Shown: piece by piece, positions 1 to 64,000 of the stretch
How positions within the stretch are numbered: position 1 is the first letter of the stretch
Layout: every line of letters starts with the position of its first letter
The notes under the pieces: model-generated
The model's input: only the letters and a program-made list of their open reading frames with translations
Told to the model about the DNA's origin: nothing
The model's database searches: none
Position numbers and translations under genes: made by a program
Source: Paraflavitalea sp. CAU 1676
GTDB taxonomy: Bacteria > Bacteroidota > Bacteroidia > Chitinophagales > Chitinophagaceae
Reading direction: 5' to 3'
Assembly: GCF_029223285.1 (NCBI RefSeq)
Contig: NZ_JARHUJ010000002.1
Span: 496,001 to 560,000 of the forward strand
Length of the DNA stretch: 64,000 nt

Positions 1-1212
1 GGTACGCAATAGCGCTTCCGCTTTCATCAACATGATACCGGCCAGGCGGAATACAGGGTAGTCCACACTCAGGCCACCGCGGGCGCCTGCCTTGATCTCA
101 TACTTTCCAATGCGGAAGCCGTCGAAGAACTGGGTATTGTCGATGCTGGGTACAGCCTTGGTATAGGTAAGGATCAATTCACCAGTCCTTACGTTACGCT
201 GAGGTCCCTGTATCCAGGTATCCTTCATACGGGTATCGTCCGGATCGTAGGTGTCGATGAACTGTGGTACAGCGCAGTTGCCGCCCCATGGTTGCGCAGC
301 CAGGTCGAGCACGTTACGGTGAGCCGTGGCGAGCGTTTTCATGTGGATGCTGTTCTGCGTAGCGAAGATCTCATCAAAAGGAACCGCGAAGATCAGCTCC
401 TTGGACGTGTTATTGGTAGTCGTGAAATTGTTCTTAAAGGCAGGTTCCAGCACAAAGGGACCTTTGGTGATGATCTCGTTACATTGGTCGATACATTTCT
501 GCCACTGTGCGGTACCGGTGTATACTTCAGCATTGAGATAAAGCCGGGCCAGGGTGGCATGGGCAGCCCACTTGTTCATCCGGCCATAGTTGCTGTTATC
601 AGACTTGGTACTAAGCTTTGGAAGCGCTTCCGTCAATTCCTTCTCAATGAAGGTGTACACTTCCAGCCTGGTACTTTGTTTAGGACGTACGGTGTCGGTA
701 AAGCTGGTTACGATAGGCACATTTCCATGGTTGTCGACCAGCATGGAATAATAGAAGGCCCGGGCCGCCTTTAACTCGGCGATCACTTCATCCTTACCGT
801 TGGTGACGGGGATAGAACCACCTTCAATCTGGGCAATGATCCTGTTTACCGTGTTGATGCCCCTGAAATTCTGGTTCCAGGAATTGATGGGTTGCCATTC
901 GTCGGCCCTCCATTCGTGCTTGTGCATCCGTTGGTAAGTACCACCGTCGTACCATCCATTGGGGCGTACCGGTGTTACAATAATATCAGCCGGCTCTTCC
1001 TGCAGGTCGAAATCTCCCTGCCAGCCTACCATCACAGTGCGAAGGGGAACATAAGCGGCGCCTAGAATAGAAGGAAGATCTGCTTCTGTAGGTTTAAAAG
1101 AAGTTTCCAGTACCTGGTCGTACACATGTTCGTCCAGTTTGGTACACGAGCCCAGCATGAGCGAAACGCCCATCGCCATATATATCGCTGTAAAGAATTG
1201 TTGCTTTTTCAT
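1..1212 (-). CDS. SusD/RagB-family outer-membrane lipoprotein (partial, runs off left edge)
   Basis: Surface glycan-binding lipoprotein that pairs with the SusC transporter encoded just upstream (21-nt gap). The frame is open from the ATG at 1212 to the first base of the window, 404 codons, so the C-terminus is missing. The N-terminus is a lipoprotein signal with lipobox LGSC and lipidated Cys23. Typical SusD features follow: an early PTEADLPSILGAAY segment, the TPR-like helical part around residues 130-220 (KAARAFYYSM, AHATLARLYLNAEVY), and KAEALLRT at the cut end, which in SusD proteins belongs to the C-terminal helical domain. Family knowledge says it binds oligosaccharides or peptides at the cell surface; the ligand cannot be told from the sequence. 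Confidence 0.93.
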   Translation of the reverse strand, partial: MKKQQFFTAIYMAMGVSLMLGSCTKLDEHVYDQVLETSFKPTEADLPSILGAAYVPLRTVMVGWQGDFDLQEEPADIIVTPVRPNGWYDGGTYQRMHKHEWRADEWQPINSWNQNFRGINTVNRIIAQIEGGSIPVTNGKDEVIAELKAARAFYYSMLVDNHGNVPIVTSFTDTVRPKQSTRLEVYTFIEKELTEALPKLSTKSDNSNYGRMNKWAAHATLARLYLNAEVYTGTAQWQKCIDQCNEIITKGPFVLEPAFKNNFTTTNNTSKELIFAVPFDEIFATQNSIHMKTLATAHRNVLDLAAQPWGGNCAVPQFIDTYDPDDTRMKDTWIQGPQRNVRTGELILTYTKAVPSIDNTQFFDGFRIGKYEIKAGARGGLSVDYPVFRLAGIMLMKAEALLRT

Positions 1213-1233
1213 ATAGTGAGTTGTAAGCTTGGA

Positions 1234-4224
1234 TTAGAATGTCATATTTAAACCCAGGGTAAATGTGCGCATCGTAGGATACTTATCCCTGGAGTCATTA
1301 CCCGGATCGAGCCCCAGTCGCGTAACTTCCGGATCGAGGCCCTTATAGCCGGTAATGCTGACCAGGTTAAGGGTCGATACATATACGCGAAGATTCTTCA
1401 GGTATTTAGCGCCGCCGTTGATGACATTGTAGCCAAGGGTTACGTTGTCGATCTTCCAGTGGTCACCATCCTCGATGTAGTGCGATACATAGGCGAGGGG
1501 AGAGTTAAGTCTCTTCTTGCCATACACGAGATCCATCGCACTCTTCAGCATATTATATTCTTTCACACTTGGGTTTTCATAATACATGCGCTGGAAATTG
1601 AGGATCTGGTAATCGAATGCACCACGCATACCGATAGCCAGGTCAAGTTTCTTGTAGCGGAAATTCAGGTTTAAGCCGGCAGTGTGCTTAGGGATACCAT
1701 TGCCCAGGTATTTTTTGTCATTTACTTTCGCATCCTTGATCGGCTTGGGTTTTCCATCCTCTCCTTCAATGATCCATCCGCCGTTCTCATCAACATCGAT
1801 CGAACGGTATCCGTAGAACATACCAACCGGACCGCCTACTAAAGTACGGTGTGTAGCTGTTTGGATGGGCTCACCGGTATATCCCGCCTCAAGAAACTGA
1901 CTGGCCAGTTGGAATTTGGGATCAGATGAGATAGAAACCAACGTGTTCTTGTTGTATGACCAGGTGAGATTGGCATTCACTTCAAAATCGCGGGTACGGT
2001 AAACCTCAGCATTCAATAACACTTCGAAACCGGTATTCTTCATTTCGCCGGCATTGGCGGTGGTGAAGCCGTTCAGGTTGGGTGGCACAGGCACGGGGAA
2101 GTCATAGAGCATGTCGACCGTGTTACGTTGATACCAGTCGAGGCTACCGCTGATACGGTTCTTCCAGATCGCAAAGTCCAGACCAACGTTGTATTCTGTT
2201 TTCTTCTCCCAGCGAAGGTCCGGGTTGGGATTACGGGCTGGTTCAATGGGCTGTATCCACTGACCGTTGTACAGGAAACGGTTATTGCTGTAAACCATGC
2301 TGATCAGCGACAGGTACGAAGCAGTAGGCGTGGTACCGGTTACACCGACACCAGCCCTCAACTTAAGATCGTTGATGAAAGTGGCATTGGCCATGAAGTC
2401 CTCCCGGTTGATGCGCCAGCCGATAGAAGCGCCGGGGAAACTACCCCGTTTGTAATTCTCTCCGAACTTGGTAGAGCCTTCATTCCGTAAGCTCAGCATC
2501 ACCATATACTTATCGTCAAATACATAATTCGCCCGCGCAAAGAAACCGATCAGGCGGTAATTATTCTTATAACTGCTCATGCCCACAGCGCCATTCTGCA
2601 ACAGCAGGGCATCACCCGATTGTAATACGTTGTAAGAGTACAGGTCAGTAGGGAAATTGGAGTTGTTGGCACCGAAACCTTCATTGGTCACACTTTGCCA
2701 GCTATAGCCACCCAGCAGGGTCACCCGGTGCTGGTTGAAGCTACGGGTATAGTCGGCCGTGATCTCCATCAGGTTGTCGCGCATGTAATCCGTGCCACGG
2801 GATGCATAGCCGGTCCTTCTCAAGGTTTCAGAAGCCCGGTGTTTGTTGTTTTCAGCATAGCCGCTCAGCCCCGTCTGCTTAACGGTTGAAAGAAGCAGTT
2901 TGGCATTCAAACCTTTGATGGGCGAGTAGATGACATTGGCGCTATAACGGGTTTCATTCTGGACCGTTTCGCCGTCCACTTCCATAATGGGGCGAAGCGG
3001 GTTGTCGTAGTTATAGGCATTTGGATCTTCGCGGTAAAACCCGGCAGCATTGTATACACTATCTGTCGGGTTGCGGATTATAGCCTGCCGGTATATATAC
3101 GCATAGTTGGGCGCAGCAAAGTAAGTACGGTTGCGGCCAATGATGTTCAGGTTGAACTTCAGCTTATTGTCGAGCATGGAATGGTTTACATCCACACGGC
3201 CGAGCAGCTGTTCGTTTTCGGAGCGCTTGAAGAAACCCTGCCATTGACGCACATTCACCGAGGCGATATAATTGGTTTGTGCGTTGCCGCCCTGCAGCGA
3301 CAAGTTATGGGTATGACTTACAGGATTCCGGCTGATAACATCGAGCCAGTCTGTGGAAGTACCTTTGTCGAAGCTGGCGGGGAAAATGCCGTCTTTAATA
3401 CCCTGGCGATATCCATCGGCATCCAGGAATTCCATCTTACGGGCAATGGTTTGAATATTCACCTGGCCTTCGTAATTAACGGTAGCCGGGCGGCTTCCTT
3501 TCTTGCGGGTGGTGATCAATACTACACCATTGGTACCCCGTGTGCCATAGATCGCCGCAGCCGATCCGTCTTTCAAAACGTCGATGGCTTCAATATCTTC
3601 CGGCGCTACGGTATTCAATGCTCCAGGGATACCATCGATCAAAACCAGTGGTTGGGTGGATGCAAAGATCGTGCTGTTGCCGCGAAGAGAGATCTGGGTG
3701 GTAGAGTTGGGATCACCGCTGGCAGTAACTACCGCTACACCGGCAACCTTGCCTTGTATCAACTGGCCCGCATCGCGGGCAAACCCCTTCGTGAAGTCTT
3801 CGGCCTTAACGCTGCCGATCGAACTGGTTACATCTCCTTTCCTTTGCTTGCCATAACCTACCACCACCACCTCATCGAGATTGCCGGTACGGTTTTGCAT
3901 GGTTATCGAGAGCGTGGTTTGGGTGCCCACCTTCAGCTCTTGAGTGGCAAGGCCAGTTGCCGAGAATACCAGGATACTTTCGCCGTCTGTTACCTCGATA
4001 GAAAAAGCACCTCTGGCGTCGGTATAGGTGCCGCGCGGAGAATCCTTCACCTGTACCGAAACACTGGGAAGTGGAGTGCCCTTTGCGTCTTTTACAGTAC
4101 CGGTAACCGTAATGGCAACCTTGCCCTTCTTGTGGAGGGGCCGGTCGGAGGCAAATGCGCTGACAGTGGCCGGTGATAAGCATAGCCAGGACGCTATGCC
4201 TACGCCAGCAATTAGCTTGATCAT
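1234..4224 (-). CDS. SusC/RagA-family TonB-dependent outer-membrane transporter
   Basis: Imports glycan fragments across the outer membrane, powered by TonB. The ATG at 4224 is preferred over an in-frame TTG at 4230, giving 996 residues. Layout: signal peptide (about 1-24), carboxypeptidase-regulatory-like beta-sandwich (about 38-115, GTVKDAKGTPLPSVSVQV), SusC-type TonB-box region (DEVVVVGYGKQRKGD), plug domain (IDGIPGALNTVAPEDIEAID, IYGTRGTNGVVLITTRKG), then the 22-strand barrel to a C-terminal aromatic strand (FTLGLNMTF). There is no N-terminal STN signalling domain, so direct anti-sigma signalling is unlikely. It is first in an operon with the SusD gene and divergent from a second susC at 4665. 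Confidence 0.95.
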   Translation of the reverse strand: MIKLIAGVGIASWLCLSPATVSAFASDRPLHKKGKVAITVTGTVKDAKGTPLPSVSVQVKDSPRGTYTDARGAFSIEVTDGESILVFSATGLATQELKVGTQTTLSITMQNRTGNLDEVVVVGYGKQRKGDVTSSIGSVKAEDFTKGFARDAGQLIQGKVAGVAVVTASGDPNSTTQISLRGNSTIFASTQPLVLIDGIPGALNTVAPEDIEAIDVLKDGSAAAIYGTRGTNGVVLITTRKKGSRPATVNYEGQVNIQTIARKMEFLDADGYRQGIKDGIFPASFDKGTSTDWLDVISRNPVSHTHNLSLQGGNAQTNYIASVNVRQWQGFFKRSENEQLLGRVDVNHSMLDNKLKFNLNIIGRNRTYFAAPNYAYIYRQAIIRNPTDSVYNAAGFYREDPNAYNYDNPLRPIMEVDGETVQNETRYSANVIYSPIKGLNAKLLLSTVKQTGLSGYAENNKHRASETLRRTGYASRGTDYMRDNLMEITADYTRSFNQHRVTLLGGYSWQSVTNEGFGANNSNFPTDLYSYNVLQSGDALLLQNGAVGMSSYKNNYRLIGFFARANYVFDDKYMVMLSLRNEGSTKFGENYKRGSFPGASIGWRINREDFMANATFINDLKLRAGVGVTGTTPTASYLSLISMVYSNNRFLYNGQWIQPIEPARNPNPDLRWEKKTEYNVGLDFAIWKNRISGSLDWYQRNTVDMLYDFPVPVPPNLNGFTTANAGEMKNTGFEVLLNAEVYRTRDFEVNANLTWSYNKNTLVSISSDPKFQLASQFLEAGYTGEPIQTATHRTLVGGPVGMFYGYRSIDVDENGGWIIEGEDGKPKPIKDAKVNDKKYLGNGIPKHTAGLNLNFRYKKLDLAIGMRGAFDYQILNFQRMYYENPSVKEYNMLKSAMDLVYGKKRLNSPLAYVSHYIEDGDHWKIDNVTLGYNVINGGAKYLKNLRVYVSTLNLVSITGYKGLDPEVTRLGLDPGNDSRDKYPTMRTFTLGLNMTF

Positions 4225-4664
4225 AAGCAATTTGATTTGTTTGTTTAGTGTTTATGTACAATCGTCACTTTCTGCTAGGAAAGGGTGTTATAGTTTATTT
4301 ACTAAATGATTAGGGTACACTAAGTGATCGGGGCGATAAGGCGTATGGCAAAATGAGTCCCCGCCGGGTTTCACGGCCTTTGATTCAATGCATTTATAAA
4401 GGATATAACGAAAGTATTCCTTAGCAACAAATTATCGTTTATGGCATTTAACCGGCTATTGTCGGAAATTAACTTTAATTGTAAACAAGACAATTAATGA
4501 GCTGCCTGTGGGGTACTACCCTGGTTATACCGTTATGCTAAAACGTGATAGTGTGTTCTTGATGGGTATTTGCAAACGTTTCCGTTAATAAACAGGCAGT
4601 TGTGTAAAAAAAGATTGAACTTGGTATAGGTCTTCTAACGACCATACTAACTAAAACTATTGCT
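4225..4664. promoter_or_regulatory. Divergent intergenic region between two susC operons
   Basis: This 440-bp stretch has no convincing gene and must carry promoters for both flanking operons. It is AT-rich, with mixed short inverted repeats. The most distinct motif is the LacI-type near-palindrome at 4572-4583, listed separately. I could not fix a clear TAnnTTTG promoter on either strand. Confidence 0.6.
4572..4583. promoter_or_regulatory. Putative LacI-family operator (GCAAACGTTTCC)
   Basis: The 12-mer GCAAACGTTTCC is a near-palindrome around a central CG, with 5 of 6 base pairs symmetric. LacI/PurR/CcpA-type regulators bind centres of the AAACGTTT kind. It lies 82 bp before the ATG of the plus-strand susC. 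A related 12-mer, GCAAACGATTGC, lies upstream of the GH127 gene at 29667. No lacI-family gene is present in the window, so the regulator would be encoded elsewhere. Confidence 0.4.
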
Positions 4665-7600
4665 ATGCCCAAGACAAGATTACTATTGGTGATCCTTGTA
4701 TTGTTGGGGGCCATGAACGTTATTGCCCAAAACAAACAGGTATCCGGGAAAGTGCTTTCGCCCGACAACAAACCCCTCGCCGGTGTAACCGTGCAGATCA
4801 AAAACGCCAACCTCTTTACGACTACTGCCGACGATGGCAGCTTCACCTTGCAGACAACCAACGATAGGGTTGTGCTTCGCTTCTCCATGGTCGGCTTCCT
4901 GCAGCAGGAGTTGACCGTCAATGCCGGTTCGCCAGTTACCGTGTCCCTGAAAGAGGAAGTAAAGGACCTCGCCGATGTGGTTGTGGTGGGCTATGGAACG
5001 CAACGCAAGACGGATCTAACGGGCGCTGTAAGCTCCATGCGGGGCGATAAACTCCGTGAAATGCCCGTGGTGAGTGTTGAGCAGGCCATGCAGGGACGCA
5101 TGCCCGGCGTGCAGGTACAGCAAACATCCGGACAGCCCGGCGCAGGGATCAGTATCCGCGTTCGCGGAGTATCATCCATAGCAGGCGGCAACGAACCGTT
5201 ATACGTTATTGATGGATTGCCGCAGTTCAACGACGATGTGCGCGGCGCCAACGGCCTCGCCACCATCAATCCCTCCGATATAGAATCCATCGAAGTATTG
5301 AAAGATGCATCGGCAACAGCTATCTACGGCTCCAGGGGCGCCAACGGTGTGGTAATGGTTACCACTAAATCCGGTAAGGCCGGTCAGCCACGGATCGTAT
5401 TGGAGAGTTCCTTCGGATTGCAGCAGGTACGCAAGAAGTTGGAAATGATGAACAGTACGGAGTATGTTGACTTTGCCAAAAGGTATTACGTCAATTCCGG
5501 TCAGGCGGCACCGGCAGAGCTCGCCAACTTCACGCCAACGATCAGTACCGATTGGCAGGATGAGGTATTCCGGACCGCCCCCTTGCTCAATACCAGCCTC
5601 AGCGTATCGGGCGGCACCGACAAGGGCCGGTATTATATATCCGGTGGATATACCGATCAGCAGGGCATCGTGCTGAATAGTGGCTACAAACGCGGCTCCA
5701 TACGGGTTAATCTGGATAATAAGCTCAGCGATCATTTCAGCATACAAACACGCTTCACCGTATCCCGCGCCATACAGAACGGTTTTTCTCCTGCCGTAGG
5801 AGACAATACCCGCAACTTCGGCAAATCGGGTATTGGTTCCGTACTTCGTTCCATCTCTACCGTGGGTATTCAGAATGCCGATGGAACCTATACCGACACA
5901 TCGCCTTTCGGCTTTAACGGTATCGATGTCGAAAACCCGGTGGCCGTGGCAAAAGAAGTGCTCGACCGCAATACCACCACCCGTATACAGGGGGGCATCG
6001 ATATCCGCTGGACGATCGCGAAAGGACTTACCAACACCGCCAGGATATCCGGCGACTTCTACCATATTCGGCGCGATCTTTATTTCCCGCGCATACTTCC
6101 CCGCCTGGGTAATAATATTGGTTCAGCTGAGTTGGGCCAGTATGATAAGACCTCAGCACTGGCAGAGGATTTCCTGGAATACAAACACAGCTTCGGTAAA
6201 GACCTTACTATGGAAGCGATTGGAGGGGTGTCTTTTCAACGCGACCGCTACAACCAGACAGACCTGGCCGCCTCGGGTTTTGGCAGCGACGACCTCAAGA
6301 ACTATAACTTCAGTTCGGCCAATACCGTTAGTAAACCCCTTACCGATGTTACAGAAAACACCATCATCTCCGCCTTCGGTAGGGTGAGGTTCAACCTGAA
6401 GGATAAATACCTGCTGGCCGCCAGCATACGCCGCGACGGTGCCTCGGTATTTGCCGAGAACAATAAGTACGGCGTATTCCCTTCCGTATCGGCCGCCTGG
6501 CGCGTTTCGGGCGAAGAGTTTATGGAACGCTTCGGTTGGCTGTCGAACCTGAAGCTGCGCGCCAGCTGGGGACAGGCAGGCAATCCCGCCATCAAGCCCT
6601 ATCAGTCGCTGTTGCTCGGCAAAACGGTCAATACCGGTCAGGGAGCCGGTTCCGGACTGGCCGTGGGCGTGGCGCCCACTTTTCCCAATCCCAACCTGAA
6701 GTGGGAAACGACCGCCCAAACCAATATTGGGGTGGATCTTGGTTTATTGAGCGATCGGTTCCGGTTCACCTTTGATTACTATATCAAAAAGACGACCGAC
6801 CTGCTGGCCCTGGTACAATTACCGCCGTCGGCAGGGGTTGGCTCGGGCATTGGTACCGGCCCCGGACAGATCATCGACAACGTAGGAGAAGTGGAGAACA
6901 AAGGCTGGGAGCTGTCGCTGGGCGCCAATATTATCAATTCGGAAGACTGGACCTTATCCGTTGATCTCAATTTCTCACAGAACAAGAATAAGGTCACTAA
7001 AACAAAGGACAACAAAGACATCCCCACCATCGCCGGCGGTAACGATGCCTCGGGTTCCAACAGTATCATCCGCGCCGGTCAGCCACTATCCGCGTTCCTT
7101 GGACCCAGGTTCCTGGGCCTCGACAAGGACGGCATACCCCTGCATGAAAACCTAAACGGTGATAAAGACAACAATGGCCGCGACATCATCAATGCGCTCG
7201 ACAACCAGATACTGGGAAGTCCGTACCCCGATCTCTATTACGGTATATCGCCAACGCTTCGGTACAAAAAGCTATCCTTTAGCATGATCTGGGCTGGCGT
7301 AAGTGGTTCGCTGATCAATAATGTTGCGCTCTTCGAACTCACTACGCCGGTTATCTCCAACCAGTTCAATAAACTGAAAGCTGCCAATGAGTTTTATCCC
7401 AAGCCAAGTCTGTTGGCGGGTAACGCACATTTACGCTCCTCACGGTTTATGGAGAAAGCCGATTTCTTCCGCATGCGCAATATCCGGCTGGATTACACCT
7501 TCAACCTGAACAGCAGGGCTATTAAGAGTCTCAATGTGTATGTGAGTGGACAAAACCTCATCACCATCACCGATTATTCAGGATTCGATCCGGAAGTAAA

Positions 7601-7694
7601 CACCTTCAATGGCAACGACCGGCGTCAGGGGGTAGATCTCGGCGCATACCCTTCTGCCAAAACCTATACCCTCGGATTCAGTATCAGTTTTTAA
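4665..7694 (+). CDS. SusC/RagA-family TonB-dependent outer-membrane transporter
   Basis: Second SusC-type importer, 1009 residues, first gene of an operon with a susD (29-nt gap) and a GH78 enzyme. The signal peptide (1-21) ends in NVIAQ. A carboxypeptidase-regulatory-like domain follows (about 25-100, GKVLSPDNKPLAGVTVQI), then the TonB-box region DVVVVGYGTQRKTDLTG, the plug (RVRGVSSIAGGNEPLYVIDG, AIYGSRGANGVVMVTTKSG) and a long barrel ending KTYTLGFSISF. No STN domain is present. The linked rhamnosidase-like enzyme suggests a rhamnose-containing glycan as substrate, which is inference. A possible LacI-type operator lies in the upstream region. Confidence 0.95.
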   Translation: MPKTRLLLVILVLLGAMNVIAQNKQVSGKVLSPDNKPLAGVTVQIKNANLFTTTADDGSFTLQTTNDRVVLRFSMVGFLQQELTVNAGSPVTVSLKEEVKDLADVVVVGYGTQRKTDLTGAVSSMRGDKLREMPVVSVEQAMQGRMPGVQVQQTSGQPGAGISIRVRGVSSIAGGNEPLYVIDGLPQFNDDVRGANGLATINPSDIESIEVLKDASATAIYGSRGANGVVMVTTKSGKAGQPRIVLESSFGLQQVRKKLEMMNSTEYVDFAKRYYVNSGQAAPAELANFTPTISTDWQDEVFRTAPLLNTSLSVSGGTDKGRYYISGGYTDQQGIVLNSGYKRGSIRVNLDNKLSDHFSIQTRFTVSRAIQNGFSPAVGDNTRNFGKSGIGSVLRSISTVGIQNADGTYTDTSPFGFNGIDVENPVAVAKEVLDRNTTTRIQGGIDIRWTIAKGLTNTARISGDFYHIRRDLYFPRILPRLGNNIGSAELGQYDKTSALAEDFLEYKHSFGKDLTMEAIGGVSFQRDRYNQTDLAASGFGSDDLKNYNFSSANTVSKPLTDVTENTIISAFGRVRFNLKDKYLLAASIRRDGASVFAENNKYGVFPSVSAAWRVSGEEFMERFGWLSNLKLRASWGQAGNPAIKPYQSLLLGKTVNTGQGAGSGLAVGVAPTFPNPNLKWETTAQTNIGVDLGLLSDRFRFTFDYYIKKTTDLLALVQLPPSAGVGSGIGTGPGQIIDNVGEVENKGWELSLGANIINSEDWTLSVDLNFSQNKNKVTKTKDNKDIPTIAGGNDASGSNSIIRAGQPLSAFLGPRFLGLDKDGIPLHENLNGDKDNNGRDIINALDNQILGSPYPDLYYGISPTLRYKKLSFSMIWAGVSGSLINNVALFELTTPVISNQFNKLKAANEFYPKPSLLAGNAHLRSSRFMEKADFFRMRNIRLDYTFNLNSRAIKSLNVYVSGQNLITITDYSGFDPEVNTFNGNDRRQGVDLGAYPSAKTYTLGFSISF

Positions 7695-7723
7695 CACCCT
7701 CCAATACCATAAATTTTTAAGAT

Positions 7724-9208
7724 ATGAGACCGACTAATTTATATGTGCTACTCATAACGCTGCTGTTGGTTGGCATCAGCCAGACCGGCTGCGATAAAAT
7801 GCTGGAAGAAAAACCCAAAGCCACCTTGACCCTCGGACAGCTCACGCCTGATATCCTTGACCAAACACTCACCGGTGTGTATGAACCCCTCACCAGGAGC
7901 CGTGGCCGGCTTTGGGAATCAACGGTTGGCCTGGGAATAGAGCTGATGAGTGAGTATGCCGATGGAGGCCCTACGCAGGTAGCCTGGAGCAACTATAACA
8001 ATATCATGAACAATCCAAACAGTCTGGGACAGCCGTGGACAACCCTGTACGAAGCAATAGGGCGTGCTAATTACCTGCTGGTGGCGCTGGATGCCAATAC
8101 CACCCTGAGCAAGGATATCAAAGACAAGGCATATGGAGAAGCACGGTTTGTACGGGCTATCTGTTATTATTTTGCCGTACGGGTTTGGGGTAAAGTGCCA
8201 TTGCGGTTAACGCCGATCGTCAACTCAAGCGATGTGGCGCTCGCCAAATCGGAAGTGCCGGTGATCTATAAACAGATCGTGGACGACCTGCAGTTTGCAG
8301 AAGGCGTACTGCCCAACAAAACCAGCGCGCCGGGACGTGCCACCAAAGGGGCTGCCAAAGTAGCCCTGGCCGATGTTTACCTCACGCAGGGAGATTACCC
8401 AAAAGCCAGGGAGAAAAGCAAAGAGGTCATCGATAACAAAGCCGTCTATGGTTATAACCTCGAAGCATCGCTGGCAACGGTCTATTCACCAACACTGCCC
8501 ACCAACCTCGAAGATGTATTTTCATTGAAGTTTTCGCAGGTATTGGACAGGGGCGCATTCATGGCATCTTATTGGGCTGATTCTAAAGCAAAAGCCGCCG
8601 GCTATTCCGTGAGTGGCAATAAATTCGGCGGTATCATATCACAGGCGCCTTTGATCAAGAACTGGGATACCAAAGACCTGCGCCGCCAGTTCAGCCTGTA
8701 TGATTCATACATCATCAACGGGGTAGTGACCAAAGCCGAAACAGAGTTGGATATGTACGAACTGCGCATGGGTAAATACAAAGATCCCAATGCACCTATC
8801 GATACCGGCAATGGCAATGACTTTTACCTGTACCGCTTTGCCGATATACTGCTGATCTATGCAGAAGCAGAAAACAAGGTGAATGGACCTACAGCCGCCG
8901 CTTACGAAGCGATCAACAAGGTACGCAGAAGGGCCTATGGAGTGCCATTTGATGACCCAAGCCTGCTGGCCGATCTGCCCGCCGCTTTGTCACAAACGGC
9001 CTTTGACGATATGGTCTTCCGCGAAAGAGGCTATGAATTCATTGGCGAATCGAAGCGCTGGTTCGATATGGTGCGTACCGGTCGCGCTGCCACACTGATT
9101 ACCGAAGTGCGTAGCGTGATCAAACAGCCGGTTCGCAAACCAACACCCAATAAAACCATATTTGCATTGCCCGATGTAGAGTTGCAGAACAATCCATTGG
9201 CAAACTGA
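7724..9208 (+). CDS. SusD/RagB-family outer-membrane lipoprotein
   Basis: Partner lipoprotein of the SusC encoded upstream, 494 residues. The signal peptide has an SQTGC lipobox with Cys23 as the lipidation site. The N-terminal SusD-like domain includes the helical SEARFVRAICYYFAVRVWG-type stretch (here GEARFVRAICYYF), and the TPR-like portion has AKVALADVYLTQGDYPKA. The C-terminal RagB/SusD domain includes LYRFADILLIYAEAENKVNG and the common ending motif EFIGESKRWFDMVRTG. Length is normal for the family. It should cap the SusC barrel at the cell surface and bind the glycan; specificity cannot be read from sequence. Confidence 0.95.
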   Translation: MRPTNLYVLLITLLLVGISQTGCDKMLEEKPKATLTLGQLTPDILDQTLTGVYEPLTRSRGRLWESTVGLGIELMSEYADGGPTQVAWSNYNNIMNNPNSLGQPWTTLYEAIGRANYLLVALDANTTLSKDIKDKAYGEARFVRAICYYFAVRVWGKVPLRLTPIVNSSDVALAKSEVPVIYKQIVDDLQFAEGVLPNKTSAPGRATKGAAKVALADVYLTQGDYPKAREKSKEVIDNKAVYGYNLEASLATVYSPTLPTNLEDVFSLKFSQVLDRGAFMASYWADSKAKAAGYSVSGNKFGGIISQAPLIKNWDTKDLRRQFSLYDSYIINGVVTKAETELDMYELRMGKYKDPNAPIDTGNGNDFYLYRFADILLIYAEAENKVNGPTAAAYEAINKVRRRAYGVPFDDPSLLADLPAALSQTAFDDMVFRERGYEFIGESKRWFDMVRTGRAATLITEVRSVIKQPVRKPTPNKTIFALPDVELQNNPLAN

Positions 9209-9231
9209 TCGCACGAACAGAAAAAACATAG

Positions 9232-9270
9232 AATGGCTTGCGGCATTTTGCGTGCTGCAAGCCATTTTAG
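9232..9270 (+). terminator. Hairpin after susD, partial terminator candidate
   Basis: A perfect 10-bp stem (AATGGCTTGC at 9232-9241 pairing with GCAAGCCATT at 9257-9266) is followed by TTAG rather than a long T-run. It lies between susD and the GH78 gene, so it may reduce read-through or stabilise the upstream susCD transcript. Confidence 0.5.
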
Positions 9271-9328
9271 TGTAGGGTATTTTCGATACATTTAAGCAAC
9301 GGTTGTTCACCACTCAATGCTATATGTA

Positions 9329-11689
9329 ATGAAAATACCTGCTATCCTTTTGTTGTTCATTTGTTCCTTCGCCAACGCCCGGCAAACAGCCATCAATCCT
9401 GCACTGCTCAAAGATCAGTGGAAAGCCAGCTGGATAACCTGTCCGGATATCGCCGGTCGCGCCTATGGTGTCTATCATTTCCGGAAGACCTTTCAGGTAA
9501 CCGCCAGGCCAGCCCGGTTCGTAGTGCATGTATCTGCCGATAACCGGTATCGCCTGTTCGTAAATGGCAAAGCCGTTTGTAATGGCCCGGCCAGGGGCGA
9601 CCTGTACAACTGGTACTATGAAACCATCGATATCGCACCCTTCCTGCAGGCGGGCGCCAACACCATCGCAGCGCAGGTATGGAATATGGGCGAGCACGCC
9701 GCTGTAGCACAGATATCCAATCAAACCGCTTTCCTGCTCCAGGGCGACGCCGAACAGGAGCAGGTGATCAACACCAACCGCTCCTGGAAGGTATCGCAGA
9801 ACAAAGCCTATTATCCCTGTTCCCTGGATAATGGTCCGCGCCTGCACACGTATATGGTAATAGGGCCGGGCGATAGTGTGGTGGCTGCGCAATACCCCTG
9901 GCAATGGGAAGGAGCCGGTTACAATGATGGTGCATGGACAACGGCAACTACGATCACATCACCGGTACCTGTGGGATATGGTACCGATAATTTGTGGACA
10001 CTGGCCCCGCGCAACATACCCTTGATGGAAGAAAAGCAACAGCGTATACCATCGGTGCGGAGATCGGCAGGTATAGAGGCTTCCGGGGCATTCCTCGGGG
10101 GCAATCAGCCGTTGATGATACCTGCCCATCAAACAGTGAGCATACTCCTCGATCAAACGTACAATACAGTAGCCTATCCCGAACTCGTACTCAGCCGCGG
10201 CAAAGGCGCCCGGGTAAAACTCACGTATGCGGAAGCCCTCTTTGGTCCCGGTGGCAAAGCCAACAGGAATGAAATAGAAGGCAAACAGATCCAGGGGAAT
10301 TTTGATGTGTTTGAAACCGATGGGGGAGAGAAGCGCCTGTTCAGACCACTTTGGCTGCGCACCTATCGTTACCTGCAGCTGGATATCACCACGAAAGAGG
10401 AACCCCTGGTGCTGGACGATCTGTATGGCATGTATACCGGTTATCCGTTCGAAGCAAAAGCCTCCTTCAGCAGCAATGATGCGTCCTTGCAGGAGATCTG
10501 GAAGGTGGGTTGGCGTACCGCGCGACTCTGCGCAGGAGAAACCTATTACGATTGCCCTTACTATGAGCAATTGCAATATGAAGGTGATACGCGAATACAG
10601 TCGCTTATATCACTTTATGTGGCGGGCGACGACCGGCTCATGCGAAAGGCCCTGCTCGACTTTTATTATTCGCGGGTGCCCGAAGGATTGACACAGGGGC
10701 GTTATCCCAGCAACAGGTTGCAGGTGATACCACCGTTCTCACTCTATTGGGTGTCTATGGTGTACGACTATTTCATGCATCGCCGTGACGAAGCCTTCCT
10801 TGGTCAGTTCCTGACAGGGGTTGAAGGAGTACTGAATTGGTACGAGAAACATATCGACAACAGCCGGCAGATGCTTGGCCCTATGAAGTGGTGGAACTTC
10901 ACCGACTGGAATCATGCCTTCCCCATGGGAGTGCCCGATGGCGCCACTGATGGCAACTCCTCCATCCTTACGCTGCAATATGTGTACACCCTCAGGCAGG
11001 CTGCTGAGCTGTTTACCTATTTTAAGAAACCGGTCCAGGCGGCTCGCTACACGAAAACTGCGGCTGATCTTGCGCGGGGCACCTTCCAGGCATGCTTCGA
11101 TACCAGCCGTCAGCTGATGGCCAATACACCTGCACGCAATACCTTCAGTCAGCATGCCGGTATTATGGGTGTGCTAACCGGAGCCGTGCCGGCACAACAG
11201 CAGCAGGCGGTGATGAACAAGGTGCTATATGATAAGTCGCTAAGTCAGGCTACCTTTTACTATAGGTTCTACCTCACCCTCGCATTAAAAAAGGCAGGCA
11301 TGGGACAGTTGTATTACTCCCAGTTGAAGCCCTGGCGCGATATGCTGACGAACGGGCTCACCACCTTTGCTGAAAATCCCGATCCCACGCGCAGCGATTG
11401 CCATGCCTGGAGTGCAAGCCCCAATTATGATTTCCTGGCCACCATTTGCGGTATTACTCCGGGCGAACCGGGTTTTAAAAAGGTTCAGGTGATGCCACAA
11501 CTGGGCGAACTGCAACAGGTAAGCGGTCGCATGCCACACCCTGATGGTGAAATTGTCGTGATGGTGCAGCGAAAAGGAAATAAGGGTGTACATGCCACCG
11601 TTATACTGCCCGGCACATTGACAGGCACATTTATTTGGAATGGCATTAAGAAAACATTGCATGCGGGATCGCAGGAAATAGACCTGTGA
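9329..11689 (+). CDS. GH78-family alpha-L-rhamnosidase-like glycoside hydrolase
   Basis: Predicted to hydrolyse terminal alpha-L-rhamnosides in the periplasm by inversion. I chose the ATG at 9329 (MKIPAILLLFICSFANA, a clean signal peptide) over the ATG at 9317; the protein is 786 residues. An N-terminal jelly-roll part (about 30-170, with FRKTFQV and SADNRYRLFVNGK) precedes the rhamnosidase domains and the (alpha/alpha)6 barrel. The motif DCPYYEQLQYEGD gives Asp408, Glu413 and Asp420, with the same 5 and 7 residue spacing as Asp567/Glu572/Asp579 of Bacillus RhaB. Glu682 in AENPDPTRSDCHAW matches the distal catalytic Glu. It is the third gene of a susCD operon, so the imported glycan probably carries rhamnose. 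Confidence 0.88.
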   Translation: MKIPAILLLFICSFANARQTAINPALLKDQWKASWITCPDIAGRAYGVYHFRKTFQVTARPARFVVHVSADNRYRLFVNGKAVCNGPARGDLYNWYYETIDIAPFLQAGANTIAAQVWNMGEHAAVAQISNQTAFLLQGDAEQEQVINTNRSWKVSQNKAYYPCSLDNGPRLHTYMVIGPGDSVVAAQYPWQWEGAGYNDGAWTTATTITSPVPVGYGTDNLWTLAPRNIPLMEEKQQRIPSVRRSAGIEASGAFLGGNQPLMIPAHQTVSILLDQTYNTVAYPELVLSRGKGARVKLTYAEALFGPGGKANRNEIEGKQIQGNFDVFETDGGEKRLFRPLWLRTYRYLQLDITTKEEPLVLDDLYGMYTGYPFEAKASFSSNDASLQEIWKVGWRTARLCAGETYYDCPYYEQLQYEGDTRIQSLISLYVAGDDRLMRKALLDFYYSRVPEGLTQGRYPSNRLQVIPPFSLYWVSMVYDYFMHRRDEAFLGQFLTGVEGVLNWYEKHIDNSRQMLGPMKWWNFTDWNHAFPMGVPDGATDGNSSILTLQYVYTLRQAAELFTYFKKPVQAARYTKTAADLARGTFQACFDTSRQLMANTPARNTFSQHAGIMGVLTGAVPAQQQQAVMNKVLYDKSLSQATFYYRFYLTLALKKAGMGQLYYSQLKPWRDMLTNGLTTFAENPDPTRSDCHAWSASPNYDFLATICGITPGEPGFKKVQVMPQLGELQQVSGRMPHPDGEIVVMVQRKGNKGVHATVILPGTLTGTFIWNGIKKTLHAGSQEIDL

Positions 11690-11849
11690 TGCCCGGTTAG
11701 GCTTCGGTTATGGGTTTGCGATTGCAATTCGGTACACTGAAATTGTGCCTGATTACATTAATCTGCTGGTTCGGTCGGCTTGCGATTCAAATTGACGTGG
11801 AAAGTTGTCTATTTGGTTTAATCTTTTATTAACCAAAGCACAAGTTCAC

Positions 11850-14800
11850 ATGTCAAGAATCCTATCGCTATTTACCCTGCTGCTTATGTATGGGGTGATG
11901 GCCGTGGCTCAGACCAGAACCGTTACGGGGAAGGTCATCGATGAGAAAGGAGCTCCCATCCCTTTTGCCTCGATCCTCATTGAAGGTACCTCGAAAGGTA
12001 CATCTACCAACGAACAAGGCTCTTTTTCAGTCGAAGCACAGCAGGGCGCTGTACTGGTTATTTCTGCCGCCGGCATGGAGTCCGAAAGGATCACGGTAAA
12101 GGCAGCCAATACCTATTCCGTTAGTCTTAAGAAGAGCGGAACGCTGGATGAAGTAGTTGTTACGGCACTTGGTATTCGTCGTAAACCCAAAGAATTGGGT
12201 TATTCGGCTTCCACGATCAAAAGTGAACAGATCACTGCCGCCAATAACCCCAACCTCGCCAGTGCATTGACCGGCAAGGTTTCGGGACTGATGATTACAA
12301 ACGTTAACTCCAGTGTGCAGGGCAATACGCGGGTGGTTTTACGCGGCAATCGTTCAATCACGGGTAATAACCAGGCGCTGATTGTGGTAGACGGTGTACC
12401 GGTACCCAATAGCACGCTCGATTACCTCAATCCGAATGATATTGAAAGCGTAACTACCTTGAAAGGTGGTCAGGCGGCCACTTTGTATGGTTCGGATGGT
12501 GTTAATGGTGCCATTGTGATCAATACCAAGAAGGGTCGCAGCGGCCGTAATGTGGTAACCCTTACAAGCTCCGCGAACCTGGAACAGGTGAGTTTTATGC
12601 CCGAGTTCCAGAACGAATTTGGTAACGGTTCCGGATATGCTTATACTCCTGAACAGAATTTCAGATCATTCGAAAACCAGTCTTATGGAGCCAGATATGA
12701 CGGTTCCCGGAGACCTCTTGGAAGGGTTACTGAAGATAATGACACCCTGATGGTGCCCTACACCGCCCGCCCCAATGAAAAAAGAAAGATCTGGGACCTG
12801 GGCAATGTGGTTCAGAACGATATATCTGTTTCCGGCGGAGACGAAAAAAGCTCTTTCTATATGTCCTTTCAGGATGCGTTGATTTCAGGTGTAACGCCTG
12901 GAGATAACCGTCGCAGGGATGCATTCCGGTTCAACGGAAGCAGAACTGTTGGCAAATTGAAGGCTGGCTTCCAGGCAACCTATGCACAGGATCGTTTTGA
13001 TCGTACCAACGCAGATTTTTATAGTGCTGTACTGAATGCCGCAGCCCACGTTCCTTTAACGGAGCTGCGCGACTGGCAAACCAATAAGTTTGCAAATCCC
13101 AATGGTTATTACAATGACTATGTAAACAACCCCTGGTTCAACCTCGATAACCAGAGATGGAGAGGTAATACCAAGAGCTTCAATGGAAGCTTTGACCTGC
13201 AATACAGTCCAGTTAGCTGGTTTGGCGCCACTTACAGGTTGGGCCTTACGAATACAAACCTCGAAGAGAAGATCACAACCGGACAGTTCCTGTACTCCAA
13301 CTGGGCAAAGAACGACGCTTATGTGCCTAAACCTTGGTCCAACGATTATGACGGGATCGATAGGGCTGGTGCCGATATTCTTGGCGGCGTGAGAGACAGG
13401 ATCAATTCTGCCAACAGGGTTAACTCCGATCTGTTGGTCACATTCAAAAAGGATTTTGAAAATATTACTACCAGTTTGATCCTGGGTAACAACATCCAAC
13501 AGCGTACTACCAATTACCTCAACGTTCAGTCAGGTTCAATTGTAATTCCAGAACTGTACAATATATCCAACAGGACTGGTGAGTTAGTCGGTGACCAAAC
13601 TTACACCATGCAGAGAAAGTATGGCTTCTATGGCGACCTGACGGTTGGTTTAAATGATTACCTCTTTTTACATACCGCTGCCAGGAGAGATGGAACTTCT
13701 TTGTTCTTTAAGGAAGGTGCCGACAAATCATCTTACCAGTATTGGTATTATGGAGCAGATCTTTCGTTTGTCGTTACGGACGCGATCCCCTCACTGAAAA
13801 CAGGCATACTTGACTATTTAAAAGTAAGAGCGGGATACAATAAGAATGCCAACGATAATATTGGAACGTATTCACTCGACCTGGTATATAACCTGGGTGC
13901 CGGCTTCCCCTATGGATCGTTACCGGGAACTACCGTTGACAATACATTTCCATCTGCTTCCTTGAAACCTGAGTTTGTAAAATCATTCGAGGGTGGCTTT
14001 GAATTGCAGTTGTTGAAAAACAGGATCGGTCTTGACTTTACTTACTACTACCAGGTATCCGACGGACAGATCATCGATGTCGATATGAGCGCTGGTACCG
14101 GTTATCGTCGTGCCCGTCTCAATGCAGGTCGTATGGACAATAAGGGTTTTGAAGCAGAACTGAAGGTACAGGCAGTGAAGACGAAGAATGTAAGCTGGGA
14201 CGTGAACATCAACTACAGCTACAATGACAATGTGGTGAAAGAACTGTATGGTAATATGTCTGCGCTTTCACTCGGCACCAGTTATACAGAGTCCGGAGTT
14301 GTCACAGCCAATACGTATGCGGAAAAAGGAAACTCTTATCCATACCTGAAGGTTACGGCTTTCAAAAGAGATAGCCTGGGCCGTATTGTTGTGAATGCAA
14401 CTACGGGATATCCGGTCAGGTCTACGGAAATGATGTCTATCGGTCGCACCATTCCCAAGCACAACCTGGGCATTACATCACGGGTTACTTATAAGAATTT
14501 TGCCCTTTCAGCGACCGCAGAGTATCGTGGTGGTCATTATGTTTTCCATGGTCTTGGCTCTACTATGACCTTTACAGGTGTTGCGGCGGTAACTACAAAA
14601 TATGGTCGTGAGAACTTCGTGGTTCCCAATTCTTCTTATGATGATGGTACCGGTAAGTTTGTACCCAATACGTCAATTGCCGTAGCCGATGGTCACTGGG
14701 CATTTTGGGATAGCCATTTCAAATATGCGGGCGAAAACTTCGTGACCAAAGGTGATTTCTGGAAGTTGCGTGAAGTAAACCTTACATATTCACTTCCCGC

Positions 14801-15002
14801 TGCCATTGTGAACAAAGTTCGTTACCTGAAAAGCGCGTCCTTCAGCCTGATCGGTCGCAACCTGCTGACCCTGTTGCCCAAAGACAATGTCTATACCGAT
14901 CCTGAGTTTGCCAGCACAACAGGTAATGGCGTTGGTATCAACAATACACTCAATACACCTCCTGTGCGTTCCTATGGCGCTACATTGGCGCTCACTTTCT
15001 AA
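11850..15002 (+). CDS. SusC/RagA-family TonB-dependent outer-membrane transporter
   Basis: Third SusC-type importer. The start at 11850 gives an ideal signal peptide (MSRILSLFTLLLMYGVMAVAQ); an upstream in-frame start at 11805 would bury it. The protein is 1050 residues. The carboxypeptidase-regulatory-like domain (GKVIDEKGAPIPFASILI) is followed by DEVVVTALGIRRKPKELGYS, a TonB-box variant unlike the VVGYG form of the other two SusCs, then the plug (VVDGVPVPNSTLDYLNPND, LYGSDGVNGAIVINTKKG) and a barrel ending YGATLALTF. This branch usually pairs with SusD-like proteins of the type encoded next. It heads an operon with that gene and a DUF1735-like lipoprotein. Confidence 0.94.
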   Translation: MSRILSLFTLLLMYGVMAVAQTRTVTGKVIDEKGAPIPFASILIEGTSKGTSTNEQGSFSVEAQQGAVLVISAAGMESERITVKAANTYSVSLKKSGTLDEVVVTALGIRRKPKELGYSASTIKSEQITAANNPNLASALTGKVSGLMITNVNSSVQGNTRVVLRGNRSITGNNQALIVVDGVPVPNSTLDYLNPNDIESVTTLKGGQAATLYGSDGVNGAIVINTKKGRSGRNVVTLTSSANLEQVSFMPEFQNEFGNGSGYAYTPEQNFRSFENQSYGARYDGSRRPLGRVTEDNDTLMVPYTARPNEKRKIWDLGNVVQNDISVSGGDEKSSFYMSFQDALISGVTPGDNRRRDAFRFNGSRTVGKLKAGFQATYAQDRFDRTNADFYSAVLNAAAHVPLTELRDWQTNKFANPNGYYNDYVNNPWFNLDNQRWRGNTKSFNGSFDLQYSPVSWFGATYRLGLTNTNLEEKITTGQFLYSNWAKNDAYVPKPWSNDYDGIDRAGADILGGVRDRINSANRVNSDLLVTFKKDFENITTSLILGNNIQQRTTNYLNVQSGSIVIPELYNISNRTGELVGDQTYTMQRKYGFYGDLTVGLNDYLFLHTAARRDGTSLFFKEGADKSSYQYWYYGADLSFVVTDAIPSLKTGILDYLKVRAGYNKNANDNIGTYSLDLVYNLGAGFPYGSLPGTTVDNTFPSASLKPEFVKSFEGGFELQLLKNRIGLDFTYYYQVSDGQIIDVDMSAGTGYRRARLNAGRMDNKGFEAELKVQAVKTKNVSWDVNINYSYNDNVVKELYGNMSALSLGTSYTESGVVTANTYAEKGNSYPYLKVTAFKRDSLGRIVVNATTGYPVRSTEMMSIGRTIPKHNLGITSRVTYKNFALSATAEYRGGHYVFHGLGSTMTFTGVAAVTTKYGRENFVVPNSSYDDGTGKFVPNTSIAVADGHWAFWDSHFKYAGENFVTKGDFWKLREVNLTYSLPAAIVNKVRYLKSASFSLIGRNLLTLLPKDNVYTDPEFASTTGNGVGINNTLNTPPVRSYGATLALTF

Positions 15003-15053
15003 AATGCACTTGATTAATCAACCTTGTATAGATAATAAAGAAACTAAGAGTAT

Positions 15054-16580
15054 ATGAAACTATATAAAAGTATTTGGGTTGTGGCAGCCTTAGCCGGGAT
15101 GGCCGGTACCGGGTGCCAGAAATTCATCGATGTGAATAAGAACCCGAACCTGGCAACAACAGCAGATCCGGCATTGGTGTTCACCAATGCGCTGAATCAA
15201 ACAGCCTATTTTGCTCCCCGCGGCGGTAATTTGCTCGGAAGTTATTGGAGCGGCTATTGGGGCCATTCTACCAGCTATACAACCGGTACGCCGGAAAAGA
15301 CGTACAGTTTTTCGAATGGTGATTTTACCTATTGGGGAGATATATTCGACAACCTGAATGATTACCAATTGGTGATCAATTCGGCCGATGCGAAAAAAGT
15401 ATCATTTCTGAAGGGGCCGGCCAAGATCATGAAGGCATTACGCTATCAGGAATTGGTTGACCTGTATGGAAACGTTCCTTATTCAGAAGCTTTCAAGGGT
15501 ATCGAACTGTTTCAACCTAAATACGACAAAGCGCAGGATGTCTACGATTCGCTGATCGTCTTGCTGACCGGAGCGATCGCTGATCTTAAGGCGAACGCAC
15601 TGCCCGCTTCCCTGGGCGCTAACATCTTTTATATTGGCGGTGGTAAAACTTCTGCCGATTGGATAAAGTTTGCCAACACACTCAAGCTGCGTATCCTCAT
15701 GCGCCAAAGCCTGGTGACTGCCCGCCAGAATTTCATAAAGGATGAGATCCAGAAGATCCTGACAGAAGGAAGCGGATTCCTCACGGAGGGGATGGATGTA
15801 GCTTGTCAGCCCGGCTATGCAAAAACATCCGGAAAGCTGAATCCTGTTTACGCGTATACTGGTTTCGACCAGAATGATGCATCTGTTCAGGGCCGGGACT
15901 TGTATAGGATCAGTAAACACCTGATCGATACGCTGATCGCTTCAGACGATACTGTCCGCTTAAAGTACATTGCAGATGTGGCACCCGGAAAAAGGCCCGC
16001 CAATGCACCTGCCTTCTACCAGGGACTTAAAGAAGATTACGTTGGTGTAGAATTTGGTGGAGAAGGTGATGAATACCTGGCTCCCAAAACTTCGCCCATC
16101 GGTCCTGGTCTGGTGGTTAGAGGAGAGGGAACAAAAGCACAGGTCGTGTTCACGGCTGCCGAGAGTTATTTCCTGCAAGCCGAGGCTGCCGAGCGTTTGG
16201 GTATAGCGGCATTGGGTAGCAGCAAGGCTTTGTACGAAAAAGGGATCAGGGAGTCCTTCCGCTTATTAGGAGCTCCTGCTTCGGCTGCCACAGAACTCAT
16301 AGGAGGAAGTGCAGATTTCGATGCGGCAGCAAACAAGATAGAAGCCATCCTCTATCAGAAATGGGTAGCCCTCGCAAACTTCAATGGACTGGAAGCCTGG
16401 GCCGAATACCGTAGAAATGACTATCCGGCTGTACCATTCTCGGTCAATAGCGGTCAGATTGGCAAGAAACCTGTGCGTTTGTATTATCCGCAGGACGAAG
16501 TGGCGACCAACGGCGATGTTGTAAAGGCACAGGGAACCATAGATGTATATACGTCTCGCTTATTCTGGGATGTACGATAG
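15054..16580 (+). CDS. SusD-like outer-membrane lipoprotein (SusD/RagB homologue, SusD-like_2 type)
   Basis: Partner of the SusC encoded 51 nt upstream, 508 residues. The lipoprotein signal has GTGC with lipid Cys21, followed by the typical QKFIDVNKNPN opening of the SusD-like_2 branch, often annotated as SusD/RagB nutrient-binding outer-membrane lipoprotein. Other branch marks are YWGDIFDNLNDY, the helix KAIMKALRYQEL-like stretch (here KIMKALRYQELVDLYGNVPYSEA), RILMRQS, and the C-terminal YQKWVALANFNGLEAWAEYR. Function by family: surface capture of nutrients for SusC. Ligand unknown. Confidence 0.93.
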   Translation: MKLYKSIWVVAALAGMAGTGCQKFIDVNKNPNLATTADPALVFTNALNQTAYFAPRGGNLLGSYWSGYWGHSTSYTTGTPEKTYSFSNGDFTYWGDIFDNLNDYQLVINSADAKKVSFLKGPAKIMKALRYQELVDLYGNVPYSEAFKGIELFQPKYDKAQDVYDSLIVLLTGAIADLKANALPASLGANIFYIGGGKTSADWIKFANTLKLRILMRQSLVTARQNFIKDEIQKILTEGSGFLTEGMDVACQPGYAKTSGKLNPVYAYTGFDQNDASVQGRDLYRISKHLIDTLIASDDTVRLKYIADVAPGKRPANAPAFYQGLKEDYVGVEFGGEGDEYLAPKTSPIGPGLVVRGEGTKAQVVFTAAESYFLQAEAAERLGIAALGSSKALYEKGIRESFRLLGAPASAATELIGGSADFDAAANKIEAILYQKWVALANFNGLEAWAEYRRNDYPAVPFSVNSGQIGKKPVRLYYPQDEVATNGDVVKAQGTIDVYTSRLFWDVR

Positions 16581-16609
16581 AAATTACCAAAAAGTTAATA
16601 AGGACAATC

Positions 16610-17134
16610 ATGAAGATCAAACACATAATATTCACGATGTATATGGGGCTGGCAGCCTCCCTGCTCACAGGTTGCTTAAAAAAAGTCGACAATTTTGCAA
16701 ACGACCTGATCGATACGCCAATGCCCAATATGGTGGAAATGCTGCGCAAAGGCCAGCAACAAGCCTTGAATGCGACCACTTATAGCATTGCCCTCACAGC
16801 CAGCTTGCCGGAAGAGGACGTACTGGTAGGTTTTGTACGTTATGCATCGGTTGATTTGCCAACTGCCCCTGTTACGGTAAAGCTCAAATTGAACAATGCG
16901 CTGCTTCCGGCTACCGCTACAGCATTGCCGGCAGACGCTTATACCCTGGTTAAACCGTTGGATCAAATAACGGTGCCTGCTGGCGGTCGCATGGCAGAGA
17001 TCAGGATCGTGTTGAAGAAATCGAAGCTCACACCCGGCAAAACCTATGGCCTCGTGTTCGAGTTCGAAGAGCCTACAGCTGGCTACACGATCAATGGAAG
17101 GGCGAAAACCTTCAAAACCACCTACAAGGTGTAA
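16610..17134 (+). CDS. Surface lipoprotein with DUF1735-like beta-sandwich
   Basis: A 174-residue lipoprotein, third gene in the susC-susD operon (29-nt gap). The signal ends in LLTGC, lipid Cys22. The rest looks like one immunoglobulin-like beta-sandwich: alternating strands such as YSIALTASLPEEDVLVGFV, VTVKLKLNNALL and MAEIRIVLKKSKLTPGKTYGLVFEF. The pattern of a VDL-P-APVTVKL strand, a DAYTL loop and a final -TYKV strand fits the DUF1735 (BT_3987-like N-terminal) family, which sits in Bacteroidota glycan-uptake loci and is thought to help bind glycans on the cell surface. That family call is from pattern memory, not a search. Confidence 0.75.
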   Translation: MKIKHIIFTMYMGLAASLLTGCLKKVDNFANDLIDTPMPNMVEMLRKGQQQALNATTYSIALTASLPEEDVLVGFVRYASVDLPTAPVTVKLKLNNALLPATATALPADAYTLVKPLDQITVPAGGRMAEIRIVLKKSKLTPGKTYGLVFEFEEPTAGYTINGRAKTFKTTYKV

Positions 17135-17140
17135 TGGCCG

Positions 17141-17169
17141 AACGGCTGGCGGGATAACTGCCAGCCGTT
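17141..17169 (+). terminator. Hairpin after the DUF1735-like gene
   Basis: A perfect 10-bp stem AACGGCTGGC / GCCAGCCGTT with a 9-nt loop starts 7 nt after the stop codon. It has no T-run, so on its own it is more likely a 3'-end stabiliser or a pre-terminator to the stronger hairpin at 17191. Confidence 0.5.
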
Positions 17170-17190
17170 GATAATGGCGATAGAATCCCG

Positions 17191-17234
17191 AATAGCACGA
17201 TGAAATGCGGCGGCCGCATTCATCGTGCTATTTT
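17191..17234 (+). terminator. Strong intrinsic terminator of the third susCD operon
   Basis: A long stem of about 20 bp, with one bulged A, runs from AATAGCACGATGA on the left to TCATCGTGCTATT on the right, with GCGGCGGCCGC at the tip, and is followed by TT. It closes the operon before the LytTR gene. Confidence 0.75.
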
Positions 17235-17320
17235 GGCGTTGGTAGGTCTTGGGCGGTGTAAGAGGTTGCTGCAGGGTAATTTGCATTGTCATCTATCCAA
17301 GTAACAGAAGCACTTTAGCC

Positions 17321-17872
17321 ATGCAACAAGAAACCAACACCAGGACCGCTCTGCCAATCACGCATTTGAAGGGAAAAAGCGATCCGCCCGCCGATGAGAC
17401 TTCCTCCGATCAGGAAATAAACCAGCTGTTCCATAAACTGAAATCAATGGAGCCGGAATTGATACGACGGCTCCTGAAATCATGTGCCGCCATGTTGTTG
17501 CAGGAGCATCAGCAGGGTAGTGGGTACCAGGCAGAAAAAGAACGGTTCCTGGTGAAAACAGGCAGGCACCTCACTTCCATTCACATTAACCAGGTGGCGT
17601 TTTTCTATTGCGAGAACAAGACGGTGTACCTTAAAACCAAGGATGACAGAAATCATATATTGAAGGCGAGCATCGAAGAGATCGAACATACCGTATCTCC
17701 GCGCGACTTCTTCCGGATCAGCCGGCAGATCATAGTGAGCAGGTCATCGATCAAAAAGATCGTGATCTGGTTCAATGGAACGTTGAGGATCGACCTGGCT
17801 CCCGGCGACCACGCGAATATTATCATCAGCAAGTTGCGTGCACCCCAGTTCAGACAGTGGCTGGGTGAGTAA
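17321..17872 (+). CDS. Stand-alone LytTR-domain DNA-binding regulator
   Basis: A likely transcription regulator of 183 residues from the ATG at 17321; an earlier in-frame start at 17249 overlaps the leader and is less likely. Residues about 1-80 are polar and without a recognisable receiver domain. Residues about 85-183 form a LytTR domain: FLVKTGRHLTSIHINQVAFF, the YLKTKDDRNHILKASIEEIE stretch, and the typical FFRISRQIIVSRSSIKKI core. LytTR domains bind DNA through a beta-fold. With no receiver or membrane part, its input signal is unknown. It follows the third susCD operon and is followed by two hairpins, so it is probably monocistronic. Confidence 0.82.
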   Translation: MQQETNTRTALPITHLKGKSDPPADETSSDQEINQLFHKLKSMEPELIRRLLKSCAAMLLQEHQQGSGYQAEKERFLVKTGRHLTSIHINQVAFFYCENKTVYLKTKDDRNHILKASIEEIEHTVSPRDFFRISRQIIVSRSSIKKIVIWFNGTLRIDLAPGDHANIIISKLRAPQFRQWLGE

Positions 17873-17897
17873 GTGTTTTTTATAAGCAGTCTAATAA

Positions 17898-17921
17898 AAA
17901 GTGCCCCTGGTAAGGCACTTT
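17898..17921 (+). terminator. Hairpin after the LytTR gene
   Basis: An 8-bp perfect stem (AAAGTGCC / GGCACTTT) with an 8-nt loop lies 26 nt after the stop codon; a weak terminator, since no long T-run follows. Confidence 0.5.
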
Positions 17922-17974
17922 GATCACAAAACAAGGGTTTCAAATTTTTCTCATGTGCAAAGTTTTTTGCTGCG

Positions 17975-18004
17975 GAGGGCCATTCATGGCCCTCTTATGT
18001 TTTT
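17975..18004 (+). terminator. Second hairpin after the LytTR gene
   Basis: The palindrome GAGGGCCATTCATGGCCCTC (17975-17994) can form an 8-bp stem with a TTCA loop, followed by TTATGTTTTTA. It is the more likely end of the LytTR transcript. The rest of this 341-bp gap (to 18213) shows no gene and must carry the promoter of the next small gene. Confidence 0.6.
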
Positions 18005-18213
18005 ATAAGGGTGATCAGTGGCCATCTGCACAATTTCAACAAGTTAAGCTCGTTGGCTGCCCGACGGTCCTACAATTTTAACCCCTCTTTAAACTTTTTG
18101 TCCCCGGCACGGTCTGAATTGTTCAGGAACCACGGGGTAAAAAGGTCACCCGGACTGTAACAAGCGTTTACAGACGTAAATGATTCCCTTAACTTAAAAG
18201 CAAACGTATTACC

Positions 18214-18594
18214 ATGAAGAAGTATGTTATTGCATTGTGCGTTGTCCTGCTTACAGGATTGTCCATGGTCCAGGCACAGGATCAGCCGGCCGATAAAACG
18301 GCCGCTGCCAAACGTATTACGGATTCCATGACGGTAAAACTACACCTCACCACCGAACAGGTGCCGAAAGTGCAGGCCATCAATGAAAGCTTTACCGCAA
18401 AGGCTGCTGTTGTCAAAACCGAAGGAGGCGATAGAGCCACCAAGATGAAGAAACTGAAGGAAGCCAACCAGGAACGTGAAAAAGCACTCAAAGAAGTATT
18501 GACCAGCGAGCAGTTTCAGGCGTACAAAGAAAACAAGAAAGAGATGCGGTCCGACGCCCGTGAAAGATACAAGGGCAAAAAAAGAACTGCCTAG
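18214..18594 (+). CDS. Small periplasmic alpha-helical protein (Spy/CpxP-like shape)
   Basis: A 126-residue exported protein: signal peptide 1-21 ending VQAQ, then a nearly all-helical, highly charged body with many Lys and Glu. The segment LHLTTEQVPKVQAINESF and the later EVLTSEQFQAYKENKKEM both carry an LT-x-EQ type motif, as in the LTXXQ repeats of Spy/CpxP periplasmic chaperones, though the match is loose. The C-terminus is very basic (RERYKGKKRTA). It stands alone between hairpins. Chaperone function is a guess; small secreted helical proteins of this kind are common in this group and mostly uncharacterised. Confidence 0.75.
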   Translation: MKKYVIALCVVLLTGLSMVQAQDQPADKTAAAKRITDSMTVKLHLTTEQVPKVQAINESFTAKAAVVKTEGGDRATKMKKLKEANQEREKALKEVLTSEQFQAYKENKKEMRSDARERYKGKKRTA

Positions 18595-18621
18595 CATTAG
18601 TTACAGATGATGATACAATAG

Positions 18622-18653
18622 AAAAAGCCGCGCCAGATGGGTCGCGGCTTTTT
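18622..18653. terminator. Bidirectional intrinsic terminator between convergent genes
   Basis: A perfect 11-bp stem AAAAAGCCGCG / CGCGGCTTTTT with a 10-nt loop. The A-run on one side and T-run on the other let it act in both directions, ending the small periplasmic gene (+) and the giant T9SS gene (-). Confidence 0.85.
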
Positions 18654-18672
18654 GCTGTTAGGGTGGTTTTTC

Positions 18673-21600
18673 TTAGTCTTTCAGAAACCTTGCCACCTGT
18701 TTCTCCTGGTGCTCGTCGATATACTGCAGGAAGTAGATGCCCGCAGGCTGTTTGGCCACATTGATCTCGAGCAGGTTATTGCCGGTGTTGAATCGTGCGG
18801 ACTGGCGGTGCACGATCCTGCCCGCCGCGTCAACGACCACTAGCTGACTGGCAAAGGCTCTTTCTGCGCGCAGGAACAACGTAACCTGGTCGCGTGCCGG
18901 GCTGGTTACATACTGCAATCCACTGCGGGTGGCGTCGCCTATAACGACCCTTACCATTTTTGAATACGAGTAACGGCCATCAAGATCCACTTGCTTTATG
19001 CGGTACCATGCCGTGGTATAGGGCACGCTACGGTGGAGGAAGGAATAGTGCTGCTCCAGGTCAGTAGTGCGGGCGCCGGGTACACGGCCAAGTTCTGTAA
19101 AGTCGGCCCCATTGGGAGATACTTCAACAGCGAAATACTCATTGTCCGTTTCATTGGTCGTTGACCACGAGATCAGGTTATCGCGCCCCTTGTTCTCTGC
19201 GCTTACGGAAAGCCAGGTGACCGGCAAGGCCAGGTTCGAACTAACCGCAAAAGGTGAGAAACTGGTAAAGCCCGATCTGCTGAGCGTATAAGGATCGCTG
19301 CCACTGGCCGACAAGCTACTGGAACCATATTCCCAACCGCCTGTCCAGAAGTGTGCCAGCCGGCTTACAGACCGCAGGAAGGCCGGCAGTTCAAGTACAC
19401 CTGGCCACTGCAATGTGATGGTAGCGTTGGAGCCGCCCGGTACCGCTTCACTGACCAGCCAGGTAGCATCCACAGCACCATTGGTAATCACACCGCCCGT
19501 TTCGCCCTGCGTATAAGCATGGTCAAGCACACGCACCGAAATATTGTCGGTAGTGGCTCCACCAGCCTGTGCCACAGTAGCCGGTATAAAATGATTGGCT
19601 GTACCCACCGGATAGGTTTTCGTACTGCCTCCGTTGATCGTTTGCACCAGCGCGCCGGAATTGTCAGCTACCAGGTAATTGGTAGCGTTGGCGCCCGTAA
19701 CACTGGCAGCCGTGCCCAACGTAAGGTTGTTATTCTTCAACCACAGACGGCCGCTGGTAAACGTAAGTGTGCCATTGATCGTAACGGGGCTGGCCAGCAC
19801 CGAAGGGCCGCTGCCTTTGTTGATGGTGAGGTTGCTGAAGGCGCCACTCGAAGCGATATACTGCGTGTCGACGCCATTCAGCTGAATGGTAGTGCCTGTA
19901 TTGGTGTAGGTGCCACTGGTCATGTTCCAGTCGCCCCCCAGCAGGTGGGTAAAATTGCCGCCTGTAAAAGTACCATTGCTTAGGTTGAAGTCATGCAGCA
20001 AGGTAAGGGCAGCTCCAGGTGTCTTGATGCCTGCAGCCGATACGGTTAAGTTGCCATAGATAACATTGGTGGCAATGCTTTGCGTAGAGCCGGCATAGTC
20101 GACCGTGCTGAGGGTGTCGAGTACGTATGAATCAAAAACAGGTAAGGTATTCGTGCCGCCAATCTTTAGCGTGGCACTGTCTTCGATCAGCAACTCTCCG
20201 AGGTCAACCGCATCCTGGGTAAGTGTAAAGGTGCCGATATCAAAAGTGCCGCGGCTGATGCGAACGCTGCTGATGTCGGCCAGGTTGCGCGCCAGCGTTA
20301 CAGGGATATTGTATCCTTTGTTGATGATCACCTGGGCAATGTTCGAAGGGTTGGTAGTGCCGCCAATACTGCCCGGTGTATTGCCCGTCATCACCAATTC
20401 TCCTTCCGTAGCGTCGATCGTTCCATTATTGGTGAAATCGTGCGAAACCTGAAAGTTATTGTTTGCGGTAGCATTACCGGTAATGGTGAAGTTGTAGAAG
20501 TTGGTACCGGGACTGCCCGTGAGGAGGCCCGTTGCGGAGGTCATGATGAAAGTAGATGTGCCACCGTTCAAAATGCCATTGCTCTCAATATTGCCGCCAA
20601 CCGTATAGGTGTTGGCACCCGCATTGAAGATTGCATCACTGTTGACGGTGAAGTTGCCATTCATCGTCCAGCCCGTGGGTGGCGTAATCCCGGCCGTACT
20701 TTCAATATCCACATGCTGCAGCGAAGTGGGCGTGCCTTGCAGGGTAATGACGCCAGAACCATCGAGGATCAAGGTTCCGGTACTTGAAAAGGAACTACCC
20801 ACATTGACGGTGACTGCAGTGGCTGGATCGAATAACAATACCCCCGAACTGGTTACCGAGCCATTGTTGGTGAAATTACCTTTAATGGTGTGGGTAAGTG
20901 AGCCGCCATTGAACGAGGCACCGCTACCGATGGAGAAATTGCCCAGTACCAGCCAATTCACACTGGGGTTAACCCCGCCGGTATTGTTGATATTAAGATT
21001 AGCGTAAGTGGGCGTACTGGTCGAGTTTAAAATAGGAGAAACCGTGCCGTTGAAGTTGATGACACCCGATGAGTTGGAGACGAGCGCATTGAGAAAGCGG
21101 ATCGTTTGTTGTGTAGTGCCGCTAAAGGTAGTGACCCCATTGCTGATCAAACTGCCACTATTGATAAGATCGCCGCTTACCGTTGCATTGCCTGCCCCTC
21201 CGTCATAACTACCGGTACTGGTAACATTCAGTAAGCCATTGTAAGTGATATCACTTCCGCTCACGGCATAACTTCCATATACCGTAACCCGGTTAAAGGT
21301 GGTATTGCCGCTGATGGTTTTGGACGAACCAAGCAGCAACACAGTACTGGTAGCGGGCGCGAAAGTGCCATTGTTGACCCAGTTACCGTTAAGGCCGATA
21401 TTATAAGTGGCGCCATTAAAAGTAGCCCCGCTGCCAATCGTTAAGTTGCCATTCACGGTAGTATTGCCCGCCAAAGTTTTGGTGCCACCGTTGGATAGCT
21501 GCAGGTTGCCATAATTAACACCTGTAACCGATTGGGCGGAAGCTGCATTGTAATTGACGGTGCTGCCTGCGTTGATATTGTAGGTAGTATAATTGCCTGG

Positions 21601-24600
21601 GAAGTTGGCCGCGCCGCCTACGGTGAGGGTGGCGCCCGCGCCGAGGGTGAACGTGCCGCCGGGCGCACTTCGCGACGCACTGAAGCTGCCTATATCGAAA
21701 CTGCCTGTTGTGACAGCCAGATCATTGTTGATCGTGCTGATACCGGTAAGGGTAGCCGTACCTCCGCTCTTGGTGATCGTGAGGTTATAGAAAGGTGACG
21801 CGGAAACTGACTGCGCTCCGCTGCCATTGAGCAATACCGTGCTGTTGGCAGGCATGAAAGTACCGCCGTTGCTCCAATTGCCTCCCGTGGTGAGGGTAAT
21901 ATTACCCGCACTCAGTATGCTGCCGGCATTGATGGTAGCGTTGCCGGTTACGGAGGTGTTGGCATTTAGATTCAGCGCGCCGCCCTGCAACAGAAAGTTG
22001 CCTGCAATAGTGGTGGCCGTAGCTGCTGCAGCAATGCCCCCGCTTTTGTTGATGGTTAGGTTATTGTAACCCAGACCGGCAACAGTTTGCGCATTGGCGC
22101 CATTGTAAACAACAGTCCCTGTTCCCGGCGTAAAGGTGCCACTGCTATAAGTGTAATTGTTGCCGATGGCCAACGTTCCACTGCCGGCGAAAGTAACATT
22201 GGCGCCGCCCGATTGAGTGAGATTACCAGTTACACTTACATAGCCGGTGCCGATGGATAAATTGATGGCATGCCCTGCGGTGCCATCACTCAGCGTAAGA
22301 TCGCCATTTACGTTGATGGCCTGGCCGCCTGCGTTGATGGTGTGCGTATTGTTGGCAGCCCACATGCCGCCGATATTACCAGCAGTGGTGAGAGAGCCGC
22401 CGGCATTAAGGGTAAGGGTAGCAGCCTGGGCACTGCCAAACAAAATGCCTTTGGCATTGGCAGCCGTGCCGATAGCGGGTTGATTGGTGAAAGCAACAAC
22501 ACCGATTTCAACAATATCGTTGGCGGTGGGTACGGCGCCCGGGCTTCCCTGAATAGCTGTCCAGTTCCCGGGGGTATTCCAGTCGCTGCTGGCAGCACCC
22601 GTCCATCGGGTTACATTGGGCGCATCAGAAAGCGTCCACCGGGTGTCAATATTGGAGAGGCCACCCAACTCTACATAATTATTGGTCGTGTTGTTGGTAG
22701 TCTTACCCACATTGGCCCAGGCGCTTCCTGCATAATTCCACAATGGCATACTTGATTCCGCATTGCCATTCAGTTCATCATCTTCATAGTGAAGCCTGAG
22801 CGTGGCCGTATAGGTACCCGAAGGGATGGAAATATTATAAACCCGGTTGATGGAACTGCCAAAAGGGAAATCTCCCAGAGCACCCGGGGTTACCGCTACC
22901 GTAACATTGGTCACCGGCACCGTGATGGAGTTGAACGTGATCGTATTGTTGGGGCTTTCAAAGGCATAGGTTGTGCCGGCCACAAAAGCATGCAGTCGTT
23001 GAATAATACCGGTGATAATGCCGTTACCGTTCCTGGTATTGGTGATGGTAAGGGTATTGGCACCTGTACGCACAATGCCCGAAGTCATATTGATGATGGC
23101 GGCGGTGGTACCGTTCAGTAACTCAACAACAGTGGTCGGAGATGTCTTATTGATCGTAAGGGTGTTGAACGTATTGGTGCCTGATATGGAGGCGGGGGAT
23201 GTGCCGGTTAGTGCGATCGTGCCGAGGCCCGCAACAAAACTACCCTGGTTGCTCCAGTTGCCCTGCACGGTATGAATGCTTCCGCCGGCAGCGAAGGAGG
23301 CGCCAAGTCCGATGGAAAAGTTGCCATTGGTGGTAATAGCGCCGCCGGCTGTTTTTGCGCCAGTGTTCGTTAGTTGGAGGTGGTGATAAGTGCCTCCGTT
23401 CACGGATTGTGGAATGGTGCCATTGAAGTTGACCGTGTTGGGTATAGTGGCCGTAACATTCAAGGTGCCGGCAGTAACCGTGTAAGCACCTGCAATACCC
23501 AGCGTAGCATTGGCTGCCAGTTGCAGGGAAGTTCCATTCAGTGTAACATTAAATAGGTTGGCGGTGCCATTTACCGTAGAGGTGCCGGCGAAAGTAACGG
23601 TACCAGCGGTGGCAGTGACGCTGCCACCTACATCGAGGCCGCTATTGATGGTAAAGTTCACGGCGGTAGTAACCGATCCCGGGATCGACAGGGTAGCAAA
23701 TGTTTTGGTGCCGGCGCCACTGATCGTTTTGCTGGCGCCATTCATGGTGAACGTACCGGCCGTTTGGTTCAGTGTACCGGCTACAGCGAGATTGCCGGTT
23801 ACAGTGAGCGTGCTTGCTGTGGTGATGCTGCCGGATACGGTGAGGTTGTCGAGCGTAATGCCGGTGCCGCTGACGGTTTTGGAGGTGCCGGATAGGGTAG
23901 TAGTGCCTCCCGGCAGATGGGTGAACACGCCGGCCCCTGTAGTGCTGAGATCGCCCGACAAATTGAGACTGGTCGCGGCCGCTGCTGTAATGTTCGAAGC
24001 GGCCAGGTTGAGATTGTAAAAGTTCTGTGCGCCGCTGCCGCTCACCACCGTACCCGCACCATTGAGCGTAATGGTACTGGTATTGCCGGTAAACGTGCCG
24101 TTGTTGGTCCAGTTGCCGGAGACGATATGCGTGGCACTACCGCCGTTAAAAGTGGTAGAAGCGCCAATGCTGACCTGTCCGTTGATGGTCAGTGCGGCGC
24201 CGGCTGTAAAAGAAACCGCGGTTCCTGTGCCAATGGCACTGGTAAGGTTGCCGGCAATGGTGAACGGCGTTGCCGGAAATGTTTTGGTGACTGAGCCACC
24301 CGAGCTGGTCAGCAAGAGGTTCCCATAAGTCAGTGCGGCCACCGTTTGTGCGGTACCACTGTATTCAACGGTGCTGGTGAGGCCCAGGTTCTTCGTGGCA
24401 TAGTTGGCGGGGAAAGAATTGGTGCCACCTATTTTTAAGGCTGCGCCGTTCAGTACGGTAAAAGTGCCGCCAGTTGTGGTGGCCCCTCTGTTGGCGGTAA
24501 AACTGCTCAGGTCCAGCGTGCCAGCTGCCACATAGATATTTCCATACGCGGCGGCACTGGAGGCGAGCGAGGTCAGGTTGCCGGCAAGTGTTTTCGTGCC

Positions 24601-25368
24601 GGATCCGCTGATGCGTAAAGTACCATAAGTATAGGAATTGCTGACAGTTTGATTGCCGGCGGCCGCATATTCAACGGTGCTGCCGGCATGCAGGGTGGTA
24701 GTACCTGTTATGGTATAATTGGCGGCGAAGGTGGCGGCATTGACCTTCAACAGCGAATTGATATCCGTCGTTAAAGCACCGGCAGTAGCCAGGAAGCCGG
24801 CACCGGTACCCGGATCAAAGGTTCCTTTTACAGTGAGCAGACTACTGGAGCCGGTCACATTAACTGCGCGACCTAAGGTAACTACGCTGCCCGCATTAAC
24901 CGTCAGTCGCCTGTACGTAGTGGTAACGCTGCCGCCAATTATTTGCGCAATGCCTGCCATTACAGTGAGCGAACTGGTGGTGGTAGCTGCATACACGCCA
25001 TTGTTGGTCCAGTTGCCGGTAAAGGTAACCGTTCCTTTGCCGTGCGACATCGTACCGTTGCTGTTGATGAGGATGGCCCCCGAAACTGTGAGGTTGCGGC
25101 TGATGGTCAAAGTAGATGCTTTAGTGCCGCCAAGTGTAAGCGACCTGGCTGTTGCCGATCGGGAAATGAGTGGCTGAAAGGAGCCCGTAAAATTCGCGTC
25201 GCCAATGATGGCATCTTTGGTAGAGGACGGGATGCCGTTGGTCCAGTTGGAAGTGCTTCGCCAGGAGCTGCTGTAGGTTCCTTTCCAACTGGTAGATTGT
25301 GCAAATAATAGAGTAGGGCAAAGCAATAGCATGCTTAGCACCCTTAGCAGCGTGTAAATGTTCACCAT
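18673..25368 (-). CDS. Giant repetitive secreted protein with T9SS C-terminal sorting domain
   Basis: A 2231-residue protein predicted to be exported by Sec, then across the outer membrane by the type IX system. A signal peptide (about 1-24, ending LLFAQ) is followed by a module SWKGTYSSSWRSTSNWTNGI; a second copy of this module (RWTGAASSDWNTPGNW) occurs near residue 920. Most of the chain is imperfect repeats rich in Thr, Ser, Asn and Gly, with units of the kind GNWTNNGTF...VLLNGSGAQSVS...YNLTI, which should fold as a right-handed beta-helix. At least eight GNW/NNG units are visible. The last ~200 residues hold a fibronectin-like part (WYRIKQVDLDGRYSYSKMV) and a type A sorting domain ending GIYFLQYIDEHQEKQVARFL. 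Probable surface adhesin or matrix protein; ligand unknown. Confidence 0.9.
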   Translation of the reverse strand: MVNIYTLLRVLSMLLLCPTLLFAQSTSWKGTYSSSWRSTSNWTNGIPSSTKDAIIGDANFTGSFQPLISRSATARSLTLGGTKASTLTISRNLTVSGAILINSNGTMSHGKGTVTFTGNWTNNGVYAATTTSSLTVMAGIAQIIGGSVTTTYRRLTVNAGSVVTLGRAVNVTGSSSLLTVKGTFDPGTGAGFLATAGALTTDINSLLKVNAATFAANYTITGTTTLHAGSTVEYAAAGNQTVSNSYTYGTLRISGSGTKTLAGNLTSLASSAAAYGNIYVAAGTLDLSSFTANRGATTTGGTFTVLNGAALKIGGTNSFPANYATKNLGLTSTVEYSGTAQTVAALTYGNLLLTSSGGSVTKTFPATPFTIAGNLTSAIGTGTAVSFTAGAALTINGQVSIGASTTFNGGSATHIVSGNWTNNGTFTGNTSTITLNGAGTVVSGSGAQNFYNLNLAASNITAAAATSLNLSGDLSTTGAGVFTHLPGGTTTLSGTSKTVSGTGITLDNLTVSGSITTASTLTVTGNLAVAGTLNQTAGTFTMNGASKTISGAGTKTFATLSIPGSVTTAVNFTINSGLDVGGSVTATAGTVTFAGTSTVNGTANLFNVTLNGTSLQLAANATLGIAGAYTVTAGTLNVTATIPNTVNFNGTIPQSVNGGTYHHLQLTNTGAKTAGGAITTNGNFSIGLGASFAAGGSIHTVQGNWSNQGSFVAGLGTIALTGTSPASISGTNTFNTLTINKTSPTTVVELLNGTTAAIINMTSGIVRTGANTLTITNTRNGNGIITGIIQRLHAFVAGTTYAFESPNNTITFNSITVPVTNVTVAVTPGALGDFPFGSSINRVYNISIPSGTYTATLRLHYEDDELNGNAESSMPLWNYAGSAWANVGKTTNNTTNNYVELGGLSNIDTRWTLSDAPNVTRWTGAASSDWNTPGNWTAIQGSPGAVPTANDIVEIGVVAFTNQPAIGTAANAKGILFGSAQAATLTLNAGGSLTTAGNIGGMWAANNTHTINAGGQAINVNGDLTLSDGTAGHAINLSIGTGYVSVTGNLTQSGGANVTFAGSGTLAIGNNYTYSSGTFTPGTGTVVYNGANAQTVAGLGYNNLTINKSGGIAAAATATTIAGNFLLQGGALNLNANTSVTGNATINAGSILSAGNITLTTGGNWSNGGTFMPANSTVLLNGSGAQSVSASPFYNLTITKSGGTATLTGISTINNDLAVTTGSFDIGSFSASRSAPGGTFTLGAGATLTVGGAANFPGNYTTYNINAGSTVNYNAASAQSVTGVNYGNLQLSNGGTKTLAGNTTVNGNLTIGSGATFNGATYNIGLNGNWVNNGTFAPATSTVLLLGSSKTISGNTTFNRVTVYGSYAVSGSDITYNGLLNVTSTGSYDGGAGNATVSGDLINSGSLISNGVTTFSGTTQQTIRFLNALVSNSSGVINFNGTVSPILNSTSTPTYANLNINNTGGVNPSVNWLVLGNFSIGSGASFNGGSLTHTIKGNFTNNGSVTSSGVLLFDPATAVTVNVGSSFSSTGTLILDGSGVITLQGTPTSLQHVDIESTAGITPPTGWTMNGNFTVNSDAIFNAGANTYTVGGNIESNGILNGGTSTFIMTSATGLLTGSPGTNFYNFTITGNATANNNFQVSHDFTNNGTIDATEGELVMTGNTPGSIGGTTNPSNIAQVIINKGYNIPVTLARNLADISSVRISRGTFDIGTFTLTQDAVDLGELLIEDSATLKIGGTNTLPVFDSYVLDTLSTVDYAGSTQSIATNVIYGNLTVSAAGIKTPGAALTLLHDFNLSNGTFTGGNFTHLLGGDWNMTSGTYTNTGTTIQLNGVDTQYIASSGAFSNLTINKGSGPSVLASPVTINGTLTFTSGRLWLKNNNLTLGTAASVTGANATNYLVADNSGALVQTINGGSTKTYPVGTANHFIPATVAQAGGATTDNISVRVLDHAYTQGETGGVITNGAVDATWLVSEAVPGGSNATITLQWPGVLELPAFLRSVSRLAHFWTGGWEYGSSSLSASGSDPYTLSRSGFTSFSPFAVSSNLALPVTWLSVSAENKGRDNLISWSTTNETDNEYFAVEVSPNGADFTELGRVPGARTTDLEQHYSFLHRSVPYTTAWYRIKQVDLDGRYSYSKMVRVVIGDATRSGLQYVTSPARDQVTLFLRAERAFASQLVVVDAAGRIVHRQSARFNTGNNLLEINVAKQPAGIYFLQYIDEHQEKQVARFLKD

Positions 25369-25735
25369 GGATCAGTGTTTTTTATTGTGCAGATACCTAC
25401 GGAGAAAGGGTCGGAGTATGGTAGGAAAGTGCATGCACATGACGTGCCGATCACTCACCAGTTATATGTCGGTGTAAATAAAAGTTGACGAACTTGCTAC
25501 TAATTGAATGGGGCTGCAATAAACCAACAACGGTTATGATTGGGAAGAGGCGCTTTGTTGTATAAATGTAAATAAATCAGGCATTCGTTATTCAACACCA
25601 ACCATTATTTTTTTATTGCAACAATATATTGAACGGATTCGGGTACTGGTACGATGAATGGTCAGTTGTAGGAGTGATCTGATTCAGGTATATGAAAGTT
25701 GCGTGGCTGGTCGTATGCGTGATCGGATTTGGGTA
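25369..25735. repeat. Intergenic region with three degenerate 17-bp iterations
   Basis: This 367-bp gap between two minus-strand genes has no convincing gene. It shows CGGATTCGGGTACTGGT at 25634-25650 and CGGATTTGGGTACTAGT at 25724-25740 (2 mismatches), with a weaker relative starting CTGATTCAGGTA at 25679. Spacing is about 45 bp, close to four helical turns, and the last unit overlaps the stop of the downstream gene. The promoter of the giant T9SS gene must also lie here, but no clear consensus was found. Confidence 0.4.
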
Positions 25736-26734
25736 CTAGTGAACGCCATACCCGATCATGATCTTTTTTACCAGGGCAATGCGTTCTCTCAAAAATCCGG
25801 TATTGAAGAAGTGAGTGGAGAAATCATCGAAGTTTTCATAGTGAAAACCCAGGTAAAAGATCCAGAAACAAAAATTAAGGTAGGGGATCGCCTGTACCTC
25901 TTCATTGCTTAATGGACGATACTCTCTGTATGTATTCACAAACAAATCGAAAGCCACATCTGCTTCGTCGCGTGTCATGCGACCCATTACCGTGTACAAA
26001 GCAAAATGAACCCAATAGGTCATGAGGTCGTTGACGAGCCAGCCATGGCCGGCAAAGTCGAAGTCGAAAAAGGTAAGTTCGTTCTCTTCACCGAAGTGAA
26101 AGTTTTTGGGCATAAAGTCGTAATGGCAATAGCCAGCCGCAAAAGTGTCGGCGTGCAGGCTATTCAGTTTGTTCATCACGAGCTGTGCCGTATCCTGGAT
26201 ATATTGGTATTCATCCGGGAGTTCATGAAAGGCGGGCGCCAATAGTTGGATGGGATTAATAAGTATGGACTCGTAATTATATATGGGGCGTGTATGGGAT
26301 AGCTTTATACTTGAGCTGATGTTGTGCACCCTGGCCATTTCCCGGGCTGTAAGGATGATCTGCTCAGTGGTGGGCTTAAGGGAAGGCTTGCCTTCAGCAT
26401 AGCTAAACAATACGCCATAGCGAGTACCCTCTGCCGCTTGAAAAGTTTGGATTTGATGGCCTTCCCGATCAGCAATGGGATAGGAGACACGCGCACTTCC
26501 TTCCTTCAAAATATTTAGCAGCTCCACCTCGCCTTTTATCTGCTCTAGGCTGCGGTGCATGTCCCGGTAAATCTTCAATATGAACTTGCCACCCTGTCCT
26601 TCGATCTTATAAGTATCGCTTACACCACGCAAAAGGTATTGGCAGGTAGCACCTTTCAGGTTATACTGATTGGCAACAAAATTACCCAGGGCTTGGGCGC
26701 TCAACGTAGAGTATTGCGTAGGGAAGATGTTCAT
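25736..26734 (-). CDS. APH-fold phosphotransferase (small-molecule kinase)
   Basis: A cytoplasmic ATP-dependent kinase of the aminoglycoside-phosphotransferase/choline-kinase fold, 332 residues from the ATG at 26734; the earlier start at 26785 adds an untypical leader. The N-lobe carries GVSDTYKI and the ATP-contacting lysine in FILKIYRD. The catalytic loop HYDFMPKN (His204, Asp206, Asn211) matches HxDxxxxN, and FFDFDFAGHG supplies the metal-binding Asp. The family includes homoserine kinase ThrB-II, SrkA and true aminoglycoside kinases. Nothing in the neighbourhood names the substrate, so it should not be called a resistance gene. Confidence 0.85.
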   Translation of the reverse strand: MNIFPTQYSTLSAQALGNFVANQYNLKGATCQYLLRGVSDTYKIEGQGGKFILKIYRDMHRSLEQIKGEVELLNILKEGSARVSYPIADREGHQIQTFQAAEGTRYGVLFSYAEGKPSLKPTTEQIILTAREMARVHNISSSIKLSHTRPIYNYESILINPIQLLAPAFHELPDEYQYIQDTAQLVMNKLNSLHADTFAAGYCHYDFMPKNFHFGEENELTFFDFDFAGHGWLVNDLMTYWVHFALYTVMGRMTRDEADVAFDLFVNTYREYRPLSNEEVQAIPYLNFCFWIFYLGFHYENFDDFSTHFFNTGFLRERIALVKKIMIGYGVH

Positions 26735-26835
26735 GATAAAAGGATAGGTGGGGCGCGAATGTAGGGAAAAGGGGGCAAAATGCAAACAGGCGACATCGTA
26801 AGGTGCCGCCTGTTCAATTTATGGTGAATATGTCT

Positions 26836-29613
26836 TTACTTATTCCCCTCCTCCTTGATCCACACGGCCGACTGTGCCGTGCGGTCCATACGCGCCTGTG
26901 GAGGCTCGTTCGGCCGTGTAGGGGCCGTCTGGTTTTCGTTGGATGGTACAGGTGTAGTCGCCAGTCTGTTCAGCCGTGCATAGTTGGGTATGGCGATCAG
27001 CGGCGTGCCATCACTCCAGGTGCCTTTGATCGTCATCACACCATTGAGGAAAGTGGGTTTCCACTCCATCGTGAGCGGACCTTTTCCGATCGCCCGGTTG
27101 ATGTCGCCATTGTTATCCTGTGTTTCTACATTGTAAATGAGTGGTCCCACACGCAGTGCCACGCGGCCCCTGTCGGCCTCGATCTTATCATCGGCCCTGA
27201 TCTTCTGGATATCCATCGGCAGTACCACTTCAATCTTATCACCCGCCTTCCAGGTCCGGGTAATGGCAACGTAACCATTTTCAATCTTCACCGGCACTGC
27301 TTTGCCATTTACCTTGAGCGATTTTAAACCGCTCACCGCCGGCACAGGTGTATACAGTTCGCTCGTAGTGCGGTTGGGTACGCGCACATATACCGTGAAG
27401 CTTTTGGATACTTTGGGATTTACAGTGATCGCTACATGTCCACTCCAGGGATAATCGGTTTTCTGCACCATCTCTACATCTGTACCCACCACCCTTTCAA
27501 CTTTGATGGTGCTGCCTACGTACATATTTACATAGATGCCTTTATCGCCGGTTACATAGGTCCAGGTAGGGATCATCAACAGCGTACGGGGAATATTTCC
27601 CACGCAGCATGGACACACATGCCACTGGTAGCGCGCCTGCGCCGAGGAGAGCGGGTTGGTATACAGGAAGTTCTTACCCTCGAGGTCAATGGAACCCAAT
27701 AAAGCATTGTACATGCTTTCCTCGTACAGGTCGGCATATTTGGCATCGTGGTAAGCGAGGTTCATCTTGTATTGGAAGAAGATGAGGCCCGCACTCGAGC
27801 AGGATTCGCAATAAGCACTGTTGCGCAGCGAATAGTTTCCGCCAAAACCTTCAGATGTTTCACCGCTGCCAATGCCACCCGTGAGGTAATACTTCTTGTT
27901 GATCATATTGTCCCACAGCGACATCACCGCGCTCTGATAATCTACATCTCCAGTCTCTGCCGCTACATCAGCCATGGCGGAATAATTATACGTCGCACGC
28001 ACGGCATGACCTACTGCTTCATATTGTTGCTGCACCGGCACATGGCTTTGATCGTATTCACTGCCATCTTTACGGTTATCCAGCAGGAACTTTGCCAGGT
28101 TGATATAGCTGTCACCATGGCTGCCCTTACCTTCCATGTCATTCACGAAACGGCCAAAACGTACCAGCGCCTGCTCCATTTCCTGGTGTCCATCGTACCA
28201 GGCCTTTTTACCCGGACCAATATTCGCCACCCAGCAGTCAGCCAGTTTCTTTGCCGCATCATACAAGCGTTTATCCCTTCCTTCGGTGAGTGTATAATGG
28301 TTGATAGCACTCTCGATGAAATAACCCGCTACATATCCTTCATGGTCGCCACGGTTGCGCACCGCCCACCTTTCTTTCCAGCGGGCAGTGTCTCGCAAGG
28401 TATAAGCAGTGTGCAGATAGCCATCAGGCTCCTGTGCCGCGAGTATAATAGGGATCCATTTCTCGAGGGAGGCTTTCATGCGCTCCTGCGAAGCGATCAC
28501 AGCAGCATCGCCTTGCGGATCAACCATCAAAGCGATACAGATGGATTCGATCGTTTGGTGCACCCAGGCATTGGAGAATACATAGCCCTTGTGCTTCGCG
28601 TGTGGTTCGCCGCGCAATGCTTTCGCTGCTTCAATAAAGTTGTCCAAACCGCCTTCACCGGTGGTGAGGTCTGTACGCTCGCACTGATCGATACACCAGG
28701 GTATCCAGTTTACGATCATCGCTTTCGCGCGGTCGCTCCACAGCTTGCTGTCGATCTTGTATCGTTTGGTATACACCACATCAAGGCGCTTGTCTTTCGG
28801 TGGCATATGCACCTTCACCTTGATGGTGGAGGAGGCAGCCAGCTTTCCTTCTCCGGCCGTCAGTTGCAATACATAATTACCCGGTGAGGTGAAAGTAGCT
28901 GTACCGTCTTTCCCGGCGGAATTGCTGAAGTTGACGGCACCCGGACCGGAAACCTTAATCCAGGAAGTTTTACCAACGGGGGTAACCGATTTGATGGTAG
29001 AAGACAGCCAGGTGCGTCCACCCACCATTACGTCACGATCGCCATTGGCGAGTACCACCGGGGCAGGTGTGGGTGAATTGGGCGATTGATATACGGCCCA
29101 TTCGAGTAGGGTAGCCGTAGCCCGGTCGGCCGAGTCCAGCTCGAGCCTGATCTTCGTCGTCTTTATTTCATCGAAGCTGGTCTTGTTGTATTGATTGTTG
29201 GCGAGGCCAAGACCCGATGCGTTCTTAACCGGTACATAGGCATTACCATCCCAGTATTGAATGCGGTAGCCTTCAGGTAACCGGAGGTTGCTGCTGTAAT
29301 CCCACCAATACACAGCGATCTCGCTGGTAGTAACAGGCTGCGCCCATTGGTACTCTACCCAAAATTGCGAGCGGGGGAATCTCCTGCCGCCGCCGCGGTT
29401 ATTACCGGAAGGGGTAGGTGTAAGTCCATCATTCAAGGCGTCGAGTGAAGCACCAAATCTACCGGAAGCAGCGGGTGTGGCCACAATAGCCAGGTTGGGC
29501 TTGGGTGATGGAGCTGCAGCCGGTGTGGGCTGACTAAAGCCATCGGATGAAGCAGCGCCTATAGCAATCAGGGCTGCCAGTGAGCCCCGCTTAACAGTAC
29601 GTGTTATTAGCAT
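26836..29613 (-). CDS. GH127-like beta-L-arabinofuranosidase with N-terminal accessory domains
   Basis: Predicted retaining hydrolase of beta-L-arabinofuranosides, 925 residues, exported (signal about 1-27). Before the catalytic part sit a discoidin/F5-8C-like segment (about 40-180, FWVEYQWAQPVTTSEIAVYW) and an Ig/PKD-like segment (about 185-270). The (alpha/alpha)6 domain carries the GH127/GH146 zinc site: CESC at 602-605 (Glu603, Cys605) and CPCC at 667-670 (Cys669, Cys670), matching Glu338, Cys340, Cys417 and Cys418 of Bifidobacterium HypBA1, with Cys669 as nucleophile. Glu588 in SEGFG is the likely acid/base. The C-terminus is Pro/Asn-rich. It is divergent from a 7TM-AraC regulator, with a LacI-type 12-mer between. 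GH146 is an alternative label. Confidence 0.88.
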   Translation of the reverse strand: MLITRTVKRGSLAALIAIGAASSDGFSQPTPAAAPSPKPNLAIVATPAASGRFGASLDALNDGLTPTPSGNNRGGGRRFPRSQFWVEYQWAQPVTTSEIAVYWWDYSSNLRLPEGYRIQYWDGNAYVPVKNASGLGLANNQYNKTSFDEIKTTKIRLELDSADRATATLLEWAVYQSPNSPTPAPVVLANGDRDVMVGGRTWLSSTIKSVTPVGKTSWIKVSGPGAVNFSNSAGKDGTATFTSPGNYVLQLTAGEGKLAASSTIKVKVHMPPKDKRLDVVYTKRYKIDSKLWSDRAKAMIVNWIPWCIDQCERTDLTTGEGGLDNFIEAAKALRGEPHAKHKGYVFSNAWVHQTIESICIALMVDPQGDAAVIASQERMKASLEKWIPIILAAQEPDGYLHTAYTLRDTARWKERWAVRNRGDHEGYVAGYFIESAINHYTLTEGRDKRLYDAAKKLADCWVANIGPGKKAWYDGHQEMEQALVRFGRFVNDMEGKGSHGDSYINLAKFLLDNRKDGSEYDQSHVPVQQQYEAVGHAVRATYNYSAMADVAAETGDVDYQSAVMSLWDNMINKKYYLTGGIGSGETSEGFGGNYSLRNSAYCESCSSAGLIFFQYKMNLAYHDAKYADLYEESMYNALLGSIDLEGKNFLYTNPLSSAQARYQWHVCPCCVGNIPRTLLMIPTWTYVTGDKGIYVNMYVGSTIKVERVVGTDVEMVQKTDYPWSGHVAITVNPKVSKSFTVYVRVPNRTTSELYTPVPAVSGLKSLKVNGKAVPVKIENGYVAITRTWKAGDKIEVVLPMDIQKIRADDKIEADRGRVALRVGPLIYNVETQDNNGDINRAIGKGPLTMEWKPTFLNGVMTIKGTWSDGTPLIAIPNYARLNRLATTPVPSNENQTAPTRPNEPPQARMDRTAQSAVWIKEEGNK

Positions 29614-29666
29614 GGTACAAGTCGTTGTGGTGAATCATTGAGAAACCTGTTCAAATGTAGGTTAGT

Positions 29667-29678
29667 GCAAACGATTGC
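29667..29678. promoter_or_regulatory. Putative LacI-family operator (GCAAACGATTGC)
   Basis: A near-palindromic 12-mer with 5 of 6 symmetric pairs in the region between the GH127 gene and the divergent AraC-type gene. It shares GCAAACG with the site at 4572. Two similar sites in front of two glycan-use genes suggest one regulator encoded elsewhere. Confidence 0.35.
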
Positions 29679-29744
29679 TATACGCCGATTTTAACCAATG
29701 AAAGGTGTTTATTAACCTGCCGGAAAATGCTAACTTGGTGCCGC

Positions 29745-30908
29745 ATGACGTTTTCAGGTGTATTGAATACAATTATAATGCTGGGTGCGATCCAGGGCTT
29801 TATCGCCGGGGGATTATTGTTTTGGGGCGCGCGCAACCGGAAAGCCAATCGCTTCCTGGCCATCATGCTATGGCTGTTTTCTCTGGCCAGTCTTGAACTC
29901 CGCATGTACCAGGAGTCTTTCCTGTATACGACAACCATCGGCGGCTTTATCGACGCATTCATACCACGCATGATCATCATGCCCATCGGCCCGCTCCTGT
30001 ATTTTTATATCAGGGCCAGTGTGGAACCGGGTTTCAGGTGGGAAAAGAAATACCGGAAGCATTTCTACAGTGTAGTACTCGACCTGATGCCTCATATGGT
30101 AGCGATCATTTATGTCTGTGGCATCGTGATCGGGTTTGTAAAGAAGGCGATCCCCCTCGGCTACTATACCGATGTATATAACATTTATGTCGACATACCC
30201 CGCTGGCTATCGTTGACACTGTATGTATGGTGGTCGGCCAAATACCTGGCGGCAAACAAACCCTCACAGGCATCTCCATCCAATACAGCCAATTCCAACA
30301 GTATCTCCTTCCGCTGGCTGCAACAATTCGTGCGCCTGTTCCTGGTGATGCAGGTAATATGGTTCCTTTACCTCATACCATACGTGATCCCTGCCTGGAG
30401 CGACAAACTATTGAATGCGGTGAGCTGGTACCCCGTTTATATACCCCTCGCCATCCTCATCTATTGGGTAGGCATCAAGGCCCTGGTGGTCACCTACAAT
30501 GTTCCCTTATTGCAGGCAAAGAACACCGCTCGCACCCAACCGCTCCCTGCCGATACAGTCGCGCAGTCGCTGGAGATACTCAAAAAAGCCATGGAGCAGG
30601 AGAAGCTCTACCTCGATCCGGCACTTAGTTTAAGTTCCCTCTCACAGCATATGGGCATCGCCCCCAAAAACATTTCCGCCATCCTCAATCAACACCTGCA
30701 AACCAATTTCAACGAATTTGTAAATACTTATCGTGTCCGGGAATTTCAGCGGCGGGTGCTGTTGCCCGACTTCCAGCACTTCAACATCACCAGTATCGCC
30801 TTCGACTGCGGCTTCAACTCGCAGGCTACCTTTCAGCGAACCTTCAAGCAAATGACCGGCATGTCACCGACTGAATATCGCAAATCGGCCAACAGTCAGC
30901 CGCAGTAG
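29745..30908 (+). CDS. Membrane-bound AraC-family regulator (7TM-AraC)
   Basis: A transcription regulator of 387 residues anchored in the inner membrane; the ATG at 29745 is preferred over 29727. The first ~250 residues contain about seven hydrophobic segments (for example IIMLGAIQGFIAGGLLFWG, LFLVMQVIWFLYLIPYV, PLAILIYWVGIKALVV). The C-terminal ~100 residues are the AraC DNA-binding domain: LSLSSLSQHMGIAPKNISAIL is the first helix-turn-helix, and FNITSIAFDCGFNSQATFQRTFKQMTGMSPTEYR the second. This layout is common in Bacteroidota. It is divergent from the GH127 gene, which makes that gene a candidate target. Confidence 0.92.
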   Translation: MTFSGVLNTIIMLGAIQGFIAGGLLFWGARNRKANRFLAIMLWLFSLASLELRMYQESFLYTTTIGGFIDAFIPRMIIMPIGPLLYFYIRASVEPGFRWEKKYRKHFYSVVLDLMPHMVAIIYVCGIVIGFVKKAIPLGYYTDVYNIYVDIPRWLSLTLYVWWSAKYLAANKPSQASPSNTANSNSISFRWLQQFVRLFLVMQVIWFLYLIPYVIPAWSDKLLNAVSWYPVYIPLAILIYWVGIKALVVTYNVPLLQAKNTARTQPLPADTVAQSLEILKKAMEQEKLYLDPALSLSSLSQHMGIAPKNISAILNQHLQTNFNEFVNTYRVREFQRRVLLPDFQHFNITSIAFDCGFNSQATFQRTFKQMTGMSPTEYRKSANSQPQ

Positions 30909-30935
30909 GCAATCATTTTGAGGCAGAACACCATC

Positions 30936-30949
30936 CAAATCGCGATTTG
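30936..30949. promoter_or_regulatory. Perfect 14-bp palindrome upstream of the serine hydrolase gene
   Basis: CAAATCGCGATTTG is perfectly self-complementary and lies 54 bp before the ATG at 31003. A dimeric regulator could bind it; no regulator can be named. Confidence 0.4.
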
Positions 30950-31002
30950 AATAGGTTAAAAGCCTCTTTTTCAGGTGTTTTGCCCGTAAAATATTCCTCT
31001 AT

Positions 31003-32583
31003 ATGAAAATGATCGCGATAGCCATCTACTTGTCCCTGTCCGCGTTCTCCGCTGCCGTTGCCCAGTCAAAAGAAGTCCACCTCGTGGCGAAAGGCCCGTC
31101 AGGGGACCATGCTGCAGACAAACCCGCCACCAGAACACTTCAACGCGCTGCAAATCCAGCGGGCAATATCGTCAGCCAATCATCAGTCACTTCGCTTCCA
31201 AACACCGTCAATACAACCGGTCAACACGTCATCAGTTCGTCCACCACCTCCTATGCAAGTCCTGCCGAACCCGCCGTCACCAAATCCCTCGACTCCCTCC
31301 TGCGCCCCGCCTTTAAAGACGATGAGCCGGGCATCGTCGTTTTTGTAGCCCGCAAAGGCCAGGTCATTTATGAGAAGGCCTACGGAAGCGCCAACCTCGA
31401 ACAGCAGGTGCCCCTGAAGCCCGATATGGTATTCCGCATCGGCTCCATCTCCAAACAGTTTACCGCCATCGCCATCCTGCAACTGGTAGAGCAGGGGCGG
31501 CTCCAATTGTCAGACAGCGTGCAGCAATACATTAAAGATTTCCCCTCCAAAGGCCATACCATCACCATCGAGCAGCTGCTCACGCATACAGCCGGACTGC
31601 CCGACTACATGCAGATCGACCATCCCGATCACTTTATCATGCGGCATGATGTAACACCTCAATTCATCATCGACCACTTCAAGCAGGCCCCCCTGCAGTT
31701 TACACCCGGCACCCGTTTCGCCTACAGCAATTCGGGGTATGTGCTGCTGGCGAATATCGTCGAAAAAGTGAGCGGTAAGCCCTATCATGATTACCTGCAA
31801 AAGGAGGTGCTGAAAAAGGCAGGCCTTGAGCATACGTACTATGCAAAAGAAGAAACCATCGTGCCCGGCCGCGTAAATGGCTACACCCGCGATGCAGGTT
31901 ATTATCAAAATACCTATTACCAAACCCTCTCCATTGGTTACGGAGCGGGCGACCTGTTGAGCACTGCGCAGGATCTTTACAAATGGACCGCTGCCTTGTG
32001 GGCGTATAAACTGGTGAAGAAAGAAACGCTCGTTAAAGCTTTTACCGCTCACCGCCTGCCAAACGGTCAATCCACTGGTTATGGATATGGCTGGTACGTT
32101 AACGACCGGTTTGGTACCCGTTGCATAAAACACGAAGGGTCGGTGAGCGGATTTATCTCGAGCGAAACCTATTTTCCTGACCATGATGTTTTTATTGCGA
32201 CCCTAACGAATGTGAAGTCTGGCGAAGACAGGACCAGCTTCAGCGATGAGCGCTTCATGTTATTTGGTCAGATACCCCGCCTCGTGCTGAGCAGCACCAT
32301 GCCCCCTGCCTTGCCAGTACCTGAAGCCATCCAATTATCCTACATCGGGAAATACAAAGTACAGAATGGCCAGAAGGTGATTGCGGTTAAGCGAGTGGGG
32401 GATCAGCTGTACCTTGTCGATGGCCTGGATTTCAAATTGCATCCCCTTACAACCTCCAGGTTCAGCGTGTACGATGTGCCCATGGAAACGACCATCGAGT
32501 TTACAAAAGATGGGGCAGGAAAGGTAACGGGCCTAACCGCCATCCAGGCCGGCGGCGAATACAGATGGGTGAAGGTCGAATAA
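31003..32583 (+). CDS. Exported serine hydrolase of the class C beta-lactamase/PBP family
   Basis: A periplasmic serine hydrolase, 526 residues, with signal peptide 1-20 ending AAVAQ. A low-complexity Ser/Thr/Ala linker of about 75 residues separates the signal from the catalytic domain. The three class C signatures are present: SISK with nucleophile Ser148 and Lys151, YSN at 241-243, and HEG at 377-379. A small C-terminal beta domain (about 440-526, IGKYKVQNGQKVIAVKR) resembles those of D-aminopeptidase or esterase-type members. Family members act as DD-peptidases, esterases or peptidases; antibiotic hydrolysis is not implied. Confidence 0.87.
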   Translation: MKMIAIAIYLSLSAFSAAVAQSKEVHLVAKGPSGDHAADKPATRTLQRAANPAGNIVSQSSVTSLPNTVNTTGQHVISSSTTSYASPAEPAVTKSLDSLLRPAFKDDEPGIVVFVARKGQVIYEKAYGSANLEQQVPLKPDMVFRIGSISKQFTAIAILQLVEQGRLQLSDSVQQYIKDFPSKGHTITIEQLLTHTAGLPDYMQIDHPDHFIMRHDVTPQFIIDHFKQAPLQFTPGTRFAYSNSGYVLLANIVEKVSGKPYHDYLQKEVLKKAGLEHTYYAKEETIVPGRVNGYTRDAGYYQNTYYQTLSIGYGAGDLLSTAQDLYKWTAALWAYKLVKKETLVKAFTAHRLPNGQSTGYGYGWYVNDRFGTRCIKHEGSVSGFISSETYFPDHDVFIATLTNVKSGEDRTSFSDERFMLFGQIPRLVLSSTMPPALPVPEAIQLSYIGKYKVQNGQKVIAVKRVGDQLYLVDGLDFKLHPLTTSRFSVYDVPMETTIEFTKDGAGKVTGLTAIQAGGEYRWVKVE

Positions 32584-32670
32584 GCGGCATGCCCTCGGCC
32601 GCCCTGGCAAAAAAGGTAACTTTCAAATATCAGGCATGGGTAGTATCTTGTAGCAAGTACAACACTACCC

Positions 32671-35600
32671 ATGCCAAACTGCCCTACACCCGGTCGGAAA
32701 TACCACAGCATATTGTTGTTGTTGGCGCTTATGCTCTTTTCCTGCCAATTGATCGCACAACCCCTTATCAATAGTCTCAGTCCGTTGGCTGCACCTGTCG
32801 GCGCAACCATCACGATCACGGGTAGTCAGTTCAATACCGTGGCTGCGAACAACATCGTTTATTTTGGCACCGTGCGGGCTTCTGTGGAATCCGCCGGTGC
32901 CAGCTCCCTGACAGTTAAGGTTCCTGCAGGCGCCTCGTACAAGCCGGTATCTGTAACGGTGAACGGACTTACAGGCTGGTCGGCACAATCATTTAGTACC
33001 ACCTATTCACCCACCGCCGATTTCGGCCCCAGTAGCCTCGAGTACCATTCCGGTACTCCAACCGGCCTATATTGTTCAACGATCGCAGCGGCAGATTTCG
33101 ATGGCGATGGCTCGCCCGACCTCCTTACCGGCAATAGTTTCAATACGGCCGGGGCTGCTTCCGTATCTGTGCTCAGGAATACCAGCACGGGCAATACCAT
33201 TTCATTTGCGCCAAAGCTGGATCTAACCACAGGCGCCCTTTCCGGCGCAGTGGCCGTTGCCGACCTCGATGGTGATGGAAAGCCCGATATCATAGCCGGC
33301 TCGGTAGTCGATCAGAACATATCCGTATTCCGCAATACCAGCACTACGGGTAACCTCTCATTTGCCTCGAAGGTGAATTTTGCAGCAGGTGACGCTCCAC
33401 AGCAAATAGCCGTAGCCGACTTCGACCGCGATGGCAAACCAGATCTCGCCATCGTACACACATTCTCTAATGCGGTTACACTTCTCAGAAATACCAGCAC
33501 AACCGGCAATTGCTCCTTCACCGCCAAAGCAGATTTAGTCACCGGACTGGTGCCCATCAGCGTGGCCAGCGGCGATATCGATGGCGATGGAAAAGCCGAT
33601 ATAGCCGTAGTGAGTGATGTAGGTAAAAAGATAGCCGTGTTTCGCAACACCAGCACAACAGGCGCTCTCTCGTTTGCAGCGCATGTTGAATTTGGGGCCG
33701 GATTTTCGCCCAATGCTATCGCGATAGGCGATGTCGATGGTGACGGCAAAAGCGATGTGCTGGTATCCGACAAATTAACCACTGCATTTTCCGTATTCAG
33801 GAATACCAGCACCTCAGGGGCAGTTTCATTTGCTACAAGAAATGATTTCCTCTCCGAATCCGGCAGGGCCATCGCATTGGGTGATTTGAATGGCGATGGC
33901 AAACCCGATGTCGTCCTGGCTGGTTTAAATGCCGCCCTACACCAAAACAACAGTAGCCCCGGCAGCATCTCATTTGGCGCAGCGGTGAAACCGTTTTATG
34001 AACCGGACCTGTTCGGTGCCACCATCGTTGACCTCAACGGCGATGGGAAGAATGATTTTGTAGGAACCATGCTTTCAGGCAGCAAACTCCTGATACGCCG
34101 AAACAGGAACAACGAACCTTATATCGATAGCTTTACACCCGCTATAGCGGGCGAAGGAGCCGAAGTGACCATTAGTGGTAAAAACCTGCTGGGCACTACC
34201 TCCGTTAAGTTTGGCGGTGTTGAAGCCGCTTCTTTTACGATTACCAATGCAACGACCATAAAAGCCATCGTGGGCAAAGCCACCTCAGGCGATGTGGAGG
34301 TCGCCAATCCGCAGGGATCGCACTTGCGTACAGGATTTACCTTCACCGGTCCGCCCGTTATTCAATCTTTCACACCGGTCAATGCAGAACTCAATACGGA
34401 AGTCACGATAACAGGGCTCAATTTCTACGGTACAACGGCGGTATCTTTTGGCGGAGTACCGGCTAAGTATTTCACCATCGTATCTGCCACTACCATCAAA
34501 GCAACCGTTGATGCGGGCGCTTCGGGTAGTATAAAGGTCGTTAACCCCTGGGGAGAGCATAGCCTGGCAGGCTTTGGCATGTTGCCATCGCTGTATTCGT
34601 TTAAGCCGGAGACGGCGCCCTCTGGCGCAACCATCACCATCACCGGTAATTACCTTAATTCAGTAACAGGCGTCAACTTCGGTGGAACCCCAGCCGCATC
34701 CTTCGTCAAAGTATCCGACAATACGATCACTGCCGTAATCGCCAATGGGGCGTCAGGCAACGCAGAGCTCGTTAACGCACACGGAACTGTTGCTAAACCC
34801 GGCTTTACTTATATCGATCCACCGGTTATAACTTCCTTTACGCCCGATAAAGCAGGGAATAGTGCTACGGTTACCATTACCGGTAATTATTTTACTGATG
34901 CGTCGCAGGTGTGGTTTGGTAACTACCAGGCTGCTTCCTTCACCGTACAATCTGCCACTACTATCACGGCCAGGATCGGGCCCGCAACATCAGGCAATAT
35001 CAAGGTAGTAACGCCCGGCGGCGTCGCAGAAAAAGCAGGCTTTACGTTCGTGCAGCTGCCAACGATTACCGCCTATTCACCCAATATTATAGGCCCCGGC
35101 GTTAAAGTAACAATCACCGGTACCAACCTCGACAATACCACCGGCGTGTTGTTTGGCGAAACGCCCGCAGCGTCCTTTACAACGATCAATGCCAGCACCA
35201 TCGAAGCCATCGTAGGAACCGGCAGTGTTGGATATATTACTGTCAAAACGTTGGGGGGCACGGCCACTTCGGCAAGAACACTCAACTTCACTACCTATCC
35301 GCTGATCAATTATTTCACGCCGGCTGCCGGTAACGTAGGCGCTACTGTTACCATCAATGGCGCAAATTTCAGCACCAGCGCTGCGAACAATACCGTTTAC
35401 TTCGGTACGCTGAAGGCAACGATCTCCTCAGCCACGGCCAATCAGCTGGTGGTGAAAGTACCGCCAGGCGCTATTACGCAGCCCATCACCGTCAGCGCCA
35501 ATAATAACAGCTTTACGACAGAGCAGGCCTTCCGTGTCACCTTTGCCGGAGGCGGAGCCTTTACGCCCGAAGCCTTTGCCGGCAGGGTCGATTTTCCCAC

Positions 35601-37890
35601 AGGCATCAAACCATACAAGATGGTGGCCGGTGATATCGATGGCGATGGCCGCGCCGACCTCGTCGTGGCTAACCGCGGCTCGCATAACTTGTCTATCTAT
35701 AGAAACACCAGCACAGGTGGAAAATTATCCTTTGCTGAAAGGGTGGATGTGATGGCAGGCGACCAACCCTGGGGGCTCGACCTGGGCGATCTCGACGGAG
35801 ATGGTAAACCCGATATCGCAGTAGCTGACCTGGGTGGCGATCAAAACGGAAGAGTGCTTCATATATTCAGGAATACCAGCACCTCCGGAACTATCGCATT
35901 CGATCAGCCGATCGTGTTGCCCACGCTTACCGGACCGTATAATATTGCTATCCGCGATATGAGCCTCGATGGTAAGCCCGACCTGGTGATATCGAACCAC
36001 GTAAGCCGTACCTTCAGCACGTATGATAACCTGAGCACGCCGGGTGCGATCAGTTTTCGCCAGCGTTTCGATGTCTATCTTCCGCCCGGGCACCCCGAAA
36101 TGACCTATATCGGATCGTTTACCGAATTCGGTATCTGGGATATGAACAATGACAATATACCCGATATAGCAGCGGGTAACGGCGGTACCGATCTCATGAT
36201 ATTCTATGGCACCTGGCCTTGGGCACGCCTGGAAGCCAAAGCGCTCGACTGGCATTCATTTGGCGATGGATACCGCGACCTGCTGGCGGCAGATTTCAAC
36301 AACGATGGCCGCACCGACATCGTTACAACCCACAAATGGGGCACGAATAAGGCTACAGGTTGGGATTTGGCAGATCATATCTATTTTGGCCGTGCCAATG
36401 CGGCCGCCGGAGACCTTGATGGCGATGGGAATGTAGAATACATAAAACCGATTGAAGAAAACAATACGGTGATGGTGCACAAAAATGCCAGCGGATCCGG
36501 AGGAGCCCTATACCTGCTCGATGGTGTAAGCTATGGCACCGGCAAAAAGCCCGGCGCTGTTTGCGTGGCCGATTTCAACCAGGATGGAAAACCGGATATG
36601 GCCGTCACCAATTTCGACGACAATACCGTTTCCATACTGCTTAACCAAAACGGCGCAACACCCGAAGCGGCCATCACATCATTTGCACCGGCAACTGGCC
36701 CGCAAAACACCGAAGTGGTGATCACCGGTAACGGATTTACCGGCGTTACCCAAGTGTACTTCGGCGATAAACCGGCAACATCTTTTACAGTAGTGTCATC
36801 AACACAAATAAAAGCAACTGCAGGAGCAGGCGCCACCGGCAATGTGCGTGTAGTGACCGGTACACAGGATCTCGCGCTCGGCTGGTTTGAATTTGTGCCA
36901 CCAGCGCCCACGATCACTTCCTTTACACCCACGACGGCGATCGACTGGGCAACGGTGACCATTACAGGAACCAACTTCATAGATGTCAAAAGCGTTAAGT
37001 TCGGTACAGCCCTTGCCTATACCTTTAAAGTAAATTCCCCCACCAGCATTACGGCCACCGTTTACGGAGGCGCAAGCGGCAATGTTACCGTTACCACAGC
37101 AGGCGGCACAGCTACTGCACCCGGAACATTCACATACATCAATCCGCCCAATATTTATGAAATGAAGCCCAACAGGGCAGCTTCGCTCGATACGGTAATA
37201 TTGAAAGGCGGCTTCCTGACAGGCGTTAAGTCGGTCACTTTCGGAGGTGTTCCCGCCGAATCATTTTTGATCAGGAACCCGGAAGAAATTGCGGCAGTAG
37301 TGGGGGCTGGCGGCAGTGGAACCGTAAAGGTGAGCGGCGATCACGGTATCGATACCCTGCAGTTTTTCACTTACCTCAATACACCAGCCCTCAAATCATT
37401 TACACCTACCAGCGGACCCGTAGGAACAGTTGTCACGATCAGTGGATTCAACCTGCAAAATGTAACAGTGGTAAAGTTTGGCGGTGTAGCGGCGACATTT
37501 ACAATTGTAGACGATAAAACGATCAAGGCAACGGTGCCACTAGGGGGAGACGGAGCGATCAGTATCACCACCACATTCGGGACCGTTTCAATACCAGGTT
37601 ATGCGTTGACGGTAGTCACAGGTATTGGCGATCCTACGACAGGAGAGGAGGGTATTACGCTGTTCCCCAATCCGGCAACCACCCCATCGGTGGCTGTCAA
37701 CCATCCGGCATCGGCATCGCCCGCCATCATTCGCGTGGTAGATTTTACCGGCAAGACCTTAAAAACAATTGCCTGCACAAGGCAGGCAACGCAAACGATC
37801 ATATCAATCGGCCAACTGGCCCGGGGAGTATACAGTATTGTTTGGAGCAACGGTAAGAAAGAATTGTCGAAGACCCTGCTGGTGCCTTAG
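32671..37890 (+). CDS. Giant FG-GAP/IPT-repeat secreted protein with T9SS sorting domain
   Basis: A 1739-residue secreted protein. After an unusually long N-terminal leader with the hydrophobic SILLLLALMLFSCQLIAQ, I count eleven IPT/TIG beta-sandwich repeats (consensus P-ITSFTP-A---ATVTITG-NF) and fourteen FG-GAP/VCBS repeats in two blocks of seven (DLDGDGKPDIAV type, calcium-binding DxDxDG loops), at about residues 145-470 and 985-1320. Order: IPT, FG-GAP block, six IPT, FG-GAP block, four IPT. The end (ITLFPNPATTPS ... GVYSIVWSNGKKELSKTLLV) is a type A T9SS sorting domain. Such proteins are probable surface adhesins or glycan-binding scaffolds stabilised by calcium. It ends 14 nt from the convergent ferredoxin gene. 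Confidence 0.9.
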   Translation: MPNCPTPGRKYHSILLLLALMLFSCQLIAQPLINSLSPLAAPVGATITITGSQFNTVAANNIVYFGTVRASVESAGASSLTVKVPAGASYKPVSVTVNGLTGWSAQSFSTTYSPTADFGPSSLEYHSGTPTGLYCSTIAAADFDGDGSPDLLTGNSFNTAGAASVSVLRNTSTGNTISFAPKLDLTTGALSGAVAVADLDGDGKPDIIAGSVVDQNISVFRNTSTTGNLSFASKVNFAAGDAPQQIAVADFDRDGKPDLAIVHTFSNAVTLLRNTSTTGNCSFTAKADLVTGLVPISVASGDIDGDGKADIAVVSDVGKKIAVFRNTSTTGALSFAAHVEFGAGFSPNAIAIGDVDGDGKSDVLVSDKLTTAFSVFRNTSTSGAVSFATRNDFLSESGRAIALGDLNGDGKPDVVLAGLNAALHQNNSSPGSISFGAAVKPFYEPDLFGATIVDLNGDGKNDFVGTMLSGSKLLIRRNRNNEPYIDSFTPAIAGEGAEVTISGKNLLGTTSVKFGGVEAASFTITNATTIKAIVGKATSGDVEVANPQGSHLRTGFTFTGPPVIQSFTPVNAELNTEVTITGLNFYGTTAVSFGGVPAKYFTIVSATTIKATVDAGASGSIKVVNPWGEHSLAGFGMLPSLYSFKPETAPSGATITITGNYLNSVTGVNFGGTPAASFVKVSDNTITAVIANGASGNAELVNAHGTVAKPGFTYIDPPVITSFTPDKAGNSATVTITGNYFTDASQVWFGNYQAASFTVQSATTITARIGPATSGNIKVVTPGGVAEKAGFTFVQLPTITAYSPNIIGPGVKVTITGTNLDNTTGVLFGETPAASFTTINASTIEAIVGTGSVGYITVKTLGGTATSARTLNFTTYPLINYFTPAAGNVGATVTINGANFSTSAANNTVYFGTLKATISSATANQLVVKVPPGAITQPITVSANNNSFTTEQAFRVTFAGGGAFTPEAFAGRVDFPTGIKPYKMVAGDIDGDGRADLVVANRGSHNLSIYRNTSTGGKLSFAERVDVMAGDQPWGLDLGDLDGDGKPDIAVADLGGDQNGRVLHIFRNTSTSGTIAFDQPIVLPTLTGPYNIAIRDMSLDGKPDLVISNHVSRTFSTYDNLSTPGAISFRQRFDVYLPPGHPEMTYIGSFTEFGIWDMNNDNIPDIAAGNGGTDLMIFYGTWPWARLEAKALDWHSFGDGYRDLLAADFNNDGRTDIVTTHKWGTNKATGWDLADHIYFGRANAAAGDLDGDGNVEYIKPIEENNTVMVHKNASGSGGALYLLDGVSYGTGKKPGAVCVADFNQDGKPDMAVTNFDDNTVSILLNQNGATPEAAITSFAPATGPQNTEVVITGNGFTGVTQVYFGDKPATSFTVVSSTQIKATAGAGATGNVRVVTGTQDLALGWFEFVPPAPTITSFTPTTAIDWATVTITGTNFIDVKSVKFGTALAYTFKVNSPTSITATVYGGASGNVTVTTAGGTATAPGTFTYINPPNIYEMKPNRAASLDTVILKGGFLTGVKSVTFGGVPAESFLIRNPEEIAAVVGAGGSGTVKVSGDHGIDTLQFFTYLNTPALKSFTPTSGPVGTVVTISGFNLQNVTVVKFGGVAATFTIVDDKTIKATVPLGGDGAISITTTFGTVSIPGYALTVVTGIGDPTTGEEGITLFPNPATTPSVAVNHPASASPAIIRVVDFTGKTLKTIACTRQATQTIISIGQLARGVYSIVWSNGKKELSKTLLVP

Positions 37891-37904
37891 CAATAAGGCG
37901 CCGG

Positions 37905-38237
37905 TTAGGCGATCTCCATATCTTCTTCCGCCATCAGTTTAAAGACGGCGCCGCTCATGTGCTCATCCACCCGCAGCTGGCACGCAAGCCTGCTGGTTGG
38001 GGTAGCATCGGGCAGGGTATCGAGCATGTCCAGTTCGGCATCGCTGTGCGAAGCCATATTGTCCATACCTTCCAAAACCTGTACATGGCAGGTGCCGCAC
38101 ATGGCCATGCCACCACAGGTAGCCAGCACATTGTATTCATTGGCTTTGAGGATCTCCATCAGGTTCAACCCCATGTCTTCCGGTACTTCCAGTACCTTTT
38201 CTTCACCAACCTTGTTGAGTACGGTAATGTTGATCAT
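37905..38237 (-). CDS. Adrenodoxin-type 2Fe-2S ferredoxin
   Basis: A 110-residue soluble electron carrier. The cluster ligands Cys41, Cys47, Cys50 and Cys86 follow the C-x5-C-x2-C-x35-C pattern of vertebrate-type [2Fe-2S] ferredoxins (TCGGMAMCGTCHV, LACQL). The acidic stretch (SDAELDMLDTLPDAT) is typical for contact with a reductase. It lies 15 nt downstream of a ferredoxin reductase gene on the same strand, so the two very likely form one electron-transfer chain. Physiological partners may include Fe-S assembly or an oxygenase encoded elsewhere. Confidence 0.94.
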   Translation of the reverse strand: MINITVLNKVGEEKVLEVPEDMGLNLMEILKANEYNVLATCGGMAMCGTCHVQVLEGMDNMASHSDAELDMLDTLPDATPTSRLACQLRVDEHMSGAVFKLMAEEDMEIA

Positions 38238-38252
38238 AATTTTCCTTTCTGA

Positions 38253-39257
38253 TTAAAATGCGTTCACCCCGTTTACAGTCGTATACTTAAAGCTCAAACG
38301 CTGGTTGGGATAAACGTGCTTGAAAGCGCTTTGCGCCATCAGGGCCGATTCATGAAAACCACACAGGATAAGCTTCAGCTTACCGGGATAAGTATTGATG
38401 TCGCCAATGGCATAAATACCTTCTACATTGGTAGAGTAGTCGAATGTATTTACACTGATGGCCGATTTGTCGATGTTGAGTCCCCAGTCGGCAATAGGTC
38501 CCAGTTTGGGGCTCAGGCCGAATAAGGGAATAAGGTAGTCTGTACTCATCGTAGTGATCGCCTTATCAGCGCCCTCGATATGCACTTCATTGAGTTTACC
38601 ATTGCCGCCGATCTTCACGATGTTCGATTTCAGCACCAGGTTGATCTTGCCGGCTTCTGCCAGGTGAAATACTTTCTCCGCAGAATCGGGTGCACCACGG
38701 AATGTTTCACCACGGTGAACAAGTGTTACCGATTTAGCAACGTTAGAAAGGTAGATCGTCCAGTCGAGGGCAGAGTCGCCGCCACCGGCTAATACGATAT
38801 CCTTATCGCGGAAGAGTTCGGGGTCTTTAACCATATAGGTTACGCCCTTGCCTTCAAACTGCTCGAGTTGCTCGATTGCAGGTTTGCGGGGCTCAAAGCA
38901 ACCTAAGCCACCGGCAATCGAGATCACTTTACAGTGGATCTTAGTACCGTCGGAAGTAGAAACGATAAACGATTTGTCTTCCTGGCGCTCGATGGTCTCC
39001 ACGCGCTCGCCGAGGCTGAAAGTGGGCGCAAAAGGCTCTATCTGCTTCATCAGATTATCGACGAGCTCCTGGGCTTTGATCTCCGGGGCACCCGGAATAT
39101 CATAGATCGGTTTTAGAGGGTAGATCTCGGAAAGCTGACCGCCCACCTGGGGCAAAGCGTCCACGAGATGGCATCTCATCTTCAATAAACCTGCTTCAAA
39201 AACAGAGAACAAACCTACAGGGCCGGCGCCAATAATACAGATATCAGTAGTAATCAT
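38253..39257 (-). CDS. Ferredoxin--NADP+ reductase, thioredoxin-reductase-like type
   Basis: A flavoenzyme of 334 residues moving electrons between NADPH and ferredoxin. FAD-binding Rossmann motif GAGPVG at 10-15; NAD(P)-binding motif GGGDSA near 160, followed by VTLVHRGETFRGA; C-terminal FAD contact GIYAIGDINTYPGKLKLILCGFHE. It lacks the redox CxxC of true thioredoxin reductases, which marks the YumC-type FNR family. The next gene in the operon encodes its likely ferredoxin partner. Confidence 0.93.
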   Translation of the reverse strand: MITTDICIIGAGPVGLFSVFEAGLLKMRCHLVDALPQVGGQLSEIYPLKPIYDIPGAPEIKAQELVDNLMKQIEPFAPTFSLGERVETIERQEDKSFIVSTSDGTKIHCKVISIAGGLGCFEPRKPAIEQLEQFEGKGVTYMVKDPELFRDKDIVLAGGGDSALDWTIYLSNVAKSVTLVHRGETFRGAPDSAEKVFHLAEAGKINLVLKSNIVKIGGNGKLNEVHIEGADKAITTMSTDYLIPLFGLSPKLGPIADWGLNIDKSAISVNTFDYSTNVEGIYAIGDINTYPGKLKLILCGFHESALMAQSAFKHVYPNQRLSFKYTTVNGVNAF

Positions 39258-39531
39258 TATGTATAATGCTTCTAAAATTTAACGAAATGCGAACCTTGAT
39301 CACCAAAGCTCACCGCAAGCACTCGTTGTAAAAATCCTGGTTAAACCTTTTTAACCGGGTGCAAAATTACGACGCAGATACTTCATTATCAACCCAATTT
39401 GGAAATCCTGTTTACGCAATCAGAAAAAACACCTGAACCGCTGCGTCGCAAACCTCCATAATAACATCTCCCGGAGCAGTTAGTTCGCTGATTGCCAAAC
39501 GCTTTACACGCAGGTGACAGAGTTACCACCC
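39258..39531. other. Intergenic region upstream of the ferredoxin reductase gene
   Basis: No gene seen. It must hold the promoter of the minus-strand reductase-ferredoxin operon, but I see no clear consensus box. With the terminator at 39532 and the trailer to 39681, the full gap between genes is 424 bp; the trailer also shows no gene. Confidence 0.5.
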
Positions 39532-39578
39532 GTGAAAAAAGCTTTAAGTGTACTCACTTAAAGCTTTCACAATTTTTT
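39532..39578. terminator. Bidirectional intrinsic terminator
   Basis: A perfect 13-bp core stem (AAAGCTTTAAGTG / CACTTAAAGCTTT) with a TACT loop, extended by GTGAA/TTCAC across a 3-nt bulge. A T7 run follows on the plus side and a T6 run on the minus side. It most likely ends the minus-strand gene at 39682, about 100 nt downstream of its stop. Confidence 0.85.
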
Positions 39579-39681
39579 TCCGGAGGCTTCTTGCCGTCTT
39601 TTACTTGCGACGGCTGTGCTACCCTTACGAAGGCCCGGCGTTGATCGCTTCCAAAGAACGTCAATATCCGAACGCCCTGTT

Positions 39682-40383
39682 TTATTCCTGGTCGATGAAA
39701 GTAATAATGTCCTTTGCTTTTTTGACAGCCGCCTCATAGGCCCTGATGTTGACCTGGAAATTTTGAGAGGCCAGCATCAGCAGGGAGCGCATCCTGCGGG
39801 TCGACGCAAAGGCGGTGAGTGAAGTGGCGTCGTTGCGATCGATGGCCAGGTCGATGATCTTGACCTGCACCGAGTTCACATAGTTTTCGCCATAGTTGAT
39901 ATCGGGAATGTTTTGCTGATAATACTCCAGGATAGTTTGCTTCAGGTGCTCGTCTTCGATGCTGCCGATCTTGCCGCTCGATTTGAAACCTTCATAGCGG
40001 CCGACGGCCGGACGGGTAACCGGTATTTCAAACACGAGGTTGCGCGATATGATGCTGTCGTTGAAAGGGCCAGCATGCGACGGGCCTTCGATGCGGAGGA
40101 TGGATTGAAAGTTGTTGTCCAGCCCGCCAATGATGCCTTTCTGCTTTTCCAATAAGGCGATGTCTTTGGCAAGGTCTTCCTTGAGTCCTGTCAAAAAGGC
40201 TTTTACCTCCTGCTGCTCATGGCGGTGTTCGGACCAGCCATGGAACCAGATAGAAAGCGAAACGGCAAATACGATAATACAAATTTCAATGAGGATCTCT
40301 TTTGCCTTCTCGGTGAAGGTGTGACTGGATGATTTCATGGTGTGAAAGATCTTGCGGCCGTGTTTAGTTAATTCTTCCTGCAT
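39682..40383 (-). CDS. Single-pass membrane protein of unknown function (DUF6090-like)
   Basis: A 233-residue protein with a short cytoplasmic start, one transmembrane helix (about 30-48, ILIEICIIVFAVSLSIWF) and a predominantly helical rest. The run WSEHRHEQQEVKAFLTGLKEDLAKDI directly after the helix is the hallmark of the Bacteroidota family I know as DUF6090, whose function is unknown. Later, GRYEGFKSSGKIGSIEDEHLKQTILEYY is also typical. The family name is from memory. The gene is alone between a terminator and a lipoprotein gene on the same strand, 127 nt away. Confidence 0.75.
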   Translation of the reverse strand: MQEELTKHGRKIFHTMKSSSHTFTEKAKEILIEICIIVFAVSLSIWFHGWSEHRHEQQEVKAFLTGLKEDLAKDIALLEKQKGIIGGLDNNFQSILRIEGPSHAGPFNDSIISRNLVFEIPVTRPAVGRYEGFKSSGKIGSIEDEHLKQTILEYYQQNIPDINYGENYVNSVQVKIIDLAIDRNDATSLTAFASTRRMRSLLMLASQNFQVNIRAYEAAVKKAKDIITFIDQE

Positions 40384-40510
40384 AAACTATTGTTACCGGC
40401 GATGCGCCGGTGGGCGACTAAAATAGGAAAAATTACCAATTGCACAACACATGCAATCATTGCACCCATCCAAACACCTGCTTGCAAAACCACAAGTAAA
40501 GTACAGTGGC

Positions 40511-41167
40511 TTATTTCTTCAGCAACCCATCCTTCACCAATTGCTCCACGAGTTTTTTGGGATAATCCCGCACGAAGTTGTCGATGCTGCCCGGATTCAC
40601 CGTCTCTGACTGGGCACTCCACAACAGCTTCTCATTGCTGGCATCATACAGGTTGGTTTCCATGAAATAGGTTTTATCGGTGGTATAATAACCCGGGTCC
40701 CACAGGTTGGGATACCAATAGTTGTAGTAAGTGTACAGACCGCCATACCAGCGGTAATTGGGGTAGGGGGCGTAATAGCGGTTATTACCCGGCACATACC
40801 GTGTTTCACTTTCCTTGTTGATCAGTGAAACGGTGAGCACCGCATCCACTCCGGTTTGTTTGATCTTGTCGAGCACTTCTTCGCGGGGAGGCAGCTTTTC
40901 ATAAAAAGTGGGCGCAAAGAACTCCGTGCTTTTAACCACCTTGATATTGCGCATGGCAGCCTGCGCGGCCAGGGCATTTTCCAGTTTGGTGCGCACTTCC
41001 ATATTTCGGCTCAGGGAAGCAATGAAAACGCTGGCGTTTTCTTCGACATGTCCCTTGATATCCGGGTCGATCCAGGAACCTGTAATACGCGTGTTGGAGC
41101 CGCAGGACAATACAACAACGAAGAAAGCGGTGAGAAGGACCGCAGGTAGAGATCGTTTCATAAGCAT
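40511..41167 (-). CDS. Lipoprotein of unknown function (DUF4136-like)
   Basis: A 218-residue lipoprotein: signal peptide with VVLSC lipobox, Cys22. The mature part begins NTRITGSWIDPDIKG, then shows alternating strand and helix segments (ASVFIASLSRNMEVRTKLENAL, VDAVLTVSLINKE), an unusual Tyr/Pro/Trp-rich loop at about 130-160 (11 Tyr in some 35 residues), and a C-terminal helix KKLVEQLVKDGLL. The fold pattern resembles the DUF4136 periplasmic lipoproteins, but the match is loose. No enzyme motif was seen. An in-frame Met at residue 3 is an alternative start. Confidence 0.75.
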   Translation of the reverse strand: MLMKRSLPAVLLTAFFVVVLSCGSNTRITGSWIDPDIKGHVEENASVFIASLSRNMEVRTKLENALAAQAAMRNIKVVKSTEFFAPTFYEKLPPREEVLDKIKQTGVDAVLTVSLINKESETRYVPGNNRYYAPYPNYRWYGGLYTYYNYWYPNLWDPGYYTTDKTYFMETNLYDASNEKLLWSAQSETVNPGSIDNFVRDYPKKLVEQLVKDGLLKK

Positions 41168-41491
41168 ATAGCCTGGTTTGATGAAGAATACAGCTGATCG
41201 TTTCCGCTGCCGGAAACCTACGGTGTAAGAAGAAAGGGGAGGTAATAGCCGGGCGTCGCTGCCGGTTAACTCGCTAATTATGTGGCGCTAAACAAATATA
41301 CATAAACAAAATGTAAAGGTAATTGTGGGTGGTGATCGCTTTTGTAAAAAGCAACCAGAGGCGCCTCATGACGACTGCAGCGGCCTGCATCCGAACAGCA
41401 GTTTCCCTCTCTTTGCAAAGAAAATGGGCGTGGGTGAAACTTTTTGAGGCCGGGTTCCGTACATATACAGCATCTGATTACTTTATCACTT
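41168..41491. other. Divergent intergenic region: lipoprotein gene and ECF sigma gene
   Basis: A 324-bp gap carrying promoters for both flanking genes. The part at 41275-41325 is AT-rich. No clear promoter or operator is visible, and no gene. Confidence 0.5.
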
Positions 41492-42034
41492 TTGAAAGGC
41501 GCACCCACATATACGGAACAGGAACTGGTTGGTTTGCTAAAGCAACGTACACAAAAGGCTTTCAGCTATCTGTACGATCATTATGCACCTACGTTAAACG
41601 GCATCATCCTGGGTATTATCCAGGATCATGAAGTGGCCGGTGATGTATTACAGGAAGTGTTTGTGAAAATATGGCGGCAGATCGAGCAGTATGATGCAGC
41701 CAAGGGGCGGCTGTTCACCTGGATGTACAATATAGCCCGCACTACCTCGATCGATATGCTGCGCAGCCGCGACTGGAAGAATAGCCACCGCAATCATTCG
41801 CTCACAGAAGATCATGCGGAATTGCCCGATCGGCGAACGAACTACGGGGAAGAACTGGGCCTTCGGAGAATCATTCAAACATTAAAAGACGATCATAAAA
41901 TATTGGTGGAGCTTTCCTATTTTCAGGGGTATACCCAGGAGGAGATTGCGGGCATGTTGAACATACCGTTGGGCACAGTGAAGACGAGGATACGCGCAGC
42001 CATTGTTCTATTAAGACAACAGGTTAAATTGTAA
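41492..42034 (+). CDS. ECF-type RNA polymerase sigma factor (SigK/RskA-linked type)
   Basis: An alternative sigma factor. No in-frame ATG exists before the conserved region, so a non-ATG start is needed. I favour the TTG at 41492 (180 residues, starting KGAPTYTEQELVGLLKQ); a TTG at 41444 would add 16 residues. Region 2 is AFSYLYDHYAPTLNGI ... DVLQEVFVKIWRQIEQYD ... RLFTWMYNIARTTSIDMLRSR; region 4 is LVELSYFQGYTQEEIAGML with the recognition helix PLGTVKTRIRAAI. Its stop is one base from the GTG of the anti-sigma gene, so the pair is translationally coupled. Confidence 0.9.
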   Translation: MKGAPTYTEQELVGLLKQRTQKAFSYLYDHYAPTLNGIILGIIQDHEVAGDVLQEVFVKIWRQIEQYDAAKGRLFTWMYNIARTTSIDMLRSRDWKNSHRNHSLTEDHAELPDRRTNYGEELGLRRIIQTLKDDHKILVELSYFQGYTQEEIAGMLNIPLGTVKTRIRAAIVLLRQQVKL

Positions 42035-42035
42035 A

Positions 42036-42851
42036 GTGGATATTCAGGCATACATACAAAGCGGAGTCATTGAAAGCTATGTGTTGGGCATAGCCAATGA
42101 ACAGGAGGTGGCCGAGCTGCAAAGGTTGCAGCACGAGTACCCCGATATCGCCGCCGCTGTGGCCAAATGTGAAGCCTGGCTTTCGCAAACGCTGCCCTCC
42201 TTTGCAGAACCGGTAGCGCCTCCCGACAAAGAAAAAATATGGGCGGCCCTCCAGGAACCTGCGGCAGTCATAAACAAAGGCGCCCGCGAGATACCTATGC
42301 AGCCCGCTGGCGCAAAAAGGGTAGCAATGCCAGCACGTTATGTAGCCGCAGCCTCCGTGGTGCTTTTACTCGCCAGTGCAGCCTTCAATATCTACTTGTA
42401 TGGAAAATACACGAAGGCCAACCAGGAATACCTGGGCCTGCTAAACGAACGCACCAACCTCTTATCGGATAATAAGATCTATCAAACGAAGCTGAGCACG
42501 CTGCAGGAGAATATGCAGCTCATGACCGCCCCCGAAATGCTGAAGGTAACCATGCCGGGCATAGCCGGTAAGGAGCAAAGCCTTGCTACCGTTTACTGGA
42601 ATACCAGCAACAAAAAGGTATACCTCATGGTCAATAACCTGCCTGCCGCGCCTGCGGGTAAGCAGTATCAATTATGGGCACTCGTAGATGGCAAACCCAT
42701 CGATGCCGGTATGCTCGAAGATTGCAAAAACCTCTGCCCTTTAAAAACCATTGAAAGGGCTGAGGCATTCGCCATCACCCTCGAAAAAGAAGGCGGCAGC
42801 CCCATACCCGATCTTTCACAACTCTTTGTGATGGGCAAAGTACAATCCTAA
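42036..42851 (+). CDS. Anti-sigma factor, RskA family
   Basis: A membrane-anchored inhibitor of the sigma factor encoded immediately upstream, 271 residues from a GTG at 42036. The N-terminal cytoplasmic sigma-binding part opens IQSGVIESYVLGIANEQEVAEL, the usual anti-sigma start in this group. One transmembrane helix spans about 103-121 (YVAAASVVLLLASAAFNIYLY), followed by a short coiled coil and the C-terminal extracytoplasmic RskA domain (YWNTSNKKVYLMVNNLPAAPAGKQYQLWALVDGKP). Family knowledge: signal-triggered proteolysis frees the sigma factor. It has no zinc-binding HxxxCxxC motif. Confidence 0.9.
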   Translation: MDIQAYIQSGVIESYVLGIANEQEVAELQRLQHEYPDIAAAVAKCEAWLSQTLPSFAEPVAPPDKEKIWAALQEPAAVINKGAREIPMQPAGAKRVAMPARYVAAASVVLLLASAAFNIYLYGKYTKANQEYLGLLNERTNLLSDNKIYQTKLSTLQENMQLMTAPEMLKVTMPGIAGKEQSLATVYWNTSNKKVYLMVNNLPAAPAGKQYQLWALVDGKPIDAGMLEDCKNLCPLKTIERAEAFAITLEKEGGSPIPDLSQLFVMGKVQS

Positions 42852-43022
42852 AAGTCTGGCTCTAAAAACTTCCCGGTTTAAAACTTTCGCGGCTACACAC
42901 ATCGTATATATAATACACCACACAACTACAATTCGTACATAAAGCAGGTTATGATCATTGCAAGGCTTCTTGCAATTCGATACACCGCTACATCATCATT
43001 TTTCATATTAAATCATCAAACA

Positions 43023-43436
43023 ATGAAAAGGACAATTCGCCTGATGGCTATTGGCATGCCTCTACTTTTAGCATCGTACACTGGTTTGCAGGCTGCCGCT
43101 ACAACAACGCCCGCAATTACATACACCATTACGGTGGGTGATTGGATGAAATCGACTACCGGAACCTGGCCCGGCATGAAAGACGGGGCTACCTATTGGT
43201 ATAAGCTCGATAAAAAGGGCGGACTGTGGTGGAGCACCGACGGTAAGAAATGGGCTGCCGTGAAAGAAGGAGCCTGGGCCGATAAGGATGGTAAATGGCT
43301 CAAGATTCACGACAAGAAACTCGTGTGGAGCACAGATGGCAACACCTGGGCAGAAGTGCCGGAATGGAAATGGCTGGGATCGGATGGTAAATGGTACAAG
43401 TTCGATAGCAATTGGACATTGTGGGTGAATGGATAA
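43023..43436 (+). CDS. Secreted tryptophan-rich repeat protein, function unknown
   Basis: A 137-residue exported protein; I chose the ATG at 43023 because it gives a clean signal peptide (1-25, ending LQAA). The mature ~112 residues contain 15 Trp. They form about two and a half repeats of some 33 residues: LWWSTDGKKWAAVKEGAW-ADKDGKWLKI and LVWSTDGNTWAEVPEWKW-LGSDGKWYKF, preceded by a partial unit with TGTWPGMKDGATYWYKL. The DGKW/aromatic spacing recalls choline-binding or cell-wall-binding repeats, but I know no family with this exact motif. It lies 171 nt downstream of an ECF sigma/anti-sigma pair and ends at a strong terminator. Confidence 0.85.
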   Translation: MKRTIRLMAIGMPLLLASYTGLQAAATTTPAITYTITVGDWMKSTTGTWPGMKDGATYWYKLDKKGGLWWSTDGKKWAAVKEGAWADKDGKWLKIHDKKLVWSTDGNTWAEVPEWKWLGSDGKWYKFDSNWTLWVNG

Positions 43437-43469
43437 GGGATCCTTATGAGACCGTTCCCTTGTCAACAG

Positions 43470-43500
43470 CCCGTTAGGCAAACGCTTAACGGGTTTTTTA
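43470..43500 (+). terminator. Intrinsic terminator after the Trp-rich gene
   Basis: Stem CCCGTTAGGC / GCTTAACGGG, 10 bp with one G-U pair and an AAAC loop, followed by T6. It ends 34 nt after the stop codon. Confidence 0.85.
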
Positions 43501-43647
43501 TTGCCACCCAACATCAATAGGAAAAGCGCCCCGTTGAAAGAGCGCTACCCTCTATTCGCCATTGTGTAATCTGCCCGTTCACGGTACACCGCTCAGTGAT
43601 AAGGATTGGTCAATGGTACAAACCGGTAAAAGTCTTACAGCAAGGAG

Positions 43648-43899
43648 TCAGGAAAAATCCTTGTCGAATAGTTTTATGATCAAACTGCAGGGAACGTCCA
43701 GCAGCTGGCTCATTTGTTTAATATCCTTATAGCGGAGATCGATGGGATTGGCAATAATATCGTCGATCCGGCTGGTATTTTTTCTTAATGCCCTTGCCAG
43801 GGTTGATTTGGGAAGTGTATCGAAGATCTGTGCAAACTCTGTTATGCTGCCAGTTCGGATAAGGTCTCTGATGGCTTTGTAACGTACATCCTTATGCAT
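43648..43899 (-). CDS. Small helical protein, possible DNA-binding regulator
   Basis: An 83-residue protein from the ATG at 43899; a longer in-frame start at 43977 would run through the inverted repeats and is less likely. It is almost all helical: KAIRDLIRTGSITEFAQIFDTL, then PKSTLARALRKNTSRIDDIIANP, then YKDIKQMSQLLDVPCSLIIKLF. The second and third parts could form a Cro/XRE-like helix-turn-helix (the pattern I-D-I---L-VP-S-I--L recalls XRE ends). Two 6-3-6 inverted repeats just upstream would fit autoregulation. Function is unproven. Confidence 0.6.
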   Translation of the reverse strand: MHKDVRYKAIRDLIRTGSITEFAQIFDTLPKSTLARALRKNTSRIDDIIANPIDLRYKDIKQMSQLLDVPCSLIIKLFDKDFS

Positions 43900-43954
43900 T
43901 ATCGAAAGTAAAATAAGTCGATGGCTTTCTATGGTACATTTTAGTATTTTCTTT

Positions 43955-43969
43955 GGTACGACACGTACC
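43955..43969. promoter_or_regulatory. Inverted repeat GGTACG-ACA-CGTACC
   Basis: A perfect 6-bp inverted repeat with a 3-nt spacer, 56 nt upstream of the small helical gene. Candidate dimer binding site. Confidence 0.45.
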
Positions 43970-43988
43970 TTATTCAATACAAAGTGTA

Positions 43989-44003
43989 CTGTATGGAATA
44001 CAG
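43989..44003. promoter_or_regulatory. Inverted repeat CTGTAT-GGA-ATACAG
   Basis: A second perfect 6-bp inverted repeat with the same 3-nt spacer, 34 bp centre to centre from the first. The arms differ in sequence, so one protein for both is not certain. Confidence 0.4.
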
Positions 44004-44032
44004 ATAGTCTTATGCAACGACACCATCAACGA

Positions 44033-44842
44033 TTAAAGGGCTTCCTGCAGTACAGGAAGGTCTTCATATACAAAGGGAGCAGCCGGATCGATGGCCTCCC
44101 GGAAGTCCTTGGCAATGCTATAGGCGGCCATTTGTGCCGGAGGGTATTGATAACGCGCTATTTCAAGGATACGCTCTTCTGAAAGATCACCGAGTAGCCA
44201 TTCAAAAGCCAGGTCTTCGGGTAGTATGGTGGGCATACGGCGCTTACTGTTGTGCACCTGGTCCATCAGGGTATTGGCAGCAGTAGTGATAATTGCAAAG
44301 GTCTCCACGTATTCACCGGTCGATTGATCGGTCCACGGTTGCCACACACCAGCCATGAAGAAATAGGGCTGGTCCTTCACGGAGATATGGTAAGGATATT
44401 TCACTGCCGTTTTTACCGGCTTACCTGTCTTCTTACTGAGCGGAAACAGGTGACGCCATTCGTAGAAGCCGGTTGACAGTACCAGGCAACGACGCTGTAA
44501 GGCTGCCTGCCGGTAGATCTTGCGCGGTTGCAGCAATTCTTCCGAAACAGCATTCAGCGTGGTGATCATGGGGTGAAACACGCCCTGCTCGTCTTTGTAG
44601 CCAAAGCGCATCTTGTTGGCAGCATCGCGGTCTTTGATATAAGAAGGGATGAAGCCCCATTCCATTTGCACCAGGTCGAAATCTTTCCCTTCCGCCTGTT
44701 TTTTCAATACGGGGTGGGGGGCATACTCAAAGCCTACATGGAGGGGATTGCTAAGGAAGTCATAGTTGGCGATCAGTTTCTCCAATTGCTTCAGCCTGAT
44801 ATATTCGATGCGTGTCACCTTCACGCCGTTGTAATAACACAT
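44033..44842 (-). CDS. SRAP/YedK-type abasic-site-processing protein
   Basis: Protects abasic sites in single-stranded DNA by a covalent thiazolidine link through Cys2 (HMCES/YedK family); 269 residues. The start MCYYNG places Cys2 as required after Met removal. Other family signatures: the MEWGFIPSY segment, TTLNAVSEE with the conserved Asn and Glu, RRCLVLSTGFYEW, and the conserved His in QVHNSKRRMPTIL. Intact and of usual length for Bacteroidota. Cotranscribed with an 79-residue unknown encoded just upstream (1-nt gap). Confidence 0.95.
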   Translation of the reverse strand: MCYYNGVKVTRIEYIRLKQLEKLIANYDFLSNPLHVGFEYAPHPVLKKQAEGKDFDLVQMEWGFIPSYIKDRDAANKMRFGYKDEQGVFHPMITTLNAVSEELLQPRKIYRQAALQRRCLVLSTGFYEWRHLFPLSKKTGKPVKTAVKYPYHISVKDQPYFFMAGVWQPWTDQSTGEYVETFAIITTAANTLMDQVHNSKRRMPTILPEDLAFEWLLGDLSEERILEIARYQYPPAQMAAYSIAKDFREAIDPAAPFVYEDLPVLQEAL

Positions 44843-44843
44843 A

Positions 44844-45083
44844 CTATTTGTTTTTTTGGAAGTGCGCTTCGATCAGTTGGCCGATGGATGCTGCCAGTGC
44901 CTGCTGGCCTTCGGGGATAGAGGTCCAGAACACCTGGCCCTCTGAACCGGTAGCTGTCGTGATCACCAGCGGCTTTTTACCCGCTACCGGCACCACAAAC
45001 ATCGGCCTGCCCGAAAGTGATAACTCCTGTATCACCAGCGGCCTGTCCTGGTAGATGATCTCAAAACTGTTTACAGCATTCAT
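44844..45083 (-). CDS. Small conserved-looking protein of unknown function, coupled to SRAP
   Basis: A 79-residue soluble protein from the ATG at 45083 (an in-frame upstream start at 45104 is possible). It looks like one small alpha/beta domain: NSFEIIYQDRPLVIQEL, PMFVVPVAGKKPLVITTATG, QVFWTSIPEGQQALAASIGQLIEAHF. No family recognised. The stop lies one base before the SRAP start, so the two are co-translated, which suggests a related role or shared control. Confidence 0.75.
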   Translation of the reverse strand: MNAVNSFEIIYQDRPLVIQELSLSGRPMFVVPVAGKKPLVITTATGSEGQVFWTSIPEGQQALAASIGQLIEAHFQKNK

Positions 45084-45268
45084 GCTAAATGATTGTAGGC
45101 GCACTTACTGAACCATAAAAATACGCCATACTAAAGTAGTTAGCAAGTCGGCGGGCCAAAATATCCGGGCGCATCGTTAAACCTTTGAATGTTGCGGCCA
45201 GTCTCAGGAATACTATAGAAGCTGCTTTTCCGTTTATAGGAGCAACTGTAATATATAAAGTGCAAAAC

Positions 45269-46216
45269 ATGAACCCACTGCAAAGGAAGAAGAATACCTG
45301 TTATGTTCTGATGGCTGTCATGGTAATGGGCCTTTCAAGCGCCTGCGACAAGCAAAAGGATGACGACGGTAAGAAATACCAGGTGGGTGGAACCTTGCAG
45401 ATCGATGGTCTCAGCCGCACTTATTGGCTCAACCTGCCACCGGGGTTCGACAAAGGAAAAGACTATCCCCTGGTGATTGCCCTGCACGGAGGAGGCGGAT
45501 CGGGACAGCAGTTTGAAACTTCTTCAAGGCTCACCGAAAAGGCGGATGCAGAAAAATTCATCGTTGTGTATCCCGATGGGGTAAAAGGCGATGGCTTGCT
45601 GCAGGCCCGCACCTGGAATGCCGGCAACTGCTGCGAATATGCGGTAGAGCACAATATCAACGATGTAAAGTTTATCTCGACACTCATCGATGAACTCGTT
45701 GCCAAATACAAAGTGAATGCGAAACGTGTGTATGCCACGGGCCACTCCAATGGTGGAATGATGTCATACCGGCTCGCGGCAGAATTATCCAATAAGATTG
45801 CAGCTATAGCCCCCAATGCCACCACGATGGTGATGAAGCAGCCCATAGCGCCTGCGAGAGCCGTGCCCATCCTGCACATGCATTCGGTGCTCGACAACAA
45901 TGTACCTTACCAGGGTGGGGTAGGGGATGGATTTACGAAGGTCCATTTTCCACCAGTCGATTCCGTGCTCAATGTATGGTCAACAAAAAACAGCTGCTCT
46001 ACGAAGGCGCAGGTGGTAACGAACAATGCTAGTTACAAACTAACTCAGTGGACCAACTGCAGCAACAGTGTAACCATTCAGTATTACCTTACACAGGATG
46101 GCGGCCATGCTTGGCCCGGCGGACTACCCGGCACCATTACCGGCGATAAGCCTTCGAAAGTGATCAATGCAAATGATCTGCTGTGGGAATTCTTCAAACA
46201 GTATCAACTACCCTAA
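45269..46216 (+). CDS. Lipoprotein esterase of the PHB-depolymerase/feruloyl-esterase family
   Basis: An alpha/beta-hydrolase of 315 residues, start at the ATG 45269; the upstream in-frame start at 45185 has no signal peptide. The N-terminus has a lipobox-like LSSAC with Cys26, then a linker. The catalytic part follows the LpqC/CE1 pattern: DYPLVIALHGGGGSG (oxyanion region), nucleophile Ser160 in GHSNGG, acid in LHMHSVLDNNVPY, and His in DGGHAWPGG. Paired Cys (NAGNCC, NSCS, TNCS) suggest disulfides. It probably cleaves an ester in plant polysaccharide or polyester; substrate is inference. Confidence 0.88.
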   Translation: MNPLQRKKNTCYVLMAVMVMGLSSACDKQKDDDGKKYQVGGTLQIDGLSRTYWLNLPPGFDKGKDYPLVIALHGGGGSGQQFETSSRLTEKADAEKFIVVYPDGVKGDGLLQARTWNAGNCCEYAVEHNINDVKFISTLIDELVAKYKVNAKRVYATGHSNGGMMSYRLAAELSNKIAAIAPNATTMVMKQPIAPARAVPILHMHSVLDNNVPYQGGVGDGFTKVHFPPVDSVLNVWSTKNSCSTKAQVVTNNASYKLTQWTNCSNSVTIQYYLTQDGGHAWPGGLPGTITGDKPSKVINANDLLWEFFKQYQLP

Positions 46217-46275
46217 CTTTATCCGTTCACCGGCATTGAAATTCTTGCTCCTGTTTATTACTTTTACCGCCTCAT

Positions 46276-46743
46276 ATGGCAAGGAACAAGTATGTGCGTC
46301 AATGGCATCGTCAAATCAGTGTACCCAAGGAGATCTTTTTGGCATCCTTTCATCAGGTAATAACGCCACTATCCAGGGATTGGCGCTTAGTAACGCGTTC
46401 TGGTTTTGGAATGGATAAGCAACGGGATTTTGAAGGGGAAATAAGAGATGGCCAGGTCTTCATAAAAAGGGTACCGGGCTTATCCGATCGAAAGCCTGTA
46501 TTTTCTCTCCGGGGCGAGTTTTCCAATCAGGGCGGTTTATTGACGTTGAGTATCGTAAAACAGGGATACGTTGGCCTGGCGGGAGCAATATTTCTATTTT
46601 CGCTTATTGGCACCGTTTTGTTGTGGGATCTTAGCTCAACTTCTTTGGATAATAGGGATTTACCTCCGTTTCTAAACATCAGCCTGTTAATTGCGCTTTT
46701 TTTGTCGCTTTCCTATGTAGGATGGCGTGCGTACAATTGGTAG
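46276..46743 (+). CDS. Small membrane protein of unknown function
   Basis: A 155-residue protein with two transmembrane helices in the second half (about 103-120 GLAGAIFLFSLIGTVLLW and 133-150 ISLLIALFLSLSYVGW) and a soluble N-terminal half that may form a beta-sheet (DFEGEIRDGQVFIKRV, FSLRGEFSNQGGLLTLSIV). No family recognised. It starts 59 nt after the esterase gene on the same strand and may be cotranscribed. Confidence 0.65.
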   Translation: MARNKYVRQWHRQISVPKEIFLASFHQVITPLSRDWRLVTRSGFGMDKQRDFEGEIRDGQVFIKRVPGLSDRKPVFSLRGEFSNQGGLLTLSIVKQGYVGLAGAIFLFSLIGTVLLWDLSSTSLDNRDLPPFLNISLLIALFLSLSYVGWRAYNW

Positions 46744-46897
46744 ATCAGGCGAACTATTGAAAAGCTTTACCTGGTGTTCGATTCGATTATTACAGATATA
46801 GAAGCAGTTGCCAGCGATCATCATCCACAACTTTAATCATTTTACAGTTCTGGCGGGAGGTCTTGGTTATCTCCAAAATGCTAAGTAATTTAGCGTC

Positions 46898-47179
46898 GTG
46901 AAAGGGGAAATAACAGTACGTATCGAGGGTTATATGCGGCGTTACCCGGTGGAGCGGATCAACGCCACGCCGCGCTTTGAGCAGTTCCGGGTCATCGGCC
47001 GCAACGGTTCTATCGTATTCCAGAGCAACCGCCCTTTGCTCCGCAGCAATGGCCTGCGTATGAAACGCATTGAATGGAAGCTCATCGAAGGCACCCTTCG
47101 CAGCATGAGCGCCAAAGACGCCCTTGCCAACAGTCTCGACGAATACGTGAAACGCCTCGAGAAAGAAGGCAAACTTTAG
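46898..47179 (+). CDS. Small basic protein of unknown function
   Basis: A 93-residue protein starting at a GTG at 46898. Beta strands dominate the start (GEITVRIEGYMRRYPVERI, EQFRVIGRNGSIVFQSNRP), then a basic stretch and a C-terminal helix SLDEYVKRLEKEGKL. No signal peptide, no family recognised. Codon use and the lack of a better frame support it as real, but this is a modest claim. Confidence 0.65.
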   Translation: MKGEITVRIEGYMRRYPVERINATPRFEQFRVIGRNGSIVFQSNRPLLRSNGLRMKRIEWKLIEGTLRSMSAKDALANSLDEYVKRLEKEGKL

Positions 47180-47315
47180 AAAACAATTCGCCTCATGTCC
47201 CGTCTCCATTAACCTTCCACGAAGTCCTTCCCCGCACCAATCCACTTTAACATCGCTTAAAGGTATCTTTTTCTAAATTGATCCCGAAGCCAGGCTTATA
47301 AGCTGCTACCCCTCA

Positions 47316-47747
47316 ATGATGCGCCTACTCTCCTTTATCTGTTTGCTATTACTGGCAGGTTATTCCTGCAAAACGCCGGGCAAAACCCAAAATGCTGCCA
47401 AAGACTGGTATTCTTTTCAGTCGAACCTGGTGGATCTTGCCTGGAATGAGGATACCCTGCAACCAGTTCAATTCAGTTATTTTCGGGACCTGACTTTTCT
47501 CTATACGATTCACCAGGCAGATGAGGTGACTGGTCGGTCAATCCGAACGCAATACGAAGGGAAAGTTGAGTTTTCGGGTGATACGCTCTTTTTGCATTAC
47601 TGGAAAAACAAGCCGGCGAACTGGGCAAACTTTCTTATCCAGGAAATGTCCGGCGGATACTGGATCCAGTATTCATCGGACCATACAAGTCGTTTCTTCC
47701 TGCGAAGGTTCGGTTTTGGACAACATGGGATGCTGTTTCCCCGATAG
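47316..47747 (+). CDS. Small lipoprotein of unknown function
   Basis: A 143-residue lipoprotein with lipobox AGYSC, Cys18. The mature part is mainly beta and aromatic (FSYFRDLTFLYTI, TQYEGKVEFSGDTLFLHYW, GGYWIQYSSDHTSRFFLRRFG), which could be a lipocalin-like barrel. No catalytic motif and no family recognised. Confidence 0.7.
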   Translation: MMRLLSFICLLLLAGYSCKTPGKTQNAAKDWYSFQSNLVDLAWNEDTLQPVQFSYFRDLTFLYTIHQADEVTGRSIRTQYEGKVEFSGDTLFLHYWKNKPANWANFLIQEMSGGYWIQYSSDHTSRFFLRRFGFGQHGMLFPR

Positions 47748-47761
47748 ATGACTAGAAGTCA

Positions 47762-47790
47762 TTGTTTCTCCCCGACAACCAGTAAATTTA
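47762..47790 (+). promoter_or_regulatory. Possible Bacteroidota promoter (TTG-N18-TAAATTTA)
   Basis: TTG at 47762 and TAAATTTA at 47783-47790 fit 7 of 8 bases of TAnnTTTG, 22 nt before the ATG at 47812. A 6-3-6 inverted repeat ATGACT-AGA-AGTCAT (47748-47762) touches its upstream edge. Confidence 0.4.
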
Positions 47791-47811
47791 CCGGTACTAA
47801 TCTTTATTGCC

Positions 47812-48186
47812 ATGTCGAAGAACTCTCTCATGATCCTCGTTGCCGGACCTTATCGCTCCGGAACCAATGACGACCCCGCGCTCATTGCCGCCAACGTAAA
47901 ACATATGACCGATACCGCTCTCGAAATATACCGCATGGGGCACCTGCCCGTACTCGGCGAGTGGTTTGCCCTGCCGCTCCTGGAAGCAGCCGGCAGCAAA
48001 GCCATCGGGGATGCTGTTTTCAATGAGATATTCCATCCTTCGGCCATCCGGCTCATCGACCACTGCGACGCCGTATTGCGCATCGGAGGGCCTTCTGGCG
48101 GGGCCGATGAAATGGTCAACACCGGCAAAGCCAGGGGCAAGATCATCTTCCTCGACAAGGCAGAAATTCCCCCGCCAAAGTATTGA
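47812..48186 (+). CDS. Nucleoside 2-deoxyribosyltransferase-like / DUF4406 protein
   Basis: A 124-residue Rossmann-like protein. The opening MILVAGPYRSGTNDDPALIAANV, then ALEIYRMGHLPVLGEWFALP, and HCDAVLRIGGPSGGADEMVNTGKARGKIIFL are the three characteristic segments of the small DUF4406/nucleoside-deoxyribosyltransferase-like group. In related enzymes a Glu or Asp in the central part attacks the nucleoside; Glu50 (GEWF) is a candidate. Activity is unproven. It stands between two promoter-like sites. Confidence 0.75.
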   Translation: MSKNSLMILVAGPYRSGTNDDPALIAANVKHMTDTALEIYRMGHLPVLGEWFALPLLEAAGSKAIGDAVFNEIFHPSAIRLIDHCDAVLRIGGPSGGADEMVNTGKARGKIIFLDKAEIPPPKY

Positions 48187-48194
48187 CACGAACA

Positions 48195-48229
48195 TTTGTT
48201 AGTTTATGTGGTAAATTCTATTATTTTTG
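48195..48229 (+). promoter_or_regulatory. Bacteroidota housekeeping promoter of the acyl-CoA dehydrogenase gene
   Basis: TTTG at 48195-48198, 23-nt spacer, TATTTTTG at 48222-48229: an exact match to TAnnTTTG. The ATG lies 31 nt downstream at 48261, leaving a short leader. Confidence 0.65.
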
Positions 48230-48260
48230 TCCCTTATCACATTAAAAACAGACAGGCCAT

Positions 48261-49415
48261 ATGCAATTCCAGCTTTCCGAAGAACACCTCATGATCCGCA
48301 ATGCCGCCCGCGATTTTGCACGCCAGGAGTGCCTGCCGGGCGTTATTGAAAGGGACGAACACCAGAAATTTCCCAAAGAACAGGTCCTCAAACTCGCCGA
48401 ACTGGGATTCATGGGCATGATGGTCGACCCCAAATACGGTGGCAGCGGCCTCGATACCCTCAGCTACGTGCTGGCCATGGAAGAGATCAGTAAGATCGAC
48501 GCCAGCGTAAGCGTATGCATGAGTGTCAACAACAGCCTCGTGAGCTGGGGCCTGGAAGCCTACGGTTCCGAAGAACAAAAACAAAAATACCTGACCCCGC
48601 TGGCCCAGGGCCGCAAAGACGGCGAACTCTATATCGGCGCCTTCCTGCTTAGTGAACCCGAAGCTGGCAGCGACGCCACTTCCCAGCGCACGACCGCCGA
48701 AGACAAAGGCGATCACTATTTACTGAACGGTACCAAGAACTGGATCACCAACGGCTCCTCCGCCTCGGTTTATCTCGTAATGGCCCAAACCGATGTATCG
48801 AAAGGCAGCAAGGGAATCAATACTTTTATTGTTGAAAAGAGCTGGCCCGGTGTAGTAGTGGGTGCTAAAGAAAACAAACTCGGCATCCGCGGCAGCGATA
48901 CCCACACCATTATGTTCAACGACGTGAAAGTGCCCAAGGAAAACCGCATCGGCGCCGATGGCTTTGGCTTCACCTTCGCCATGAAAACATTGGCCGGCGG
49001 ACGTATCGGCATTGCCTCGCAAGCCCTCGGCATCGCCAGCGGCGCCTACGAGCTTGCATTGAACTACTCGAAAGAACGCAAGGCATTTGGAAAAGAGATC
49101 AGTCAGCACCAGGCCATCCAGTTCAAACTGGCCGATATGGCTACCCGCATAGAAGCAGCCCGCCTGCTTTGCCTCCGCGCAGCGTGGGATAAAGACCAGG
49201 GCAACGACTATGCACTCAGTTCTTCCATGGCAAAGGTGTACTCCAGCGAAACAGCCATGTGGACCACCGTAGAAGCCGTACAGATCCATGGCGGTTACGG
49301 TTATGTAAAAGAATATCACGTGGAAAGACTCATGCGCGATGCCAAGATCACACAGATCTATGAAGGCACTTCCGAAGTGCAGCGCATCGTGATCAGCCGA
49401 TCCATCCTCAAATAG
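48261..49415 (+). CDS. Acyl-CoA dehydrogenase (short-chain/butyryl-CoA type)
   Basis: An FAD enzyme that makes the alpha,beta double bond in fatty acyl-CoA, first step of beta-oxidation or branched-chain acid breakdown; 384 residues. Family marks: FAD contact GAFLLSEPEAGSDA, NGTKNWITNG, the flavin-binding RKAFGKEISQHQAIQFKLADMA, and YVKEYHVERLMRDAKITQIYEGTSEVQ. The catalytic base is Glu368 in IYEGTSE, the same number as in mammalian short-chain dehydrogenase. Its own promoter and terminator suggest a single-gene unit. The electron acceptor would be ETF, not in the window. Confidence 0.96.
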   Translation: MQFQLSEEHLMIRNAARDFARQECLPGVIERDEHQKFPKEQVLKLAELGFMGMMVDPKYGGSGLDTLSYVLAMEEISKIDASVSVCMSVNNSLVSWGLEAYGSEEQKQKYLTPLAQGRKDGELYIGAFLLSEPEAGSDATSQRTTAEDKGDHYLLNGTKNWITNGSSASVYLVMAQTDVSKGSKGINTFIVEKSWPGVVVGAKENKLGIRGSDTHTIMFNDVKVPKENRIGADGFGFTFAMKTLAGGRIGIASQALGIASGAYELALNYSKERKAFGKEISQHQAIQFKLADMATRIEAARLLCLRAAWDKDQGNDYALSSSMAKVYSSETAMWTTVEAVQIHGGYGYVKEYHVERLMRDAKITQIYEGTSEVQRIVISRSILK

Positions 49416-49443
49416 GTTTTAGCCAACACTATCTGTTAGTTCC

Positions 49444-49477
49444 TGCCGGTGGCGATATGCTACCGGCATATTTTTTT
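49444..49477 (+). terminator. Intrinsic terminator of the acyl-CoA dehydrogenase gene
   Basis: Stem TGCCGGTGGC / GCTACCGGCA (10 bp, one G-U) with a GATAT loop, followed by TATTTTTTT, about 30 nt after the stop. Confidence 0.88.
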
Positions 49478-49537
49478 GTGGAATACATTAGTTTTGACAC
49501 CTGTTTCAACACAACACCCGGAATAAGCATACAAACC

Positions 49538-50215
49538 ATGGCGATCAACGTAGAGCAATACAACCAGATCAAAGAAGCATTAGGAGACAAAGCAGTACTC
49601 GTAGCCGTATCCAAGACCAAACCCGCCGACGATATCCTCGAACTCTATAAACTCGGGCAACGGGATTTTGGAGAGAATTACGTACAGGAACTGGCAGAAA
49701 AGCAACTGGTGCTGCCCAACGATATCCGCTGGCATTTTATCGGCCACCTGCAATCGAATAAAGTAAAATACATCGCTCCCTTCGTGCACCTCATTCACGG
49801 AGTCGATAGCTATAAATTATTGCTGGAGATAGACAAGCAGGCGGGCAAACACAAACGCATCATCAATTGCCTGTTACAGGTGCACATAGCACAGGAGGAA
49901 ACCAAATTCGGTTTTAGCCAGGAGGAACTGGCCGAAGCCATGAAGAGCATCAATGCCAGCCAACAATCGGGCTTATTACAAAACATCCGGGTGGCTGGTC
50001 TCATGGGCATGGCCTCCTTCACGGAAGACCAGCAACATATTCAAAAGGAATTCATATACCTCAAAGGCCTGTTTGACGAATATTTTCCGGCTAGCTCAGC
50101 ACCCGATGCGGTACTTTCCATGGGCATGAGCAGCGACTACGCACTGGCCGTCAACAATGGCAGCAATATGGTGCGCATCGGCAGCCTGCTTTTCGGCGCC
50201 CGCTCCAAACCTTGA
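49538..50215 (+). CDS. yggS: PLP homeostasis protein, YggS/PLPBP family
   Basis: Binds pyridoxal phosphate and keeps its cellular level and amino-acid pools in balance; cytoplasmic. The ATG at 49538 gives 225 residues, normal for the family; the in-frame extension from 49457 runs through the terminator and is rejected. Family marks: the PLP lysine Lys26 in VAVSKTKP, GQRDFGENYVQEL, WHFIGHLQSNK, and the C-terminal LSMGMSSDYALAVNNGSNMVRIGSLLFG. Intact. Confidence 0.95.
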   Translation: MAINVEQYNQIKEALGDKAVLVAVSKTKPADDILELYKLGQRDFGENYVQELAEKQLVLPNDIRWHFIGHLQSNKVKYIAPFVHLIHGVDSYKLLLEIDKQAGKHKRIINCLLQVHIAQEETKFGFSQEELAEAMKSINASQQSGLLQNIRVAGLMGMASFTEDQQHIQKEFIYLKGLFDEYFPASSAPDAVLSMGMSSDYALAVNNGSNMVRIGSLLFGARSKP

Positions 50216-50279
50216 AAAAAACACGACAACGGGTAAATCACCCCATTCAACTCCTCTTTACCGTCAAACACCGAATAAA

Positions 50280-50311
50280 TTGCGAATACCGCCCCCCGGG
50301 CGGTAGTTTTA
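50280..50311 (+). promoter_or_regulatory. Promoter-like pair of the first small-RNA copy
   Basis: TTG at 50280-50282, 21-nt spacer holding the hairpin CCGCC-CCCCG-GGCGG, and TAGTTTTA at 50304-50311 (7 of 8 of TAnnTTTG). The TAGTTTTAC box is kept in the second copy while the spacer is not. Confidence 0.45.
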
Positions 50312-50317
50312 CTATGC

Positions 50318-50391
50318 AAATCAGGATATAAGATAGTGTTTTTCATAGGTTATTGATTAATGGTTAAGGGCTGTGTCTACAGCCTTTTTTT
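50318..50391 (+). ncRNA. Candidate small RNA, copy 1
   Basis: Boundaries are inferred: start about 7 nt after the TAGTTTTA box, end at the T-run. It holds a variable 5' part, a 33-nt core (50330-50362) that is identical in copy 2, and a terminator stem GGCTGT-GTCT-ACAGCC followed by T7. The core contains TTTTTCATAGGTTATTG. On the minus strand the same region can be read as a 69-codon frame starting with ATGAAAAACACT, but differences between the copies fall evenly over the three codon positions, which argues against a protein. Confidence 0.5.
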
Positions 50392-50453
50392 ATTTCCCGC
50401 CAGCCATACCTCCTCCGCCCCAAAGCCGGTTCTCCCTATGTTCTTCTTTGAGT

Positions 50454-50539
50454 TTCGCTCGGGACTTCTTCGTGTTTCATTCGGTGTTAAAGCGCACTTT
50501 CCTAAGCAAACACCGAACAAATACCGAACGAGGGACGAA
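50454..50539. repeat. Imperfect long palindrome between the small-RNA copies
   Basis: A left arm of 35 nt (50454-50488, ending ATTCGGTGTT) and a right arm of 31 nt (50509-50539, starting AACACCGAA) pair imperfectly around a 20-nt loop. The 16-mer CAAACACCGAACAAAT at 50507-50522 also repeats directly at 50265-50280 with one change. The remaining part of the 510-bp gap to 50725 shows no gene. Confidence 0.5.
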
Positions 50540-50650
50540 TAAAACAATAACAAATCCCTCCCTAAAATCCCAAAAACAGCTCAACCGGTTCATTCATCCG
50601 GCAAACCGTTTCAGCCGTCGAATAGATTATGAAAGCGCCCCTTTCGCGGG

Positions 50651-50658
50651 TAGTTTTA
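50651..50658 (+). promoter_or_regulatory. Promoter-like box of the second small-RNA copy
   Basis: TAGTTTTA, identical to the box of copy 1 and at exactly the same distance (18 nt) from the shared core. The upstream TTG of copy 1 is replaced by TAT here. Confidence 0.4.
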
Positions 50659-50664
50659 CAGCGT

Positions 50665-50740
50665 ATTAAAGGCAAAAAGATAGTGTTTTTCATAGGTTAT
50701 TGATTAATGAATACAGGGGCTGTTTCTACAGCCCTTTTTT
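50665..50740 (+). ncRNA. Candidate small RNA, copy 2
   Basis: Same layout as copy 1, displaced by 347 bp: box, 18 nt of unrelated sequence, the identical 33-nt core at 50677-50709, then a terminator stem GGGCTGT-TTCT-ACAGCCC and T6. Its terminator overlaps the last codons of the convergent gene at 50726, whose stop codon lies in the stem. Minus-strand alternative: a 43-codon frame 50562-50693 starting with the same five codons as the frame at copy 1. Confidence 0.5.
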
Positions 50741-51367
50741 CGTGGGATAACCCGGGATATTTAATCCCAGCACGATATCGCGCCTTGCCACCAGCATACC
50801 ATTTTCCTTCACCGGCTTCAGGATACCGCTGCCGCCATACAGGGGCTGTTTACGGCGCTCTTCGGCCGAAAGCAGCGGATCGTCGTCAAACAGGAATTCA
50901 TCGACATAATAGGGCTGCATATCGCTCTCCTTGAGCACCGGGTGTATATGGGCAGGGATCTTTTCGCGCGGATAAGCTGCCGGGCGAAGGGTATAGAAAG
51001 AATACCGGCCATCGGCTCCGGTCCTGATCCATCCGCGTATATACCCGTGGCGCTTCGCCCAGCCTTTTTCATCGCCCTTTTTGGCATAGATGCCATACTG
51101 ATCGGTATGATAGATATACAGCACCACATTATTCGCCGGTGTTTTGCCATCCGCTTCATAAATGATGCCTGTTACCAGCATTTTGGCGCCGGCATCGTTG
51201 AAATCGGGTAGGGTATCCACCGCATTGAGCTGTTCCCAAGGCACGGTACTTTCGAAGATCGCCTCACAGCCCTCGCAGTTCAGCTTGAAACTACTGCGTG
51301 CATTCGTTTGTGCGCAACTGGTAAAGACTGCCAGCATCAGCGGGAGGAGATAGAATAGCCGTTTCAT
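50726..51367 (-). CDS. Exported intradiol ring-cleavage dioxygenase-like protein
   Basis: A 213-residue secreted or lipid-anchored protein (signal with VFTSC, Cys18) of the protocatechuate 3,4-dioxygenase-like fold. The core GIIYEADGKTPANNVVLYIYHTDQYG, RGWIRTGADGRYSFYTLRPAAYP and PAHIH carry the expected non-haem iron ligands: an N-terminal Tyr in the YHTDQYGIY part, Tyr132, His140 and His142. The loop between Tyr132 and His140 is shorter than in classic enzymes (8 against 13 residues), and the catalytic Arg before PAHIH is Ile here. Activity on catechols is therefore doubtful. An odd CEGC motif follows the signal. Confidence 0.82.
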   Translation of the reverse strand: MKRLFYLLPLMLAVFTSCAQTNARSSFKLNCEGCEAIFESTVPWEQLNAVDTLPDFNDAGAKMLVTGIIYEADGKTPANNVVLYIYHTDQYGIYAKKGDEKGWAKRHGYIRGWIRTGADGRYSFYTLRPAAYPREKIPAHIHPVLKESDMQPYYVDEFLFDDDPLLSAEERRKQPLYGGSGILKPVKENGMLVARRDIVLGLNIPGYPTKKGL

Positions 51368-51664
51368 AAAACCTTATTTTGGGTGAACTGATTGTTTACT
51401 CAAAATGACCACATCGGCACGGAGCGCTGAAAAAACTTACACCTCAGGTATTAATCCCTTGATGAAAGGCTTGAATAGATACCTGCAATGTATCCAGAAA
51501 ACAGCCGGAATTGCTCCCGCCTGTAAAGTTCTGTTCAATAAGACTGTAACCACTACCATAGCATTGATCGGGCCGCAAGCGTCTTTCCCTGCATTTCATG
51601 TAGCCATACCCCCGGCATGTGTAAGAAAAAGCGCCGGCTGGTTTTTGTATATTTATTTTGAAGT

Positions 51665-52684
51665 ATGAATCAGACATCTATATTCAGGCGCTACAAACTG
51701 GACCACCTGCTGGGCTGGCTCCTCCTGTTTGGCGCCTGGCATTTTTTCCGTTACCAGGATTATCCGCGCAACGTCAGCTGGCTTATCTCCGCCCTCAAAG
51801 TGGTCGACCTCGCCATTATGGTGTACATCACCAATTACCTGCTCATACCGCAATTGCTGTATAAAAGAAAGTATGTATTGTTTGCCATTGTTTACCTGGT
51901 CATGATCACCGGATTCAGTTGGCTGAAAATGTACGTGCAGGGGCAGCTGATCAACAGGCCGTCCCTCTTCAATGTACTCGACAAAGGCCGCTTCTACGAT
52001 AACGTGATCCCGCACATCCTGCTGGTGAGTACAGGCGCTGCCATCAAACTGTTGATAGATCACGCCCGTTCGCAACGCAGGCTGGGGGAGCTGTCGAAGG
52101 AAAAAGCAGAAGCCGAACTCAATTTCCTCAAGTCACAGATCAATCCGCATTTTCTCTTCAACTCACTCAATGCGATCTATTTCCTGATCGATAAGCAGAA
52201 TACGACGGCGCGGCAAACACTGCTACAGTTCTCCGACCTGCTCCGGTACCAACTCTACGACTGCAATGCACCCGTGATCGAAATTGAGAAAGAAGTGGCC
52301 TATCTGCAGGATTATATCCGGTTGCAACAGCTGCGCAAAGACCATCACTACGATGTAAATGTAGCTGTGGATGCCGGTGTACGTGGCTTTAGCATTACCC
52401 CCTTGCTGCTGATCCCCTTTGTAGAGAATGCTTTCAAACACGTCTCGCACCACCCCGATCAGCCCAATTTTGTACATGTAAGCATGGGGCGCGAAAACGG
52501 TTCGTTCCTTTTCCAGGTGGAGAACTCCAAAGAAACACATCAGCGTACCACCGAGCCACCCGGCGGCATCGGACTTAATAATGTAAAGCGGAGGCTCGAG
52601 TTGCTGTACCCCGGCAAATATGAATTGCAGATCGATAATAATGATACTACCTTTAAAGTAGCGCTAAACCTTCATTTGTCATGA
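51665..52684 (+). CDS. LytS-type sensor histidine kinase
   Basis: A membrane histidine kinase of 339 residues. Four hydrophobic segments cover about 13-135 with no large extracellular sensor. Then a coiled coil leads into the His-kinase domain: phospho-acceptor His162 in QINPHFLFNSLNAIYFLID, and the ATPase N-box TPLLLIPFVENAFKH with GGIGLNNVKRRLELLY. The stop overlaps the start of the LytTR regulator gene by 4 nt (ATGA), so the two are translationally coupled. This short-sensor pair type is common in Bacteroidota; the signal is unknown. Confidence 0.94.
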   Translation: MNQTSIFRRYKLDHLLGWLLLFGAWHFFRYQDYPRNVSWLISALKVVDLAIMVYITNYLLIPQLLYKRKYVLFAIVYLVMITGFSWLKMYVQGQLINRPSLFNVLDKGRFYDNVIPHILLVSTGAAIKLLIDHARSQRRLGELSKEKAEAELNFLKSQINPHFLFNSLNAIYFLIDKQNTTARQTLLQFSDLLRYQLYDCNAPVIEIEKEVAYLQDYIRLQQLRKDHHYDVNVAVDAGVRGFSITPLLLIPFVENAFKHVSHHPDQPNFVHVSMGRENGSFLFQVENSKETHQRTTEPPGGIGLNNVKRRLELLYPGKYELQIDNNDTTFKVALNLHLS

Positions 52685-53400
52685 CACTACAGTGCATCAT
52701 CATCGACGATGAACCAATAGCCCGCACGGGCCTGAAGGAGTATATCCAGGACACTGCTTTTCTGCAACTGGCCGGCGAATTCGACAATCCCATGAAGGCC
52801 ATCGATACGTTACAGCAACAAAAGATCGACCTCATCTTCCTCGATATACAAATGCCCCGGATGACGGGACTGGAATTCCTGAAAACGCTCAGCCACCCGC
52901 CCCTGGTCATATTCACAACGGCTTATCCGAACTATGCAGTAGAGGGATTTGAACTCAATGCCGTCGACTATCTCCTCAAACCTTTCTCTTTCGAGCGCTT
53001 TTGGAAAGCGGCAACCAAAGCGAAGGCGCAATGTGAAGCGGCAGCACAACCGGCAACACCCGCCGGCGCAGAGCCCGATTACTTCTTCATCAAAAGCGAC
53101 AGCAAGCTCATCAAGATCAAATACGACGAGATACTGTTCGTGGAAGCCTTGCAGAATTATGTGGCCGTCTACACGACCGACAAAAAATACATCACTTACC
53201 TCACGTTTCGCAGCATCGAGGAATACCTGCCCGCCAGTCGCTTCGTACGCACCCATAAATCGTTTATCGTGGCCGCCGCCAAAGTAGAAAGCATCGAAGG
53301 CAACGATATCCGCATTGGCCAGCACCATATCCCCATCAGCCGCACCGAGCGGGAAGCCGTACTGCAACAGCTTCTGCAAAACCGCCTGCTCAAGCGGTAA
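52681..53400 (+). CDS. LytTR-family response regulator
   Basis: A 239-residue response regulator paired with the kinase encoded upstream. The receiver domain (1-120) has the acidic pair in IIDDEP, phospho-acceptor Asp55 in LIFLDIQMPRMTG, the conserved Thr in FTTAYPNYAVEGF and Lys in YLLKPFSFERF. A linker of about 20 residues leads to the LytTR DNA-binding domain (FFIKSDSKLIKIKYDEILFVEALQNYV ... FVRTHKSFIVAAAKVESI). Targets unknown. Confidence 0.95.
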   Translation: MTLQCIIIDDEPIARTGLKEYIQDTAFLQLAGEFDNPMKAIDTLQQQKIDLIFLDIQMPRMTGLEFLKTLSHPPLVIFTTAYPNYAVEGFELNAVDYLLKPFSFERFWKAATKAKAQCEAAAQPATPAGAEPDYFFIKSDSKLIKIKYDEILFVEALQNYVAVYTTDKKYITYLTFRSIEEYLPASRFVRTHKSFIVAAAKVESIEGNDIRIGQHHIPISRTEREAVLQQLLQNRLLKR

Positions 53401-53486
53401 AAGGTCACATTTTCAGTCATTTATGACCCGTCAAATCTCCGGCCATCCTTCCCCGTCACGGAATTTTTCGTACATTCGCGTTTACC

Positions 53487-53519
53487 ATATGCCACGGGCG
53501 TCGATAGACCGTGGCATAT
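53487..53519 (+). promoter_or_regulatory. Leader hairpin upstream of glnS
   Basis: A perfect 11-bp stem ATATGCCACGG / CCGTGGCATAT with an 11-nt loop, ending 17 nt before the glnS ATG. It has only TTGT after it, so it may be a weak terminator of the LytTR gene or a control element in the glnS leader. Confidence 0.5.
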
Positions 53520-53536
53520 TTGTAAATACCGGTACA

Positions 53537-55216
53537 ATGACTGAGATTAAAAAGACAGAAGAAAAAAGCCTCAATTTCATCGAGGAGATCGTCGAAGAGG
53601 ACCTGAAGGCGGGGAAGTACAAAACCATCGCTACCCGTTTTCCGCCGGAGCCCAATGGTTACCTGCACATTGGTCACGCGAAGAGCATTTGCCTCAACTT
53701 TGGTTTGGCCCTCAAATATGGCGGCACTACCAACCTGCGTTTCGACGACACCAACCCGATCACAGAAGACACAGAGTATGTAGAAAGCATAAAGGCCGAC
53801 GTGCAATGGCTCGGATTTCAATGGGCCAACGAATTATACGCCTCCGATTATTTTGAGCAACTCTATGGCTTTGCCGTTGCGCTGATCAAAAAAGGACTGG
53901 CTTATGTAGACGACTCTACTGCCGAGCAGATCGCTTTGCAAAAGGGAACGCCAACCATGCCTGGTACCAGGAATCAATTTGCCGATAGAAGCGTTGAGGA
54001 AAACCTGCGCCTGTTTGAAGACATGCGTAATGGGAAATACAAGGATGGCGAAAAAGTGCTGCGCGCGAAGATCGATATCACTTCGCCCAACATGCACTTC
54101 CGCGATCCCATCCTGTACCGCATCAAACATGCTCACCACCACCGTACCGGTGATGCCTGGTGCATTTATCCCATGTACGATTTTGCACATGGTCAAAGCG
54201 ATTCCATCGAACACATCACGCACTCAATCTGTACGCTGGAGTTCATACCGCATCGCCCCTTGTACAACTGGATGATCGAGCAACTGGAAATATTCCCTTC
54301 GCATCAATATGAGTTTGCGCGCCTCAACCTCAATTACACCGTAATGAGCAAGCGCAAACTGAAGCAATTGGTGGAAGAGAAATTTGTAACCGGTTGGGAT
54401 GATCCCCGTATGCCTACCATCAGCGGATTTCGCAGAAGGGGCTATACGCCGGAGTCGATCCGCGATTTCTGCGACCGCGTGGGGGTGGCCAAGCGTGATA
54501 ATATCATTGAATACTCGCTGCTGGAATTCTGTATCCGTGAGCACCTTAATAAGATTGCACAACGCCGCATGGTGGTGTTCGATCCCTTGAAGGTAACCAT
54601 CACCAACTATCCCGCCGGAGAAGTCGAAATGCTGAAGAGTGAAGACAATCCCGAAGATGCCAATGCGGCCCACCGCGATGTGCCCTTCAGCGGGGAGATC
54701 TATATCGAGCGGGAAGACTTTATGGAGAATCCTCCCAAGAAGTTCTTCCGCCTGGCGCCCGGTTCGATGGTGCGCCTCAAGAGCGCTTATATCATCAAGT
54801 GCGAAGAGGTGATCAAAGATGCCGAGGGTAAAGTGATCGAACTGAAATGTTCTTATTTCCCCGAAAGCAAGAGCGGATCGGATACTACAGGGCTCAAAGT
54901 GCAAGGCACCCTGCATTGGGTAAGTGTGGCACAAGCCATCAGCGTAGAAGTGAGAGAGTACGACCGCCTGTTCAAGGTAGAAGATCCTGCCAGCGAAGAG
55001 GGCGACTTCAAAGACTATATCAATGCCGATTCGTTGAAAGTGGTGGGTACGGCTTATGCCGAGCCTGCATTGAAAACGGCGAAGTTCGAGGAGCGCTATC
55101 AGTTCCTGCGCAAAGGTTATTTCTGCCTGGATCGCGACACGTCCGAAGAGCGTATGGTGTTCAACCGTACCGTTACGTTGAAAGACGCGTGGGCGAAGGA
55201 ACAGAAGAAGCATTAA
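53537..55216 (+). CDS. glnS: Glutaminyl-tRNA synthetase
   Basis: Charges tRNA-Gln with glutamine, 559 residues from the ATG at 53537 (E. coli enzyme: 554). The longer frame from 53315 overlaps the LytTR gene and is rejected. Class I marks: HIGH motif at 44-47 in PPEPNGYLHIGHAKSICLNFGLA, and VMSKR at 269-273, close to E. coli VMSKR at 267-271. The C-terminal beta-barrel anticodon domains (HRDVPFSGEIYIEREDF, RYQFLRKGYFCLDRDTSEERMVFNRTVTLKD) are typical. Many Bacteroidota have this direct route to Gln-tRNA-Gln. It ends at a strong terminator. Confidence 0.98.
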   Translation: MTEIKKTEEKSLNFIEEIVEEDLKAGKYKTIATRFPPEPNGYLHIGHAKSICLNFGLALKYGGTTNLRFDDTNPITEDTEYVESIKADVQWLGFQWANELYASDYFEQLYGFAVALIKKGLAYVDDSTAEQIALQKGTPTMPGTRNQFADRSVEENLRLFEDMRNGKYKDGEKVLRAKIDITSPNMHFRDPILYRIKHAHHHRTGDAWCIYPMYDFAHGQSDSIEHITHSICTLEFIPHRPLYNWMIEQLEIFPSHQYEFARLNLNYTVMSKRKLKQLVEEKFVTGWDDPRMPTISGFRRRGYTPESIRDFCDRVGVAKRDNIIEYSLLEFCIREHLNKIAQRRMVVFDPLKVTITNYPAGEVEMLKSEDNPEDANAAHRDVPFSGEIYIEREDFMENPPKKFFRLAPGSMVRLKSAYIIKCEEVIKDAEGKVIELKCSYFPESKSGSDTTGLKVQGTLHWVSVAQAISVEVREYDRLFKVEDPASEEGDFKDYINADSLKVVGTAYAEPALKTAKFEERYQFLRKGYFCLDRDTSEERMVFNRTVTLKDAWAKEQKKH

Positions 55217-55240
55217 AGAGATATCCTCTATAAACGAACA

Positions 55241-55273
55241 AAGTCAGGCTGCATCGTCAGCTTGACTTTTTTT
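55241..55273 (+). terminator. Intrinsic terminator of glnS
   Basis: Stem AAGTCAGGCTG / CAGCTTGACTT (11 bp with one G-U), loop CATCGT, followed by a T-run; 25 nt after the stop. Confidence 0.9.
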
Positions 55274-55373
55274 ATGACCTGTAATGGTCATCATACATTG
55301 TTAAATACTTGGCCGGTTAAGGCGCTGTAGCTGATTTCAAGACGCTACTACTACACTCGTAACATCAGAGTTA

Positions 55374-56189
55374 TCAATCACCACCACCTCCGCATCCACC
55401 ACCACATCCGCTGCTGCATCCGCCATCACCGCTGCAACCGCTTCCGCCTCCGCCGTTACAGCCGGTATTACCGCCGCAACCTGCGCATCCACCGCCACAT
55501 CCTCCGGCTTTATGATTACGATCCCTCCGGTAAGCATCCCAGGTACCTTCACCGTAAGTGTCGAATGACATGTTCCTGAGCACATATTGAAGTAGCAGGA
55601 TGATCCCAGCGCCCCCAAGTATGATGAGGAACGCAAAGTTCCAACTAGCCAGGCTCACCAGTATTCCCAGCACCACCAGGGCGATCCCGGCGATATGCCG
55701 GTGCCAGGGTTGCTTAAGGATGATCCAGTGGGTGATCTTGTTGGCCCTTACATAATCATCATCGCCAAATCGCTTGTGCGTGGGTGGCCAGATGTCGTCG
55801 GGAGGTTCGTGGCCAAATTTGTCGCGGTAAAGTTGTAAGGTCGCTTCGTAGTAATTCGTGAACTTGTCTCTTTCGGCGGAGCCGCCTTCGGTGGGCGTGT
55901 GGTGGATGTCTTTTCCGAGGATGTCTTTGCAGAGGTCGTTCCAGTAGGATTTGGTGTACACAAGGTGCAGGTGCCAGGCCTGGTCTACTTCATCGGAGGG
56001 CGTTACGGGGTGAGGGCTGATCATGCATAAGAAGAGGAACTTTTTGTACTCTGCGATCACTCGCTCCGTAAAGAAGATTGGCCATCCATTTTCGCGGGCC
56101 AACCTCTGAGAAAAACTGAATGCATCAGTTGGGTTGTCTGGTGAGTAAGCCTCCAGCTTACTCCACAGTTGGGTTTCATTCATTAACAT
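55374..56189 (-). CDS. Membrane protein with glycine-rich-domain-like N-terminus and Cys/Gly-rich tail
   Basis: A 271-residue protein of unknown function. The N-terminal part (about 1-145) contains FLFLCMISPHPVTPSDEVDQAWHLHL, the pattern of the glycine-rich-domain-containing (GRDP/DUF1399) family. Two transmembrane helices follow (about 163-200, HIAGIALVVLGILVSLASW and FAFLIILGGAGIILLLQYV). The last ~43 residues are almost only Gly, Cys and Ser with eight Cys in short GGC and GC steps. Proteins ending this way are known in TIGR04222-type families; that link is from memory. A cross-linking or metal-binding tail is possible. Confidence 0.8.
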   Translation of the reverse strand: MLMNETQLWSKLEAYSPDNPTDAFSFSQRLARENGWPIFFTERVIAEYKKFLFLCMISPHPVTPSDEVDQAWHLHLVYTKSYWNDLCKDILGKDIHHTPTEGGSAERDKFTNYYEATLQLYRDKFGHEPPDDIWPPTHKRFGDDDYVRANKITHWIILKQPWHRHIAGIALVVLGILVSLASWNFAFLIILGGAGIILLLQYVLRNMSFDTYGEGTWDAYRRDRNHKAGGCGGGCAGCGGNTGCNGGGGSGCSGDGGCSSGCGGGCGGGGD

Positions 56190-56290
56190 AAAGAACTCTT
56201 TTTCAAAAATAGCTCGCCAATATTACCCCAATGTTAAGTGTTATGCCGTCTGCGAAAATCTCCCACACATAGCATCGGCTTAAATACATA

Positions 56291-56317
56291 CGCCCTTCTG
56301 GCTGAAGCAGAAGGGCG
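56291..56317 (-). terminator. Terminator-like hairpin after the M20 peptidase gene
   Basis: A perfect 10-bp stem CGCCCTTCTG / CAGAAGGGCG with a 7-nt loop lies 20 nt after the stop of the minus-strand gene, followed on that strand by TATGTATTT. Confidence 0.6.
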
Positions 56318-56336
56318 TAGAAAAATATTCCAGGTA

Positions 56337-57677
56337 TCAGAACCCTCTATTGGAAGTAGTCTTACCGGCGGCGCCACCTTTCAGGCGGGCATAATCGAAT
56401 ACCAGCTGGCAAAATGCTTTGACGCCCACATCGAGGCGACTATCATCGATATAAAAATCGGGAGTATGATGGGGTGGAGCATTTTCCTTTTTCGTTCCCT
56501 TGGGCATGCCGCCAAAATATACAAATAAAGCCGGGGCCTTGGTGCCGAAGTAGGAGAAGTCTTCGGAGCCGGTAACCCATTCACGCTCGGTTACATTGCC
56601 TTTGCCTGCTGCCGTTTCGAGCGAAGGCAGCATCAATTTCGTTAGCTCAGGATCATTGTAGGTAACCAGGGTTTTTGTATCGATGCTCACTTCAGCCACC
56701 GCGCCCATCGCTTCTGCAACGGTCGTGGCTACCTTTTTGATGCGCTCGTGGGTTTCCTGTTGCATCTTGCTGTCGAGCGTACGGATGGTGCCTTCCAGTA
56801 TCGCTTCTTCCGGAATGATATTGGGCCGCACGCCACTATGGAATTTACCCACAGTGATCACTACGGGCGCTTTGGTAAGCTCCGACTGGCGGCTCACGAT
56901 CGTTTGCAACGTATTGATGATCTCTGTAGAAACTACGATAGGGTCGATGCCTTTCCAGGGCTGCGAGCCATGCGATTGTTTTCCCTTCACTTTGATGGTA
57001 AACCAATCGGAGGAAGCCATGAAGGCGCCGGGCTTATATTCGAATTTGCCGATCTCAATATCGGCCTCGATATGAAATCCGAAAACGGCATCTACTTTTG
57101 GATTGTCCATCACGCCTTCCTTCACCATCAGGGACGCACCACCTTCTTCCGTTCCGGGCGGACCTTCTTCAGCAGGCTGAAAGAAGAACTTCACCGTACC
57201 CGGTACGTCTTTCTTCATCGCTGCCAGCACTTCTGCCGTTCCCATCAGCATGGCCACATGGCTATCGTGACCACAGGCATGCATCACCGGCACCTTTTGT
57301 CCGAGGTAATCAGCCGTAACGGTCGATTTGAAGGGAATATCCACGCGCTCCTGTACCGGTAAAGCGTCCATGTCAGCACGCAGGGCCACCACGGGGCCTG
57401 GTTTGCCGCCTTTCAGAATTGCGACAACACCTGTTTTGGCCACGCCGGTTTGCACTTCCAATCCCAGTGCTTTCAAATGGGCGGCTACAAACTCGGCAGT
57501 TTTATATTCACGGTTCGATAATTCGGGGTGCTGGTGCAGGTAACGACGCCATTCTATGATCTTAGGAAGTAAGGCAGTTGCTTTTTGTTCAATAAGCGGG
57601 GCCAGGTTTTGCTGGGCAATGCCCGAAGCGGAGATCAATAGCAGTAACGGAATTAATAGTTTTGGTACTGAACGCAT
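56337..57677 (-). CDS. Exported M20-family amidohydrolase
   Basis: A zinc metallo-amidohydrolase of the M20D type (IAA-amino-acid hydrolase/hippurate hydrolase-like), 446 residues from the ATG at 57677, which gives a clean signal peptide (MRSVPKLLIPLLLLISASG); an ATG at 57695 adds six residues. Metal and catalytic motifs: LRADMDALPV, HACGHDSHVAMLMG, FFQPAEEGPPG with the catalytic Glu pair, and VTGSEDFSYFG near the end. The lid domain lies at about 210-325. It likely cleaves N-acyl amino acids or dipeptides in the periplasm; exact substrate unknown. Confidence 0.93.
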   Translation of the reverse strand: MRSVPKLLIPLLLLISASGIAQQNLAPLIEQKATALLPKIIEWRRYLHQHPELSNREYKTAEFVAAHLKALGLEVQTGVAKTGVVAILKGGKPGPVVALRADMDALPVQERVDIPFKSTVTADYLGQKVPVMHACGHDSHVAMLMGTAEVLAAMKKDVPGTVKFFFQPAEEGPPGTEEGGASLMVKEGVMDNPKVDAVFGFHIEADIEIGKFEYKPGAFMASSDWFTIKVKGKQSHGSQPWKGIDPIVVSTEIINTLQTIVSRQSELTKAPVVITVGKFHSGVRPNIIPEEAILEGTIRTLDSKMQQETHERIKKVATTVAEAMGAVAEVSIDTKTLVTYNDPELTKLMLPSLETAAGKGNVTEREWVTGSEDFSYFGTKAPALFVYFGGMPKGTKKENAPPHHTPDFYIDDSRLDVGVKAFCQLVFDYARLKGGAAGKTTSNRGF

Positions 57678-57715
57678 GCAGGAATGTTTAAGCATTCAAT
57701 TTAACCAATAAATCC

Positions 57716-58267
57716 TTACCGCCAATCCCAGATCACCATATTCCAGGTATCTGTGCTATCTGTATAGGTATGTACGGTTTCAAAGCCCACCCGGTTATGC
57801 GCCTGTATAGAGCGATAGTTGGAGGTGGAAATTTCGGTGATGATAAAATCAAACCGGGGACTGTACACCTCTTTATGGTGTTGGTACAGCATATCAAAGA
57901 GGCCCTTGCCGCGATGCTCCTTGCTTACACACACCTGTCCCATAACATAGAACCGATAATCGTGCAGCGGCTTGCCTTTCCATTGCAACCGCTCGAAGCT
58001 GGCAAACATGGCCTCCAACAATGCGTATTCGGCCCGGCTTTCCAGCAGCACCGTCATGGCATAAGCCACCACTTCACCGCCGTGTTTGATGATGATGCTG
58101 GGTGCAATGGCATGTAGCTTTTGCAGCATGGGCAGGTCGAAGGGAATGGTGAGGAAGCCCTGCGCATCCTTTTCTTCCTGCGAAATGAATTGCTTGAGGT
58201 TCTTGCGTTGCAATTGCAGTATCTGCTCCAACTCCTGGTCGGTCGAGACGGTGGTGGCGGTATACAT
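57716..58267 (-). CDS. GNAT-family N-acetyltransferase
   Basis: A 183-residue acetyltransferase. The acetyl-CoA loop appears as QVCVSKEHRGKGLFDMLYQHHKE (motif Q/R-x-x-G-x-G/A), preceded by the strand YRFYVMGQVCV and followed by FDFIITEISTSNYRSIQAHNRVGFETVHTY, all typical of GNAT proteins. Substrate unknown. Single gene between the M20 gene and a terminator. Confidence 0.9.
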   Translation of the reverse strand: MYTATTVSTDQELEQILQLQRKNLKQFISQEEKDAQGFLTIPFDLPMLQKLHAIAPSIIIKHGGEVVAYAMTVLLESRAEYALLEAMFASFERLQWKGKPLHDYRFYVMGQVCVSKEHRGKGLFDMLYQHHKEVYSPRFDFIITEISTSNYRSIQAHNRVGFETVHTYTDSTDTWNMVIWDWR

Positions 58268-58295
58268 ACCACAATATTACGAAGAAGCAAAGAAA

Positions 58296-58324
58296 AGAGG
58301 CCACCGCCTGAGCCAGTGACCTCT
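58296..58324 (-). terminator. Intrinsic terminator after the mutase gene
   Basis: Stem AGAGGCCAC / GTGACCTCT (9 bp with one wobble) and an 11-nt loop; on the minus strand it is followed by TTTTCTTTG. It lies about 80 nt after the mutase stop. Confidence 0.75.
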
Positions 58325-58404
58325 CTTATTGATAGAACAAATTAAGGCTGTTCGTTGCTTCATGGCTGCTGCCCGTAGCCTTTGTCCGGCGCCGGGCTAT
58401 CAGC

Positions 58405-59967
58405 CTATTTGTATTCCCCATAAACCTCGCGCAACGTGTCGGCGATCTCGCCCAGTGTACATTTTTGCTCCACCGCTTCAACAACGGTAGGCATAATGTT
58501 CTCATCGCTGCCGGCTTTGTCGGCCAGTAACTGCAACAGCTGATCGCATTTGGCATGATCGCGCTGGTGACGAAGGCGATCCAGCTTCTCGCTTTGTACC
58601 TGCCGAATGGAATCATCGATCTTGAACGGGGGAGGAGGGTTGTTGTCTGCCGCCTGGAATTTGTTGACACCTACAATGATCTTCTCATTGCGTTCTACCT
58701 GGCGCTGGTAGTCGTACGCGCTGCGGGCAATTTCATCCTGGATAAATCCTTGTTCGATGGCACTCACGCTGCCACCCATAGCATCGATCTTGCCGATGAG
58801 CTTCCAGGCTTCTTCCTCTACCTGTTTGGTAAGCGATTCTACATAATAAGAACCCGCCAGCGGGTCCACCGTATCGGCTGCACCGCTTTCGAAGGCAACG
58901 ATCTGTTGTGTGCGAAGGGCAATTCGTGCTGCTTCTTCGGTAGGCAGACTCAGCGCTTCATCGTACCCATTGGTATGGAGCGATTGCGTGCCACCCAGCA
59001 CCGCGGCCAGGGTTTGTACGGTAACCCGCGAAATATTGTTGAGCGGCTGCTGCGCCGTGAGCGTGCTGCCGCCTGTTTGCGTATGGAAGCGCAACATCAT
59101 CGCTTTGGGATCGGTGGCGCCCAGTTCTTTCATCATCGTAGCCCACATGGTGCGGGCGGCGCGGAACTTGGCCACTTCTTCAAAGAGATTGTTGTGCGAA
59201 TTGAAGAAAAAGGAGAGACGTTTGCCGAATACATTGATGTCGAGACCTTTTTCCAATGCGGCTTTAACGTAGGCTTTTCCATTGCTAAGCGTAAAGGCAA
59301 TCTCCTGCACGGCCGTGCTGCCCGCTTCGCGGATATGGTAGCCCGAAATTGAGATGGTATTCCACTTGGGAAGGTCGGTACTGCACCACTCGAAAATATC
59401 GGTAATGATGCGCATGGATGGCTTGGGCGGATAGATATACGTGCCCCTGGCCGCGTATTCTTTCAGGATGTCGTTTTGAATAGTACCGGAGATCTTTTTG
59501 AGATCGGCGCCTTGTTGTTTGGCCAGCGCCACATAGAAACTAAGGAGGATGAAGCCAGTGGCATTGATCGTCATGGAGGTAGAAACATCTTCCAGCTTGA
59601 TGCCCTGGAAGAGCGTTTGCATGTCTTCGATGCTGTCGATGGCTACGCCTACTTTACCTACTTCGCCTTCGGCGAGGGCGTGGTCGCTGTCGTACCCGAT
59701 CTGGGTGGGCAGGTCAAAGGCCACGCTAAGCCCCATTACGCCCTGCGACAATAGGTAATGATAACGTTTGTTGCTTTCTTCGGCCGTACTGAAACCTGCG
59801 TATTGACGCATGGTCCACAGTTTGCCGCGGTACATATCGGGTTGTACCCCCCTTGTAAAAGGAAAATCCCCGGGAGGCGGCAGGGGAGGTAGCCCCTGCA
59901 GGTTCCGGGCATCATACAGTTCATTGATCTCAATTCCGCTGTCGGTAAAGACCTTTTTTTCTGGCAT
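58405..59967 (-). CDS. Methylmalonyl-CoA mutase-type large subunit, lacking the B12 domain
   Basis: The TIM-barrel part of a B12-dependent acyl-CoA mutase, 520 residues from the ATG at 59967; an in-frame TTG at 59973 is less likely. Motifs: [15 protein letters not shown] with Tyr56, [17 protein letters not shown], the Arg in PSMRIITD, and His in [10 protein letters not shown]; these Tyr and Arg residues mark methylmalonyl rather than isobutyryl specificity. [18 protein letters not shown] is fully typical. No C-terminal cobalamin domain (DxHxxG) is present, so a separate B12 subunit must exist elsewhere. Lies 36 nt after a membrane protein gene on the same strand. Confidence 0.93.
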
Positions 59968-60003
59968 AAGCAAGCATTAATTTCTAAATAGGGAGGGTCT
60001 TTG

Positions 60004-60576
60004 TCAGACCATCAGTTTGCGGGCCTCATAGCTCAGCGCATCGGATACGATGGTGTGCAGGGAGGCTTTGGGATTTTGCATCAGCATCTCAAGGATGCTC
60101 CGGTTAAGGTCCTGTGCAGTTGCCTCGGCAGGCAGGAATGAGGTGATCTGGTTTACGATCAGCATATTCTGGTCTTTCAGGTTACGTATTGCTTCCCAGG
60201 CTTCCTGGGTTACATACATTTGCTGAGTAACGTTGTATTCGAATTCGGTCTTGATATTATGGATCAATACGGCCTGCATTTCGCGGGCGCTAAGGCCGGG
60301 CTCATTGAGGCGGGCTACCAGGTTGGGCAGGGCCAGGCGGTCGGCCAGCAGGATCAATCTTTCATAAGATTGCAGCTGCATCTGCTTGGTGGAGGTGGCA
60401 GCGGCTGTTTCCTGGGCTTCGGCCAGTTTCTTTACATCCTGCGCCATCTTGATTTCCTTCCGTTGTTTCCAGAACAGATAGGCAAGGGTACCCCCCAGGG
60501 CAAAGGCGATGATCAGTTGCCAGATAAGTTCATTAGGGTTCAGGGTATTCCGGAGTAAAACAAACAAAAAAGCCAT
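60004..60576 (-). CDS. Membrane-anchored coiled-coil protein of unknown function
   Basis: A 190-residue protein with an N-terminal transmembrane helix (about 18-36, LIWQLIIAFALGGTLAYLFW), a charged coiled coil (40-70), and a soluble helical domain (SYERLILLADRLALPNLVARLN, LIHNIKTEFEYNVTQQMYVTQEAWEAI, LPAEATAQDLNRSILEML). I recall this as a conserved Bacteroidota unknown but cannot name the family with certainty. It sits directly upstream of the mutase gene (36 nt), so the two probably share a transcript. Confidence 0.8.
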   Translation of the reverse strand: MAFLFVLLRNTLNPNELIWQLIIAFALGGTLAYLFWKQRKEIKMAQDVKKLAEAQETAAATSTKQMQLQSYERLILLADRLALPNLVARLNEPGLSAREMQAVLIHNIKTEFEYNVTQQMYVTQEAWEAIRNLKDQNMLIVNQITSFLPAEATAQDLNRSILEMLMQNPKASLHTIVSDALSYEARKLMV

Positions 60577-60598
60577 TCGGGTTAGTTTTTTGAGTCAA

Positions 60599-60606
60599 CA
60601 AATGTA
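60599..60606 (-). promoter_or_regulatory. Promoter -7 box of the coiled-coil/mutase operon
   Basis: On the minus strand this reads TACATTTG, an exact TAnnTTTG match, 22 nt before the ATG at 60576. No clear TTG was found at the right distance. Confidence 0.4.
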
Positions 60607-60693
60607 GTGAATAGATAATTGAGTTCTCTTTAACGGATTTTATAGGTATTATAGTCTGCCAGGTCGCATGATTGTCAATTGTTTGTCGAGCCA

Positions 60694-60724
60694 TTGACGA
60701 AAAGGGGCATTATTTGTAAGTTTG
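60694..60724 (+). promoter_or_regulatory. Promoter of the IscA-like gene
   Basis: TTG at 60694-60696, 20-nt spacer, TAAGTTTG at 60717-60724: an exact Bacteroidota-type match, 16 nt before the ATG. Confidence 0.65.
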
Positions 60725-60740
60725 CTCAAAATTGGTGAAC

Positions 60741-61082
60741 ATGGAAATAGCTACACCCCCCGTACAATTTACGCCCGGTGCCCGTACCGAGTTGCTCCGG
60801 CTGATGAACGATCCCGGTTTCGATACCAGCAAACACCTGCGGATCGGCGTAAAAGGGGGCGGCTGCTCGGGTCTTAGCTATGTGTTGGGCTTCGACGACA
60901 AGCAGAGCGAAGATGAAGAATATGAGGTGGACGGACTTCGGTTTATCATGAACAAATCCCACGGACTCTACCTGATGGGCATGCAGGTTGATTGGCTCGA
61001 TGGCCTCAGCGCCAGAGGGTTCTCCTTCACCAATCCCAATGCCAGCAAGACCTGCGGTTGCGGAACTTCGTTTTCGGTATAG
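60741..61082 (+). CDS. IscA/HesB-family iron-sulfur carrier protein
   Basis: An A-type Fe-S carrier of 113 residues that passes clusters to target proteins. Start at the ATG 60741, since the upstream in-frame codons are TTG and GTG. The three cysteine ligands are present: Cys42 in KGGGCSG, and Cys105 and Cys107 in the C-terminal TCGCG. Other family positions: LRIGVKGGGCSGLSYVLGF, QVDWLDGLSARGFSFTNPNA. No iscS, sufB or other assembly gene is nearby. Confidence 0.95.
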   Translation: MEIATPPVQFTPGARTELLRLMNDPGFDTSKHLRIGVKGGGCSGLSYVLGFDDKQSEDEEYEVDGLRFIMNKSHGLYLMGMQVDWLDGLSARGFSFTNPNASKTCGCGTSFSV

Positions 61083-61103
61083 TATCGGCTAAACGAATTA
61101 GGC

Positions 61104-61229
61104 TTATTTCAGTGTTTGCTGGTAGGTCTTACTCACCTGGTCCACGCCTTCCTTTTTCAGCTTTTCATATTCTTCGTCGCTCACCATATTTGGGCTGAAA
61201 AGGGAGATGCTGCAACAGCTTCGCGCCAT
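61104..61229 (-). CDS. Possible small protein (41 residues)
   Basis: A short frame with the charged helical end SDEEYEKLKKEGVDQVSKTY; the internal Met at 61187 would give 27 residues. It fills the gap between the convergent IscA-like gene and the isomerase gene, 5 nt downstream of the latter on the same strand. Strong amphipathic character and normal codon use favour it, but there is no family match and it may be chance. Confidence 0.35.
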   Translation of the reverse strand: MARSCCSISLFSPNMVSDEEYEKLKKEGVDQVSKTYQQTLK

Positions 61230-61234
61230 GCCAT

Positions 61235-62110
61235 CTACTTCAACAGCTTCTTCGTAAACGCGGCGCTGCGCTCCACGCAGGCAAGGTCATTGGGCACATA
61301 ATTGTTGCCTTGCTCCACATACATATGTTTTACGCCAGCATCACCGGCATAGGGGATCAGTTTGGTGAAGTCGATATCGCCGTCGCCCATGGTGGTATGC
61401 AAATCCGGGTTCTTCCTGTCTTTGTCTTTAAGGTGCCACAGCGGAAAGCGGCCAGGTTGCTTTTTGAAGAGGGCAGGAAGATCCTGCTTCATAAAGGTAG
61501 ACCAGTATAGATCGAGTTCCAGTTTTACATAGTTGGGATCACTGTCGCGCAACAGGATGCCGTAGCCGGTTTCGCCGTTCTGCTCAATGAACTCGAAGTT
61601 GTGGTTGTGATAGGCGAACTGCAACCCTGCTTTGGTCACTCGTTCACCAACTTTGTTCAACGCAGCAACCACTTCTTTGAATTGCTCGATGGGGCGCATT
61701 GGTTCATCCACCCAGGGCCACACGATATAGGTTTGTTTCAGTATGAGCGCTCCTTGAATGCAATCATCCACATAGCGCATCAGCTCGTCGGGCTTGGTGC
61801 CCGGACCAATGTATTTATTGAGCTCATAATGTCCACTGGGACTGGTGAGGTTATTATTGTTGAGTAGTGACTTGAATTCAGCTGGTGTGAATTTGTAATA
61901 CTGGCGATTGTAGCCATAGGTCTCTACTTCCTCATATCCATAAGAAGCGATCTTAGTCAGCGTGCCTCTGGTATCATTGGCCAGCGCTTCACGGATGGTA
62001 TAGAGTTGAAGGCCCAGTTTATATCTTGATTTAAGAATGCTGGAAGGGTCGATCATCATACCGGCAGCGAATACACCGGATTGGCGGATAAAATCTCTAC
62101 GGTTGGTCAT
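61235..62110 (-). CDS. Tat-exported sugar phosphate isomerase/epimerase-like TIM barrel
   Basis: A 291-residue periplasmic protein of the xylose-isomerase-like TIM-barrel (AP-endonuclease 2) superfamily. NRRDFIRQSG with Arg4-Arg5 is a twin-arginine signal. The barrel shows KLGLQLYTIREAL (strand 1), GYEEVETYGYN, FAYHNHNFEF with the metal His-Asn-His cluster, VKLELDLYW, and PLWHLKDKDR, where metal-binding Glu, Asp and His are expected. Family members isomerise or oxidise sugars and inositols; substrate unknown. Confidence 0.9.
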   Translation of the reverse strand: MTNRRDFIRQSGVFAAGMMIDPSSILKSRYKLGLQLYTIREALANDTRGTLTKIASYGYEEVETYGYNRQYYKFTPAEFKSLLNNNNLTSPSGHYELNKYIGPGTKPDELMRYVDDCIQGALILKQTYIVWPWVDEPMRPIEQFKEVVAALNKVGERVTKAGLQFAYHNHNFEFIEQNGETGYGILLRDSDPNYVKLELDLYWSTFMKQDLPALFKKQPGRFPLWHLKDKDRKNPDLHTTMGDGDIDFTKLIPYAGDAGVKHMYVEQGNNYVPNDLACVERSAAFTKKLLK

Positions 62111-62448
62111 GCAATCTGAATTAGGCAGTAAGGATACAAAATTTAATTAAGATTTCTTTCCAACAATCAGTTAATCTGCATCTTAGTCGGGAGATTATTC
62201 CTGTTTACCGAGGCATTGGCGGCTGGTAAAAAAATACAAGATGTTTTTGCTGCAAGAAGTATCACTGCCTCGAAGACCACTTGGAAATTGTTGCGTTGCT
62301 GTATTTACGCGTAACTGATAGGTTGCCCGAAAGACTTGTTTACCCCCTCGTTTTGTCGCACCTGCACCGCACCTGAATGCAGCAATAGCATTAAGTTTGT
62401 GGTGCCTTCCGTACCCGCCCAACTTTCCACCAAACACCACATCATACT
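62111..62448. other. Divergent intergenic region without visible gene
   Basis: A 338-bp gap carrying promoters for the isomerase (-) and SRPBCC (+) genes. TAAGTTTG at 62392-62399 is an exact -7 match for the plus-strand gene, 49 nt before its ATG, but no TTG stands at the right distance. A minus-strand frame at 62195-62440 is rejected. Confidence 0.5.
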
Positions 62449-63015
62449 ATGCTTATGAAATCTATTGCTACTGGATTACACTTGCTGATTCCAATCACCT
62501 TAATTATCTTCTTTATGAGTAACGTCAATAATGCTATGGCGCAGGGCCCCACCTTACAGGTAGAACTTACCCGTCAGTTTGATGCGCCGGTGGCGCGGGT
62601 GTTCAAGGCCTGGCATGATTCAGTCGATGTAAAGCGCTGGTGGCAACCTGATGGTTTTACGACACCCGTCGCCAATATGAATTTCAAAGAAGGCGGAAAA
62701 TCCTTACTTTGTATGCGTTCGCCCGATGGACAGGATATGTACAATACCTGGACCTATTCGAAGATCGTACCCAATGAGCGCATCGAGTTTGTGCTAAACT
62801 TTTCCGACAAGGATGGTAAGGCGTTTGATCCTGCGCAGGTTGGCCTGGCGGGAATACCGAAAGATGTACGACATGTGATCACGTTCAAGTCGCTGGGCGC
62901 CAACAAGAGTGAAATAACGGTTACAGAGTATGGTTATACCTCACCCGAAGTGGTAGAGATGTCGAAGGCCGGATTGATCCAATGTATCAATAAGATGGCT
63001 GCAATCGTACAATAA
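62449..63015 (+). CDS. SRPBCC (AHSA1-like) domain protein with N-terminal export signal
   Basis: A 188-residue protein. The N-terminus (1-32, with LLIPITLIIFFM and ending NNAMAQ) looks like a signal peptide, which is odd, because AHSA1/START-like domains are usually cytoplasmic. The domain is clear: VELTRQFDAPVARVFKAWHD, VKRWWQPDGFTTPV, MNFKEGGKSLLCM, WTYSKIVPNERIEFVLNF, HVITFKSLGANKSEITVTEYGYTS. The fold forms a hydrophobic ligand pocket; the ligand is unknown. Met3 at 62455 is an alternative start. The AlkD-like gene follows after 13 nt, so the pair is probably one operon. Confidence 0.85.
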   Translation: MLMKSIATGLHLLIPITLIIFFMSNVNNAMAQGPTLQVELTRQFDAPVARVFKAWHDSVDVKRWWQPDGFTTPVANMNFKEGGKSLLCMRSPDGQDMYNTWTYSKIVPNERIEFVLNFSDKDGKAFDPAQVGLAGIPKDVRHVITFKSLGANKSEITVTEYGYTSPEVVEMSKAGLIQCINKMAAIVQ

Positions 63016-63028
63016 ACCCTCGCACGAT

Positions 63029-64000
63029 ATGGCAAAAACTGCTGGTACTACGAAGAACAAAGCGGTAAAAAAGGAAGCTGCTAAGAAACCAACCAAGCGG
63101 GCAGCGCTTTCAAAAGCTTCACCAGCTAAAGGGGCTCCGGCTAAAAAGAAGGCGCCGCCGGTAAAGGCAGTGGCGGCACGTTCGTCAGCTACTAGCTCAT
63201 CAGGGAAGCCGGCGGTTGCAAAGAAAACTTCAGTTGTGCGGGCTGCTTCGCATGGTTCTCCTGCGAAGAAAGTCTCGCCGGTCAAGGTTGCGGTAGTCCG
63301 CTCAACATTGAACGGTTCTCCTGCAAAAGCTTCAGCTGGTCGTTCACCCCGCCCCTCAATCCGCGTAGCGCCCGCTGGCCGCGCCGAACTTACGGCCAAG
63401 GCCTTCGTAGAGGTATTGATGACCTACCAGTCTAATGCCGAGCTGAAGAAATATGAGCGTTACTTTAGCTTCAGCGATGACAAGCCATTGGTGGGAGATC
63501 AGTTTGTTGGCGTGCGTATGGGGCATGTGTTTGAAGTAGCGAAACTCTTTGTCGATATGCCGGTGAAGGAGATCGAGAAACTGATGGAAAGTCCGATCCA
63601 TGAAGTCAGAGCCGGTGCGATGAGCATCATGGGTAAGGCGGCCTCGGCCAAAAAAGTGTCACCCGAAAGATTGAAAGAATTATACGACCTCTACCTGCGC
63701 CGGCACGACCGGGTAAACAGTTGGGACCTCGTAGACCTTGCAGCGCACCAGGTAGTAGGTCATTATCTCAACGATAAGCCGCGAGAGGTGTTGTATAAGC
63801 TGGCGAAATCAAAAAGCCCGTATGAAAGACGTACAGCGATACTGGCCACGGCGCATTTCATCAGGCAGGGCGAGGTAGGGGAAACGTTTAAGATCGCCGC
63901 GCTGCTCATGAAAGACGAAGATGAAACCGTGAATAAAGCTTCCGGCTGGATGTTGCGTTATGCCGGCAAGGATCGTCAGCAGCTGAAGAAGTTCCTCGAT
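63029..64000 (+). CDS. AlkD-like DNA glycosylase with histone-H1-like N-terminal tail (partial)
   Basis: DNA repair protein that removes alkylated bases; the frame is open from the ATG at 63029 to the window end (324 codons), so the C-terminus is missing. The HEAT-like repeat domain begins near residue 118 (ELTAKAFVEVLMTYQSNAEL). AlkD active-site positions are recognisable: SWDLVD gives Trp232 and Asp236 (as Trp109 and Asp113), YERRTAI gives Arg267 or Arg268 (as Arg148), and Trp307 matches Trp187. The first ~117 residues are unusual: Lys, Ala, Pro and Ser-rich with four SPAK/SPVK-type motifs as in histone H1 tails. AlkD proteins are normally about 220-240 residues without this tail. Confidence 0.88.
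   Translation, partial: MAKTAGTTKNKAVKKEAAKKPTKRAALSKASPAKGAPAKKKAPPVKAVAARSSATSSSGKPAVAKKTSVVRAASHGSPAKKVSPVKVAVVRSTLNGSPAKASAGRSPRPSIRVAPAGRAELTAKAFVEVLMTYQSNAELKKYERYFSFSDDKPLVGDQFVGVRMGHVFEVAKLFVDMPVKEIEKLMESPIHEVRAGAMSIMGKAASAKKVSPERLKELYDLYLRRHDRVNSWDLVDLAAHQVVGHYLNDKPREVLYKLAKSKSPYERRTAILATAHFIRQGEVGETFKIAALLMKDEDETVNKASGWMLRYAGKDRQQLKKFLD

Follow-up and report, generated by a model that had tools for sequence, protein, structure and literature searches.

Two tandem plus-strand units in the window, as we call the whole 64,000-nucleotide stretch of DNA that was analyzed, are best explained as genes for trans-acting small RNAs (sRNAs) of about 75 nt and of the FopS/GibS kind, with a core that pairs over start codons and blocks ribosome entry, a reading to which we assign a probability of about 0.72. 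Transcription of the units would start at promoters of the Bacteroidota type and stop at intrinsic terminators, and their invariant core, GUGUUUUUCAUAGGUUAUUGAUUAAUG, would serve as an antisense to the translation start CAUUAAUCAAUAACCU-AUG-AAAAACAC. Such a core most likely targets selected mRNAs, mainly ones that begin ATGAAAAA and encode secreted or envelope proteins, and would keep ribosomes out by pairing over their start codons; RRM proteins may be its partners. What was observed in favor of this reading is the conservation of the units, their architecture, their copy number, and the identity of their seed with that of FopS, and start-codon occlusion by the core is the mechanism that analogy best supports.

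The units lie between yggS (49457..50215, plus strand), a member of the YggS family TIGR00044 and the usual upstream neighbor, and a convergent gene assigned by Pfam to the Dioxygenase_C type (50726..51367, minus strand). Their starts are 347 bp apart, and both run in the order of a -7-like box, 17 nt, the core, and a hairpin with a T-run. The -7 box, TAGTTTTAC, was read from the sequence at 50304..50312 in unit 1 and at 50651..50659 in unit 2, and the upstream boxes, placed by the CGAA-to-TAnnTTT spacing, are CAAACACCGAATAAATTGCG at 50265..50284 (the -33 region and beyond) and CAGCCGTCGAATAGATTATG at 50612..50631. The 33-nt conserved core, or seed (AAGATAG...TTAATG), is identical at 50330..50362 and 50677..50709. 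Intrinsic terminators follow at 50366..50391 (stem 50366-50387, loop GTCT) and 50715..50740 (stem 50715-50736, loop TTCT), each leading into a T-run, and with 5' ends estimated from the -7 boxes, the predicted sRNAs would span 50317..50391 (about 75 nt) and 50664..50740 (about 77 nt), all on the plus strand. Re-reading of the coordinates bears out the first-pass annotation, which had described two homologous units 347 bp apart in the same order, an identical 33-nt core, and GGCTGT-type stems with T-runs. Its gap of exactly 18 nt of unrelated sequence has to be corrected, as only 17 nt separate TAGTTTTAC from the core in each unit and the copies are not fully unrelated there, reading ATTAAGG and ATTAAAGG just before the core in several genomes of the genus. 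The 5' segments differ between the copies, yet each is conserved among its own orthologs. A 27-nt stretch of the core, allowed up to three mismatches, occurs at 2 sites in the 64 kb versus 0.00 expected from 100 shuffles.

Compared with shuffles, the fold energy of unit 1 is unremarkable (z -0.73) and that of unit 2 modest (z -2.17); the centroid fold of unit 2 leaves the core unpaired, and in unit 1 a short helix is possible. Besides the terminator, the consensus fold holds just one short invariant helix, within the core. The terminator is a 9-bp stem in which all 198 cells, from 22 distinct rows, are paired. One pair is changed on both sides in 12 units and none in the 22 distinct rows, where variation is confined to one side of the stem, so that covariation support for it is slight.

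Promoter spacing is rigid in all 24 units compared, the distance from CGAA to TAnnTTT being exactly 32 bp and that from the start of a TTCA-like element to CGAA exactly 26 bp; the consensus of the upstream box in these units is CAAACATCGAATNGATTATG. Nine of the 24 rows, from Niastella and Longitalea, carry ATCG or GTCG at -44, -23, and -2 from CGAA, and these upstream elements with their 21-bp step look like a phased activator site. The canonical sigma-ABfr promoter has TAnnTTTG at -7, a form found in the Niastella and Longitalea orthologs (TATCTTTG) and missed by one letter in the window (TAGTTTTA), where start sites are predicted only. Within 1.26 Mb of the window's genome, 16 sites match the upstream box with up to three mismatches, and only after the window's two units does TAnnTTT follow at a fitting distance.

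Of 59 genomes searched, the window's own included, 20 gave matches at E <= 0.01, and in 7 the match was strong (E below 1e-14). All five genomes of the window's genus have both copies, and G006 and G033 have a single one (G and L numbers are our handles for genomes and loci). Other genera of the Chitinophagaceae carry one unit. An exact 25-mer of the core is present in 16 named records, which belong to Paraflavitalea, Longitalea, Pseudoflavitalea, Niastella, and Pseudobacter, all of which we take to be Chitinophagaceae, or are titled Chitinophagaceae. A model, R1, built from 24 units and run on 294 genomes of the family, matched 94 at E <= 0.001 and 17 (own included) at 79 bits or more, and we counted only the latter because many weaker matches look like bare terminators; 13 weak loci (L243-L255) comprise about five related units, the rest resembling bare terminators. 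Ten units that the model found in other genera (L226-L235) are identical in the core from TAGTG onward, and L242 (G063) has ATG in place of the GTG in the core. Although 12 alignment rows were picked by exact core match, so that their core identity is a matter of selection, promoter spacing, core, and terminator are kept across genera. The proposal that the units are promoter-core-terminator sRNA-like genes on the plus strand is thus upheld, all three parts being retained where the minus-strand frame is not. That frame is the basis of a different reading, a small protein gene starting ATGAAAAACACTATC at 50346 and 50693 on the minus strand, which we consider very improbable: an ATG with an AT-rich stretch upstream is indeed present in every unit, but the frames in 24 units encode 5 aa in 13, 8 aa in 5, 21 aa in 2, and 36, 43, 69, and 84 aa once each, and what is conserved is the core, together with promoter and terminator of the plus strand. 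The peptide was rejected as a candidate, its frame not being conserved and a stop following MKNTI in 13 of the 24 units.

The surroundings of the unit bear on its history. In 15 of 16 named records yggS adjoins the unit, in 14 on the same strand; at L200 none of the neighbors used as queries was found within 2 kb upstream and 0.3 kb downstream. With this orthologous site, the invariant core, and the rigid promoter spacing, a nonfunctional repeat or the copy of a mobile element is hardly credible, even though several related types of unit are multicopy. On the far side of the unit, a LytS-type kinase and a LytTR regulator are encoded in 10 of the 16 records, glnS in L202 (by family match), L208, and L210 (both by likeness), and a short protein in L206 and L214. 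The dioxygenase gene adjoins the unit in all five genomes of the genus and in 2 of the 16 records, both of which have two units. In the window's genus the second unit and the dioxygenase gene intervene between yggS and the kinase gene, and in the window glnS comes after the regulator. Because these comparisons find a single unit elsewhere and a pair in the genus, the single copy is probably the original state, from which the tandem pair would have arisen by later duplication. Regulation by the neighboring LytTR system was also considered and is an idea at most, as the box persists at four loci where the flank covered has no such pair (L202, L206, L210, and L214).

The same comparison bears on whether the unit could act in cis, as the terminated 5' leader or attenuator of the next gene downstream. 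On the same strand as the unit, the histidine-kinase gene starts 166 nt (Longitalea, L201) or 209 nt (Niastella, L203) after the GTG, and in L202 and L210 the distance from the GTG to the start of glnS is 140 nt, as might be expected of a leader. Nevertheless, we think such a role unlikely, because the gene downstream varies by lineage (kinase, glnS, short protein, or convergent dioxygenase) while core and promoter stay constant, and because the unit is inverted between yggS and the kinase gene in L207 (a Pseudobacter metagenome-assembled genome, 5200-5380) and L234 (G200), both Pseudobacter-like. Also against it, the next feature after unit 1 in the window is unit 2, the gene after unit 2 is convergent, and the consensus fold, with its short core helix and terminator, offers nothing more.

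A trans-acting sRNA of the FopS/GibS kind accords with the sequence of the core. In PMC11697453, Bacteroides thetaiotaomicron is described as having 14 FopS sRNAs, highly conserved within Bacteroidaceae, which bind the RRM protein RbpB and whose 5' seed (R1', consensus GTGTTTTTCATAGTATTAGATTTAAGGTTAACAAA) pairs with the start regions of susC-type mRNAs. According to PMC11697453 and PMC7366714, the conserved region of FopS and GibS is itself the seed. The core in the window, GTGTTTTTCATAGGTTATTGATTAATGGTTAAGG, starts with GTGTTTTTCATAG, 13 nt identical to the start of the R1' consensus in PMC11697453, and GATT and GGTTAA follow as they do in FopS (RF04319). Dinucleotide shuffles aligned as well to the FopS seed given there in 0 of 5000 cases for copy 1 and 8 of 5000 for copy 2; for other types of unit in this genome, taken up below, the figures were 0 (B1), 1 (C), 4 (D), and 22 (B2) of 5000. 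Where the first-pass annotation knew of no named family that fits, FopS/GibS does fit in sequence and architecture, though below the Rfam cut-off. The Rfam check that it had suggested gave a divided answer. At gathering score there were 0 matches over the window, and at permissive settings (50260-50760) FopS was the best match for each unit, with 30.9 bits at 50336-50394 and 26.8 bits at 50683-50744 and model positions 1-71 aligned in both. The FopS gathering score of 56 bits is reached by neither unit and by none of 59 relatives. Rfam's rule thus keeps the units out of FopS, while their seed and build make them FopS-like.

Wider searches place this likeness in context. Four of the five matches of the FopS model at E <= 1 in the whole own genome are units found here by other means, at a threshold that is noisy, because some match is also obtained in 50 of the 59 genomes and in a B. 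subtilis control. Of six loci from family f53, four are true FopS at 71-79 bits, and L138, a unit from a different family of the order, scores in between at 44.1 bits. The reverse search of the R1 model against Bacteroides FopS is at noise level: among the four Rfam-confirmed FopS loci only L268 was listed, with 17.1 bits, and a non-FopS locus scored 21. The 13-mer GTGTTTTTCATAG on its own was rejected as diagnostic, since it is present in 129 of 395 genomes and only 6 of 30 loci inspected are FopS-like with a terminator. FopS-like units with seed and terminator were also noted in two other families of the class (L272 in G538, f86; L273 in G667, f97).

The likeness could have arisen by convergence, the units being plus-strand sRNAs that share with FopS an antisense relation to ATGAAAAA starts and no common descent. 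The anti-start octamer may be functionally constrained, the scores fall under the Rfam cut-off, and the reciprocal search stays within noise; identity to the published seed nevertheless exceeds the octamer on the 5' side (GTG) and on the 3' side (AG, GATT, and GGTTAA), several types align singly to the FopS seed, and a unit of in-between score exists in L138. We give convergence a small but real chance, and keep an sRNA of the FopS/GibS kind as the preferred reading.

FopS resembles the units in its short length (about 65-70 nt in B. thetaiotaomicron versus about 75 nt predicted here), in having a Bacteroidota promoter (putative in the window), an intrinsic terminator, and RRM domain genes in the genome, and in being multicopy, with 14 in B. 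thetaiotaomicron (12-15 per genome) versus no fewer than 23 units here when all types are counted together. In contrast to FopS, the window units score about half the Rfam cut-off, belong to a different order, have an extra predicted 5' leader of about 15-20 nt before the GTG and an upstream box of their own, come in several sequence types, and show no match to SusC genes as a class among the start regions examined. GibS (RF04182) has the R1 seed start GUGUUUUUCAUAG in common with the units and, as is proposed for them, pairs at start codons, but it is about 145 nt long, with a second seed (R2) and two middle hairpins, for which the window units are too short; its model, which requires 115 bits, gives them 20.5 and 18.8. 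Rfp18 of Flavobacterium psychrophilum is likewise a conserved sRNA of the phylum and affects secreted-protease genes, but it is reported in PMC9723704 to be strongly structured and to pair via a stem-loop, a comparison made by description.

The genome holds related units of several sequence types, of which only two units are type A. Searches with the core and a cousin revealed at least 23 units with hairpins that look like terminators by eye, namely the 2 of type A in the window, 4 B1, 8 B2, 1 B-like, 7 C, and 1 D. This is a lower bound, as the type B search scored 15 of 27 candidates, and a dubious match (C3:232968) and a terminator-only match (C1:752749) were left out. The motif TTTTCATAGGWTA is exact in 12 units, which account for all its sites in the genome; the reversed pattern occurs twice. 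The eight B2 units (L080-L087) consist of AAAGGATAAGGTTTAATGGTTAACGAATTTGATTAGTG with small changes and a terminator, and most share a TTTTGTTGTTTCTATAATA-like stretch upstream; Rfam at gathering score found only a tRNA at B2 loci L081-L087. The seven type C units (L091, L092, L089, L093, L094, L096, and L097) join TTTTCATAGGATATTGGA to a terminator-like hairpin, and type C-like units are present in other genomes of the family (L246 and L247). The genome also has eight RRM_1 matches over the cut-off. PMC12119571 cites GUAGGAUA as an RbpB-binding motif, and AUAGGAUA is present at the seed of types B1 and C, a lead only with respect to that motif. Two further observations concern single loci: a DUF805b RNA motif above the Rfam cut-off lies near a B1 unit (L004:925-965), and a SusC-type gene has one in-frame TAG (L175, G000:C17:572891-575842).

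The core is the reverse complement of the start region CATTAATCAATAACCT-ATG-AAAAACAC, and we scored its pairing to starts in a sample of 1.264 Mb, made up of the window and 60 stretches (20 of them chosen around units), with 1000 open frames and up to four candidate ATGs per frame. At score 24, copy 1 matched 69 genes versus 34.2 +- 9.5 in dinucleotide shuffles and copy 2 matched 57 versus 26.8 +- 8.0 (0 of 100 shuffles as high in each case), and positions inside the same genes gave 23 and 25. Copy 1 becomes unexceptional at higher scores (6 of 100 shuffles as high at score 28, and 22 of 100 at score 32), as are B1 and B2 at score 24 (18 and 12 of 100). When the octamer TTTTTCAT is kept and its flanks are shuffled, the excess vanishes (41 of 200 and 26 of 200 as high at score 24), so that the general signal is that of the anti-start octamer alone, and we accordingly claim no specific targets from it. 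Scored likewise, the FopS consensus as published beats flank shuffles at score 28 (2 of 200). SusC start regions had no class-wide match among the 30 of 56 SusC genes scored at their first two ATGs; in this uncontrolled set, 2 of the 30 have a candidate start scoring at least 30 against a type A unit.

One gene stands out as a possible target. An OmpA-family gene (L198:1500-2860, G000:C23:7633), with a signal-peptide-like start and a start region complementary to the core, has AATCAATAACCAATGAAAAA in all five genomes of the genus, where pairing to copy 1 is predicted at -26.2 to -27.0 kcal/mol. Its pairing score of 39 is above all sampled start regions (33.5); when the sample was searched 300 times with shuffled flanks, 36 of the searches reached that score. 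The gene may be a real target; because it was found by searching for that very stretch, the match could also be chance at genome scale. The stretch is absent before the chosen starts of seven orthologs outside the genus, among the genomes looked at also before that in G063, which has both the OmpA-family gene and the sRNA. The second site of the pattern in the own genome (L197) has no counterpart in the other four genomes of the genus, and a second pattern search for conserved targets showed no evident orthologous set. In enterobacteria, OmpA-repressing sRNAs such as MicA offer a parallel in idea only, that of an sRNA which pairs with the mRNA of an outer-membrane protein at its start region. 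Separately, a gene start on the minus strand at G000:C17:384393 (L009), CCTTAACCATTAAACCTATGAAAAA (MKKYYLFVGARQYGP...), shows complementarity to the two halves of the core, interrupted by a gap, and is another possible target.

The first-pass annotation had assigned target choice to the variable 5' ends. Their divergence between copies and conservation within each copy stand, as described above, and they may therefore have a secondary role. That specificity resides there is doubtful, because in FopS and GibS the conserved region is the seed, and because the invariant core is complementary to start codons.

In a literature search that covered few subscription papers, no paper among those listed describes, to judge by title and abstract start, FopS-like RNAs in Chitinophagaceae. 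Among the matches listed, the seed string appears in the sRNA literature only in PMC11697453, and the papers encountered on trans-acting sRNAs of the phylum concern gut, oral, or fish-associated species. Since the window units resemble FopS, with which gut Bacteroides block protein synthesis at start codons, control of this type seems to reach beyond Bacteroides, the bacteria in which it was found. A broader picture, which we offer tentatively and rate as less than even, is of a phylum-deep sRNA system in which dozens of RNAs per genome would share the anti-start seed UUUUUCAUAG and brake envelope and secreted-protein mRNAs beginning AUGAAAAA, with RRM proteins and phased promoter boxes selecting the RNA and the time at which it is made, and with the tandem pair as a recent duplicate branch.

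Likeness to FopS explains a locus that had looked family-less. The occurrence of the same seed in many units of the Chitinophagaceae suggests that families of start-codon-pairing sRNAs, perhaps with RRM partners, are old in Bacteroidota, and the relatives with a single copy provide a setting in which the idea of start-codon pairing can be tested.
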